Part shown: positions 1-46,636 of the stretch, piece by piece | Numbering within the stretch: the first letter of the stretch is position 1 | Layout: each line of letters opens with the position of its first letter | NCBI RefSeq assembly: GCF_020514115.1 | Contig: NZ_VTKZ01000013.1 | Span: 1-46,636, forward strand | Origin: Synechococcus sp. MU1642 | Lineage (GTDB): Bacteria > Cyanobacteriota > Cyanobacteriia > PCC-6307 > Cyanobiaceae | Reading direction: 5' to 3' | DNA length: 46,636 nt | Made by a program: the position numbers and the translations under genes | The notes under the pieces: generated by a model | Told to the model about the DNA's origin: nothing | Seen by the model: the letters and a program-made list of their open reading frames with translations, nothing else | The model's database searches: none

Positions 1-539
1 CTGCCGGGACTGGCAAAAGCCCCCACCCCCTGGGTAGCCAGCTTGGTGACCCGCTGGGCGGCATGGATCTGGCCATCCATCACCACCAGCATGCCGTGGC
101 CGCGCGCGTCGCTGCTCAAGGCAACCTGCACCGCCTGCAAAAGATTGAGCGGTCCGTCGGCACTGAGGGCCGTGGCCGGCCGCATCGCCCCCACCAGCAC
201 CACCGGCCGGGGATCGTCGATCATCAGCTGCAGCAACCAGGCGGTTTCCTCCAGCGTGTTGGTGCCATGGGTGATCACTACCCCGGCCAGCTCGGGGTCC
301 GCCGCAAAAGCATCACGGATGCGCGCCACCAAGCCACGCCAATGGGCAAATAGCAGGTCGGCGCTGTCGACATTGGCGATCTGCTCAACACTGATCTTTG
401 CCAGGTCCTGCAGCTGCGGCACCGCCGCCAGCAGGGCATCGCCCCCGAGCAAACCTGCGGTGTAGTTGTTCAGCGTTGCGCTGTTCTCCGCACAGCCGGC
501 GATGGTGCCGCCGGTGGCCAGCAGCAGCAGGCGGTTCAT
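1..539 (-). CDS. L-asparaginase, type I/II family (C-terminus outside window)
   Basis: Hydrolyses L-asparagine to aspartate and ammonia. The N-terminus reads [15 protein letters not shown], the family's first active-site loop with nucleophile Thr12, and residues 90-95 are THGTNT, the second loop with the Thr-His-Gly-Thr-Asn signature. No signal peptide is apparent, so it is probably cytoplasmic. The ATG overlaps the stop of the upstream aminotransferase gene as ATGA, which suggests translational coupling at the end of the mnmE-nadC-argS-aminotransferase run. Only about 179 codons are inside the window; the reading frame is still open at base 1. I did not read this frame against any reference, so the exact substrate (Asn versus Gln or a peptide-linked Asn) remains a family-level inference. 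Confidence 0.9.
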   Translation of the reverse strand, partial: MNRLLLLATGGTIAGCAENSATLNNYTAGLLGGDALLAAVPQLQDLAKISVEQIANVDSADLLFAHWRGLVARIRDAFAADPELAGVVITHGTNTLEETAWLLQLMIDDPRPVVLVGAMRPATALSADGPLNLLQAVQVALSSDARGHGMLVVMDGQIHAAQRVTKLATQGVGAFASPG

Positions 540-1654
540 TGCTCCAGGGGGAGGAACGCCTCCATGAAGCGCTGCATCTGGCTGGTGGTGCCGATGCTCA
601 CCCGGAAACAGCCATCAATCAGGGGCTTGCCTGCCATCGAGCGCACCAGGATTCCGGCCTCGCGCAACGCCGCATCAACTGCATCAACGGGGCGCTGGGG
701 CCAGATCAGCAGATAGTTGCCGCCATCACAGTGATGGCGCACGCCTGCATCCTGCAGCGCTTGCAAGGTCCAATCGCGAGCCCGCAGCACCTCGGCCACA
801 TAGGCATCCACATATGACTGATCCGCCAAAGCAGCGAACGCCGCGGCCACGGCCACGCTGTTGACGTCGTAAGGCCCCGTGACGCGGCTCACCCGATCGA
901 CCACATCGGCATGACCGATGGCAAAGCCGATGCGCAGACCCGCTAAACCAGCTGTTTTGGCCAGGGAGCGGAACACCAGTAGGTTTGGTGTGGCCGTGAA
1001 ATCAGCGCTCGGCAACACGCTGTCTCCGGTGAAGGCCTCATAAAGCTCATCCACCACCACCAAGGTGCCCGGGGCTGAGGCCGCCAGGGCGATCACCTGA
1101 TCCGCTGGCAAGCGCGTGCCTGTGGGGTTGTTGGGGTTGCAGATCAGCAGCAACCGCGGCGCGCGAGCCGCCAGTACCTCCTGAATAGCCGCCTGGGGGA
1201 AGTCAAACGTCTCGCCTTGGTAGGGGATCGCCTCGATCGTCATGCCCTGCATCCCGGCGCAGGGGCTGTAGTAGCCAAAGGTTGGCGCTGTCGTCAGCAA
1301 CGTCTCACCCGCATCGCCATAGGCCTGGAACACCGCATGGATGGCGGCATCCACGCCGTTGAACAAGCCCACCTGATCAGGCTTCAGTCCCGGCCGGCAG
1401 CCGGTTTCCACAAGGTTCTGGAGCAACGCTTCCCGCAGGCCGTCGTACTCCGGATAAATGGCAATTTCTTCAGTGCTGAAGTTGCGCAGTGCCTGGGCCA
1501 CCAGAGGGCTGGGGCCAATCGTGTTTTCGTTGAAATCCAGCCGCAGCATCTGGCGGCGGCCCTCCAACGGCGCGCTGTAGGCCTTGAGCTGCTCGACAGC
1601 GGTGCGGGCCGCTGGAGCACCACCGGGTGTGAACGGTTGGATGTTTTCGCTCAC
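536..1654 (-). CDS. HisC-type histidinol-phosphate / aromatic aminotransferase
   Basis: A 372-residue PLP-dependent class I/II aminotransferase. Visible motifs are FNEN at 41-44 (substrate-side loop of HisC proteins), NPNNPTG at 173-179, VDELYEAF at 201-208 (Asp202 and Tyr205 contact PLP) and [15 protein letters not shown], whose Lys233 should form the Schiff base. Family members convert imidazole-acetol phosphate to histidinol phosphate, or transaminate aromatic amino acids, and sequence alone does not settle which. The start is GTG, and GTGA overlaps the argS stop by four bases; its own stop overlaps the asparaginase ATG. The length is normal for HisC. A second, more distant member of the same fold (CobD-like) lies at 16281-17357. 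Confidence 0.85.
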
Positions 1655-3423
1655 ATGCGATCCAGGGTGGCGATGCCCAGCAGTCCGAGCCCCAGTCTGA
1701 GGGTGTCGGCCGTTAAACGACAGAGGGCCAGGCGGGATGCCAGCGCTTCAGGATCGGCCTTCAACACCGGCACTTGGTCGTAGAAGCGGTTGAACACCTG
1801 GCTGAGCTCGAACAGATAGCTGCACAACCGGTTAGGCAGCAGCTCCTCCTCCACCTCAGCGATCACCGCATCGAACTTGAGCAGCTCCCGCACCAGGGCC
1901 CACTCCTGGGGCTCACTGAACTGCAATTGCGCATTGGTAGCGGCAAGGTCACCACCCTTGCGGGCGATGCCGGCGATGCGCACCACGGCATAGAGCAGAT
2001 AGGGCGCCGTGTTGCCTTGCAGCGCCAACATCCGATCGAAGGAGAACTGGTAATTGGTGATCCGGTTCTGGCTGAGGTCGGCGTATTTCACCGCTGCCAA
2101 ACCCACGGTGCCCGCCACATGCTGGATGAACTGCTCCGACTCGCTGCGCTCCTCCTCCTTCAGGCGTGAACGCAGATCGGTTTCGGCGCGCTCGACGGCT
2201 TCATCGAGCAGATCCCGCAGACGCACAGTGTCGCCCGCGCGGGTCTTGAGCTTCTTGCCGTCTTCCCCTTGCACCAGGCCAAAGGGCACGTGCTCGAGGC
2301 GCGCACCATCCGGGATCCATCCGGCCCGTTCGGCCACCTGGAACACCCCGGCGAAATGGTTCGCCTGGCCGGCATCGGTGACGTAAACAACGCGGCGGGC
2401 GCCATCCCCCTCCGGCGCTGCACCAAAGCGATAGCGGATCGCCGCCAGATCGGTGGTGGCGTAGTTGAAGCCCCCGTCGCTCTTCTGCACGATCACCGGC
2501 AAGGGCTTGCCGTCCTTGCCCTGCACACCCTCAAGGAAAACGCACCGGGCACCGTCATCGGTGACCAGCAGTTCGGCGGCCTTCAAGCCATCTATCACCC
2601 CCGGCAGGAAGGGGTTGTAGAACGACTCCCCGCGTTCACTCAGGCGAATGTCGAGCCGGTCGTAGATCTTTTGGAACTCACGCCGCGACTGGTCGCAGAG
2701 CAGGCCCCAGGCCTTGAGCGACACCGGATCGCCCCCCTGCAGCTTCACCACCTCATCGCGGGAGGTGGACTGGAAGGCTTCATCGTCATCGAAGCGCTTC
2801 TTGGCCTCACGGTAGAAGGCCACCAGGTCTCCCAGGTCCACCGCATCGGCGGTCTCCAGGGCTTCCGGCGCCACCTGCTTCAGGTGAGTTATCAACATGC
2901 CGAACTGGGTGCCCCAGTCGCCCACATGATTGAGGCGCAGCACTGGATGGCCGCGGAACTCCAGCACCCGTGCCAGCGAGTCGCCAATGATCGTGGAGCG
3001 CAAATGCCCCACATGCATCTCCTTGGCGATGTTGGGGCTCGAAAAGTCCACCACCACTGGCGCTGCGTTGCTGACCGCCGGCACGCCAAGACGCTCGTCC
3101 CCCAGCCGTGTCGACACCTCTGCCGCCAGCCGCTCCGGGCGGATCGTGAGGTTGATGAAACCAGGCCCAGCGATCTGGGGCTCAAGGCACAGGTCTGTGA
3201 AGGCAGGATCGGCCTGCAGCTGCTCCACGATCACCGTGGCGATCTGGCGTGGGGCCTGCCTCAAGGGCTTGGCCAAGGGCAGCGCACCATTGGCCTGGAA
3301 GTCGCCGAATTCCGGCTTGCTGGCGGGAGCCAGCTGGGGGTCTAGCCCCACATCGGCTTCTGGAAAGGCCCGTTGCATCGCCGCCCGCAGCTGGGCATCC
3401 AGGGACTGGGACAGGCTGAGCAT
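1651..3423 (-). CDS. argS: arginyl-tRNA synthetase
   Basis: Class I aminoacyl-tRNA synthetase that charges tRNA-Arg with arginine. The 590-residue product has an N-terminal add-1 type domain (about 1-115), the HIGH-box equivalent HVGH at 137-140 followed by LRSTIIGD, and the C-terminal anticodon-binding region with the typical [13 protein letters not shown] stretch. As in most ArgRS the KMSK lysine motif is replaced, here by [12 protein letters not shown]. The length matches bacterial ArgRS. The ATG at 3423 is 43 nt from the nadC stop, so co-transcription is likely, and its stop overlaps the start of the downstream aminotransferase. Cytoplasmic and essential. Confidence 0.97.
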
Positions 3424-3466
3424 GGGCAGTGCGTGGCCGGGGGAATCCGGCTCTGATCATCCCTCT

Positions 3467-4315
3467 TCAGGTGAAACGCATGCTCAGGTCCAACCACCGG
3501 CTGCGGGTGACCGGCGCACTGGTGGAGATCAGATCGATGCCCGTGGCGGCGTATGCCTGCAACTGCTCGGGCTGAATGCCGGAGGCCTCCAGAACCACCC
3601 CACGATCGCTGCAGTCCCGTAGGCGCGGCACCAGCTGCGTGAGCTGCTGGTGGCTGAACTCATCAAGGAGGACTCCATTGGCGCCCGCCTGCACCGCCTC
3701 TAGCGCCTGGGCCTCCGTCTCCGCTTCCACAATCACGGCCGTAGGCCAGGGAGCCTGATCGCGCACGGCCGCAATGGCCGCCGTGATGCCCCCAGCCCAG
3801 GCGATGTGGTTCTCCTTGAGCATGGCCGCGTCATCCAGCCCCATGCGGTGGTTAATGCCGCCGCCGCAGCGCACTGCGTATTTCTGCAGCACACGAAGCC
3901 CAGGCGTGGTCTTGCGGGTGTCGGCCAGACGCACACCGGTGCCCTGAAGCTGGGCCACCAATTCAGCGGTGGCGGTGGCAATGCCCGAGAGGCACATGGC
4001 CAGGTTCAAGGCGGTGCGTTCTCCCGCCACCAAGGCCGTAGCCGGCCCCTGAAGCTCCAGCAAGCAGTCCCCGGCCTCGACGGCGTCGCCGTCATGCCGC
4101 AGCAAACGAATGCTCACCCCAGGATCCAGCAGCTGGAACAAGCGCTGCACCAATGGGCCACCGCAGAACCGGCCCGAGTGTTTGGCAACCCAATGGGCCT
4201 GACCCTGCTGGCCCTGCAACGCCACCGCCGTCAGATCGCCGCGACCGATGTCTTCTGCCAGCCAGGCCTCCAACGCAGCGGTGAGTGCAGGTGATTGCCA
4301 GTCCAAACCGTTCAA
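3467..4315 (-). CDS. nadC: nicotinate-nucleotide pyrophosphorylase (quinolinate phosphoribosyltransferase)
   Basis: Converts quinolinate and PRPP to nicotinate mononucleotide, CO2 and pyrophosphate in de novo NAD synthesis. The 282-residue protein shows EDIGRGDLT at 21-29, the arginine/lysine-rich substrate loop DTRKTTPGLR at 132-141, KYAVRCGGGINHRMGL at 145-160, and LKENH at 166-170, all hallmark NadC positions. The frame opens with a TTG codon at 4315, 14 nt after the mnmE stop; a second in-frame TTG at 4306 is an alternative, and no ATG is available near the conserved start. NadA and NadB are not in this window. Confidence 0.95.
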   Translation of the reverse strand: MNGLDWQSPALTAALEAWLAEDIGRGDLTAVALQGQQGQAHWVAKHSGRFCGGPLVQRLFQLLDPGVSIRLLRHDGDAVEAGDCLLELQGPATALVAGERTALNLAMCLSGIATATAELVAQLQGTGVRLADTRKTTPGLRVLQKYAVRCGGGINHRMGLDDAAMLKENHIAWAGGITAAIAAVRDQAPWPTAVIVEAETEAQALEAVQAGANGVLLDEFSHQQLTQLVPRLRDCSDRGVVLEASGIQPEQLQAYAATGIDLISTSAPVTRSRWLDLSMRFT

Positions 4316-4329
4316 AACGTCCGCTGAAC

Positions 4330-5682
4330 CTATTTTCCGATGCAGAAGCGCGAAAACACCCGATCCAGCACCGCTTCGGTGAGCTCTTCCCCGGTGATCT
4401 CCCCCAACGCACGGATCGCATCCCTCAGGTCGATCGTCCAGAAGTCCCAGGGCAGCTGCTGGGCCGCCACCTCCTGGCTACGTTCCAGGGCTTCAGCCGC
4501 TCGGGCGGCCAGATCGCGTTGGCGTTGGTTCAGCGCCACCAACATGCCGTCGGTCCCTGCTGCCCCGCAACGCTCCAGCAGGGCCTGCACCAGGGCTGCC
4601 TCCCCAGTGCCCTCCAACGCCGACAGCTGAACATCCACCGACTGGGGAAAGCCCCCCGCAGGCAGGTCCGCCTTGTTGGCCACAAGGATCCTGGGGATCT
4701 GCTCGGGGATGCGCGCCAGCAAGGCGGCGTCTTCGGCGGTCCAGCCCGCATGGCCGTCGAGCACCAACAGCACCACATCCGCCGTGGCCAGCGCTTCCTC
4801 GCTGCGGGCAATCCCCAGCTGCTCCACCGCGTCATCGGTGCTGCGGATGCCGGCGGTGTCGAGCAGGGTGATCGGCACCCCCTCCAACACGATCTCGCTC
4901 TCCAGCAGATCCCTGGTGGTGCCCGGCAGATCAGTCACGATCGCCCGCTCGCGACGGCTGAGCCGATTGAGCAGGGAACTTTTGCCCACGTTGGGGCGAC
5001 CCACCAGCGCCACCCGCAGGCCCTGGCGCAGGGCATCGCCGCGCTCGCCGTCCCGCACCAGCTGCTGAAGCTCCAGGCGCACGGCTTGCAGCTGCTGCAG
5101 CAGGGCCTCGCCATCGAGGGGGGGCAGGTCCTCCTCGAAATCCACCCGAGCCTCCAGCTCAGTCAGCTGGTCCAGCAGCCGTTCCCGCAGCGCCGTGATC
5201 TGGGCCTGGATCCCGCCATCGAGGCCCGCTATCGCCAACTCGGCCGCCCGGCGGCTGCGGGCCGCCACCAGCTCACTCACCGCCTCGGCGCGGGTGAGAT
5301 CGAGCCGCCCGTTGAGCACGGCCCGCTGGCTGAACTCTCCCGGCTGGGCCCGGCGCACTCCCGGCTGCCGCAGCACCTGTTCGAGCACCCGCTGCACGGC
5401 GATCACCCCGCCATGGCAGTGGATCTCCACCACGTCCTCACCGGTGAAGCTGCGGGGCCCGCGCATCAACAACATCAGCACCTCATCGAGACGCCGGCCC
5501 TCGCCATCGGTTACGTGGCCGTACACCAGCCGGTGCGTCCCCCATTCCTGACGGCCCGGGCACTGCACAACGCTACGCCCCGTAACTTCCGCCGCCGGCC
5601 CGGAGAGGCGAATCACGGCGATCCCGCCCTGACCAGGGGCCACGGCGGTGGCCACTGCCGCAATCGTGTCGGTGCTGGGCAC
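4330..5682 (-). CDS. mnmE: tRNA modification GTPase MnmE (TrmE)
   Basis: With MnmG it installs the 5-(carboxymethyl)aminomethyl group on wobble uridine 34 of certain tRNAs. The protein has 450 residues. The N-terminal formyl-THF-binding dimerisation domain covers about 1-120. The GTPase domain is inserted in the helical region and shows G1 GRPNVGKS at 228-235, G2/TRD DLPGTTRD at 251-258, G3 DTAG at 275-278 and G4 NKAD at 336-339. The chain ends in FCIGK, the invariant C-terminal catalytic CxGK motif. The start is GTG at 5682. It heads the minus-strand run mnmE-nadC-argS-aminotransferase-asparaginase and is divergent from the DUF2062 gene. Confidence 0.96.
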   Translation of the reverse strand: MPSTDTIAAVATAVAPGQGGIAVIRLSGPAAEVTGRSVVQCPGRQEWGTHRLVYGHVTDGEGRRLDEVLMLLMRGPRSFTGEDVVEIHCHGGVIAVQRVLEQVLRQPGVRRAQPGEFSQRAVLNGRLDLTRAEAVSELVAARSRRAAELAIAGLDGGIQAQITALRERLLDQLTELEARVDFEEDLPPLDGEALLQQLQAVRLELQQLVRDGERGDALRQGLRVALVGRPNVGKSSLLNRLSRRERAIVTDLPGTTRDLLESEIVLEGVPITLLDTAGIRSTDDAVEQLGIARSEEALATADVVLLVLDGHAGWTAEDAALLARIPEQIPRILVANKADLPAGGFPQSVDVQLSALEGTGEAALVQALLERCGAAGTDGMLVALNQRQRDLAARAAEALERSQEVAAQQLPWDFWTIDLRDAIRALGEITGEELTEAVLDRVFSRFCIGK

Positions 5683-5708
5683 AGCAGTCGCCGCTGGTCA
5701 TCCATACC

Positions 5709-5714
5709 TAGGAT
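5709..5714 (+). promoter_or_regulatory. candidate -10 element (TAGGAT) for the DUF2062 gene
   Basis: TAGGAT, within CCTAGGATCC, lies 22 nt before the ATG at 5737 in the short mnmE/DUF2062 divergent gap. The same eight bases TAGGATCC recur before eno and gatB. No convincing -35 box is visible. Promoter function is inference from position and recurrence. Confidence 0.3.
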
Positions 5715-5736
5715 CCGGCGGGTTTCTGCTGGGTCA

Positions 5737-6210
5737 ATGCGCCGGTTGCTGCGCCTCAGTCTCATCCGGATGCGCCGCGGGATCCTCTGGTTGTGGAGAC
5801 AGGAAGGAACCCCAGGGCAACGGGCCCGCGGCCTGGCCGCTGGCGTGTTCTGCGGCTGCTACCCCTTCTTCGGGCTGCAGATCTTCCTCAGCGTGTGTGT
5901 TGCCAGCGTGGTGCGTGGCAATCAGCTGCTCGCCGCCGCAGGCACCTTGGTTAGCAATCCCATCACCTATCTACCCCTTTACTGGTTCAACTACCTGGTG
6001 GGCTGTCAGCTACTTGGCCCCGGCCGAGGCGGGATCAACCTGACGGAGCTCAATCTCAGCAGCCTGTGGTCCCAGGGATGGGACTTCAGCCAACGCATCC
6101 TGCTGGGCTCCACCGTTGTGGGAATGGTGCTGGCGATGGCCAGCGGCTGGATGGCCTACCGCCTGTTTTTGCGGCGTGAAGCCCATGCAGTCGTGAGCAG
6201 AGGCAGCTAG
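5737..6210 (+). CDS. DUF2062 family membrane protein
   Basis: A 157-residue protein of unknown function. After a basic N-terminus (MRRLLRLSLIRMRR) the conserved DUF2062 region follows, with GVFCGCYPFFGLQ, a hydrophobic stretch and SNPITYLPLYWFNYLVG, where the NP-T-P-Y-N positions are family hallmarks. A second hydrophobic segment is near 118-140. It is therefore probably an inner-membrane protein with two helices. The plus-strand frame is open much further upstream, but those codons are antisense to mnmE; the ATG at 5737 lies just after the mnmE start and gives the normal family length. Its TAG stop overlaps the stop of the convergent RelA/SpoT gene in the palindrome CTAG. Confidence 0.85.
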   Translation: MRRLLRLSLIRMRRGILWLWRQEGTPGQRARGLAAGVFCGCYPFFGLQIFLSVCVASVVRGNQLLAAAGTLVSNPITYLPLYWFNYLVGCQLLGPGRGGINLTELNLSSLWSQGWDFSQRILLGSTVVGMVLAMASGWMAYRLFLRREAHAVVSRGS

Positions 6211-8549
6211 CTCGTGCCCACCCGGGCAATCCCGATCACATCTGCCATCGAGCGGATCTGGTCCATGGTGCGGCTGAGCTGATCTGCTCCCTCCAGCTCA
6301 ACCCGAAGATCAATGCGAGCAGGCTTGCCAGCGGCAGTGGTTACCCGAGCATCACTGACATTGATGGCGCCATCAGAGAGACGTAGCAGGATGTCTTTGA
6401 GGATGCCAACGCGATCGATCACCTCGATCCGCAGCTGCACCGGGAAGCGCTGTTTCTCCTGTTCAGCGTGGGTGGTGTTCCAGCGCACGGGAAGCCGCCG
6501 TTCCCGCGGGATCGCCTCCACGTTGGAGCAGTCTTGCCGGTGAATAGTGATGCCGTGGTTGCCGAGGGCCACCGTGCCCACGATCAACTCGCCCGGCAGT
6601 GGACTGCAGCAGCCACCAAGGCGGTAGTCCAAGCCCTCCAGCCCAAGGATCGCCCCTTCGCCTCCGGAACGGTCCGTCGCCACATCCCGCGATGGCACCA
6701 GCGCCGCGGCCACATCTTCATTGCTGGGTGGGGCCTGCTGCTGTTCCGCCAGCAGACGCATCTCCTCCCGCAAACGGTTGAGCGCCTGCTGCAGCGTGAT
6801 ATCTCCAAACCCCAGTGACGCCAGCAGGTCTTCGGTGGTGGGCACATTGCAGCGCTGCGCCACCCGCTGCATCGCCTCACTATTCAGCAGGGCATCGAAG
6901 CCATCACGGCCCAGCTCCCGCTCCAGCAGATCCTTGCCCCGTTCAATCGTTTCGTCCCGGTGGCTGCGCTTGTACCACTGGCGGATGCGGTTGCGCGCCG
7001 TCGGCGTGGCGACGAAGTTCAGCCAATCCAGGCTGGGGTGGGCCGTCTTGCTGGTGAGCACCTGAACGAAATCACCGTTCTGCAGCGGCGTCGCCAACGG
7101 ACACAGCCGATCGTTGATGCGAGCGCCATGGCAGTGATTACCCACTTCTGAGTGAATGCGGTAAGCAAAATCAACGGCGGTTGCCCCCTTGCGCAAACCG
7201 AGCACATCGCCCTTCGGGGTGAACACGAACACCTCCTCGTCAAACAGGTCTTCTTTGATCGAGGAGAGGTAGTCGTTGTGATCGTCGTTGCCGCCTTCCT
7301 GTTGCCAATCCACCAGCTGACGCAGCCAGTTGAACCGCTCCGCATCGCTGCTGCTGCTGGCCGGCGAGCCGCCTTCTTTGTATTTCCAGTGGGCCGCAAT
7401 CCCGAATTCGGCCACATGGTGCATCTCAATCGTACGGATCTGCACTTCGATCGGGCGATGCCGACCGATCACGGCGGTGTGCAGGGATTGATAACCGTTG
7501 GGTTTCGGCAACCCGATGTAGTCCTTGAAGCGACCGGGAATCGGGCGGAAGGTGTCGTGAACCACCGCGAGGGCGCGGTAGCAGCTCTCGACATTGGGGG
7601 TGAGGATCCGCAACGCCGCCACGTCGTAGATCTCGTGGAACTCCTTCTGCTGGCGCTGCATCTTGCTCCAGATGCCAAACAGATGTTTGGGGCGACCACT
7701 CACCTCGCAGTGGTCTAAGCCGGCCCGTTCCAGCCGCTCGTTTAGCAACCCCACGGTGACACCGAGGCGTTGCTCACGCTCGCTGCGCTTTGTGGCCACC
7801 TCCTCCTGAATCTCGCGGAAGGCCTCTGGTTCCAACAATTTGAATGCCAGATCCTCAAGCTCCCACTTGAAGCGGCCGATGCCGAGGCGGTTGGCGAGGG
7901 GGGCATAGATCTCGCGGGTTTCACGGGCGATCCGCTGGCGCTTCTCTTCCTTCAACGCACCCAAGGTGCGCATGTTGTGCAAACGGTCAGCCAGCTTTAC
8001 CAACACCACACGAATGTCACTGGCCATCGCCAGGAACATTCGCCGCAGATTTTCCGCCTGAGCTTCCGTGCGGTCGTTGAAGTGGATGCCGCCGAGCTTG
8101 GTGACCCCTTCCACCAGTTCACGCACCTCGGAACCGAAGTGCAGCTCGATCTGATCGGGGGTGACGTCGGTGTCTTCGACCACGTCGTGGAGGAACCCCG
8201 CGGCGATCACCGGGGCACTGGCGCCGATATCCCGCAACAGATCAGCCACTGCAACCGGATGGACGATGTAAGGGTCTCCACTGGCGCGGAACTGGCCTTC
8301 GTGGAGTTGAAAACCGAAATCGAAGGCCGACACCAGCAGCGCCTCAGGATCGGTTGGGCAGCTCTGGCCAATGCCGGGCGGCACATTGGCGATGCACTCC
8401 CTCAACCATTCAGGGAGAGCGATGCAGTAATCGTCCGGATGACGGACGGGATGGCGCCTTACTTCGGGCAGCGCGCAGCCCACCTTGGCCGAACCCGTGC
8501 TGGTTCGAGGCTCTTTGGGTGTGGAGGCAGCGTTGAGCATCCGACCCAT
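6207..8549 (-). CDS. bifunctional (p)ppGpp synthetase/hydrolase (Rel/SpoT homologue)
   Basis: A 780-residue stringent-response enzyme that makes and degrades (p)ppGpp. The domains in order are: an HD hydrolase domain with the intact motifs YIVHPVAVA, HDVVEDT and KLADRLHNMRT; a synthetase domain with RFKDYIGLPKPNGYQSLHT and EVQIRT; a TGS domain beginning EEVFVFTPKGDV; and a C-terminal ACT domain (RIEVIDRVGILKDIL). The HD residues are all present and the synthetase carries the RFKD form typical of bifunctional enzymes rather than the acidic form of monofunctional RelA, so both activities are expected. ATGs at 8549 and 8540 are both possible starts. It is divergent from the ABC ATPase gene with a gap of about 56 nt. 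Confidence 0.95.
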   Translation of the reverse strand: MGRMLNAASTPKEPRTSTGSAKVGCALPEVRRHPVRHPDDYCIALPEWLRECIANVPPGIGQSCPTDPEALLVSAFDFGFQLHEGQFRASGDPYIVHPVAVADLLRDIGASAPVIAAGFLHDVVEDTDVTPDQIELHFGSEVRELVEGVTKLGGIHFNDRTEAQAENLRRMFLAMASDIRVVLVKLADRLHNMRTLGALKEEKRQRIARETREIYAPLANRLGIGRFKWELEDLAFKLLEPEAFREIQEEVATKRSEREQRLGVTVGLLNERLERAGLDHCEVSGRPKHLFGIWSKMQRQQKEFHEIYDVAALRILTPNVESCYRALAVVHDTFRPIPGRFKDYIGLPKPNGYQSLHTAVIGRHRPIEVQIRTIEMHHVAEFGIAAHWKYKEGGSPASSSSDAERFNWLRQLVDWQQEGGNDDHNDYLSSIKEDLFDEEVFVFTPKGDVLGLRKGATAVDFAYRIHSEVGNHCHGARINDRLCPLATPLQNGDFVQVLTSKTAHPSLDWLNFVATPTARNRIRQWYKRSHRDETIERGKDLLERELGRDGFDALLNSEAMQRVAQRCNVPTTEDLLASLGFGDITLQQALNRLREEMRLLAEQQQAPPSNEDVAAALVPSRDVATDRSGGEGAILGLEGLDYRLGGCCSPLPGELIVGTVALGNHGITIHRQDCSNVEAIPRERRLPVRWNTTHAEQEKQRFPVQLRIEVIDRVGILKDILLRLSDGAINVSDARVTTAAGKPARIDLRVELEGADQLSRTMDQIRSMADVIGIARVGTS

Positions 8550-8605
8550 CGGGTCAATCCATGGTATTCAGTGCAGGACCCCCTGTCTCTCCAGCCGCAC
8601 TGTTC

Positions 8606-10201
8606 ATGGGCCGGCCTGTTCTGGAACTCGAACAGCTGCGGTTGCGCTACCCGGGCAGCGAGCACTGGACTCTGGATGGGCTGAATTTGAGCCTCGAGCC
8701 GGGAGAGACCCTGGCCTTGGTGGGGTCCTCAGGCTGCGGCAAAAGCACTGTGGCGCGGGCCGTGATGCAACTGCTGCCGCAGGGAACGGTCTGTGAAGGA
8801 CGGCTGGCCTTGACCGGCCAGGATCCACGCCAGCTCAGGCGACCGCAATTGCGGCAGCTGCGGGGCGAGGCCGTGGGGCTGGTGTTCCAGGACCCGATGA
8901 CGCGGATGAATCCGCTGATGAGCGTGGGCGGCCATCTGATCGACACCCTCAGAGGTCACCGGCCTCACACCAGCGCCGCGGCTCACCAGGAACGGGCCCA
9001 CGAACTACTTGAGCGGGTGGGCATTGGGGCCAACCGCTTCCGCGCCTACCCCCATGAGCTCAGCGGTGGAATGAGACAGCGCCTGGCCATTGCCTTGGCG
9101 ATTGCCCTGGAACCGCCACTGCTGATCGCCGATGAACCCACCACCAGCCTGGATGTGGCGGTGGCCGGGCAGGTCATGGCCGAACTCAGCGGCCTATGCC
9201 AAGAAATAGGCAGTGCACTGTTGCTGATCAGCCACGACCTGGCCATGGCCTCCCGCTGGTGCGAGCGCATGGCGATGCTCGACAGCGGACGCAAGGTGGA
9301 AGACGGCCCCAGCCATCAGCTGCTCACCCGGCCACAGTCGTCGGTGGGGCAACGGCTAGTGGCCTCTGCCCAGGCCCGGGAAGGGGGACGCTCACCGGCG
9401 CGTCCCGACAACGGCAGCGTGCTGCAGGTGGAGGAGATGCGCTGCTGGCATGCCGTGGGTGGCGCACCTTGGTCACCCCTCTGGCTGAAGGCGGTGGACG
9501 GGGTGAGTTTCGAACTCAGAGCTGGGGAAAGCCTGGGGGTGGTGGGAGCCTCCGGCTGCGGCAAGAGCACCCTCTGCCGTGCCCTGATGGGGCTCAATCC
9601 CATCCGCGGCGGTCGGGTCGACCTGCTCGGTCAGGACCTGCTGAGCCTGCGTGGAGAGGCGCTACGAACAGCTCGCCGAGCCCTCCAAATGGTGTTTCAG
9701 GATCCGCTGGCCTGCCTCAATCCGGCCCTGCAAGTAGCCGATGCCATCGCCGATCCCTTCCTGATCCATAGCCTCTGCTCCAAAGCGGCAGCCCGAGAGG
9801 AAGCCAGGCGCCTGCTGGAGCGGGTCGGCCTAAGCCCGGCAGAGCAGTTTCAAGACCGCCTGCCGAAGCAGCTCTCCGGCGGCCAGCAGCAGCGGGTGGC
9901 GATCGCCCGCGCCCTGGCCTTGAAGCCCAAGGTGCTGATCTGCGATGAGAGCGTCAGCATGCTTGATGCGGAAGTGCAGGCGGATGTGCTCGCGCTGCTG
10001 CGGGAGCTGCAACAAGAACTGGGCCTGGCGATCGTGTTCATCACCCACGACCTCTCAGTGGCCAGTGGTTTCTGCCACCGGGTGATGGTGCTGGACCAAG
10101 GAAAAGTGGTGGAAGAGGGTCCAGGCGACCGGATCTTCAGCGCGCCTCAGGCACCGATCAGCCAGACCCTCGTGGAGGCCTGTCCAAAGCTGCCGCGTTA
10201 A
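8606..10201 (+). CDS. fused two-ATPase ABC protein, oligopeptide/nickel (DppD-DppF) type
   Basis: A 531-residue cytoplasmic protein with two nucleotide-binding domains in one chain, like the YejF/GsiA type of peptide importer ATPase. The first half has Walker A GSSGCGKST at 40-48, signature LSGGMRQRLAIALA and Walker B LLIADEPTTSLD. The second half has GASGCGKST, LSGGQQQRVAIARA and VLICDESVSMLD, so Ser follows the catalytic Glu instead of Pro. FQDPMTRMNPL and FQDPLACLNPAL are the Q-loop sequences typical of peptide/nickel importers. No permease or binding-protein gene adjoins it. The ATG at 8606 is chosen because MGRPVLELEQL fits the family N-terminus; an upstream in-frame ATG at 8561 would add 15 residues. 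Neither has a clear ribosome-binding site. Confidence 0.9.
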   Translation: MGRPVLELEQLRLRYPGSEHWTLDGLNLSLEPGETLALVGSSGCGKSTVARAVMQLLPQGTVCEGRLALTGQDPRQLRRPQLRQLRGEAVGLVFQDPMTRMNPLMSVGGHLIDTLRGHRPHTSAAAHQERAHELLERVGIGANRFRAYPHELSGGMRQRLAIALAIALEPPLLIADEPTTSLDVAVAGQVMAELSGLCQEIGSALLLISHDLAMASRWCERMAMLDSGRKVEDGPSHQLLTRPQSSVGQRLVASAQAREGGRSPARPDNGSVLQVEEMRCWHAVGGAPWSPLWLKAVDGVSFELRAGESLGVVGASGCGKSTLCRALMGLNPIRGGRVDLLGQDLLSLRGEALRTARRALQMVFQDPLACLNPALQVADAIADPFLIHSLCSKAAAREEARRLLERVGLSPAEQFQDRLPKQLSGGQQQRVAIARALALKPKVLICDESVSMLDAEVQADVLALLRELQQELGLAIVFITHDLSVASGFCHRVMVLDQGKVVEEGPGDRIFSAPQAPISQTLVEACPKLPR

Positions 10202-11193
10202 GCGGCGCGCCGTCGCAACACCCCCAGCAACTTCTCCATCACCGGAGGCAGGGGCGCTTCAAACACCATTCGCTCTCGGGTGATCGGATGGTCCAGCCCC
10301 AACTGCACGGCATGCAAGGCCTGCCCTGGCAGCTCGATCGGCAACTTTCGACAGCGGCTGTAGGTGGGGTCCCCCAGCACGGGGTGGTTCATGTGGGCGC
10401 AGTGGACGCGGATCTGATGGGTCCGTCCGGTGTCGAGCTTGAAGCGCAACAGGGAGTAGTCGCCGAGTCGCTCCACCAAGGTCCAATGGGTGCAGGCATA
10501 ACGACCGTTTTCGCTGCTCACCACCGCGTACTTTTTGCGATCCGCAGGGTGACGGCCAATGGCGCCAACGATCGTGCCGGAGTCGCCGTCGGGCACGCCA
10601 TGAACGACGGCGAAGTACTCGCGGGAGGCGATCCGTTTCTGGATCTGAACCTGCAGCCGCACCAGGGCCTCCTGGCTCTTGGCGATCACGATGCAGCCAG
10701 TGGTGTCTTTATCGAGACGGTGCACGATCCCCGGCCGCAGCTTGCCGCTGATGCCAGGCAGATCCGGGCAGTGATGCAGTAGACCGTTCACCAGGGTGCC
10801 AACCTTGTTGCCGGGCGCTGGATGCACCGTCAGGCCTGCCGGCTTGTTGAGCACGATCAGATGGTTGTCCTCAAACAGCACATCCAGTTCCATCGGTTCC
10901 GGCTTTAGATAAGGCAGCGGTTCCGGTGGCGGCATCCACAGCTGCACCTCATCGCCCTGGCGCAGAGGTGTTTTGGCCTTGCCGGTCTTGCCGTTAACGC
11001 GCACATAGCCCGCGTCGATGAACTTCTGGATCCGGGCCCGACTCTGCTCCGTGCGCTGGCTCACCAACCAACGATCCAGCCGCATTGGCAACGGCTTGGG
11101 ATAGGTCAGCGTCAGCAGCTCTCCCTCACCCTCCCCAAAACGATCGGTGAAGGTCTCTTCCGGCAGCGGAGGACGCTTCCACTGCGGACTCAT
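10198..11193 (-). CDS. rluD: 23S rRNA pseudouridine synthase, RluD/RluA family
   Basis: Isomerises specific uridines of 23S rRNA to pseudouridine. The 331-residue protein has an N-terminal S4 RNA-binding domain (about 36-90, MRLDRWLVSQ ... GYVRVNGKTGKAKT) and the RluA-type catalytic domain with HRLDKDTTG at 158-166; Asp161 is the catalytic aspartate. FKLDTGRTHQIRVH is the second conserved block. The assignment to RluD rather than another RluA-family member rests on the S4 domain and general layout. The ATG overlaps the rbgA stop as ATGA, pairing two ribosome-maturation genes in one transcript. The stop overlaps the stop of the convergent ABC gene within TTAA. Confidence 0.93.
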   Translation of the reverse strand: MSPQWKRPPLPEETFTDRFGEGEGELLTLTYPKPLPMRLDRWLVSQRTEQSRARIQKFIDAGYVRVNGKTGKAKTPLRQGDEVQLWMPPPEPLPYLKPEPMELDVLFEDNHLIVLNKPAGLTVHPAPGNKVGTLVNGLLHHCPDLPGISGKLRPGIVHRLDKDTTGCIVIAKSQEALVRLQVQIQKRIASREYFAVVHGVPDGDSGTIVGAIGRHPADRKKYAVVSSENGRYACTHWTLVERLGDYSLLRFKLDTGRTHQIRVHCAHMNHPVLGDPTYSRCRKLPIELPGQALHAVQLGLDHPITRERMVFEAPLPPVMEKLLGVLRRRAA

Positions 11194-12056
11194 GCCGGCA
11201 GCTCCAGGGCAATGCTGCCGAGGGCCGATTTACGGAAATCATCCAGCAGCCGCTGGGCCATGCGCGCTGTCTCTCCAGAGGTGTGGCGGGCCGCTGCGGC
11301 CTCCAGCCAAAGGGCGGGGTCCGCCATTTCACCGCTCAGGGGAATGCCATAACGCTCCTGCAGCAGCGGAATCGTCACCCCGGCTGCGGCCTGCGCTGCC
11401 GCATTAAGCAGCAATTGCAGGAAGGCCTGAGCCACGAGCTCACCGTCGTAGGCGGCCTGGCCGATGTCGTCGCAGAGAGCCAGCCTCAGGGCCGCCTGCT
11501 GGTCATCGAGCCGAGGGGGGAGCACGCCAGGCGCATCAAGAAGATCGAGGTCTTGCCCCAGACGCACCCAGCGCAGGGTGCGCGTCACCCCGGCCCGCCG
11601 GGCACTCGCCACAACCTTCTGCCGCACCAAGCGGTTGATCAGTGCCGACTTGCCGACGTTGGGGAAGCCCAGGGTGAGAGCACGCACCGGTCTGGGCCGC
11701 ATGCCCCGGTTGCGGCGGCGTTCGTTGAGCTGATCCCCGGCGCGGATAGCGGCCTGCTGCACCTGCTTGACGCCGGTCCCGGCCTTGGCATCACACCAAA
11801 CCGTCCGCTGCCCCTGGGCCTTGAACCAGGCCTCCCAGGCCTCCTTGGCGGCCGCGGTGACCATGTCGCGCCGGTTGATCACTAACAGATGCTGCTTGCC
11901 CTTCAACCAGCGGTTGAGATGGGGGTGACCTGTGGCGAGTGGAATGCGGGCATCACGCACCTCGATCACCAAATCCACCTTGTCGAGATGGCGTTTGAGC
12001 TGCTGCTCCGCCTTGGCGATGTGGCCTGGGTACCACTGGATCGTTGGGGTGCTCAC
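11190..12056 (-). CDS. rbgA: ribosome biogenesis GTPase RbgA/YlqF
   Basis: A circularly permuted GTPase that acts late in 50S subunit assembly. The order of G motifs is permuted as expected: G4 NRRD at 61-64 (usually NKxD), then G1 GFPNVGKS at 130-137, then G3 DAPG at 174-177. The N-terminus IQWYPGHIAKAEQQL is the family signature. The C-terminal helical domain follows to residue 288. The start is GTG at 12056. It sits directly upstream of rluD with an ATGA overlap, which fits a shared role in large-subunit maturation. The promoter must lie in the gap of about 118 nt to the divergent pgk. Confidence 0.93.
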   Translation of the reverse strand: MSTPTIQWYPGHIAKAEQQLKRHLDKVDLVIEVRDARIPLATGHPHLNRWLKGKQHLLVINRRDMVTAAAKEAWEAWFKAQGQRTVWCDAKAGTGVKQVQQAAIRAGDQLNERRRNRGMRPRPVRALTLGFPNVGKSALINRLVRQKVVASARRAGVTRTLRWVRLGQDLDLLDAPGVLPPRLDDQQAALRLALCDDIGQAAYDGELVAQAFLQLLLNAAAQAAAGVTIPLLQERYGIPLSGEMADPALWLEAAAARHTSGETARMAQRLLDDFRKSALGSIALELPA

Positions 12057-12174
12057 GAACGCAAACGCAGAGAACAGACGGCCAGCCGGAACAAATTCAC
12101 TTTGACCTCGCTGGCGCTATCGCCATTCACACGGGTTAATCTCACCCCGTTTTCTTACCGCACGACACAACCCT

Positions 12175-13380
12175 ATGGCGAAGCGTTCCCTGGCCAGCCT
12201 CAACGCCGGCGACCTGAGCGGCAAACGCGTTCTCGTGCGGGTTGACTTCAATGTGCCCCTGAACGATGCCGGTGCCATCACCGACGACACCCGCATCCGT
12301 GCCGCCCTGCCCACGATCAACGACCTGATCGGCAAGGGCGCCAAGGTGATCCTTTCCGCTCACTTCGGACGTCCCAAGGGCCAGGTGAATGACGCAATGC
12401 GCCTCACCCCCGTGGCCGTTCGCCTGAGCGAACTACTGGGCAAGCCCGTGGCCAAGACTGACAGTTGCATCGGCCCCGACGCCGAAGCCAAGGTGGGCGC
12501 CATGGCCAACGGCGATGTGGTGCTGCTGGAGAACGTGCGCTTCTTTGCTGAAGAAGAGAAGAACGAAGCAGGCTTTGCTGAGAAGCTCGCGAGCCTGGCT
12601 GAGGTGTACGTGAACGACGCCTTCGGCGCCGCCCACCGCGCCCACGCCTCCACCGAAGGCGTAACCCAGTTCCTCAAGCCCTCCGTGGCTGGCTTCCTGA
12701 TGGAGAAGGAGCTTCAGTACCTGCAGGGTGCTGTGGATGAGCCCAAGCGTCCTCTGGCTGCCATCGTCGGCGGCTCCAAGGTGAGCTCCAAGATCGGTGT
12801 GCTCGACACCCTGATCGACAAGTGCGACAAGGTGCTGATCGGCGGCGGCATGATCTTTACCTTCTACAAGGCCCGCGGCCTCTCGGTGGGCAAGAGCCTG
12901 GTGGAAGAGGACAAGCTGGAACTGGCCAAGGAGCTGGAAGCCAAGGCCAAGGCCAAGGGCGTGCAGCTGCTGCTGCCCACCGATGTGGTGCTGGCCGACA
13001 ACTTCGCCCCCGATGCCAACAGCCAGACCGCTGACATCAACGCCATCCCCGACGGCTGGATGGGCCTCGACATTGGCCCCGACTCGATCAAGGTGTTCCA
13101 GGACGCCCTGGCCGACTGTCAGACAGTGATCTGGAACGGCCCCATGGGCGTGTTCGAATTCGACAAGTTCGCAGCTGGCACCAACGCCATCGCCACCACC
13201 CTGGCCGACCTGAGCGCTAAGGGCTGCTGCACGATCATTGGCGGCGGTGACTCCGTGGCAGCCGTCGAAAAGGCTGGCCTGGCCGAAAAGATGTCTCACA
13301 TCTCCACTGGCGGTGGCGCCAGCCTCGAACTGCTGGAAGGCAAGGTTCTGCCTGGTGTGGCGGCCCTCGACGCCGCTTGA
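12175..13380 (+). CDS. pgk: phosphoglycerate kinase
   Basis: Transfers phosphate between 1,3-bisphosphoglycerate and ADP in glycolysis, and runs in the reverse direction in the Calvin cycle. The 401-residue protein begins [18 protein letters not shown] followed by [11 protein letters not shown], the PGK signature. It contains [42 protein letters not shown] and the ATP-loop [15 protein letters not shown]. The length is normal. Codon use is strongly biased (many ctg, gcc, ggc), consistent with high expression. A TTGACC box stands about 68 nt upstream but no convincing -10 partner is visible. A good intrinsic terminator follows at 13424. Confidence 0.98.
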
Positions 13381-13423
13381 TCAGCGGCTCAGGCCTGGAG
13401 CTGCAGGTCTCAATCGCTTTCAT

Positions 13424-13461
13424 CCCGGTCGTCCCTCAAAGGGGACTTCCGGGATTTTTTT
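13424..13461 (+). terminator. intrinsic terminator after pgk
   Basis: CCCGG at 13424-13428 pairs with CCGGG at 13449-13453, and GTCCC at 13431-13435 pairs with GGGAC at 13442-13446, across a two-base internal mismatch and a TCAAAG loop. A run of seven T follows at 13455-13461. It lies 44 nt after the pgk stop and isolates pgk from the dehydrogenase gene downstream. Confidence 0.88.
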
Positions 13462-13522
13462 GTCCTGAAGGCACGGCTGCAGCGCATCCGTCGAGCAGGA
13501 TCCAAATGCTTCGTCATAAGTC

Positions 13523-14410
13523 ATGACCAGATGTGACTTGAGCCTGGGCTTCGTGGGACTGGGGGCACTCGGCTTGCCCATGGCGATCAACCTGCAACGC
13601 GCCGGCTTCGGGCTAAAGGTGCACACCCGCAGCCGCAGAGCCGAAACCAATCCGGAGCTCGAGGGTGCAACGCAATGTTCCAGCCCAGCGGATGCCAGCA
13701 CCGGCGTTGATGTGCTGCTGCTTTGCGTCAGCGACGATGCAGCAGTTGAGCAGGTGCTGTTCGGACCCGACGGCGCCACATCACAGCTTGGCGCCGGCAG
13801 CGTGGTGCTGGATTGCTCCACCATTGCTCCCGCCACAGCCCAACGCTGTGCAGAGCGGCTGGCCCACCAGAGCATCCATTACCTGGATGCCCCGGTCACC
13901 GGCGGCACGGAAGGGGCCCAACGCGGCAGCCTCACGGTGCTGGTGGGAGGAGCTCATGAGCTTCTGGAGCGGGTTCGGCCCATCCTCGAGGTGATTGGCG
14001 GCTCCATTCATCACTTCGGTGGTGTGGGACGGGGGCAGCAGGTGAAAGCGGTGAACCAGGTGCTGGTGGCTGGCAGCTATGCCGCCGTGGCGGAGGCGGT
14101 GGCCCTGGGCCAGCGACTGGAGCTGCCCATGCCCCAGGTGATCGATGCCCTCAAAAATGGTGCAGCCGGCTCCTGGGCCCTCGAACATCGCAGCACCGCC
14201 ATGTTGGAGCAGACCTATCCACTCGGCTTCCGGCTCAGCCTGCATCGCAAGGATCTCGGCATTGCCCTGGATGCGGCCAAGGCCGTCCAGTTGGATCTGC
14301 CCATCACGACGCTGGTGGAACAGCTGGAACTCGATCTGATCAACAACGGCCACGGTGATGAGGACGTGTCCGCCCTGCACCGCTGGAACCAAACAGAGCA
14401 GGAGAGCTAG
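13523..14410 (+). CDS. beta-hydroxyacid dehydrogenase (3-hydroxyisobutyrate dehydrogenase family)
   Basis: A 295-residue NAD(P)-dependent oxidoreductase. The Rossmann motif GFVGLGALGLPMA is at residues 9-21. The substrate-binding signature DAPVTGGTEGAQRGSL lies in the middle. GQQVKAVNQVLVAG supplies the catalytic Lys and the Asn three positions later. Family members reduce semialdehydes such as succinic, glyoxylic, tartronic or methylmalonic semialdehyde; in cyanobacteria a glyoxylate/succinic semialdehyde reductase role is plausible, but the substrate cannot be read from the sequence. The gene stands alone after the pgk terminator. Its stop overlaps that of the convergent neighbour within CTAG. 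Confidence 0.88.
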   Translation: MTRCDLSLGFVGLGALGLPMAINLQRAGFGLKVHTRSRRAETNPELEGATQCSSPADASTGVDVLLLCVSDDAAVEQVLFGPDGATSQLGAGSVVLDCSTIAPATAQRCAERLAHQSIHYLDAPVTGGTEGAQRGSLTVLVGGAHELLERVRPILEVIGGSIHHFGGVGRGQQVKAVNQVLVAGSYAAVAEAVALGQRLELPMPQVIDALKNGAAGSWALEHRSTAMLEQTYPLGFRLSLHRKDLGIALDAAKAVQLDLPITTLVEQLELDLINNGHGDEDVSALHRWNQTEQES

Positions 14411-15144
14411 TTGCTGTTGACCACCCGCACCCGCTTGGTGGCCGTCACCACCCCATCGGGATGCACCAGCATCACGGCCCAGGTCTGCGAACCAGGTTGC
14501 TGCGGTGCCTGAACGCTCTTGAACAAGCCACCCCCCCCCTGGGGCGCCAGTGGCAAGTTGGGGCGCATCTGAGCCGTCAACTGCTCATCAGTGAGGTCGA
14601 TCAAACCGCCCGCCACCAGGGCCTGGTCCAGCGGCTCTTCGACGATCAAGTCGACGTCGTAACGACTGCCGGTAAGCACCACATCAGGAATAACGACATC
14701 GACCGCCAAAGGGCGCTCGCCGCTGCGCAGCAACGATTGCTGGGCCAATAGTTCCTGATCCACCAACTCGCCGTCTTGAAGACGAATCGCGATCTGTTCG
14801 CTGGCCTCCAAGGCATAGGTGAGCCCCTCGGATTCGGCGGCACCCTGCACCCGCAGGCTAAGGGTCAGACGGCCATCCGGTGTGGGCGCTGCGGGCTCCA
14901 CCTGCCAGGTGACCTCGGGGAAATCCTGGCGGAATCGCTCCAGGCGCTGGGCCAAAACAGGCTGCAGCTCAGCGCTGGCCAGCGTGTCGAACGCCGAAGA
15001 GCTACCGCTGTTCAATGCCGTTTGAAGGCGATCGCTGAAGCGCTCGACTGCACTGCCCTCGCGACCGGGCTGCTCAAGGGCATGGGCCGGCGAGAGCACC
15101 AAGGCCATAGCCGAGACGAGCGTGACTCCCAGGAAACGACGCAC
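14407..15144 (-). CDS. secreted hypothetical protein
   Basis: I do not recognise a named family. The GTG-initiated, 245-residue product begins with a basic start and a hydrophobic segment ending in an AHA signal (MRRFLGVTLVSAMALVLSPA), consistent with a Sec signal peptide cleaved near residue 22. The mature part is acidic, beta-rich in appearance and has no cysteines or enzyme motif that I can see. It contains a glycine run near 205, and its last residues RVRVVNSN may be the final strand of a beta domain. The gene is alone between convergent and divergent neighbours (murG starts 58 nt away on the other strand). Probably a periplasmic or thylakoid-lumen protein. Confidence 0.7.
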   Translation of the reverse strand: MRRFLGVTLVSAMALVLSPAHALEQPGREGSAVERFSDRLQTALNSGSSSAFDTLASAELQPVLAQRLERFRQDFPEVTWQVEPAAPTPDGRLTLSLRVQGAAESEGLTYALEASEQIAIRLQDGELVDQELLAQQSLLRSGERPLAVDVVIPDVVLTGSRYDVDLIVEEPLDQALVAGGLIDLTDEQLTAQMRPNLPLAPQGGGGLFKSVQAPQQPGSQTWAVMLVHPDGVVTATKRVRVVNSN

Positions 15145-15202
15145 GGGCCCGACCGCAACAACCGAATTAAGTTAGGCCTGGTAAGCGGTGACGGCCGACG
15201 CG

Positions 15203-16279
15203 ATGACCCGGCTTCTGATCGCAGCAAGCGGCACCGGCGGCCATCTCTTCCCCGCCCTGGCGGTTGCCGAAGCCGTTGAAGACCAGTGGCCCGTGCGCTG
15301 GCTGGGAGTGCCTGATCGGCTCGAAACACAGCTGGTGCCGGAACGCTTTGGTTTGGTGTGCGTGAACGCCGGCGGACTTCAGGGCCGTGGGCTCACCAGG
15401 CTGTTGCAGCTGCTGCGGCTGTTGCTGGCCAGTGTCAGCGTGCGGCGGGTGATCCGCCGGCACGCGATCGATGTGGTGTTCACCACCGGCGGCTACATCG
15501 CCGCCCCTGCAATCCTCGCGGCGCGCTGGTGCGGCATTCCCGTGGTGCTGCATGAATCCAATGCGATCCCGGGGCGGGTCACCCGTTTGCTAGGGCGCTT
15601 CTGCAGCGCCGTGGCCATTGGCCTGCCCGCAGCCGCCAAGCGCATCCCCAGCAGCCAGCCGGTGCTGACGGGCACGCCGGTGCGTTCCAGCTTTCTGACC
15701 CCACAACCCCTACCGAGCTGGGTCCCCTCCGGCGAGGGGCCGCTGTTGGTGGTGATGGGCGGCAGTCAAGGCGCGGTAGGGCTGAACCGCATGGTGCGTG
15801 CTGCAGTGCCAGCTCTGTTGAAGCAGGGCTGCCGCGTGGTGCATCTCACCGGCGACAACGATCCCGACATCGATCAGCTGCGGCATCCACAGCTGGTGGA
15901 ACGCCGCTTCAGTGATGAGATTCCTGGGCTGCTGCAACACGCCGACCTGGCCATCAGCCGTGCAGGGGCCGGCAGCCTCAGTGAACTGGCGGTCTGCGGG
16001 ACCCCAACCCTGCTGGTGCCATTCCCGCAGGCGGCAGACCAGCATCAGGAAGCCAATGCATCCTGCGCCGCATCCCTCGGCGCGGCCGTGATCGTGCATC
16101 AGCATGAGCCAGATCAGCCCACCTTGCTGAACACCGTGCAACGGCTCCTGGCCGTGCAGCTGGGGCAGTCCACTTCAGCGTCCGATCCCCTTGCCCAGAT
16201 GCGTGAGGGCATGGAGGCCCTGGCGGAACGGGACGCCGAAAGGCAACTGGCCGCCTTAATTCACACGCTTGTGGCCTGA
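15203..16279 (+). CDS. murG: UDP-N-acetylglucosamine transferase MurG (lipid II synthesis)
   Basis: Adds GlcNAc to lipid I on the cytoplasmic face of the membrane, giving lipid II for peptidoglycan. From the ATG at 15203 the 358-residue protein starts [18 protein letters not shown], with the glycine-rich G-loop GTGGH at 10-14. Further GT-B motifs are [14 protein letters not shown] (the conserved HExNxxPG segment), [19 protein letters not shown] and [13 protein letters not shown], which contact UDP-GlcNAc. An in-frame GTG at 15188 would add five residues (MTADA) that do not resemble the family start. The stop is one base from the stop of the convergent CobD-like gene (TGAGTCA). Confidence 0.95.
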
Positions 16280-16280
16280 G

Positions 16281-17357
16281 TCAAGCCAGAGGGCTGCGCT
16301 GCAACTCCTCACGCAACGCCCGCACGATGCGGCGGTTGTTGCGCCGTGATTGCAATCCGATCCGCAGCCAGGTCTCGCCGAGCCCCTCAAAACTGCGGCA
16401 ATCCCGCAGAAGAATGCGATACCGCTGCTCCAATGCTTCCCGCAATGGCACCAAGGAGCTATTGGCCCGCATCAGCAGGTAATTCACCGCTGATGGCATG
16501 GGGGTGATTCCAGGCAGCGCCGCCAACTGCTGGTGCATCCAGGCGCCTTCTGATGCAACCCAAGGCTGAACCCGCTCACACCAACGGTGATAACGCCGCG
16601 GTGATGACAACAATCGTTCGCCGATGGCCAAGGCGATGCCATTCACGGGCCAGGGATCCCGCCACTCCGCCCAACGCTGCAACCGCTGGGGCTGCGAAAC
16701 GGCATAGCCCAGGCGCAAGCCAGCAATGCCATAGAGCTTGGTGAGGCTGCGGATCACCACCAGGTTCGAATGCTCAGCCACCAAGGGAATCAACGACTGC
16801 TGCTCGCCGTTGGGCACCAGAGGCAAAAACGCTTCATCACAAATCACCAGGGCGTACCGCTCCAGCAATGGCTGCAATGAGGTACGGCTCCAGAGCTGAC
16901 CGGTGGGGTTGTGGGGATTGCAAATCCACAGCACCGATCCCTCACCCGGGTCAGGAAACGGTTGCGGAAAAGCCTTATCCCAAACCAAAGGGAGCAGTTG
17001 CTGACGGGAGCCACCAGACCAGCAGCGCAAGGCACGGTCGTAATCGGCAAAACCAGGCGCTGGCAAGACACTTAAACCTTGGCCTGCTGCATCACGGGCC
17101 GCCCAGGTGAACAGTTCGGCAGCGCCGTTGCCCGGCAATACGAAAGAAGGTTCAACGCCGTGCAGCACACAGATGCGCTCACGAAGCAGCGCCTGACTGC
17201 GGTCGGGGTAGTCGCGCCAGGCATTCAGACCAATTTGCTGCCAACGGGGAGACCAAGGCACCAGAGAGGCACTGGCATCCCGCAGCTGGGATGGCCTGCA
17301 GTTCAACCTTACGGCGGCTGCTTGGAGGTTGCCGCCATGGCGCAGGTCGACGCCCAT
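16281..17357 (-). CDS. cobD: CobD-like threonine-phosphate decarboxylase / class I-II aminotransferase
   Basis: A PLP enzyme related to HisC. The N-terminal HGGN (MGVDLRHGGNLQAAAVRL) is the feature that marks CobD proteins, which decarboxylate L-threonine O-3-phosphate to (R)-1-amino-2-propanol phosphate for the cobalamin nucleotide loop. PLP motifs are present: NPHNPTGQ, VICDEAFLPL and SLTKLYGIAGLRLGYA with the Schiff-base lysine. The length of 358 residues fits. Marine Synechococcus make pseudocobalamin, so the role is plausible, but no other cobalamin gene is adjacent and a HisC-type aminotransferase role is the main alternative. Confidence 0.75.
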   Translation of the reverse strand: MGVDLRHGGNLQAAAVRLNCRPSQLRDASASLVPWSPRWQQIGLNAWRDYPDRSQALLRERICVLHGVEPSFVLPGNGAAELFTWAARDAAGQGLSVLPAPGFADYDRALRCWSGGSRQQLLPLVWDKAFPQPFPDPGEGSVLWICNPHNPTGQLWSRTSLQPLLERYALVICDEAFLPLVPNGEQQSLIPLVAEHSNLVVIRSLTKLYGIAGLRLGYAVSQPQRLQRWAEWRDPWPVNGIALAIGERLLSSPRRYHRWCERVQPWVASEGAWMHQQLAALPGITPMPSAVNYLLMRANSSLVPLREALEQRYRILLRDCRSFEGLGETWLRIGLQSRRNNRRIVRALREELQRSPLA

Positions 17358-17406
17358 CCCGACTCCCGATACAACGCAAAGACATCACCAGCGTGGCCCA
17401 CTGCCG

Positions 17407-17742
17407 ATGCCAGCCCGAGTGCGGCTGTTCACACTGCTGTTCGCCACACCTCTGGTAGCCCGGGCAGACGACCTAATCGAGTTGATGCAGCAACGGAATT
17501 GCCCGGACTGCCGCCTGGCGGATATGGATCTGGTGCACGCCGACCTGCGGGACGTGGATCTTCAAGGAGCTCAACTGCAACGCGCCGACCTCGGACAACC
17601 TCGCCTGGATAGAGCAGATCTACGGGGAAGCGACCTTCAATTCACCAACTTACGGGGGGCATCCCTACGCAGCGCTGATCTGAGAGGCAGCAAGCTTTAT
17701 GGAACAGACCTGCGCCAAGCCAAGCTCAATGCTGTTAGTTGA
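17407..17742 (+). CDS. secreted pentapeptide-repeat protein
   Basis: From the ATG at 17407 the 111-residue product begins MPARVRLFTLLFATPLVARA, a signal peptide with a likely cleavage after ARA. A short linker DDLIELMQQRNCPDC leads into about 15 tandem pentapeptides of the A(D/N)LxX type, for example ADLRD, ADLRG and TDLRQ, which fold as a right-handed quadrilateral beta-helix. A longer reading frame from 17329 overlaps the start of the divergent CobD-like gene and has no signal-like N-terminus, so it was not used. Two cysteines precede the helix. Function unknown; such lumenal or periplasmic proteins are common in cyanobacteria. A small frame in another phase overlaps the 3' end (see findings). 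Confidence 0.82.
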   Translation: MPARVRLFTLLFATPLVARADDLIELMQQRNCPDCRLADMDLVHADLRDVDLQGAQLQRADLGQPRLDRADLRGSDLQFTNLRGASLRSADLRGSKLYGTDLRQAKLNAVS

Positions 17743-17884
17743 AGAAGCTCACCACGAACAGGCAGTGGCACACAACGCTTCCCACTGGCTTGATGCTATC
17801 GACGATGGTCCGCTTGAATCACTCCCTCTCAGAGACATTTAAGGGCGCAACATCGAGCAGGTGAGATGTTCTTGAGCATCGAGT

Positions 17885-19066
17885 TCAGTCCTGCCATGGC
17901 AAGCCACTTCCTGACGCCTCCGCAATCGTGCGCAGACCATGGCAATCCAACTGCAGCAGCAGGCCTTCCAGAATCCGCGGTACCAGATCCGGCCCCTGAA
18001 AAATCCAGCCGGTGTAGAGCTGCACCAAAGAAGCCCCTGCGGTAATGCGCTCCCAGGCCAATTGCGGAGAATCAATCCCACCCACACCGATTAACGGCAG
18101 CGCCGGACCAGCACTGGCCCGCAAGCGACGGATCACCTCCTGGGCCCGATGGCGCAGGGGGGCACCGCTGAGACCACCGGCCTCCTCCGCCAGGGTGCGC
18201 CCGGTCTGCGGCAGACGCCGTTGCTCAAGGCCCAACCGATTGAGACTGGTGTTGACCGCTATCACACCGGCCAGGCCCTCTTCAAAGGCCAAACGGGCCA
18301 CGGCATCAATCGACTCATCATCAAGATCCGGTGCGATTTTCACAAGTAAAGGCGGGCAGGCAGGCAGCCGACGCAGTCGCTCCACAAGCCGCCGCAACTG
18401 GGCCGTGTCCTGCAGATCACGCAGGCCGGGGGTGTTGGGAGAGCTGACGTTGATCACCGCATAGTCCGCCAAGGCGGACAACAACTCCAGGGAAGCCGCG
18501 TAGTCGTCCGGGGCCTGCTCCAAGGCGGTGATCTTGGATTTGCCGACGTTGATCCCAAGCACCGCCGGCCGCCGGCCCGGCGGATCCAGGCGTTGACGCT
18601 CCAGGGTTTTCAACAATGCCTTAGCGCCGTCGTTATTGAATCCCATCCTGTTCAACGCGGCCTGTTCTTCCGCCAAACGGAACAGGCGTGGTTTGGGGTT
18701 TCCCGGCTGGCCATGCCAGGTGACCGTGCCCACTTCAGCAAAGCCAAAGCCGAAGCGATCCCAGATGCCGGCCGCCACACCGTTCTTGTCGAAGCCAGCC
18801 GCCAAACCCACCGGGTTGGGGAAGCGGCAACCAAACAACACCTGCTCCAGGCGCAGATCACGCCGTTGCAGATCAGCCGCCACGCCATCCAGCACCGTGG
18901 ACACCCCTGGCCAGCGGCGCCGCAGGCTGGCCTGACCCAGCGCCGTGAGCGCAGTGCGCGATAGCTGTTCAGCATCAAGGCCATCGTCCCGCTCCAGCAC
19001 CGGGCCAAGCCAACGCTGATAGAAGGCACCGCTGCTGAGCGGTCCGGCCGAAGGGGACGGCGACAT
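17885..19066 (-). CDS. pyrD: dihydroorotate dehydrogenase (quinone), class 2
   Basis: Membrane-associated flavoenzyme that oxidises dihydroorotate to orotate with quinone as acceptor, in pyrimidine synthesis. The 393-residue protein has the N-terminal amphipathic extension expected of class 2, then [13 protein letters not shown] (about 84-96), [32 protein letters not shown] (containing the class 2 catalytic serine), [21 protein letters not shown] and GVGGI, with QLYTG near the FMN phosphate. The ATG at 19066 is 8 nt after the rnhA stop; an in-frame GTG-type upstream extension would run into rnhA. Co-transcribed with rnhA. Confidence 0.95.
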
Positions 19067-19074
19067 GCTCGAGC

Positions 19075-19818
19075 TCAGGACTGTTCTGATCCTGCCTCGC
19101 GACGTTGCAGAGTCCAACGCCCCTCCGCCTGGGACTGGACGGTCCAATCCCTCCAGATCCAGCTCTCAGCTTTGGTTTCCAGCTGTTTGAGCGGCTTTTC
19201 CACCAATTGCGCCAACTCAAGCAGCGACAGGCTGTAACCACCTTGCGCCAGGCGATCAGCCAACTCCAAACGTGACAACAGCTGCAGCAGAGGCTTGGGG
19301 GCAACCTCGGATGGGGCCTCTGGTGCGGCCTCGGTTGCTCCCTGCTTCCGAGTCAAGTTCGGCTGGGCGTTATGGGAGAACGCCACAGCGATGCGATCCA
19401 CCCGTTCGTTGTCTGGATCACCGCTGTGGCCTTTGACGTAGCTAAGTGGGACGTCGTCCAGTCGGGCGGCATCGAGAGCCTTCCAGAGGTCCTGATTGAG
19501 CACAGGCTTACCGGCAGCCGTTTTCCAGCCTTTGCGCTTCCACCCTTTGATCCAGGAGCCCAGGCCATCAATCAGGTATTTGCTGTCGGTACGCAGGGTG
19601 AGATCCGGATGACGGGGCAGCTGCTGAAGCCGTTGCAACACCTCCAACGCGGCCTGCAGTTCCATGCGGTTGTTGGTGGTGTCGGGGGCATGGCCACCGA
19701 ATTCCTCAACACTGCCGTCTTCGAAACGCAGCAAGGCGCCCCAACCTCCCGGACCTGGGTTGCCGCTGCAGGCACCATCTGTCGCTGCAGCCACGACCCG
19801 TCCCCGTCCTTCCGCCAT
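19075..19818 (-). CDS. rnhA: ribonuclease HI with a C-terminal extension
   Basis: Cleaves the RNA strand of RNA-DNA hybrids. The catalytic domain covers about residues 7-150: [15 protein letters not shown] with Asp14, NNRMELQA with Glu53, [10 protein letters not shown] with Asp78, [15 protein letters not shown] with His131 and Asp141, so the full DEDD set is present. The protein has 247 residues, whereas simple RNase HI is about 155. After a low-complexity linker (about 152-175), roughly 70 residues form an additional predicted helical segment containing [20 protein letters not shown], which I cannot name. The gene precedes pyrD with an 8-nt gap. Confidence 0.93.
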
Positions 19819-19869
19819 TGATCGGTCCCAACACTGTTCGGTACAACACGGTTTCTGGCGTCACCGTGG

Positions 19870-20610
19870 ATGAGCCGAACCTACCTGCGGGCTGCCGGTC
19901 TGACTGCCGTGGGGCTCCTGAGCGCTGGCCTACCGCAGGAGAGCGCAGCAGCGTCGTTGTTTGACAGCGCTGTCATCCCGCAGGAGCGCTTTGCTGTGCT
20001 CGCCCAACCGCTTGGCAGGGCCCAATGGAAACTGCTGGTGCTTGAACAGATCAAGACCCAACCGCGCTGCTGGAGGACACGCCAGGACGGACTGATGGAG
20101 CCCAGCCTGAATCGCTTCAACTTCAGCGGAATCTGCAAGCGCTACCTGGACAGCAATGGCTACTCGCTACGCAGCGGTGGCCAGGACCTTGGAACCCGCT
20201 TCCGCTTCCGGCTCAAGCAAGCCGGCACATTGCTGAGGCTCGAGGCCCTCGACCCCCTGCAACGGGCACCACTCCTGGTGGGTCAGGCCCGAATTCCCAG
20301 ACGCGATCTCAACGGGTTCGTACAGCTGCAGCTGGCGCCGGGCTGGGCCTTGGAACGCCGTGTCTACCAAGGACGCCAGCTCAACCACCTGTATTTCGCT
20401 CACCAGGAAAAGGTGAACCGGCTTCTCGCGCTGGCCAGCAGCCGCGGACAACGCTCAGGCTTCAGCCGACTGGGAACCCCGATGCCGCCGATCGCACCAC
20501 CGCCTTTGCCCACCTCACGAACAACAAACCAACGAGCAAAACGCCGACGAATGACACGCCTCGCCAGCAATGCTCCGATCCGGCTGCAGGTGATTCCTTA
20601 CCGCCGTTGA
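19870..20610 (+). CDS. DUF3747 family secreted protein
   Basis: A 246-residue protein. The hydrophobic N-terminus ending ESAAA is a probable signal peptide. The following 140 residues match the cyanobacterial DUF3747 pattern: LFDSAVIPQERFAVLA, the WKLLVLEQIKTQPRCW segment, NRFNFSGICKRYLDSNGYS and SGGQDLG. The two cysteines in this domain could form a disulfide. The C-terminus is a basic, proline-rich tail. In related cyanobacterial proteins this domain is found in exported proteins, sometimes with other domains. Function unknown. It is convergent to rplL, with two opposed terminators between the genes. Confidence 0.8.
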   Translation: MSRTYLRAAGLTAVGLLSAGLPQESAAASLFDSAVIPQERFAVLAQPLGRAQWKLLVLEQIKTQPRCWRTRQDGLMEPSLNRFNFSGICKRYLDSNGYSLRSGGQDLGTRFRFRLKQAGTLLRLEALDPLQRAPLLVGQARIPRRDLNGFVQLQLAPGWALERRVYQGRQLNHLYFAHQEKVNRLLALASSRGQRSGFSRLGTPMPPIAPPPLPTSRTTNQRAKRRRMTRLASNAPIRLQVIPYRR

Positions 20611-20689
20611 GCACCAACCGTCACAGTGCCAGTTAAGAGGGCGACCAGACAGGGGATGACAACGGAATACCTGCCCTTATTTTGAATTC

Positions 20690-20790
20690 GTGTGAGGAGT
20701 GCTGAACGCCACTTCAGGGTCGAAACAAGGACAGACTCCTGAATGTGTTCTTCTCGACGAAAGCTCCGCCTTTGGCGGGGCTTTTTTGTT
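20690..20790 (+). ncRNA. candidate small RNA or 3' UTR ending in an intrinsic terminator
   Basis: ATGACA at 20656-20661 and TATTTT at 20678-20683, spaced 16 nt, form a possible promoter that would start an RNA near 20690 ending at the terminator at 20761-20787. Internal pairing is available: AGGAGT (20695-20700) with ACTCCT (20735-20740), and TTCAGG with CCTGAA. The 5' end carries GTGTGAGGAGT, the exact complement of the core motif of cyanobacterial Yfr1 RNA. The alternative is that this is simply the long 3' untranslated region of the DUF3747 gene. Confidence 0.3.
20761..20787 (+). terminator. intrinsic terminator on the DUF3747 side
   Basis: Ten base pairs join 20761-20770 (AAGCTCCGCC) to 20774-20783 (GGCGGGGCTT), with one G-T pair and a TTT loop, followed by a T run to 20787. 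It is oriented for plus-strand transcription, 150 nt beyond the DUF3747 stop. Confidence 0.85.
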
Positions 20791-20803
20791 GGCCGCAGAA
20801 AAA

Positions 20804-20833
20804 CCAAAAAAACCGGTCCTCGAAAGGGCCGGT
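20804..20833 (-). terminator. intrinsic terminator after rplL
   Basis: On the minus strand ACCGGCCC (20833-20826) pairs with GGACCGGT (20819-20812) with one internal mismatch and a six-base loop, followed by a T run reading into 20804. It lies 48 nt after the rplL stop and ends the ribosomal-protein transcript; no rpoB follows here. Confidence 0.85.
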
Positions 20834-20881
20834 GGCTGATCGAGAACAGGGAGGAGAGGGATAAACCCTCTCCCAAGGCGA

Positions 20882-21271
20882 TCACTTGAGAGTGACCTTG
20901 CCGCCTGCTTCTTCGATGGCCTTCTTGGCAGCCTCGGCGTCTTCCTTGGAGACACCTTCCTTGACGGCCTTAGGAGCAGCCTCAACAAGAGCCTTGGCGT
21001 CGCCCAGGCCCAGACCGGTGGCCTCACGGACAGCCTTGAGAACCTTGATCTTGGCGGAGGCGTCGAAGCCTTCGAGGATCACATCGAATTCGGTCTTCTC
21101 TTCAGCGGCATCGCCACCGCCACCAGCAGCGCCAGGAGCAGCCATCACAACACCAGCAGATGCTGCGGCAGACACACCAAAAGCCTCTTCAATCTGCTTG
21201 ACCAGCTCGGAAGCTTCAAGCAGGGAGAGGGATTTCAGCGATTCAAGAATTTCGTCGGTTTTTGCAGACAT
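20882..21271 (-). CDS. rplL: 50S ribosomal protein L7/L12
   Basis: Stalk protein that recruits translation factors to the ribosome. The 129-residue, Ala/Lys/Glu-rich product has the N-terminal dimerisation helix ([20 protein letters not shown]), a flexible Ala/Gly hinge at about 37-55 and the C-terminal domain [20 protein letters not shown] followed by [19 protein letters not shown]. It is the last gene of the cluster, 54 nt after rplJ, and is followed by a terminator. Confidence 0.98.
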
Positions 21272-21325
21272 GGTTTTGAAAGGGGAAGCAACAGATCAAT
21301 GAACAGTGGTCTCGGCAGGGCCGAT

Positions 21326-21853
21326 TCAGCCTTCGCCGCCTTCGGCGTGCTGCTTGAGTGCCCTGGCCATACCAGAGGGAACCTCGTTGATGCCCACAGC
21401 GACCTTCGTGGCCACGGCGTTGATAGCACCGGCGATCTGAGCCATTAGCTGCTCCTTGGAGGGGAGATCGGCAATGGCTTTAATCTCGTCCTGAGACAGG
21501 AGCTTGCCTTCGAAAAGGCCGCCCTTGGTCTCGGACTTCTTGAGTTCCTTCTGGAAGGTCTGAACGGCCTTCACACCGGCGCCAACATCGCCCTTCACCA
21601 GGACGAAGGCGTTGGTTCCGGTCAGCAGGGAATCGAGGCTGGCCCAGTTGCTGTCACCATCAATGGCACGGCGCATCAAGGTGTTTTTGGTCACCTTGCA
21701 AACGCTGTCGCTGGCCCGCAGACGATCCCGCAGGTCAGACATTTCTTTGATGGACAGGCCCTTGAAATCAAGGACAAGTGCCAGTTCGGCGTCGGCGAGG
21801 AGCTCTTTGAGCTCTACGACGATCTGCTGCTTGTTCTCCAGCGTGCGGCCCAT
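21326..21853 (-). CDS. rplJ: 50S ribosomal protein L10
   Basis: Binds 23S rRNA and anchors L7/L12 dimers at the stalk base. The 175-residue sequence shows the typical N-terminal RNA-binding domain ([18 protein letters not shown] and [12 protein letters not shown]) and the C-terminal helix where L12 dimers dock. A leader of 237 nt separates it from rplA and contains an L10-type autoregulatory structure and a second large hairpin, so expression is probably controlled by L10 or L10-L12 binding to this leader. Confidence 0.97.
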
Positions 21854-21886
21854 AGGGATTGGATCGGATCAAAGGAACAAGCTGGG

Positions 21887-21929
21887 CACACGGCCGATCG
21901 AGTCTTCGATAGGAAGACGAGGCCGCGTG
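21887..21929 (-). repeat. long hairpin in the rplJ leader
   Basis: CACACGGCC at 21887-21895 pairs with GGCCGCGTG at 21921-21929 (one wobble), and inside it GTCTTC at 21902-21907 pairs with GAAGAC at 21913-21918. It lies between the L10 binding structure and the rplJ start codon. No T run follows on the minus strand, so it does not look like a terminator; an RNA-processing or translational-control element is the likelier reading. Confidence 0.55.
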
Positions 21930-21964
21930 CCGATCCAATCCCGAACGGGACAAAACCGTGTCGC

Positions 21965-22040
21965 GTCTGCCTCGGCAGGGATTACATCACTGGAATGACT
22001 GATGTCATGCCCAGGGACATCCTGCTGTCTCTGGCCGGGC
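21965..22040 (-). promoter_or_regulatory. ribosomal protein L10 leader (autoregulatory RNA)
   Basis: On the minus strand the segment CCAGAGACAGCAGGATG (22034-22018) and the segment AATCCCTGCCGAGG (21983-21970) match the two conserved halves of the bacterial L10 leader, which form a kink-turn bound by L10(L12)4. GCAGGAT can pair with ATCC-TGC to close the stem, and ACATCA/TGATGT forms an inner hairpin. Position before rplJ is exactly as expected. Established family, read here from consensus memory rather than a covariance search. Confidence 0.75.
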
Positions 22041-22090
22041 GCGTGCCCGATTTGGCTTTCGCCAATCGTTAAGTGTAAAGGAGAGCCGGA

Positions 22091-22798
22091 TCAGCTCCCC
22101 AGCTCGATGTCCTGCAAAGCAGAGAAATCGACTTCAACGGAAGGACCCATGGTGGAGGTCACATACAGGGACTTCCAGTAACGGCCTTTGGCACCGCTGG
22201 GCTTGTTGCGGTCGATGGTCTCCTGCAGAGTCTTGAGGTTCTGCAGCAGGGCATCGGCGCTGAAGCTGGCCTTGCCGAAACGGACGTGGACAATGCCGGT
22301 GCGGTCGGCACGGAATTCCAGTTTGCCGGCCTTGAATTCCTTGATCGCGGCCTCAATGTCCGTTGTGACGGTACCTGCCTTGGGGTTGGGCATCAAGCCA
22401 CGGGGACCGAGGACCCGGCCTAGCTTGGCCACCTTGGGCATCATGTCGGGGGTGGCGATCAACAGATCGAAATCCATTTCGCCCTTGCTGATGCTTTCCA
22501 CCAGATCTTCTTCACCGGCGAGTTCAGCACCGGCGGCTTTGGCTTCAGCCACCTTCTCACCGCGGGTGACCACGGCGATGCGCACGGTCTGACCGGTGCC
22601 ATTGGGCAGAGCCACAGTGGTGCGCAGCTGCTGGTCGGTGTATTTCGGATCGATGCCGAGGCGCACATGGGCCTCCATCGTCTCGTCGAATTTCGCGTTG
22701 GCGTTGTCCTTGACCAGAGCAATCGCCTCGAGGGGTGCGTAGGAACGGTCCTCGATTTTGCCGGCCATGCTGGCCAGGCGCTTGGAGATTTTGGGCAT
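22091..22798 (-). CDS. rplA: 50S ribosomal protein L1
   Basis: L1-stalk protein that binds 23S rRNA and can bind its own mRNA as a repressor. The 235-residue sequence shows [20 protein letters not shown] near 38-57, [34 protein letters not shown] (the L1 signature) and [16 protein letters not shown]. The length is standard. It lies 71 nt after rplK and is the first gene before the regulated rplJL pair. Confidence 0.97.
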
Positions 22799-22869
22799 GT
22801 TTAGTGGTGGGGTTCAGACGACATCAGTGATGCCTCCCCCGAATGGATTGGAGAAGCGATGCAGCGACG

Positions 22870-23295
22870 TCAGTCACTGACGGAAACGCCCATGTTGCGG
22901 GCGGTGCCTTCGATGATCCGCATGGCGGACTCAACGCTGGTGCAGTTGAGGTCGGGGAGCTTGGTCTTGGCGATTTCCTCGAGCTGAGCACGAGTGATCG
23001 ATCCAACACTGCCCTTAGCGGACTCACCAGATCCCTTTTGGATCTTCGCGGCCTTGGTGATCAGCACCGACGCCGGAGGCGTCTTGGTGATGAAGGTGAA
23101 GCTGCGGTCTTCAAAGACCGAGATCTCCACCGGAATCACATAACCGGCTTTGTCCTGCGTCCGAGCGTTGTACTCCTTGCAGAACATCATGATGTTCACA
23201 CCGTGCTGACCGAGGGCAGGGCCCACCGGCGGCGCGGGGTTGGCTTTGCCGGCATCTAGGGCCAGCTTGATCACAGCTACGACTTTCTTGGCCAT
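22870..23295 (-). CDS. rplK: 50S ribosomal protein L11
   Basis: Binds the GTPase-associated region of 23S rRNA; also needed for stringent-factor activation in other bacteria. The 141-residue product begins [20 protein letters not shown] followed by [20 protein letters not shown], and contains [14 protein letters not shown] and [10 protein letters not shown] near the C-terminus, all classic L11 positions. It follows nusG after 109 nt, the longest gap in the first half of the cluster, where a secondary promoter could lie. Confidence 0.97.
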
Positions 23296-23404
23296 CGGCT
23301 GGGGTGTTTGGACAGCTGCGGATCACCAGACCCTCGGGTCGAGTGTGGCGGAATGGTTGCCCATTCCCAAGGCCGCCCTCCGCAGGGAGACGGCCGCCGC
23401 CAGG

Positions 23405-24073
23405 TCAGTTTTGTTTGCTGATCTGAGAGAACTCCAGTTCCACCGGTGTCTCTCGACCAAAGATGGAGAGCAGGGCCTTGAGCTTGTTGCGCTCGCCGGA
23501 CACCTCGATCACCTCGCCCTGGAAGTCCTTGAACGGACCAGCGGTCACCAGGATCTGATCGCCTTCGGTGAGATCTACCTTAACGACAGTCTTCTTCTCG
23601 GCAGCGCGCTTGAAGATTCGATCCACCTCAGAGCGACTGAGGGGACGAGGCTTGATGTGACCACGGGCCTTACCGGTGGCACGCCGATCTTCAGCACCGA
23701 CGAAATTGATCACGTTCGGGGTGCTTCGCACCGCCATCATCGTGTCCTCATCCAGCACCATCCGGACCAGCACATAACCGGGGAACACCTTCTCCTCGGT
23801 GGACTGACGGGTGCCGTCCTTCTTCAGCTTGACGGCAGGCGTCTGAGGAATCTCGATTTCAAGAATTCGGTTGCTCACCCCCAGGGTGACGGCTCGCTGC
23901 TCAAGGGTGGCCTTGACCTTCTTCTCGCAACTGGAAGCCACCTGTACGGCGTACCAACGGGCGATGGCCGTATTGGCGACAGCCGCCGTAGTCAAGGTGC
24001 CGTCTTCCCCCTCATTCGGGGCTGGCAGTTCAAGCACCTCAGGGGCGTCCGGTGTGGTCAGGTCTTCGGGCAC
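23405..24073 (-). CDS. nusG: transcription termination/antitermination factor NusG
   Basis: Binds RNA polymerase and couples transcription with Rho or the ribosome. The GTG-initiated frame gives 222 residues. A 38-residue acidic N-terminal extension precedes the NGN domain (WYAVQVASSCEKKVKATLEQ, EKVFPGYVLVRMVLDED, FVGAEDRRATGKARG), and the C-terminal KOW domain carries EGDQILVTAGPFKDFQGEVI. The variable acidic extension makes the exact start uncertain. It is 21 nt downstream of secE, the usual secE-nusG pairing. Confidence 0.95.
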   Translation of the reverse strand: MPEDLTTPDAPEVLELPAPNEGEDGTLTTAAVANTAIARWYAVQVASSCEKKVKATLEQRAVTLGVSNRILEIEIPQTPAVKLKKDGTRQSTEEKVFPGYVLVRMVLDEDTMMAVRSTPNVINFVGAEDRRATGKARGHIKPRPLSRSEVDRIFKRAAEKKTVVKVDLTEGDQILVTAGPFKDFQGEVIEVSGERNKLKALLSIFGRETPVELEFSQISKQN

Positions 24074-24094
24074 GGCGAGAAAGGTGATATCGAG

Positions 24095-24337
24095 TCAGCG
24101 GAACACCTGGGACGAAGCCCACCCAAAGAAGCGACTGACAGCCGCGATGGTGGCAGCCGAAAGGCTGACCATCAGGATTACAGCGATGGATTCGCTGAAC
24201 AGTTGCTGGCGGCTGGGCCAAACCACAAGCTTCAGCTCATCAACCGTGTCCGCCAGAAAACCACCGGATTTGGTGGAATCGGCAGCGGCCTTGGAGCCGT
24301 CAGAAGTGGTGGTGTCCTCAGAGATGGGGCTGGTCAC
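24095..24337 (-). CDS. secE: preprotein translocase subunit SecE
   Basis: Small essential subunit of SecYEG. From the GTG at 24337 it has 80 residues: an acidic/polar N-terminus, the amphipathic helix FLADTVDELKLVVWPSRQQL with the conserved VVWPSRQ block, and one transmembrane helix (ESIAVILMVSLSAATIAAVS). Earlier in-frame TTG codons at 24361 and 24385 would add eight or 16 residues without family support. It lies 70 nt after clpB2 and 21 nt before nusG; no tRNA-Trp gene is present in the gap. Confidence 0.93.
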   Translation of the reverse strand: MTSPISEDTTTSDGSKAAADSTKSGGFLADTVDELKLVVWPSRQQLFSESIAVILMVSLSAATIAAVSRFFGWASSQVFR

Positions 24338-24407
24338 GGGGATGGGACCGGAAGTTGACAACGGTGCCGCTAGGCACTTCGCCAAACAGACACCCTACCG
24401 GATGCCC

Positions 24408-27173
24408 TCAAACCCCCACTGGATCGAACACCAGAGCATCCGTACCGGCCTCCCCCAGCCGCACCGTCACGCCACTGGCTCCGGCAAAGAGGTCTTCAAG
24501 AAGCAGTGTGGAGAGCGGATTTTCCAGCTGGCGCCGCAACACCCGACGCAGGGGCCTCGCCCCGTACTCCGGTTCATGGCCCTGACGGGCTATGGCCTCA
24601 GCAACAGCCTCATCCACGAGCAGCGCCAGGCCCTGCTCGGCCAACAGGGCAGCGAGATCCTTCAGTTGCAGCTGAACAATCCGCACCAGATCGGAAACCT
24701 CCAAGGGACGGAAACGAATCACCTCATCAATGCGGTTGAGGAATTCAGGCCGGAACTGACTGGAGAGCGCTGCATCCACCTGCTGTTGCAGGACTGACTC
24801 ATTCGTGGATTCCGAGCGGGCATGTTCAAGGATCGCCGGGCTGGCCAAATTGCTGGTCATCACAACCACGGTGTGGCGGAAATCGACGGTGCGGCCCTGG
24901 GAATCAGTGAGCCGGCCGTCATCCAGCACCTGCAGGAGCAGGTTGAACACATCGGGATGAGCCTTCTCCACTTCATCGAGAAGCAGCACCGCATAGGGGC
25001 GGCGGCGCACGGCCTCAGTGAGCTGCCCCCCCTCCTCGTAGCCGACGTAGCCAGGGGGAGCACCGATCAGCCGAGCCACGGCATTCCGCTCCATGAACTC
25101 GCTCATGTCGAGGCGAACCAGCGCCTCGTCTTCATCAAACAGCGAACCCGCCAACGCCTTCGCCAGCTCGGTCTTACCGACACCGGTCGGCCCGAGGAAC
25201 AGGAAGGAACCCACCGGACGACGGGGATCCTTCATCCCGGCCCGGGCCCGGCGGATGGCAGCAGCAACAGCCGTCACCGCCTCACCCTGACCAATCACCC
25301 GTTCAGCGAGATGGGCGTCGAGGTCCAGGAGTTTGCGCCGCTCGCCCGCCAACAGACGCTGCACGGGGATCCCGGTCCAACGGGCCACCAGATCTGCAAT
25401 ATCACCGGCCTCCACCTGCTCGCGCAACAGAGCAGTTCCGGCGGACTGTGCCTCCGCCTGGGACGCCTCCAGTTCATCCCGGCGCTGCTGGACCCGGTGC
25501 AGCTGGTCGTATTGGAGGCGGGCCGCTTCCTCGAGGTCACCATCCCGCTCAGCCTCGGCAATGGCATGACGCAGGTCTTCGTCCTGCTGGAGCAGCTGCC
25601 CGAGTTCCTCGAGCTGACCTCGCTCCTCCTGCCAGCGCCGCCGCAGATCATCCAGTCGTGTGGACACTTCAAGCCGGTTGCGCTGAAGCTGAATCCGCTC
25701 CGCCTCAGGGGCTTGGTCAGCGGCAAGCAGGGCCAGTTCAACGCGGCTTAGATCCGCCTCGGCCTCCTCCACCACCTGCGGTTTGGAGGTGACCTCCATC
25801 TTCAATTGCGCCGCTGCCTCATCGATCAGGTCAATGGCTTTGTCTGGCAGGCAGCGGTCGCTGATGTAGCGGTCGGCGAGACGGTTGGCGGCCTGAATGG
25901 CCTCATCGGTGATGGTGACGCCGTGGTGCAGCTCGTAGCGCTCCTTCAAACCGCGCAAAATTTCGAGGCTCAACTCCAGATCTGGCTCCCGGATTACCAC
26001 CTGCTGGAAGCGACGGTTGAGGGCCGGATCCTTTTCCACCGTGAGCCTGTAATCCTCCGGCGTGGTGGCACCGATGCAGCGCAAATCCCCACGGGCGAGG
26101 GCTGGCTTCAACAGGCTGCCGGCATCGGTGCTGCTGCGATCACTACCGACAACGGTGTGCAGCTCATCGATGAACAACACCACACCGGAATCGGAACCAC
26201 TTACCTCCTCGAGCACCGAGCGCAAGCGTTCCTCGAACTGACCTCGGAACTTGGCACCGGCGATTAATGCCCCGAGATCCAGCGCCACGAGACGCAGACC
26301 CTGCAGCGACTCCGGCACTTCACCCGCCACGATCCGCTGCGCCAGAAGCTCTGCAATCGCTGTTTTGCCAACACCGGGTTCGCCGATGAGCACTGGATTG
26401 TTTTTGCTCCGGCGTGAGAGCACCTTGATCAGGTTGCGAATTTCAGAATCACGACCGATCACCGGATCCAGGCTGCCTGCTTCCGCCTCTTCGGTGAGAT
26501 CCCGCCCGTATGACTCCAGGGCCGTGGGTGGCTCTTCCAAGGAGGCCTCATGGGCAGGCGGCTGGGGGGCGACTGGCTCTGGCCCGCGCACCTCACGGGA
26601 GGAAGACGGAACTCGCGCCACCCGTTCACGACGGGGCGCTGCTTGCGGAACCTCTGGCTGAGACCGCTGCATCGGCCGCTCCTGGGGTGGAGCTGGAACC
26701 CCAGCGACTCGATCATCCATGCCCCGTTGGATCAGCTGCTCCAGGGCATCCGCGGACAGACCAAAGCCGGCAAACAGATCAGCACCGATTCGCGGATCGG
26801 CGCAAATGGCCATCAACACTTCCGGCAGATCGATGACGTCGCCATTCCAGCGCCGACGGATGGCATCAGCCGAATCGAGCAGCTGTTCAAGGTCGTCACC
26901 GATGAAGAGCTCATCGCCTTGCCCAGAGGGCTGGTCGGCCAGCACATCCTCCAAGCGATCCAAGAGCGCATCGATGGGGAGGGGCAAGCGCTCCACTAGG
27001 CGGCGGCAGGCGGGATCGGTGAACAGCACCTGGATCAGGTGCTCCACGTCCAACTGCTCATGGCGCCAGCGACGGGCGACATCCTGACCACTCAGCAGCA
27101 GGTCCCAAGCCGCGTCGCTGAAGCGATCGGGCTCATGGGTGAGGCTGCCGTTCAACGCTGGGGATGAAGTCAT
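24408..27173 (-). CDS. clpB: ClpB-type AAA+ disaggregase (second, ClpB2-like paralogue)
   Basis: Hexameric Hsp100 chaperone that threads aggregated proteins through its pore. The 921-residue chain has an N-domain (about 15-150), a long Pro/Arg-rich linker (about 155-215), AAA1 with Walker A GEPGVGKT at 264-271 and Walker B VVLFIDE at 331-337, a coiled-coil middle domain at about 465-580 that marks ClpB rather than ClpA/ClpC, and AAA2 with GPTGVGKT at 661-668, pore loop GYVG at 708-711 and VLLLDE at 728-733. AAA1 pore loop 1 reads KFRG at 308-311 where ClpB normally has KYRG. The long linker and divergent N-domain suggest the cyanobacterial ClpB2 paralogue, not heat-shock ClpB1. It is 8 nt downstream of gloA. 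Confidence 0.92.
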
Positions 27174-27181
27174 CCGTTTTT

Positions 27182-27580
27182 TCAGGCGTGGGCTTTGGAG
27201 GACAACTCGATCAATTCCACCTTGTAGCCATCCGGATCCTCAACAAAGGCGATGACGGTGGTGCCGTGCTTCATCGGACCAGGCTCCCGCACCACACGAC
27301 CACCCTGGTCGGCAATGCCGGCGCAGGTGCTGTGGATGTCCTCCACCCCCAGCGCAATGTGCCCATAAGCGTCCCCCAAGGTGTACCTGTCGGTGTCCCA
27401 GTTATGGGTGAGTTCCAGGACGGTGTGGTTTTTCTCCGACCCGTAGCCAACAAAGGCCAAGGTGAAGCGGCCGCTGGGGTAGTCCTTTCGACGCAGAAGC
27501 TGCATGCCCAGGACCTCGGTGTAGAAGCCCAGAGACCGCTCCAGATCCGCGACCCGGAGCATGGTGTGAAGCATCCGCAT
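27182..27580 (-). CDS. gloA: lactoylglutathione lyase (glyoxalase I)
   Basis: Isomerises the methylglyoxal-glutathione hemithioacetal to S-lactoylglutathione. The 132-residue product starts [20 protein letters not shown], and all four metal ligands are at the positions of the E. coli enzyme: His5, Glu56, His74 and Glu122. The ligand spacing and short length fit the Ni/Co-dependent bacterial class. It is the first gene of the long minus-strand block and is 8 nt from clpB2, so a detoxification enzyme and a chaperone share a transcript. Divergent from eno with a gap of 112 nt. Confidence 0.95.
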
Positions 27581-27629
27581 GGGTGAGCGTCGTACAGCGT
27601 GAACCTGTCGTCATTCTGGCCCGGTATGA

Positions 27630-28985
<1,356 letters not shown>

Positions 28986-29006
28986 TCTGAGGCCTCCAAG
29001 AAAGAT

Positions 29007-30659
29007 TCAACGGTTGGAACCTGGCAACTGCTCCAACCGTTGATCACGACGGATCTTGACCTGCATTCGGAACCAGCCCAAACCAACAGGCAAGGCAGCA
29101 GCGGCCGGAAGAATTGACCACAGCGGGCGGGCACTGGCACCAACGATGGCGGCGCACAAAGCCAGGCATCCGAGCAACACCGATTGACCAATCGATTGCT
29201 GGGCCAGGGCCATCCGACGGAACTGCCGATCCGATTCCCCCAAGCGCACCTGGAGCTGTAAGTCACCCTGCTCCAAGCGTTCCAGGCTTTCGTCTAAGCG
29301 CCTTGGGAAGGCCGCAGCCCGGCTGCTGAGGGCGCCGACTTGACGGCCGAGTTCGTTGAACAGATCGTTGCTGCCGGAGCCGCTGGAGGTCATTAGTGGA
29401 AGGAGGTAAGGCTTGGCTATCGCTACCAAGCTAAAAGCGGGATCGAGACTGCGGCCAACCCCCTCGAAGGTGGACAGGGCCCGCATCACAAAGATGAGTT
29501 CAACCGGCAGGCGAAAGGGCTGGCCGTAGACCAGGTCGTAGAGATCGCCAGAGAGTTTGTCGATCGCATTGGCCGTGAATGGTGGGGTGAGGGCTTCCTG
29601 CAGCATCAGCCGCACAAGACGACGGACAGGGCCTACATCAATGCCTCTGGAAATCACCCCGGCCGCTTGCATTTCCTCCACCAACACCGCTGAATCCCTG
29701 GCGGCAGCGGCGCGAACCATGGCTCCAAGACGTCGACGCAAGCCCTCTGACAACAGGCCCATCATCCCGAAGTCGTAGTAGATGAGAGCTCCATCACTCG
29801 CTACGGCAAGGTTGCCGGGATGGGGGTCAGCATGGAAAAAACCAAACCGAACCAACTGCTTGAGGTAACTGGCGGCGCCCACCTCAGCCACCGCGGCCGG
29901 ATCAATACCTGCTTCGAGCAATGCCTCACGGTCGTTGATCTTGATGCCAGGCAGGTAGTCAAGACACAGCACACGGCGGGTGCTCAACTCCCAAATCACA
30001 CCTGGGATCCTGATCCGTTCGTCATCCAGAAATTGTTGCCGAAAACGCGCCGCATACTGGGCCTCAACCCTGAAATCGAGCTCACGCAGGAGGACACGTC
30101 GACATTCGCGTGCCATCGCCGGCCAATCGCGACCACGCCCCCAACTGGGGTTGCGTTGCAGCACAGCCGCCACCTGCTGCATCACCTCAAGATCAAGGCG
30201 AAACAGGCGATCAAGCCCAGGCCGCTGCACCTTGAGCACCACCTGCCGGCCACTGCGCAGGCTGGCGCGATGCACCTGGGCAAGCGAGGCAGCGCCAAGG
30301 GGTTCGGGGTCGAGGTCGATCACCTCGGCACAGCGCTGACCAAGCTCTCGCTCGAGCACGGTCTGCACCTGATCAAAACTGACCGCCGGAACACTGTCCT
30401 GCAGTGCAGCCAGTTCGGCCACCCAACCCGCAGGAAGGATGTCTGGGCGAGCGGATAGCAGTTGCCCCAGCTTGATGAAGGCGGAACCCAGAGACAGCAG
30501 CTCAGCCGTCAACCAGCGGGCTCGCTGTTGCTGACGGCGCGCACGCCGCTCGGCGGTGAAACCACCGCGGTAGGTCCAGGGCTTCCCATCCCACCAAAGC
30601 AGCAGCAGGAGCATCAGGACAGCGCGCCAGATCCTGAGCGCGCGCAGCAGTCCAAGCAT
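29007..30659 (-). CDS. ABC1/UbiB-family atypical kinase (AarF-like)
   Basis: A 550-residue member of the UbiB/ADCK family, atypical kinases linked to quinone (ubiquinone, plastoquinone) metabolism. Visible motifs: FIKLGQLLSARPD (the KxGQ motif, KLGQ at 63-66), the VLKVQRPG lysine, FHADPHPGN (catalytic-loop equivalent) and YYDFGMMG (DFG equivalent). Two hydrophobic helices near the C-terminus (about 490-530) would anchor it in the membrane. In cyanobacteria several paralogues exist, so the exact substrate or pathway is uncertain. Its ATG overlaps the stop of the small upstream gene by one base (TGATG). Confidence 0.92.
   Translation of the reverse strand: MLGLLRALRIWRAVLMLLLLLWWDGKPWTYRGGFTAERRARRQQQRARWLTAELLSLGSAFIKLGQLLSARPDILPAGWVAELAALQDSVPAVSFDQVQTVLERELGQRCAEVIDLDPEPLGAASLAQVHRASLRSGRQVVLKVQRPGLDRLFRLDLEVMQQVAAVLQRNPSWGRGRDWPAMARECRRVLLRELDFRVEAQYAARFRQQFLDDERIRIPGVIWELSTRRVLCLDYLPGIKINDREALLEAGIDPAAVAEVGAASYLKQLVRFGFFHADPHPGNLAVASDGALIYYDFGMMGLLSEGLRRRLGAMVRAAAARDSAVLVEEMQAAGVISRGIDVGPVRRLVRLMLQEALTPPFTANAIDKLSGDLYDLVYGQPFRLPVELIFVMRALSTFEGVGRSLDPAFSLVAIAKPYLLPLMTSSGSGSNDLFNELGRQVGALSSRAAAFPRRLDESLERLEQGDLQLQVRLGESDRQFRRMALAQQSIGQSVLLGCLALCAAIVGASARPLWSILPAAAALPVGLGWFRMQVKIRRDQRLEQLPGSNR
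29008..29042. repeat. perfect inverted repeat between eno and the UbiB gene
   Basis: CAACGGTTGG at 29008-29017 and CCAACCGTTG at 29033-29042 are exact inverse complements around a 15-base loop. The repeat covers the last codons and stop of the UbiB-family gene and lies 22 nt after the eno stop. On the minus strand it is followed by a weakly T-rich stretch. It may act as a bidirectional terminator or a 3'-end-stabilising hairpin. Confidence 0.6.
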
Positions 30660-30970
30660 CAGGGGCGTGCCTCGATCGCTTGACTCAGATCAGCCACCGT
30701 GGCCCGGAGACGATCAATGACCGCTTGTGGATTCTCCGACGGTTCCGATGACGACGCCCCATCCGTGCTGACCGTGACCTGATCTTCCCGTTCAATCCGT
30801 TCTGCCTCGGCACGCACCTCGTTCTGAAACAGATCCCATTCCTGGCGCAACCGTTGTGGAGCATCTTGCGCCAACACCGCCAACTCCGCTGCCGCGTCCG
30901 CAAAACCGTGGCCAAGGCGAGCACTGATGCGATTCACCGTGGCGCGAATCAAGGCCTCCGACGAGCCCAT
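30659..30970 (-). CDS. small hypothetical protein upstream of the UbiB-family kinase
   Basis: I do not recognise a named family. The 103-residue product is mostly helical and charged: a basic N-terminal helix (ALIRATVNRISARLGHGFAD), a long amphipathic stretch with many Arg/Glu pairs (about 35-65), a Ser/Pro-rich linker (about 66-82) and a final helix. No signal peptide or membrane segment is seen. The stop overlaps the kinase ATG as TGATG, so the two proteins are probably translated together, and a partner or regulatory role for the kinase is a reasonable guess only. Confidence 0.7.
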   Translation of the reverse strand: MGSSEALIRATVNRISARLGHGFADAAAELAVLAQDAPQRLRQEWDLFQNEVRAEAERIEREDQVTVSTDGASSSEPSENPQAVIDRLRATVADLSQAIEARP

Positions 30971-31015
30971 GGACTGATTGCAGACAAGACCAACTGTGGC
31001 AGATCCAGCCGGGGA

Positions 31016-31588
31016 TCAGGGCTGAGGCGGGATGACGGGCTCAATGGTTTCAAAAAAAGCTTCAGCACCAGGAGGCAGCACCACAGGTTCGGGCTCAGCC
31101 ACCAACACCGGTGAATCACCATCAGGGACAACCACAGCAGGCATGACCTCGCTGGACTCCTCCGGGAGGGCCAAGGACTCGGCGTTGCTGTCATCAAGCT
31201 CGGGGTCGATGGTTTGGGGGTCCGACCAGGCTGGGGCCGTCCACACCGGAGGTTCAGGCGTCTGCACAGCGAGATCTGGTTCGATCGCCTGCTTGACTGA
31301 TGGCTTGGCCGGTCGGCTCGCGGCCTCAGCGGCCTCTAGGGCTGTGACATCCACTTGCAGCTCTGCATCGTTGTCGCTGAACCGGATCCGGATCTCCTGC
31401 AGGGAATCCCCTGGAAACGCGAGCGGTGTGAACGCCTTAGGGGCAAGGTCTTCAGCATTGGTCTGCAGCGTTAGCACCCGGTCGGAGATTCCGTAACCAA
31501 GTCCAAAACAACAACCAGCCACCAGAGGGCCCACCCAAAAACGAGACTGAGTTTCAACGGGAGCGTCAGGGGAGCTGGTTTTGTCCAC
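31016..31588 (-). CDS. single-pass membrane-anchored acidic hypothetical protein
   Basis: No named family recognised. The GTG-initiated, 190-residue protein has one hydrophobic segment at about 17-35 (FWVGPLVAGCCFGLGYGI) followed by a conserved-looking region to about 90 (AFTPLAFPGDSLQEIRIRFS), then an acidic, Pro/Glu/Val-rich tail of low complexity to the end. It is probably anchored by its N-terminus with the acidic tail outside the cytoplasm. Before the island arrived it would have been the next co-directional gene downstream of argJ. The 33-bp argJ-end copy begins 51 nt upstream of its start codon. Confidence 0.65.
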   Translation of the reverse strand: MDKTSSPDAPVETQSRFWVGPLVAGCCFGLGYGISDRVLTLQTNAEDLAPKAFTPLAFPGDSLQEIRIRFSDNDAELQVDVTALEAAEAASRPAKPSVKQAIEPDLAVQTPEPPVWTAPAWSDPQTIDPELDDSNAESLALPEESSEVMPAVVVPDGDSPVLVAEPEPVVLPPGAEAFFETIEPVIPPQP

Positions 31589-31639
31589 GGGTGGGTCTGA
31601 CGAAGAATCGGATTGTGACAGGGATCAAGAACAAAATCT

Positions 31640-31672
31640 TCAAGTGGTGTGGTCGGCATTGATACGCACGTA
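31640..31672 (-). repeat. distal argJ 3'-end copy (candidate att site)
   Basis: Read on the minus strand these 33 bases encode YVRINADHTT followed by TGA, the C-terminus of ArgJ (YVRINADYTT-stop at 35797-35765). 27 of 33 bases match the resident argJ end. Homology stops abruptly at the TAC codon. Read together with the island between the two copies, this is best explained as a direct-repeat attachment site. Confidence 0.8.
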
Positions 31673-31786
31673 ACACCATGCCTCTAGTCATACCAACGGT
31701 TTTAAGCGACTAGCAGAGCTGTTACCCCGGCGTTACCAATCTCGGCATGTTTAGAGATGCCTGAAGGGAACATCCTCGACAAATAA

Positions 31787-32002
31787 GGAATACCAACAGA
31801 CAAAAATGCTTATGCATATCGATACGCCAATAAAGACGAGCATCTAAATTGGGCAGACGAAATACCCAATATCAACAATAAAAAGTCAAAGCTATTGCTA
31901 ACACAAACTATAGATCGCAAGGAAACAGAGGAGAATTACAAAAAGGATGATGATTTGCGTCCAATTAAAGGATTTTTGCTAATGAAGCCAACATTAGACT
32001 AA
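31787..32002 (+). pseudogene. start-less open frame, possible gene remnant
   Basis: A 71-codon plus-strand frame follows a TAA at 31784 and ends at TAA 32000. It has no ATG until its last residues and no evident ribosome-binding site. The translation looks protein-like rather than random, with NAYAYRYANKDEHLNWADE early and DDDLRPIKGFLLMKPTLD at the end. I cannot assign a family. It could be the 3' end of a gene lost during island formation, or chance. Confidence 0.25.
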
Positions 32003-32039
32003 ACTAAATAAGACCATATAGAGGCTTGAGGTTTTTGGT

Positions 32040-32915
32040 TTGACTAAGTTTTCGTCTCTTCCCGATCATATCTCCCTTTTGCTAGGGCGTTTCTCATTTG
32101 TATTCGGCATTTTATTATTTCTTGCTGGGCTAGGCAAAACACTATACAACTTGCCAGATTTCGCAATCAGCGATCTAGCGATGTCGATATTTGGCTTGCT
32201 AGTTGCGACTGTCCTCAGCAGAAAGTCATTTACTGGACTAATGCAAAGACTTTCAACTCCCAAAGGCGAGAGACTATTATTTTTAATTAGTTTGATTGTA
32301 TGTCTTACTATTATTATCACAAAGTTTGTAACTGGCGGATCAGATTTTTACGAGAATTTTTTGGGAGAAAATAGCGTCGTAGAATGGCTTACGGCACTTT
32401 TCTTGTTGTTGTCAGCATATCTTGCCTTGGTTACAGGAGTTTCTAAGGGGTCTCCTTACCCCAAATGGATGCTTTTAGCTTTCGCATCGATCCTCTTCGT
32501 TGCCTTTATGGAAGAATTGGCTTGGGGGCAGATGATGTTTGGGTGGGATACACCTGAAAATTTTCGCTCACTAAACGCACAAGGCGAGACAACTCTCCAC
32601 AACATACATGGCATTCACGATCTTATTAGCCCAGCCTTATTGCTTTTCTCGTCGGCATCAGCTGGTGTTTCTCTGACAAAAAAGAGGCCTAATATTCCAT
32701 GGCTTAAGAACAATCTTTGGGACTTTTCTAAGGGTTTATTCCCTATGTTCTTCCTGGCGGCCATCATATGTGCTGTGGTTGTATTTGTGCCCGGCACGAA
32801 ATTCCTGGGAAGGGTCAATCAAGATATCGAATGGGCTGAATTTCTAATATCATTTTCAATATTTATGCATTCTCTCTCTTTAATTGCCAATCCCCCCAAA
32901 GAGACTAATAATTAA
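32040..32915 (+). CDS. multi-pass membrane protein with EELAWGQ / LHN-H motifs
   Basis: A 291-residue integral membrane protein with about seven or eight hydrophobic segments (near 17-33, 42-60, 78-95, 113-132, 142-158, 195-212, 232-252 and 268-285). Between segments five and six is a polar, conserved-looking block: EELAWGQ at 158-164, FGWDTPENF at 167-175 and NAQGETTLHNIHG at 179-191. Paired Glu plus His residues at a membrane boundary suggest a catalytic or metal-binding site, but I cannot name the family and I assign no function. The start is TTG at 32040 with GAGG eight bases upstream; the next in-frame Met is residue 48. It is AT-rich and lies on the island. Confidence 0.7.
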   Translation: MTKFSSLPDHISLLLGRFSFVFGILLFLAGLGKTLYNLPDFAISDLAMSIFGLLVATVLSRKSFTGLMQRLSTPKGERLLFLISLIVCLTIIITKFVTGGSDFYENFLGENSVVEWLTALFLLLSAYLALVTGVSKGSPYPKWMLLAFASILFVAFMEELAWGQMMFGWDTPENFRSLNAQGETTLHNIHGIHDLISPALLLFSSASAGVSLTKKRPNIPWLKNNLWDFSKGLFPMFFLAAIICAVVVFVPGTKFLGRVNQDIEWAEFLISFSIFMHSLSLIANPPKETNN

Positions 32916-32949
32916 ATCTCAGCAGTTTGTTGCGAGAAGCATTCACTAA

Positions 32950-33344
32950 GAACTTAATTTGCGCTGGAGTCACATCTCCGCGAACAAGACCCTTTCGGCT
33001 GAGAACCAGAAGGTGTGGTGGTGCCTGTTTAAGGTGCCACCTGAAAACACAAAAACCGTGCGTTGGTATGAGGTCTCCGCACCAGTGCTTCGGGACCTGG
33101 AGCGCCTACGTCAAATAACCCGGCCGGAGAAGGAAAGCGACCTCCTCTTCACCAACCAGAGCACCGGAGCACCTTTGAGTAATCGGATCTGGGGAGACGG
33201 ACTCAAGGAAATGCTGGTGGAGTCAGGTCTTGCCACCTGGTCCGACGACGACACAACAACTTCCGAACGATCAAAGTGACCAGCAAGAAGATATTGGCCT
33301 GGCACTCATTTCGCCATTCTTGGATGAGTTTTGATCTGAAATGA
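32950..33344 (+). pseudogene. tyrosine recombinase (phage-type integrase) remnant, frameshifted
   Basis: The frame begins after a stop at 32947 with ELNLRWSHI, the strand that follows the missing Arg I motif of tyrosine recombinases. KVPPENTKTVRWYEVSAPV is the beta-hairpin region with its Lys, and SDLLFTNQSTGAPLSNRIW is typical of the core. Near 33255 the frame shifts by one base: the original frame stops at 33277, but the shifted frame continues to KILAWHSFRHSW, the HxxR box, and stops at 33342. The N-terminal half, Arg I and the catalytic Tyr are absent. It is therefore inactive. It probably once drove, or hitch-hiked with, integration at argJ. Confidence 0.8.
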
Positions 33345-33366
33345 GGCAGCCCCCATCGCGCTGCCT
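33344..33366. repeat. short hairpin after the integrase remnant
   Basis: AGGCAGC at 33344-33350 and GCTGCCT at 33360-33366 are exact inverse complements with a nine-base loop. No T run follows on either strand, so termination is doubtful. Confidence 0.4.
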
Positions 33367-33666
33367 GCTACGACTGCAATACAAACACCCATTAATTAGG
33401 TCCAAAAGAACTAATTCCACTACGACGTGAAGCATGCGACTTTAAATCTTCTTATTAGAAGATTTAAAGTGATCAAAGACAGGAAAATATCAAGTGAACA
33501 GAAGATCAATATAAAGTGCCGGAAATCCATTGTATCCCAAGAAAAAAGTTCATTAGTATTGTGCACTGCAGGGGCTAAAATCAATGCCTTCAAACGAGAG
33601 TTTAATCAAGCAAAGGCAATAAGAGACTTTCCCTTAGAGACCGGGAAACTACTTTGCCAATAGCGA
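33345..33666. other. gene-poor island interior (322 bp)
   Basis: Holds the hairpin at 33344-33366 and the perfect palindrome at 33439-33470. A 78-codon plus-strand frame at 33427-33663 runs through the palindrome; its composition is simple AT-rich sequence, it lacks a ribosome-binding site, and it is probably not a gene. Confidence 0.5.
33439..33470. repeat. perfect 14-bp inverted repeat with four-base loop
   Basis: ACTTTAAATCTTCT at 33439-33452 and AGAAGATTTAAAGT at 33457-33470 are exact inverse complements around TATT. It lies between the integrase remnant and the FkbM-type gene. No T run follows. It could be a recombinase or regulator binding site, or a remnant of a mobile-element end. 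Confidence 0.7.
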
Positions 33667-34383
33667 TCAACCTTGATGTGCTGCCATAATATTTCCACCT
33701 ACTAAAGCTTTCACAACATAACCACATTGTTTTAAAATCTTATATTCATCAGACTCTTTAAAGTTATCCAAGTCAAAACCTTGGCTTACCCATTCCATAC
33801 ATAGCAATTGCGGGAAATCGAGCATGTTTAGAAACTCTCCCAATGAAGAAAGATAATTAACCTGCTCAATATCAATAGTTACAAACTCTGGCCTAAAGTG
33901 CGGATGATTGCGTTTGATCAACACAGCCATCTCGTCAATTCCGAGGCACTTTACGCGAATAATATCTTGAAAAGGAAAATCTCTTTTGAGCCATTCCTTG
34001 GCAACTTCTCTATTGACTGTATTAATAGCACCAGCTTGAAATCTGTAAAAATTTAAATAAAGATCATTGCAAGAAGCATCTTTAATGGCGAAATTGTAAA
34101 AAGTATCAGAAGGTCTACGAGACATCCACATCACTTCTGCATCAGGGTTCGCGTCTACTGCAATTCCCGTCCATCCACACAAACTCAACAGCTTTGTATT
34201 CGAGTAATGAGTTTCATGAAAACATCCAATATCTAGATACTGTGCAGTTTGCATCCTACAAAGCTGCTCCCAAAAAAAGCCCCTTACAAATTCGTCCTCC
34301 CCATTCTGACTAAATCCGATTTTTAAGAACTGTTCATGCAGAATTGATTTATCTATGTGATTATTCAACCAGTTCGGATACAC
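33667..34383 (-). CDS. FkbM-family SAM-dependent methyltransferase
   Basis: A 238-residue class I methyltransferase of the FkbM type, enzymes that O-methylate sugars or polyketides. Visible are the N-terminal FSQNGEDEFVRGFF (SQxGED at 25-30, a family hallmark), SAM-binding YLDIGCFHETHYSNT (YLDIG at 49-53) with GWTGIAVDANP downstream, and FVTIDIEQVNYLSSL (IDIE at 170-173), where family members usually have DIEG. The ATG at 34383 lies 95 nt from the internal argJ-like repeat. AT-rich codon use differs from the flanks. On islands of marine cyanobacteria such genes commonly modify surface polysaccharide; that role here is inference. Confidence 0.85.
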   Translation of the reverse strand: MYPNWLNNHIDKSILHEQFLKIGFSQNGEDEFVRGFFWEQLCRMQTAQYLDIGCFHETHYSNTKLLSLCGWTGIAVDANPDAEVMWMSRRPSDTFYNFAIKDASCNDLYLNFYRFQAGAINTVNREVAKEWLKRDFPFQDIIRVKCLGIDEMAVLIKRNHPHFRPEFVTIDIEQVNYLSSLGEFLNMLDFPQLLCMEWVSQGFDLDNFKESDEYKILKQCGYVVKALVGGNIMAAHQG

Positions 34384-34758
34384 GGCACTTTTGAGGAGAT
34401 TTCTAAATTATCGCATCAATACGACCCTGCCACTTGAGAAACATCCACCACAAAAACCAGTTTAACGGAATCTGACACCAAGTGGTGTAGTCAAATTTGA
34501 TACGCACTCACATTTTGACTAAATACATACCTACTGGTCAAGCTACTACGAATGCAGTCCTAACGAATCTGAACTAGTGAACTAGTACATAGTCATCACA
34601 AAAAGCACTAAGGCTTATCTCAGATACCAGGAATAGGCTTGCTACACTCCGGAACGTCTTCATCTATGACTGAAATCAAACCTTGCGCATACCAAAAAGT
34701 CTAGAACACACTAAAAAATCTGCATGGAAAATACGCAAACTTGCAAACCTGGGTAAAA
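34384..34758. other. gene-poor segment with internal argJ-like repeat (375 bp)
   Basis: AT-rich sequence between the two methyltransferase genes. Its one clear feature is the third argJ-end copy at 34478-34510. I see no gene, terminator or tRNA. Confidence 0.5.
34478..34510 (-). repeat. internal, decayed argJ 3'-end copy
   Basis: 25 of 33 bases match the distal copy at 31640-31672, in the same orientation, including AAGTGGTGTAGTC and TTGATACGCAC on the plus strand. Read on the minus strand it gives VRIKFDYTT and then TGG, so the stop codon is lost and the coding content is degraded. This fits an old attachment site trapped between two insertions. Confidence 0.65.
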
Positions 34759-35388
34759 TTAACTCGGAGCGGATAGATAGGGACCAAAAACTTCTAAGAA
34801 CTCTTTGACCTTAGACACACCCTTTATAGGTTGATAATCAAAGAAAGCAGTCCTATTAACGATCTTGGAAGGTTTCAAAATTTTCTCAATGACATGGTAA
34901 TAGTCCCTATCAATATAATCATCAAAAATTATAGTGCAAGGCTTTGACGCATTTAAGATAACAGCAAGAAATGATGCGACTCTAAATCGTCCATCTATTA
35001 AGACTACATCGGGACTTATTCCATGTAGCTCCATAATTCTCCATGCCATAGCTGGTACTTGAATCATTCGCTTCCCCCTATTCTCATCATAAAGTTGCTT
35101 CTCGAAGCATGGATGTCCCCATTGAGTGGTCTCACCAACATCTTGAAAGACAGGAAAAAATCGATCATTTAAATTGTTTAAAGCAATTTCCATAGACAAT
35201 TTTGACAACCATCTAGCGTCTGTCTCGCATGAATAAATGATATTTTTGTGATTTGCTGTTAACGCCAAAAAGGTACTGCCACCAGAACCATACTCAAGAA
35301 CAACAACTTCTTCCGAAAAAATATCTGTCAGGATTTCTACGACTTCATCCGGAAAAGCAAGCTCAAACATATGCAGCTCAATAATCAT
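34759..35388 (-). CDS. SAM-dependent methyltransferase-like protein
   Basis: A 209-residue class I methyltransferase fold is suggested by VLEYGSGGST (motif I region, EYGSGGST at 32-39), the acidic end of the next strand (IIYSCETDARW), then DVVLIDGRFRVASFLAV and TIIFDDYIDRDYYHVIE. The IDGRFR/FDDY arrangement recalls uncharacterised methyltransferase-like proteins found in cyanobacterial surface-polysaccharide clusters. The ATG at 35388 gives MIIELHMFELAFPDEV; the internal Met7 is an alternative. Substrate unknown. AT-rich like the rest of the island, with a 375-nt gap on each side. Confidence 0.7.
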   Translation of the reverse strand: MIIELHMFELAFPDEVVEILTDIFSEEVVVLEYGSGGSTFLALTANHKNIIYSCETDARWLSKLSMEIALNNLNDRFFPVFQDVGETTQWGHPCFEKQLYDENRGKRMIQVPAMAWRIMELHGISPDVVLIDGRFRVASFLAVILNASKPCTIIFDDYIDRDYYHVIEKILKPSKIVNRTAFFDYQPIKGVSKVKEFLEVFGPYLSAPS

Positions 35389-35764
35389 ACCAACTTTAGC
35401 AGGAAAAGCATGTAAAGCGTCTTCGATGCCCTATCAGAGGTCTCTAGTCTCGCAAAAATAGCTGCATAAGTCCAAAGAACAGGCATCCCTAAAGTCACCA
35501 TAATCATGCAAGTAATTGTTGAATTTCAGAATAAGTATTGCCATTGGAAGCGATGCCCGCTCGCCTTACGATTCGCATGGCATCCTTAAAAAACCAAAAC
35601 TCAACTACGAGAACAAATAAATACGGAAAAGAATGAAAATCTCAACGGACGAAAGCAAGAATGTTTTGTCTTAAGCCAAGAAGAAGCGTCAGAGCACCGT
35701 TAGCAAACTGTTGACAGCAACTACAGCAATCCGCAAAAGCCAGTAATGCCAATGGGATGTTGGA
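35389..35764. other. gene-poor segment between the methyltransferase-like gene and argJ (376 bp)
   Basis: AT-rich sequence downstream of argJ. Only very short frames are present and none has a ribosome-binding site. No terminator for argJ is evident here. The right edge is the argJ end repeat at 35765-35797. Confidence 0.5.
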
Positions 35765-35797
35765 TTAAGTCGTGTAGTCGGCGTTAATGCGCACGTA
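35765..35797 (-). repeat. argJ-proximal attachment-site copy (the functional argJ 3' end)
   Basis: The last ten codons and stop of argJ (YVRINADYTT-TAA). It is the partner of the copies at 31640-31672 and 34478-34510. In an insertion of this kind the element supplies or restores the gene end, so argJ remains intact. Confidence 0.8.
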
Positions 35798-36967
35798 TTG
35801 ATCCGAAAGGTCACATCCCCAGGCCTGACCACAGCCGGAACCATCCCCGAGGCAGAGGCGAATCGGAACATGCTCCTGCCGCAGGATGTCGCTGGCTGCA
35901 GCGCGATCAAAGGCCACGGGTTGACCGGCCGCCATCAATTGATGTGGACCAATCCAAAGAGCAACGGCATCCGGCTCGAAACACACGCCAGAGCGACCTG
36001 CTGCCGCCACGATCCGCCCCCAGTTCGGATCCCGGCCATGGACAGCGGTCTTCACCAAGGACGAACCACAAACCGTGCGCGCCACCTGCAACGCCGCGGC
36101 CTCGTCAATCGCGCCCTCCACCTGCACTTCGATCAAACAGGTGGCCCCTTCACCATCCCGGGCAATGGCCTGGGCGAGCTGCTGCATCGCCTGGGTCAGG
36201 CCCTGTTCCAAAACGGCATGGTGCTCTTGGGCCAGCGGTGGGCCTGCCGCGAAGGCCAGCACGGTGTCGTTGGTGCTGGTGTCTCCATCAACGGTGATGG
36301 CGTTGAAGGAACGCTGCACCGCGCGCTGGACCATCCCCTTCCAGACGGCGGCATCGACACCAGCATCGCAACTGAAGAAGCCGAGCATCGTGGCCATGTC
36401 GGGATGAATCATTCCCGAACCCTTGGCCATCCCTCCAATGCGCACCAGGCGCCCCTCCAGCTCCAGTTCAAGCGCCACTTGCTTGTCCACCAGATCGGTG
36501 GTGAGGATGGCGTTGGCAGCGGCATCACCACCACCGTCATCCAAGGCCTCCACCAAAGGAGCCAAGCCAGACAAAAGGGTCGTCATCGGAATCGGCACAC
36601 CAATCACGCCTGTGGAGCAGATCAACACCAACTCCGCATCGACGCCGAGCTGATCGGCAAGCACCTTGGTGGCGCGCTGACTATCAACCAAACCGCGATC
36701 CCCGGTGCAGGCATTGGCCTGACCGGAGTTGACCAACACAGCACGGGCCTGGCCGCCATGGCTTACGAGGCGATCACGGCAAAGATCAACACAGGCCGCC
36801 CGCACCACTGAGGTAGTGAAGGTGCCCGCACAAACAGACGCCTCCGGTGCCAACACCAGCGCCAGATCAGGCTTACCCGAAGGCTTCAGGCCGGCAATTA
36901 TGCCTGCAGCCTGGAACCCATTCGGTGCCGTCACACCACCCTGGATCGGTTGCCAAGAAGAAGTCAT
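35765..36967 (-). CDS. argJ: bifunctional ornithine acetyltransferase / N-acetylglutamate synthase
   Basis: Transfers acetyl from N-acetylornithine to glutamate in cyclic arginine synthesis, and can also use acetyl-CoA. From the ATG at 36967 the protein has 400 residues. The autocleavage region KGSGMIHPDMATMLGFF is intact; cleavage should fall between Ala192 and Thr193, making Thr193 the N-terminal nucleophile of the beta chain. GGVTAPNGFQAAG is the conserved N-terminal segment and VHGRDPNWGRIVAAAG the C-terminal one. An in-frame start at 37003 would add 12 residues without support. Its last ten codons double as the integration-site repeat of the island. Divergent from coaE by 50 nt. Confidence 0.95.
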   Translation of the reverse strand: MTSSWQPIQGGVTAPNGFQAAGIIAGLKPSGKPDLALVLAPEASVCAGTFTTSVVRAACVDLCRDRLVSHGGQARAVLVNSGQANACTGDRGLVDSQRATKVLADQLGVDAELVLICSTGVIGVPIPMTTLLSGLAPLVEALDDGGGDAAANAILTTDLVDKQVALELELEGRLVRIGGMAKGSGMIHPDMATMLGFFSCDAGVDAAVWKGMVQRAVQRSFNAITVDGDTSTNDTVLAFAAGPPLAQEHHAVLEQGLTQAMQQLAQAIARDGEGATCLIEVQVEGAIDEAAALQVARTVCGSSLVKTAVHGRDPNWGRIVAAAGRSGVCFEPDAVALWIGPHQLMAAGQPVAFDRAAASDILRQEHVPIRLCLGDGSGCGQAWGCDLSDQYVRINADYTT

Positions 36968-37017
36968 CGCCACTGCTGATCTGCCGCGAGACACTGGGTG
37001 CATCCTGCTCCGACACC

Positions 37018-37644
37018 ATGGCGCCTGGCGAGCTTTTCTCGCAACGACGCATCGGGCTCACGGGCGGAATTGCAAGCGGTAAGAGCAGCGTGGGCCGTTG
37101 GTTAGCGCAACAAGGTCTTCCGGTGTTGGATGCGGATCAATTCGCCCGAGAAGCTCTCGCGCCTGGGCGCCAGGCCACCCACACCGTGCTGCAGCGGTAT
37201 GGCTCCACGGTCCAGGCCCAGGGAGGCGCGGCCGTCGACCGAGCTGCTCTGGGGCGGATCGTGTTCCAGGACCCCGCTGAGCGTCAGTGGCTCGAGCAAC
37301 TGATTCACCCGCTCGTGCGGGAGCGCTTCGACCAAGCACTCAGCCTCCATGCCGAGGCACCAGCAGTTGTGCTGATGATTCCGCTGTTGTTCGAAGCAGG
37401 TTTGGAGTCGCTCTGCAGCGAAATCTGGCTGGTCGACTGCGATGAATCTCAACAACTCGAGCGCTTGATCACACGGGACGGGCTGAGCGCTGAAGCTGCT
37501 CAAGCCCGCATCGACGCCCAGTGGCCCCTGAGCCGGAAACGCGGCTTGGCGGACCACCTGATTGCCAATCAAGACAAACCCGGTGCTTGGCGAGCCCAGG
37601 CCGTGGGTCTGCTCAACCCCACAGGAAAAGAAAAACCCGGTTAG
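37018..37644 (+). CDS. coaE: dephospho-CoA kinase
   Basis: Phosphorylates dephospho-CoA in the last step of coenzyme A synthesis. The 208-residue protein has the P-loop GGIASGKS at 16-23, then LPVLDADQFAREAL, IVFQDPAERQWLEQLIHP and VLMIPLLFEAGLE, the CoaE signature segments. The ATG at 37018 is chosen because the preceding in-frame codons overlap the divergent argJ start. The TAG stop overlaps the stop of the convergent oxygenase gene within TTAG. Confidence 0.94.
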   Translation: MAPGELFSQRRIGLTGGIASGKSSVGRWLAQQGLPVLDADQFAREALAPGRQATHTVLQRYGSTVQAQGGAAVDRAALGRIVFQDPAERQWLEQLIHPLVRERFDQALSLHAEAPAVVLMIPLLFEAGLESLCSEIWLVDCDESQQLERLITRDGLSAEAAQARIDAQWPLSRKRGLADHLIANQDKPGAWRAQAVGLLNPTGKEKPG

Positions 37645-38432
37645 CCGTTACGCCCGAAGTCTGCACGGAACCACTTGGTGATCACCCATTTGTGGCCCAC
37701 CTCCACCGGCAAGGCCTCATGCAGCGTGAACGGGTTGGGGGTGCCATCGGCCTGGAGGTTGTTCCAGGCCAACGCCATCCCAGGCACAGGCGTGAACGAA
37801 CGCTCCAGGCGGCGGAACAGTGTCTCTCCCCCCCGCTCAACACCGTTGAGATAAACCATCACCGTCCAGGTGCGTTGCCCGCCGCTGTCGGTGTGGGTGG
37901 CGTATTCCTCGGTGCCCGGCGAAAAACAGTCCGTGTGTTCCTTGAAGTACTCGCCGGGGTCGTAGCGCTGCCCCTGAATCGGTTCCGACAGGCGCGGATC
38001 CACGCCGAATAAGGCCGCAAAGCGCTGATCCAGGGTCGCCGCCAGCTGGGGATGGTTCTGACGCAGATGGCAGGTGCGGCTAGTGCGGTAGTCACTGCTG
38101 CCGCGGGTCACCGTCGACGGCTGCAGTGACGCATTGATGACTTCGATCACTTGCCCGCATTCCTCATGGCTGAGCAGGGCCGGCAGCTCATACACCTGGG
38201 CGAGTGAGGTATCGAGCCGCCAAGCGCGGGGCCGGTGCTCCTTTCGGGTAAGGGGTGACTCAAACCAAGCCAGCCAATCCGGCGTGGCCGACTGGAGAAC
38301 GGCCGCAATCGCCCCTCGGGAAAACCCCTGATCGAGGGCCCGCTGCATAAGCCCCTCAGGATCACAGCCTCTGTCCCGGTTCTGCAGCAACCACCCCTTC
38401 CAGGCGTCGGAAATGGCTACCGCTCCACTCAT
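37641..38432 (-). CDS. 2-oxoglutarate/Fe(II)-dependent oxygenase, prolyl 4-hydroxylase type
   Basis: A 263-residue protein. The C-terminal half (about 80-263) is a P4H-like double-stranded beta-helix: the Fe ligands are His166 and Asp168 in FKEHTDCF, with distal His238 in FTLHEALP, and Lys248 in GHKWVITKWFR binds the 2-oxoglutarate carboxylate. SSDYRTSRTCHL is the conserved N-terminal strand of the domain. The first 70 residues form a helical region that may bind substrate. Substrate unknown. The ATG at 38432 overlaps the gatB stop as TGATG; a TTG one codon upstream is the only alternative. Confidence 0.87.
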   Translation of the reverse strand: MSGAVAISDAWKGWLLQNRDRGCDPEGLMQRALDQGFSRGAIAAVLQSATPDWLAWFESPLTRKEHRPRAWRLDTSLAQVYELPALLSHEECGQVIEVINASLQPSTVTRGSSDYRTSRTCHLRQNHPQLAATLDQRFAALFGVDPRLSEPIQGQRYDPGEYFKEHTDCFSPGTEEYATHTDSGGQRTWTVMVYLNGVERGGETLFRRLERSFTPVPGMALAWNNLQADGTPNPFTLHEALPVEVGHKWVITKWFRADFGRNG

Positions 38433-39913
38433 CAACCCTTGAGTTTCTTGCTCAGAATCTGGTTGGCAAGCTTGGGATCAGCTTTACCACCGGTCTTCTT
38501 CATCAACTGTCCGACGAAGAAGCCCTGCAGCTTGGTCTTGCCGCCGCGGAAGGCCTCCACCTCATCGGGATGGGCCCCCAGAAGCTCATCGACGATGGCT
38601 TCGATCGCTGCAGGGTCGCTGATCATGCCGAGGCCACGTTCGTCGACGATCGCCTTGGGTGAGCCGCCTTTCTCCAGCAGCTCCGGAAGAATCTCCTTGG
38701 CGATTTTGCCGCTGATCTTGCCCCCATCGATCAGTTGCACCATCTCGGCCAACTGCTCAGGCCGGAAAGGCAGTTCGGCGTAGCTGAGCCGGTTGCTGTT
38801 CACGTGGGCAGCGATGTCTCCTGTGATCCAGTTCGCTGCAAGCTTGGCGTCAGCACCAGCGCCCACAACGGCCTCGAAGTAGTCGGCCATCGGACGCTCA
38901 TCGGTGAGCACCCGCGCGTCGTACTGGGACAGGCCTAGATCGTCGGCGTAGCGATGGCGTTTGACTGCCGGCAGCTCGGGCAGCTCAGCGCGCCAGGACT
39001 CCCGCTGATCCGCACTAACCTCAATCGGGCCCAGGTCGGGATCCGGGAAGTAGCGGTAATCGCTGGCCCCTTCCTTGCTGCGCATGCTCTTGGTGAGCTG
39101 CTTTCCCTCGTCCCAGAGGCGGGTCTCCTGAACGATCTGCTCACCGGTTTCGTAGGCCTTGATCTGACGCTTGATCTCGTACTCGCAGGCCTTTTGGATG
39201 GCCGAGAAAGAGTTCATATTCTTGATTTCCACCTTCGTCCCGAAGGGCGCATTCGGCCCCCGACGCACGGAGATGTTGACGTCGCAACGCAAGGATCCCT
39301 CCTGCATGTTGCCGTCGCTCACACCCAGGTAACGCATGATCCGGCGGATCTCCGAGGCGTATTCCGCAGCCTCGCGACCGGTGCGCAGATCCGGCTTGCT
39401 GACGATCTCGGCCAGGGCCACACCAGCGCGGTTGTAATCCACCAAGGAATGGGTGGATCCCGCCAAACGGTCGCTGCCGGCATGCACCAACTTGCCGGCG
39501 TCCTCCTCCATGTGCAGACGCTCGATGCCGATCGTCTTCAGGTATGTGTCCTTTCCTTTTTCAGCGACCTCCACCTCGATCCAGCCTTCCTCGGCGATCG
39601 GCTCGTCGTACTGGGAGATCTGATAGTTCTTCGGGAGGTCGGGATAGAAGTACTGCTTGCGGTCGAACTTGCTGTGTTCAGCAATGTTGAGGTTGAGGGC
39701 CATCGCCGCCTTCACCGCGTACTCGAGCACCTTCTGGTTCAGCACCGGCAACGTTCCGGGCAGACCGCACACCACCGGGTCGATGTGGGTGTTGGGGTCA
39801 TCGCCAAAGGTGGTCGAAGCCGCCGTGAAAATTTTGCTGTCCGTTCCCAGCTGCACGTGGGTCTCGAGACCGATCACGGCCTCCCAGGCCGGTTGGGTTG
39901 CTGCGTCGGCCAT
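38432..39913 (-). CDS. gatB: Asp-tRNA(Asn)/Glu-tRNA(Gln) amidotransferase subunit B
   Basis: Component of GatCAB, which amidates misacylated Glu-tRNA-Gln (and Asp-tRNA-Asn) using glutamine ammonia from GatA. The 493-residue protein has VIGLETHVQL at 13-22, VCGLPGTLPVLN, RKQYFYPDLPKNYQISQYDE (85-104), RLHMEEDAGK (132-141), NRAGVALAEIVSKPD and EIKNMNSFSAIQKACE. The C-terminal YqeY-like tail ends in ANQILSKKLKG. The ATG at 39913 lies 91 nt from the divergent thiO. It shares a TGATG junction with the downstream oxygenase gene, which is therefore probably co-expressed. Confidence 0.97.
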   Translation of the reverse strand: MADAATQPAWEAVIGLETHVQLGTDSKIFTAASTTFGDDPNTHIDPVVCGLPGTLPVLNQKVLEYAVKAAMALNLNIAEHSKFDRKQYFYPDLPKNYQISQYDEPIAEEGWIEVEVAEKGKDTYLKTIGIERLHMEEDAGKLVHAGSDRLAGSTHSLVDYNRAGVALAEIVSKPDLRTGREAAEYASEIRRIMRYLGVSDGNMQEGSLRCDVNISVRRGPNAPFGTKVEIKNMNSFSAIQKACEYEIKRQIKAYETGEQIVQETRLWDEGKQLTKSMRSKEGASDYRYFPDPDLGPIEVSADQRESWRAELPELPAVKRHRYADDLGLSQYDARVLTDERPMADYFEAVVGAGADAKLAANWITGDIAAHVNSNRLSYAELPFRPEQLAEMVQLIDGGKISGKIAKEILPELLEKGGSPKAIVDERGLGMISDPAAIEAIVDELLGAHPDEVEAFRGGKTKLQGFFVGQLMKKTGGKADPKLANQILSKKLKG

Positions 39914-39941
39914 GCGCCCTTGATGTGAAGCAGATTCCGGG

Positions 39942-39947
39942 ATCCTA
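39942..39947 (-). promoter_or_regulatory. candidate -10 element (TAGGAT) of gatB
   Basis: On the minus strand CCATAGGATCC spans 39950-39940, the same 11-mer as before eno, and ends 26 nt before the gatB ATG. It lies inside a GATTCC/GGAATC inverted repeat (39933-39954) in the gatB/thiO divergent gap. Confidence 0.35.
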
Positions 39948-40004
39948 TGGAATCAGGATGAAGCCCTCCCCTGACAGCATGACCAGCAAGGGCCTTTCTC
40001 GCGC

Positions 40005-41117
40005 ATGACTGCCGCCTCTGCTTCAGCCGTCTGCGTTTTGGGTGGGGGACTGATGGGCTTAGCTGTTGCTCATCAGCTGGCCCGTCGCGGACAGAGCGTG
40101 ACCGTGATCAGCCGCCGCCGCAGTGAAGCTGCCGGCTTTGTGGCTGCCGGAATGCTGGCGCCCCATGCCGAAGGCTTGAGCGGCGAGTTATTGGACCTGG
40201 GCCAAGCCAGCCTCGAGCGGATCCCACGCTGGGTGGCACAGATCGAGGGGGACAGTGGCCTGGGCTGCGGCCTGCGCACCAGCGGCATCGTGGTGCCGTT
40301 CAGGACAGCAACTGAGCGGGACGCTTACCCGACCGCCAGCATCGGGCAAACCTTGGACCGCATTGGCCTGGAGCGGGAGATCCCTGGATTGGGTCCGGAA
40401 TGGAGCACGGGGCTGCTGTTCGAGCAGGACGGCCAGATCGACAACCGCAGGCAATTGATGCGGGCCCTGGAGCGTGCCTGTGTGTCCCTGGGCGTGCATT
40501 TCATGGAAGGAGCCGAGGTACTTGATCTGGAGCGGGATTCCACGGGACAGCTCTGCGGCATCCATCTACGCAGCGCCGAAGGGGAACAGCAGCAACTGAG
40601 CTGCTGGCAGGCGGTGCTCTGCAGTGGCGCGTGGAGCCAACAGCTGGTGCCGCAACTGCCGGTTTTCCCTGTAAAAGGCCAGATGCTGTCTCTTCAAGGG
40701 CCGCGGGAGGCACTGAAGCGGGTGATCTTCGGCCCCGGGACCTATCTAGTCCCACGCGAAGACGGATTGATCGTGGTGGGAGCCACCAGCGAACGGGACG
40801 CCGGATTTGCTGAAGGCCTCACGCCCGATGGCCAAAAACAACTGCAAACGGGCATCGCCAGCCTGCTGCCAAAAGCAGCAGGCTGGCCCCCGATGGAGCG
40901 TTGGTGGGGGTTCCGGCCTTGCACGCCCGACGAAGGCCCCTTACTCGGCCCTGGTCCGCTGCCCGGCCTGTGGCTGGCCTGCGGGCATCACCGCAATGGC
41001 GTCCTACTCGCTGCCATCACGGCTGAGCTGACGGCGGGCGGCGTCATGAAAGAACCCCCGAACGCAGCCGAAGAGGCGTTGTTGAGGGCTTTCCGGTGGA
41101 ATCGATTCGAAAACTGA
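40005..41117 (+). CDS. thiO: glycine oxidase ThiO-type FAD amino-acid oxidase
   Basis: FAD-dependent oxidoreductase of the DAO family; ThiO oxidises glycine to iminoacetate for the thiazole moiety of thiamine. The 370-residue protein starts with a Rossmann strand and GGGLMG at 13-18, then GFVAAGMLAPHAE at 44-56, the AGML motif typical of ThiO, and FPVKGQMLSLQGP, YLVPREDGLIVVGATSE and GLWLACGHHRNGVLLA near the C-terminus, where FAD and substrate bind. A related amino-acid oxidase specificity cannot be excluded. It is convergent to ndk with a four-base gap. Confidence 0.88.
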   Translation: MTAASASAVCVLGGGLMGLAVAHQLARRGQSVTVISRRRSEAAGFVAAGMLAPHAEGLSGELLDLGQASLERIPRWVAQIEGDSGLGCGLRTSGIVVPFRTATERDAYPTASIGQTLDRIGLEREIPGLGPEWSTGLLFEQDGQIDNRRQLMRALERACVSLGVHFMEGAEVLDLERDSTGQLCGIHLRSAEGEQQQLSCWQAVLCSGAWSQQLVPQLPVFPVKGQMLSLQGPREALKRVIFGPGTYLVPREDGLIVVGATSERDAGFAEGLTPDGQKQLQTGIASLLPKAAGWPPMERWWGFRPCTPDEGPLLGPGPLPGLWLACGHHRNGVLLAAITAELTAGGVMKEPPNAAEEALLRAFRWNRFEN

Positions 41118-41121
41118 GTGA

Positions 41122-41577
41122 TCAGCCTTCGACGCGCCACTCCTGATCAGATGGGGACCAGTCGTTCAGCTCGGAAGCTTCAAACCAGAGGCCGATCTCG
41201 AAGGCAGCGGTTTCAGCAGCATCGGAACCGTGGATGACGTTGCGGCCGATGTTGACGGCGAGATCGCCACGAATGGTGCCGGGCTCGGCTTCGAGGGGCT
41301 TGGTGGCACCGATCAGTTTGCGGGCACTGGCAATGACGCCATCGCCTTCCCACACCATGGCAACCACGGGGCCAGAGGTGATGAAGTCGACCAGACCGGC
41401 AAAGAAGGGACGCTCCATGTGAACGCCGTAGTGCTTTTCAGCCAGGGCGCGGCTGGGGGTGATCTGCTTCAGACCCACTAGCTTGAATCCCTTGCGCTCA
41501 AAGCGGCCGAGGATCTCGCCCACCAGGCCGCGCTGGACGCCGTCGGGCTTGATGGCGATGAACGTGCGTTCGGCCAT
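41122..41577 (-). CDS. ndk: nucleoside diphosphate kinase
   Basis: Exchanges gamma-phosphates between nucleoside tri- and diphosphates. From the ATG at 41577 the protein has 151 residues: [20 protein letters not shown], then [16 protein letters not shown], and [12 protein letters not shown], in which His116 is the phosphorylated catalytic residue. The length is normal. Upstream in-frame codons to 41634 are not supported by the family. It is divergent from speA. Confidence 0.97.
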
Positions 41578-41666
41578 GGATTTGGTGTGAATAAATGCGC
41601 CGCCATCGTCAGTGCTGGCTACCCCGCTTGGCAAGCACAGGCCTTGGGCAGTGCAGGGAATGTCCC

Positions 41667-41672
41667 TAGATT
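41667..41672 (+). promoter_or_regulatory. candidate -10 element (TAGATT) of speA
   Basis: CCTAGATTCC, similar to the CATAGGATCC elements before eno and gatB, has its hexamer 27 nt before the speA GTG. No -35 box is evident. Confidence 0.3.
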
Positions 41673-41699
41673 CCAGTCATCCACTTCATCCAAACGCAG

Positions 41700-43628
41700 G
41701 TGTCAGACAGCGAACACTGGTCGATTCAAGACAGTGCTGCGCTGTATGGCCTTGACCGCTGGGGCGATCCGTACTTCTCGATCAATGGGCGCGGACACAT
41801 CAGCGTTCAACCCCAAGGGGATCGAGGCGGCAGCCTGGATCTGGTGGATCTGGTGTCGGAGCTGAAAAGCCGCAACCTGGCTCTGCCGCTGCTGATTCGC
41901 TTCGACGACATCCTCGAAGACCGCCTAGAGCGGCTCCATGCCGTCTTTGAACGCGCTATCGCGCAATACAGCTACCCCGGCCGGTATCAAGGCGTCTTTC
42001 CAGTGAAGTGCAACCAACAACGCCACGTCGTGGAGGAGTTGGTGAGCTGCGGCAAGCGCTGGAACTTCGGGCTTGAGGCGGGCAGCAAAGCAGAGCTGCT
42101 AATTGCGCTCTCGCTTCTGGACGACCCCGAAGCCCTGCTGATCTGCAACGGCTACAAGGATCGGCTCTACATAGAGACCGCAATCCTGGCGCGACGCCTG
42201 GGACGCCAACCGGTGGTAGTAATCGAACAGCCGGACGAAGTCGACCGGATTATTGAAGCCAGCAAGAGCCTAGGAGCAGCGCCTTACATCGGCGTGAGGG
42301 CCAAGCTCTCTAGCCGCAGCACAGGGCGTTGGGGCAGTTCCGTTGGCGACAAGGCCAAATTCGGCCTCTCCATTCCCGAGTTGCTGGAGACGGTGGAGCG
42401 GCTGCGGGACAACAACCTGCTCCAAGATCTGCGCCTGCTGCACTTCCACATCGGCAGCCAGATCAACGACATTGCCGTGCTCAAAGACGCTCTCCAAGAG
42501 GCGGGGCAGATCTACGTGGAGCTCAACCGACTGGGGGCCCCGATGGGTTTCCTGGATGTGGGTGGTGGACTCGGCATCGACTACGACGGCAGCCGCACCG
42601 CATCGTCGGCCTCCACGAACTACTCGCTGCAGAACTACGCCAACGACGTTGTGGCCACGGTGCGGGAATGCTGCGAACCTAATGGTGTTGCCGTGCCCAC
42701 GCTGGTGAGCGAAAGCGGCCGCGCTATTGCCAGCCATTTCTCCCTGCTGGTGTTCGACATTCTTGGCAGCAGCGCACTCCCCGCATCGATTCCCAACGCA
42801 AGAGGAGATGAACCACTCACCGTTCGCAACCTCCGAGACACCCTCGCCACCATTCAGGAGTTATCGGCAACGGCGGATGCGCAGTTGGTGCGACTGCAAG
42901 AAGCCTGGAACGATGCCCTGAAGTTCAAACAGGATGCGCTCGCCGCATTCCGGCTCGGGTACATGGGTCTACCCGACCGGGGCACGGCCGAACAACTGAC
43001 ATGGGCCTGCGCTGATGCCATCTCCAAACGGCTGCCCAAGGATCAAGCCATCCCGGAGGAGCTCGCAGCCCTGAGCAAGGCGTTGGCTGGGACCTATTAC
43101 GCCAACTTGTCGATCTTTCGCTCAGCTCCCGACACCTGGGCCATTGATCAGCTGTTTCCGGTGGTGCCCATCCAGAAGCTGGATCAACGGCCAACCCGAC
43201 TAGCCAACCTCGCCGACCTCACCTGCGATTCCGATGGACGCCTGGATAGCTTCATCGGAGATGGGCAACCCAAACAGCTGCTGGAGCTGCACGAGCTCGA
43301 CAGCGAGAACCCCTATCTGATCGGCCTGTTTCTCAGCGGGGCGTATCAAGAGGTGATGGGCAATCTGCACAACCTGTTTGGCACCACCAATGCCGTGCAC
43401 ATTCGCCTCAGCTCAGGCGGTAGCTATCGCATTGACCATGTCGTGCGGGGTGACACCAATGCCGATGTACTCGAGGCCATGGAGCATGACCCCCGCGCCT
43501 TGCTGGAGCGGTTGCGGGTAGCAGCGGAGGCGGCCATCAACAACGGCCAGCTCCGCATCGACGAATCACGACGCCTGCTTGATCACCTCGAGAGCAGCCT
43601 GCGGCAGACCACTTACCTTCAAGACTGA
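41700..43628 (+). CDS. speA: biosynthetic arginine decarboxylase
   Basis: PLP enzyme that converts arginine to agmatine, the entry to putrescine and spermidine synthesis. The GTG-initiated protein has 642 residues, as expected for SpeA. PVKCNQQRHVVEEL at 101-114 contains Lys103, the PLP lysine. HFHIGSQI and FLDVGGGLGIDYDGS form the PLP phosphate and barrel motifs. The insertion and C-terminal regions (DTWAIDQLFPVVPIQKLDQR, LFLSGAYQEVMGNLHNLFG) are full length and contain the conserved segment near the active-site Cys position. Divergent from ndk. The last ten bases overlap the end of alaS on the other strand. Confidence 0.96.
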   Translation: MSDSEHWSIQDSAALYGLDRWGDPYFSINGRGHISVQPQGDRGGSLDLVDLVSELKSRNLALPLLIRFDDILEDRLERLHAVFERAIAQYSYPGRYQGVFPVKCNQQRHVVEELVSCGKRWNFGLEAGSKAELLIALSLLDDPEALLICNGYKDRLYIETAILARRLGRQPVVVIEQPDEVDRIIEASKSLGAAPYIGVRAKLSSRSTGRWGSSVGDKAKFGLSIPELLETVERLRDNNLLQDLRLLHFHIGSQINDIAVLKDALQEAGQIYVELNRLGAPMGFLDVGGGLGIDYDGSRTASSASTNYSLQNYANDVVATVRECCEPNGVAVPTLVSESGRAIASHFSLLVFDILGSSALPASIPNARGDEPLTVRNLRDTLATIQELSATADAQLVRLQEAWNDALKFKQDALAAFRLGYMGLPDRGTAEQLTWACADAISKRLPKDQAIPEELAALSKALAGTYYANLSIFRSAPDTWAIDQLFPVVPIQKLDQRPTRLANLADLTCDSDGRLDSFIGDGQPKQLLELHELDSENPYLIGLFLSGAYQEVMGNLHNLFGTTNAVHIRLSSGGSYRIDHVVRGDTNADVLEAMEHDPRALLERLRVAAEAAINNGQLRIDESRRLLDHLESSLRQTTYLQD

Positions 43629-46288
43629 GGCAACGCTGCAGCAAGCTCTGAGCGCGCTGCCTCAAGAGCAGCAGGCAGGGCCTCACCATCGCGACCACCA
43701 GCCTGGGCGAGGTTCGGGCGACCACCACCGCCGCCACCGCACAGCTTGGCAATGCCGCCGATGAACTTGCCAGCCTGAATCTTGGCGGCGATCACCTGCT
43801 TGCCGAAGGCCGCCACCAGGATCACCTTGCCCATGTCGCCGGGATCCGGCAGACCGCCGATCACCACGGCCGCACCATCTCCCAGCTGATGCGCCAGGCT
43901 CTGGGCTGCCCCCTGCAAACCGGCGCCATCCACGCCGTCGAGGCGTTCCACCAACAGCTGGAACTCACCCACGGCTTCGGCCTTGGCAGCCAAAGCACCG
44001 GCCTTGGCCACCGCCAGCTCCGCCTGAGCCGCGGCCAGGGCCTTGCCGGTGGCCTTCAGCTCCTCCTGGAGGGCTGACACACGGTCAACGATTTCGGCAG
44101 GCTGGGCCTTAAAGCGAGCCCCCAGCTGCTTCACCACCGCATCGCGCTCGTTGAGATAGGCGAGCACGGCGGGGCCGGCAACAGCTTCAATCCGGCGAAT
44201 GCCGGCGGCGACGCCACTTTCCGCCACGATCTTGAAGAGACCGATCTCAGCGGTGTTGGCCACGTGTGTGCCACCGCAGAGCTCCATCGACACACCGGGC
44301 ACATCGACCACACGCACCACATCGGCGTACTTCTCGCCAAACATCGCCACGGCACCGGCCGCCTTGGCCTGATCGATCGCCATCTCCTGCACCTGCAGCG
44401 CATGGGCCTCGTTGATCCAGCCGTTGATCAGGATTTCAACCTGCTGCAACTGATCCGCCGTCACTGCCGTGGGGCAGTGGAAGTCGAAGCGCAGGCGATC
44501 GAAATCCACCAGTGATCCCGCCTGGCCGATGCCTGGATCCACCACCTGCTTGAGCGCCGCCTGCAGCAGGTGGGTGGCGGTGTGATTGGCCTGGGCCCGA
44601 CGCCGGCAGGTGCGATCCACCTGAGCCTTCACGGTGTCGCCCAGGGCGAGCTCCCCGCGTTCCACCCGCCCGGCATGGACGAAGACATCACGGCTGCGGC
44701 TCACCGACTCAATCCGCACGATCAGATCGGTGCCCGCCAGTACACCGCGATCACCCACCTGACCGCCGCCTTCTCCGTAGAACGGCGTGGTGTCGAGCAC
44801 CACCTGAACCGCATCAGCCACCTTGGCGGTGGTGGCCGGTTCGCCGTTCACCACCAATGCCTGCACGAAGGAGGAGTGATCGAGGGCTTGATACCCCTCG
44901 AAACAGGTGGCCGCCTGATCCGCCACTACCTGATCGATCGCATCCTGCAGCGTGAGATCGATGCTCACCGCGGCCGCCTTGGCCCGCTGACGCTGTTCCT
45001 CCATCGCCACTTCGAACCCGTCGAGGTCGACGGCCAGGCCCTGCTCCTCAGCGATCTCCTGGGTGAGTTCAAGCGGGAAGCCATAGGTGTCGTACAGCTC
45101 AAAGGCCTGGGCACCGCTGATCTGCTTGGGCTTAGAGGCCAGCACCTCCGCCAATAACTTCTCCCCGCGCTCGAGGGTCTCGAGGAAGCGGGCTTCCTCC
45201 CGCTGAAGTTCGGCCAGGATCACCTCCTGGCGATCAATCACGCTGGGGTGAGCCCCCTTCAACAGGTCAATCGCCGCCTCGCCCATGGTGACGAGGAAGG
45301 GTTTGTCGATGCCCAGCAGGCGGCCATGGCGCACCACCCGGCGCAGCAGGCGCCGAAGGATGTAACCGCGGCCCAGGTTGCTGGCAGTGACACCATCGCA
45401 GATCAGCTGCGTCACCGCACGGCTATGGTCGCCGATCACCTTCAACGACGTCTGGCCCTTGTCATTGAGCTGGTGGTAGTCGACCCCCGCCAGATCAGCG
45501 GCCGCTTGGATCAGGGGAAAGATCAGATCGGTTTCGTAGTTGTTGGGAACCTTCTGCAGGATCTGGGCCATCCGCTCGAGGCCCATGCCGGTGTCGATGT
45601 TGCGGTTGGCCAGCGGCGTGAGGGTGCCCTCCGCGTCGCGGTTGTACTGCATGAACACCAAGTTGTAGAACTCGATAAAGCGGTCGTCGTCCTCGAGATC
45701 GATGCACTGATCGCCGAGCTCGGGCTTGAAGTCGTAATAGATCTCCGAGCAGGGGCCACAGGGGCCGGTGGGGCCGGAGGCCCAGAAGTTGTCGGCCTCA
45801 TCCATGCGGATGATCCGCTTGGGATCCACCCCCACCACATCACGCCAGATCTGCTCGGCTTCGTCGTCTTCCCGAAAGACGCTCACCACCAAGTTCTTGG
45901 GATCGATGCCATAAACGCCGGTGCTGAGCTCCCAGGCCCACTCAATCGCCTGCTGCTTGAAGTAATCCCCGAACGAGAAGTTGCCGAGCATCTCGAAAAA
46001 GGTGTGATGCCGGGCCGTGCGCCCCACGTTCTCGATGTCGTTGGTGCGAATGCATTTCTGTGAGCTGGTAGCCCGGGGCGCGGGTCGCTCCTGCTGGCCC
46101 AAAAACACCGGCTTGAACGGCAGCATTCCCGCAATGGTGAGCAGCACCGTTGGGTCTTCGGGAATCAACGAGGCGCTGGCCATCCGCTTGTGGCCGCGCT
46201 CGGCATAGAAGTTGAGAAAAGCCTCACGAATCTCCTCCCCACTTCGCGGCGCAGACGCTGCAGAAGACGACGATGCGGCGGCAACCAT
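43619..46288 (-). CDS. alaS: alanyl-tRNA synthetase
   Basis: Class II synthetase charging tRNA-Ala and editing mischarged Ser/Gly. From the ATG at 46288 the protein has 889 residues. The catalytic core covers about 1-260 (SGEEIREAFLNFYAERGHKR, and TARHHTFFEMLGNFSFGDYF near 91-110). The tRNA-recognition middle follows. The editing domain has the zinc motif HTATHLL and the later CGGTHVANTAEI, and the C-Ala domain ends ARSELAAALPQS. An ATG nine codons upstream (46315) is the alternative start; it would overlap the ATG of the divergent neighbour within CATG. Confidence 0.96.
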   Translation of the reverse strand: MVAAASSSSAASAPRSGEEIREAFLNFYAERGHKRMASASLIPEDPTVLLTIAGMLPFKPVFLGQQERPAPRATSSQKCIRTNDIENVGRTARHHTFFEMLGNFSFGDYFKQQAIEWAWELSTGVYGIDPKNLVVSVFREDDEAEQIWRDVVGVDPKRIIRMDEADNFWASGPTGPCGPCSEIYYDFKPELGDQCIDLEDDDRFIEFYNLVFMQYNRDAEGTLTPLANRNIDTGMGLERMAQILQKVPNNYETDLIFPLIQAAADLAGVDYHQLNDKGQTSLKVIGDHSRAVTQLICDGVTASNLGRGYILRRLLRRVVRHGRLLGIDKPFLVTMGEAAIDLLKGAHPSVIDRQEVILAELQREEARFLETLERGEKLLAEVLASKPKQISGAQAFELYDTYGFPLELTQEIAEEQGLAVDLDGFEVAMEEQRQRAKAAAVSIDLTLQDAIDQVVADQAATCFEGYQALDHSSFVQALVVNGEPATTAKVADAVQVVLDTTPFYGEGGGQVGDRGVLAGTDLIVRIESVSRSRDVFVHAGRVERGELALGDTVKAQVDRTCRRRAQANHTATHLLQAALKQVVDPGIGQAGSLVDFDRLRFDFHCPTAVTADQLQQVEILINGWINEAHALQVQEMAIDQAKAAGAVAMFGEKYADVVRVVDVPGVSMELCGGTHVANTAEIGLFKIVAESGVAAGIRRIEAVAGPAVLAYLNERDAVVKQLGARFKAQPAEIVDRVSALQEELKATGKALAAAQAELAVAKAGALAAKAEAVGEFQLLVERLDGVDGAGLQGAAQSLAHQLGDGAAVVIGGLPDPGDMGKVILVAAFGKQVIAAKIQAGKFIGGIAKLCGGGGGGRPNLAQAGGRDGEALPAALEAARSELAAALPQS

Positions 46289-46313
46289 GACAGGAAAGGG
46301 AGATCCTGCCGTC

Positions 46314-46636
46314 ATGATCGCCTTTGAACCGCCGGCGCCCGTGGCCGTTCCACCCAGTGATCCCGAGATTCGCCAGCAACTGCGACTGCAGTCGATCGGT
46401 TGGGCTATGGCTGCGGGCATCAGCGCTGGGCTGCTGAGCTTGCCCTGGGGCCTGGACGCTGCCGTGCGTTCCTGCGGTTGCGGTCTCTTTTACGGCCTGC
46501 TGGCCTTCCACCTGCAACGGGTGGACCCCGACGACGGACATCTGCAGGCGGGCCTGGTGGGGGCGGTCTGCGGGCTGCGCAGCCTCGGCATGCCCCTACC
46601 CCTTGACAACTGGCAGGTCGATGGCCTGGCATCATT
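46314..46636 (+). CDS. hypothetical protein, probably membrane-associated (truncated by window end)
   Basis: A plus-strand frame from ATG 46314 is open for 107 codons to the end of the window, with AAAGGGAGA about ten bases upstream as ribosome-binding site. The product starts MIAFEPPAPVAVPPSDPE, has a helical polar segment, then a hydrophobic Gly/Ala/Leu-rich region (GWAMAAGISAGLLSLPWGL) and a second one (SCGCGLFYGLLAF), followed by a Gly/Val-rich third, so two or three membrane helices are likely. I do not recognise a family. It is divergent from alaS with only 25 nt between starts, so each promoter must lie inside the other gene. Confidence 0.6.
   Translation, partial: MIAFEPPAPVAVPPSDPEIRQQLRLQSIGWAMAAGISAGLLSLPWGLDAAVRSCGCGLFYGLLAFHLQRVDPDDGHLQAGLVGAVCGLRSLGMPLPLDNWQVDGLAS

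Follow-up and report, generated by a model that had tools for sequence, protein, structure and literature searches.

What does it mean that the end of argJ, an arginine-synthesis gene, occurs a second time at the far edge of an AT-rich stretch downstream of it? In the window (the whole stretch of Synechococcus sp. MU1642 DNA analysed, 46,636 nucleotides), the last 33 bases of argJ (35765–35797, minus strand) recur in the same orientation at 31640–31672 (27 of 33 bases identical, six differences), and this distal copy still translates as YVRINADHTT-stop. The GC content of the island between them is 0.41, versus 0.62 in argJ. The initial annotation had proposed from such features that the 3′ end of argJ is an attachment site; the repeat, the base composition and a recombinase remnant within the island all proved real, and the site itself is supported by empty sites, varied cargo and a motif seen, in the genus genomes, in or downstream of argJ and once beside a related integrase. 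We read the island as what is left, after decay, of two site-specific elements stacked at the last ~33 bp of argJ, with a probability of roughly 0.84. That the argJ end serves as an attachment site is, taken alone, close to certain in our judgement; the full statement is graded lower because it includes the two-insert history.

The target gene is intact (35765–37003, minus strand; 412 amino acids; PF01960 ArgJ, E=4e-141). The host gene on the far side of the island (31016–31588, minus strand) directly follows argJ, after 52 bp, in five relatives (G028, G022, G027, G030 and G033), which are the empty sites that the initial annotation had predicted. Past the distal copy, the next 52 bp agree at 48 of 52 positions with the stretch following argJ in island-free G028, whereas the 52 bp after the window's own argJ match it at just 11 of 52. 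The former match argues that the distal copy (31640–31672, minus strand) is, in its right half, the displaced host end. The adjoining spacer (31589–31639, minus strand), which resembles the argJ-following spacer of the five empty relatives, appears originally to have lain 3′ of argJ. The distal copy had been described as either the displaced host end or the donor end; on these alignments each holds for one half, the right half being host and the left half element. By the same comparison, the proximal site (35765–35797, minus strand) is host in its left half, and the present last codons of argJ and its stop derive from the element. The reading frame is kept in all 19 listed proximal argJ ends of occupied loci, each of which stops in frame.

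A third copy lies within the island at 34478–34510 (minus strand). It matches the argJ end at 22 of 33 positions, a score reached by 1 of 1,000 dinucleotide shuffles of the island, and the distal copy at 25 of 33, reached by none of 1,000. A degenerate pattern derived from the copies, with up to three mismatches allowed, matched just three sites across the 22 contigs (2.12 Mb) of the genome, each of them at this locus; the reversed pattern matched none. The single insert initially drawn between two copies is thus probably a pair of stacked, decayed inserts marked by three copies. We are less confident of two inserts than of the other conclusions, since the middle copy is weak; its altered core would also suit a simpler history in which the argJ attachment is right, one element inserted, and 34478–34510 is a chance match or internal sequence. 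Given the rarity of such matches in shuffled DNA, and the serial argJ-end copies at other loci (L061, L166, L171, L172, L176 and contig 7 of G155; the L176 copy was missed at 20/26 with its own argJ end and scored 21/26 against all argJ ends), we consider that simpler history rather improbable.

The stacked inserts would correspond to two segments. Segment B (34511–35764), which reaches from the middle copy to argJ, retains no integrase and holds an open reading frame of 209 amino acids (34759–35388, minus strand) that looks methyltransferase-like from motifs read by eye; its Sipho_tail and Dit matches were discarded as below cut-off (Sipho_tail) or weak. Segment A (31673–34477), the older insert by position, carries an integrase remnant facing argJ (32956–33477, plus strand). 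The remnant, a decayed C-terminal portion, is 56% identical to residues 329–500 of an intact 543-amino-acid type I integrase from G008, and is interrupted by five stops (three TGA, one TAG, one TAA). Beside it are a 238-amino-acid frame (33667–34383, minus strand), possibly an FkbM-type methyltransferase, which gave no Pfam match of its own and in a single comparison was 24% identical over 184 aligned columns (E=2e-08) to a PF05050 protein of the G008 element, and a 291-amino-acid frame (32040–32915, plus strand), a membrane protein by appearance and without a family match. The latter lies at the position expected for the integrase N-terminus. With no working integrase in either segment, the island is probably fixed.

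Intact relatives of the remnant tie the argJ end to an integrase family. Among the type I/Ib integrases whose loci were fetched, 27 have an intact start, and for 26 of these an argJ-end copy (22–26 of 26 bases) lies 105–256 bp upstream in the argJ orientation; the initial annotation had suggested looking for the sequence next to tyrosine recombinases. The best of 102 argJ ends was taken in each case; the opposite orientation, treated identically, gave best scores of 15–19/26, and five unrelated integrases gave 15–17/26 in both orientations. Integrases were tested where their locus was fetched, so that, for example, the one of G371 (contig 14, at 20096) falls outside this count. The exception is the intact-start integrase of L152 (G014), which has no argJ-end copy nearby. 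Five remnants lacking a start (L153, L155, which is the window, L156, L159 and L161) have no copy within 450 bp, as expected if the start is lost. Type II integrases start 114–126 bp after an argJ end in eight cases of eight, in one of them after an internal copy that was sought because of the spacing.

The type I protein matches PF00589 at 31.9 bits (cut-off 27.1) and PHROG 1 (E=5e-23), and its profile weakly matches PDB chains named 'Integrase', which we take to be lambda Int; an NCBIfam scan of two members gave no match. R323, K360, R447 and Y479 are invariant among 15 aligned integrases, and by our own assignment they are the candidate catalytic residues. What is presumably the box-II His position holds Tyr in 14 of the 15 and Cys in L163. 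A structure model of moderate quality (mean pLDDT 67, pTM 0.48) retrieved tyrosine recombinases at low TM with Foldseek (best Cre, E=4e-05, TM 0.27/0.40). The match above the PF00589 cut-off and the invariant Arg and Tyr place the type I integrase among the tyrosine recombinases.

Known integrations in picocyanobacteria use tRNA genes in the available text of PMC8776855 and PMC10872708, so these integrases might use the argJ end secondarily and have a tRNA gene as their true target, as tycheposons and T7-like cyanophages do. A tRNA scan of the window and seven further stretches was empty, and a tRNA gene as target was discarded on this basis. Moreover, it is the argJ end itself that is copied beside 26 of the 27 type I/Ib integrases, and in the tree a 100/100 branch separates types I, Ib and II, taken together, from four integrases of other sites. 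We regard a tRNA target as highly implausible.

How widely does this association hold? Among 34 genomes of the genus the core motif occurred 32 times: 25 times in argJ and seven times outside it, six of these downstream on the argJ contig and one beside a related integrase. More than 1 kb is inserted after argJ in 11 of 25 assessable genus genomes and none in 14. The cargo between argJ-end copies differs, as anticipated from the window: a PhyH-type gene lies there in G013, a gene for a leucine-rich-repeat protein in G004 and a full element with integrase in G008. A recognisable argJ-end copy is present in seven of the 11 occupied genomes and in none of the other four (G002, G007, G019 and G023). 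Across 99 loci assembled before any integrase-based selection, the downstream side of argJ (0.95 Mb) contained 12 argJ-end copies (at least 21/26), whereas upstream and reverse-strand DNA, 2.38 Mb in all, contained none. An enlarged set, in which 20 of 115 loci had been chosen for an integrase near argJ, yielded 31 copies (20/26) in 27 loci and none on the reverse strand; this count is without short loci L001–L031 and the genome repeats L033, L053, L063 and L099. Twenty other argJ 26-mers gave 12 matches summed over the same 115 loci, versus 31 for the argJ end. A chance repeat was discarded in view of the control DNA, the other argJ 26-mers and the genus-wide motif counts, and a tandem duplication of argJ because the recurrence is limited to its last 26–33 bp.

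Islands are in general exchangeable by homologous recombination, and a stretch of DNA bearing an argJ end could have come in by recombination between flanks, the repeats then being by-products of a tandem duplication of the argJ end; the broken integrase of the window and the 4 of 11 occupied genus genomes without a copy would fit such an entry. Copies that are confined to ~26–33 bp ending at the stop codon, that arise rarely from other parts of argJ (12 over 20 positions versus 31) and that keep a narrow distance from integrase starts speak against it, and we hold it to be very unlikely.

The distribution of the integrase points the same way. Profile matches numbered 39 frames downstream of argJ versus none upstream in 0.74 Mb, a count that includes loci chosen for an integrase near argJ. 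Relatives were also scored in a sample of 400 genomes from a larger group, with at most three candidates per genome. Hand-sorting of the 55 genomes with a relative placed 31 at the argJ locus (25 downstream on the argJ contig, six on a contig with the far-flank gene), 12 as undecided (G014, G020, G061, G149, G287, G307, G311, G312, G347, G348, G362 and G371) and 12 as elsewhere or unclear (G007, G057, G122, G159, G162, G191, G195, G228, G280, G331, G379 and G399). Other cases fit less well. In G348 only ~2.3 kb separate argJ from the far flank and the integrase is on a separate contig; in G061 the flank gene on the integrase contig is 50 kb off and in the wrong orientation. Short C-terminal integrase fragments lie away from argJ, without a copy, in G007, G106, G122 and G195. 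Several loci have a copy without a related integrase (for example L049, L080, L114 and L115), and three (L179–L181) have an integrase remnant without a copy. In a 386-genome sample of the phylum the type I profile found six genomes, all of this bacterial family, the share of the sample outside the family being unstated. The span to the edge copy was 2.2–11.1 kb in 18 islands measured, and the G077 interval is about 30 kb. A family of small islands appears to insert at the argJ end in marine and freshwater picocyanobacteria, with a replacement end keeping the gene intact.

We propose that a type I tyrosine recombinase encoded by the element joined the attP of the circular element, which mimics the argJ 3′ end, to the chromosomal argJ end. 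The crossover would have fallen in the AAYGCCGA stretch (codons N-A-D) or directly beside it. In this way argJ would have kept its own body, with final codons and a stop supplied by the element, and its former end would have been displaced, together with the spacer, to the far edge of the island. The middle copy would be the trace of a second element that later entered at the argJ end thus restored. If two inserts are indeed what the copies record, segment B would be the younger, and from position we infer the order A, then B.

A more tentative idea is that picocyanobacteria harbour a distinct class of mobile elements for which the argJ end is the dedicated site; we think it somewhat doubtful. 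Some members may be phage satellites: encoded in the G144 element is a T7-type RNA polymerase of its own, which aligns with almost all of PHROG 414 and shares 27–29% identity with the cyanophage enzymes listed. A tblastn search of 50,697 phage records gave no match for the type I integrase, which was also absent from the plasmid collection searched, and IMG/VR contigs gave no confirmed locus for either integrase lineage. A prophage was discarded on the phage-record (type I) and IMG/VR results. No capsid or terminase Pfam match was found in the 28 non-integrase island frames scanned, of 94 of at least 90 amino acids; structural genes or an integrase shared with phages, the marks of a temperate cyanophage, were thus not seen in these searches.

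Literature searches combining argJ with attachment site, integrase, genomic island, tyrosine recombinase or Synechococcus showed no relevant report among the papers listed, and a word search of the main text of PMC2441476 and PMC12884075 did not find argJ. Elements that restore the 3′ end of a gene are already known; the argJ site and this integrase family would, from sequence comparison, be an addition to those reported in the literature searched. Picocyanobacteria rank with the most abundant of all photosynthetic cells. Their genomic islands are considered a driver of local adaptation, and the entry doors described in the available text of PMC10872708 and PMC8776855 are tRNA genes. A conserved arginine-synthesis gene, occupied in 11 of 25 assessable genus genomes, would be another door, and a simple rule based on its end would pick up islands that escape searches based on tRNA genes. 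Since a defined attB/attP pair and intact integrases are available, one of them in the named strain RCC307 (L053), integration is testable.

Tycheposons are, as reportedly described by Hackl et al. in 2023, elements of Prochlorococcus. Like the argJ islands, they are cargo islands of picocyanobacteria that adjoin a conserved gene and carry a tyrosine recombinase there; the available text of PMC10872708 describes them at seven tRNA genes and at 4–200 kb, whereas the argJ islands sit at a protein-coding gene, here in a window without a tRNA gene, and have the measured spans given above. By description, at least, the two differ. In the T7-like cyanophages P-SSP7 and S-TIP37 too, an integrase gene adjoins an attP that copies a stretch of a host gene; their target is tRNA-Leu in the available text of PMC8776855, and that of our elements is argJ. 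With lambda-type tyrosine recombinases the type I integrases share PF00589 and PHROG 1; they differ in that the two members scanned had no NCBIfam match and in the residue at the presumed box-II His position. Among elements that restore protein-coding 3′ ends, e14 does so at icd and others at guaA, prfC and rpsI; argJ as target, with this integrase family, did not appear in the literature searched. A general statement on such elements is given in the available text of PMC12884075. The argJ islands resemble them in the duplicates in the same orientation at their edges, the empty site with its host flank, the preserved frame, and an integrase beside the attachment site across the family (26/27 and 8/8, the window having a remnant only): in both, attP would bring the missing gene end and leave the target protein intact.

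Downstream of argJ (35765-37003, minus strand; PF01960, E=4e-141), reading along that strand, come a 4.1-kb AT-rich island (GC 0.41 versus 0.62) and, beyond it, the gene at 31016-31588. The argJ-end repeat that the initial annotation placed at 31640-31672 matches the last 33 bases of argJ at 27 of 33 positions. We found an additional, middle copy at 34478-34510, absent from that annotation, which shares 22/33 positions with the argJ end (reached in 1 of 1,000 shuffles) and 25/33 with the distal copy (0 of 1,000); a degenerate pattern of the copies has no other match in the genome. Outward from argJ, the argJ end is followed by segment B (34511..35764; a 209-aa ORF), the middle copy and segment A (31673..34477), the two segments being putative stacked inserts, and then by the distal copy, the host spacer and the host gene. 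Segment A carries, in this order, an FkbM-like ORF, an integrase C-terminal remnant and a 291-aa membrane-like ORF, which occupies the place expected for the integrase N-terminus. Because neither segment contains a working integrase, the island can probably no longer move unaided.

In five relatives, with argJ 91-96% identical, the gene at 31016-31588 sits 52 bp after argJ, and these are the empty sites expected of an integration target. The 52 bp past the window's distal copy are identical to the spacer of genome G028 at 48/52 positions, versus 11/52 for those now following argJ. The same pattern with different cargo, as had been anticipated, was seen in G013 and G004, whose islands lie between argJ-end copies with the host spacer past the distal copy (48/52 and 45/52 identical, versus 11 and 12 after argJ). 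These matches therefore indicate that the right half of the distal copy is host DNA and that the argJ end is element-derived. Thus, of the earlier alternatives for the distal copy, displaced host end or donor end, the former holds for its right half, and the window's argJ now terminates in element DNA. For those islands whose two hybrid copies are distinguishable, we infer that the switch occurs at or near AAYGCCGA. Left of this core, a tAcGT consensus emerges from the 24 distal copies despite the element origin of that side, which would fit a candidate integrase binding arm.

The recombinase remnant reported in the window is indeed one, sharing 56% identity with a G008 tyrosine recombinase of 543 aa, which faces argJ and is flanked by two argJ-end copies. 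Of 400 family genomes, 55 contain relatives of this integrase (E up to 1e-10); of these 55, 31 have one at the argJ locus, 12 are undecided and 12 have it elsewhere or are unclear. In 26 of the 27 fetched genes of these lineages, types I and Ib, that have an intact start, an argJ-end copy (22-26/26) precedes the first aligned residue by 105-256 bp, in line with the suggested link to tyrosine recombinases; five unrelated integrases have none (best 15-17/26). In all eight cases, type II integrases, ~24-29% identical to type I, begin 114-126 bp past an argJ end: argJ's own in six, an internal copy in locus L207, and one on a contig other than argJ's in L187. In L176, with two consecutive type II genes, the copy predicted from this spacing before the second was found (21/26, 115 bp before), and in L061 a third copy is followed from 116 bp on by a codirectional integrase fragment. 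In a tree, types I, Ib and II group together, split from four other-site integrases by a 100/100 branch, so that argJ targeting may have arisen only once. Type I integrases lie at the element's far edge, reading towards argJ, and type II integrases adjoin argJ, reading away; in a circular form, both would start near attP. The largest interval met between argJ and the usual far flank, ~30 kb (G077:C1:2496083-2525992), has its type I integrase and argJ-end copy both at the far edge.

Across the first 99 loci, 12 copies were found at 21/26 in 0.95 Mb downstream of argJ, and upstream and reverse-strand DNA totalling 2.38 Mb yielded none. At 20/26, the argJ-end 26-mer recurs 31 times, in 27 of 115 loci (1.21 Mb downstream), a count that is not an occupancy rate, 20 loci having been chosen for an integrase near argJ; twenty 26-mers from inside argJ gave 12 matches summed, and the reverse strand none. 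The degenerate core keeps to argJ-linked positions, as proposed: among 32 matches in 34 genus genomes (reversed pattern, 0), 25 are argJ ends, six lie downstream on argJ's contig, and one (G011) adjoins a type I integrase, its contig also bearing the far-flank gene. More than 1 kb separates argJ from the next host gene in 11 of the 27 genus genomes that have argJ; 14 lack such an insertion and two could not be assessed. A copy is recognised in seven of the 11 (G000, the window's own, G001, G004, G008, G013, G015, G024). Of the named strains, RCC307 (L053) is occupied and WH7803 (L035) empty. Tandem rows of copies occur in L061, L166, L171, L172, L176, G155 contig 7 and the window.

Several observations count against argJ being the attachment site: occupied genomes lacking a recognisable copy (G002, G007, G019, G023), copies without an integrase, an intact-start type I/Ib gene without a copy (L152), and genomes G348 (argJ to far flank ~2.3 kb, integrase on another contig) and G061 (flank gene on the integrase's contig, 50 kb away in the wrong orientation). 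Type I C-terminal fragments of 48-57 aa, 63-77% identical, also lie distant from argJ (L221, L222, L223, L224, in G007, G106, G122, G195), the fetched 6 kb showing neither a tRNA gene nor a copy of the argJ end, which likewise counts against it. On balance, the sequences point to argJ as the target of these islands. In Prochlorococcus loci L080 and L094, AATAGCGA replaces AAYGCCGA at the argJ end; the downstream copy carries the same change in L080 and nearly so in L094 (AATAGCAA), and no related integrase was found alongside either.

Cargo varies among the 18 islands whose ORFs were compared. The only non-integrase ORF common to more than two is a serine resolvase (L112, L117, L162, L167, L168, L169); this resolvase/invertase, compared with Pfam in three of these six islands, accompanies both integrase types. 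The G004 island encodes, as its sole ORF of at least 90 aa between the copies, a 701-aa BspA-type leucine-rich-repeat protein with DUF5648 (L115:15812-17917), and the G008 island a DruA-domain protein (L117:1487-2350; PF14236, E=1.5e-21) without a PADLOC match. Other Pfam-matched cargo includes FkbM methyltransferase, sulfotransferase, Dam-type methylase, acyltransferase, PhyH, a TPR-CHAT protein, a trypsin-like protease and a T7-type RNA polymerase. The latter, from the G144 argJ island (822 aa; L170:3211-5679), aligns with PHROG 414 almost end to end and is 27-29% identical to cyanophage enzymes among the matches listed, hinting that this element may be a phage satellite.
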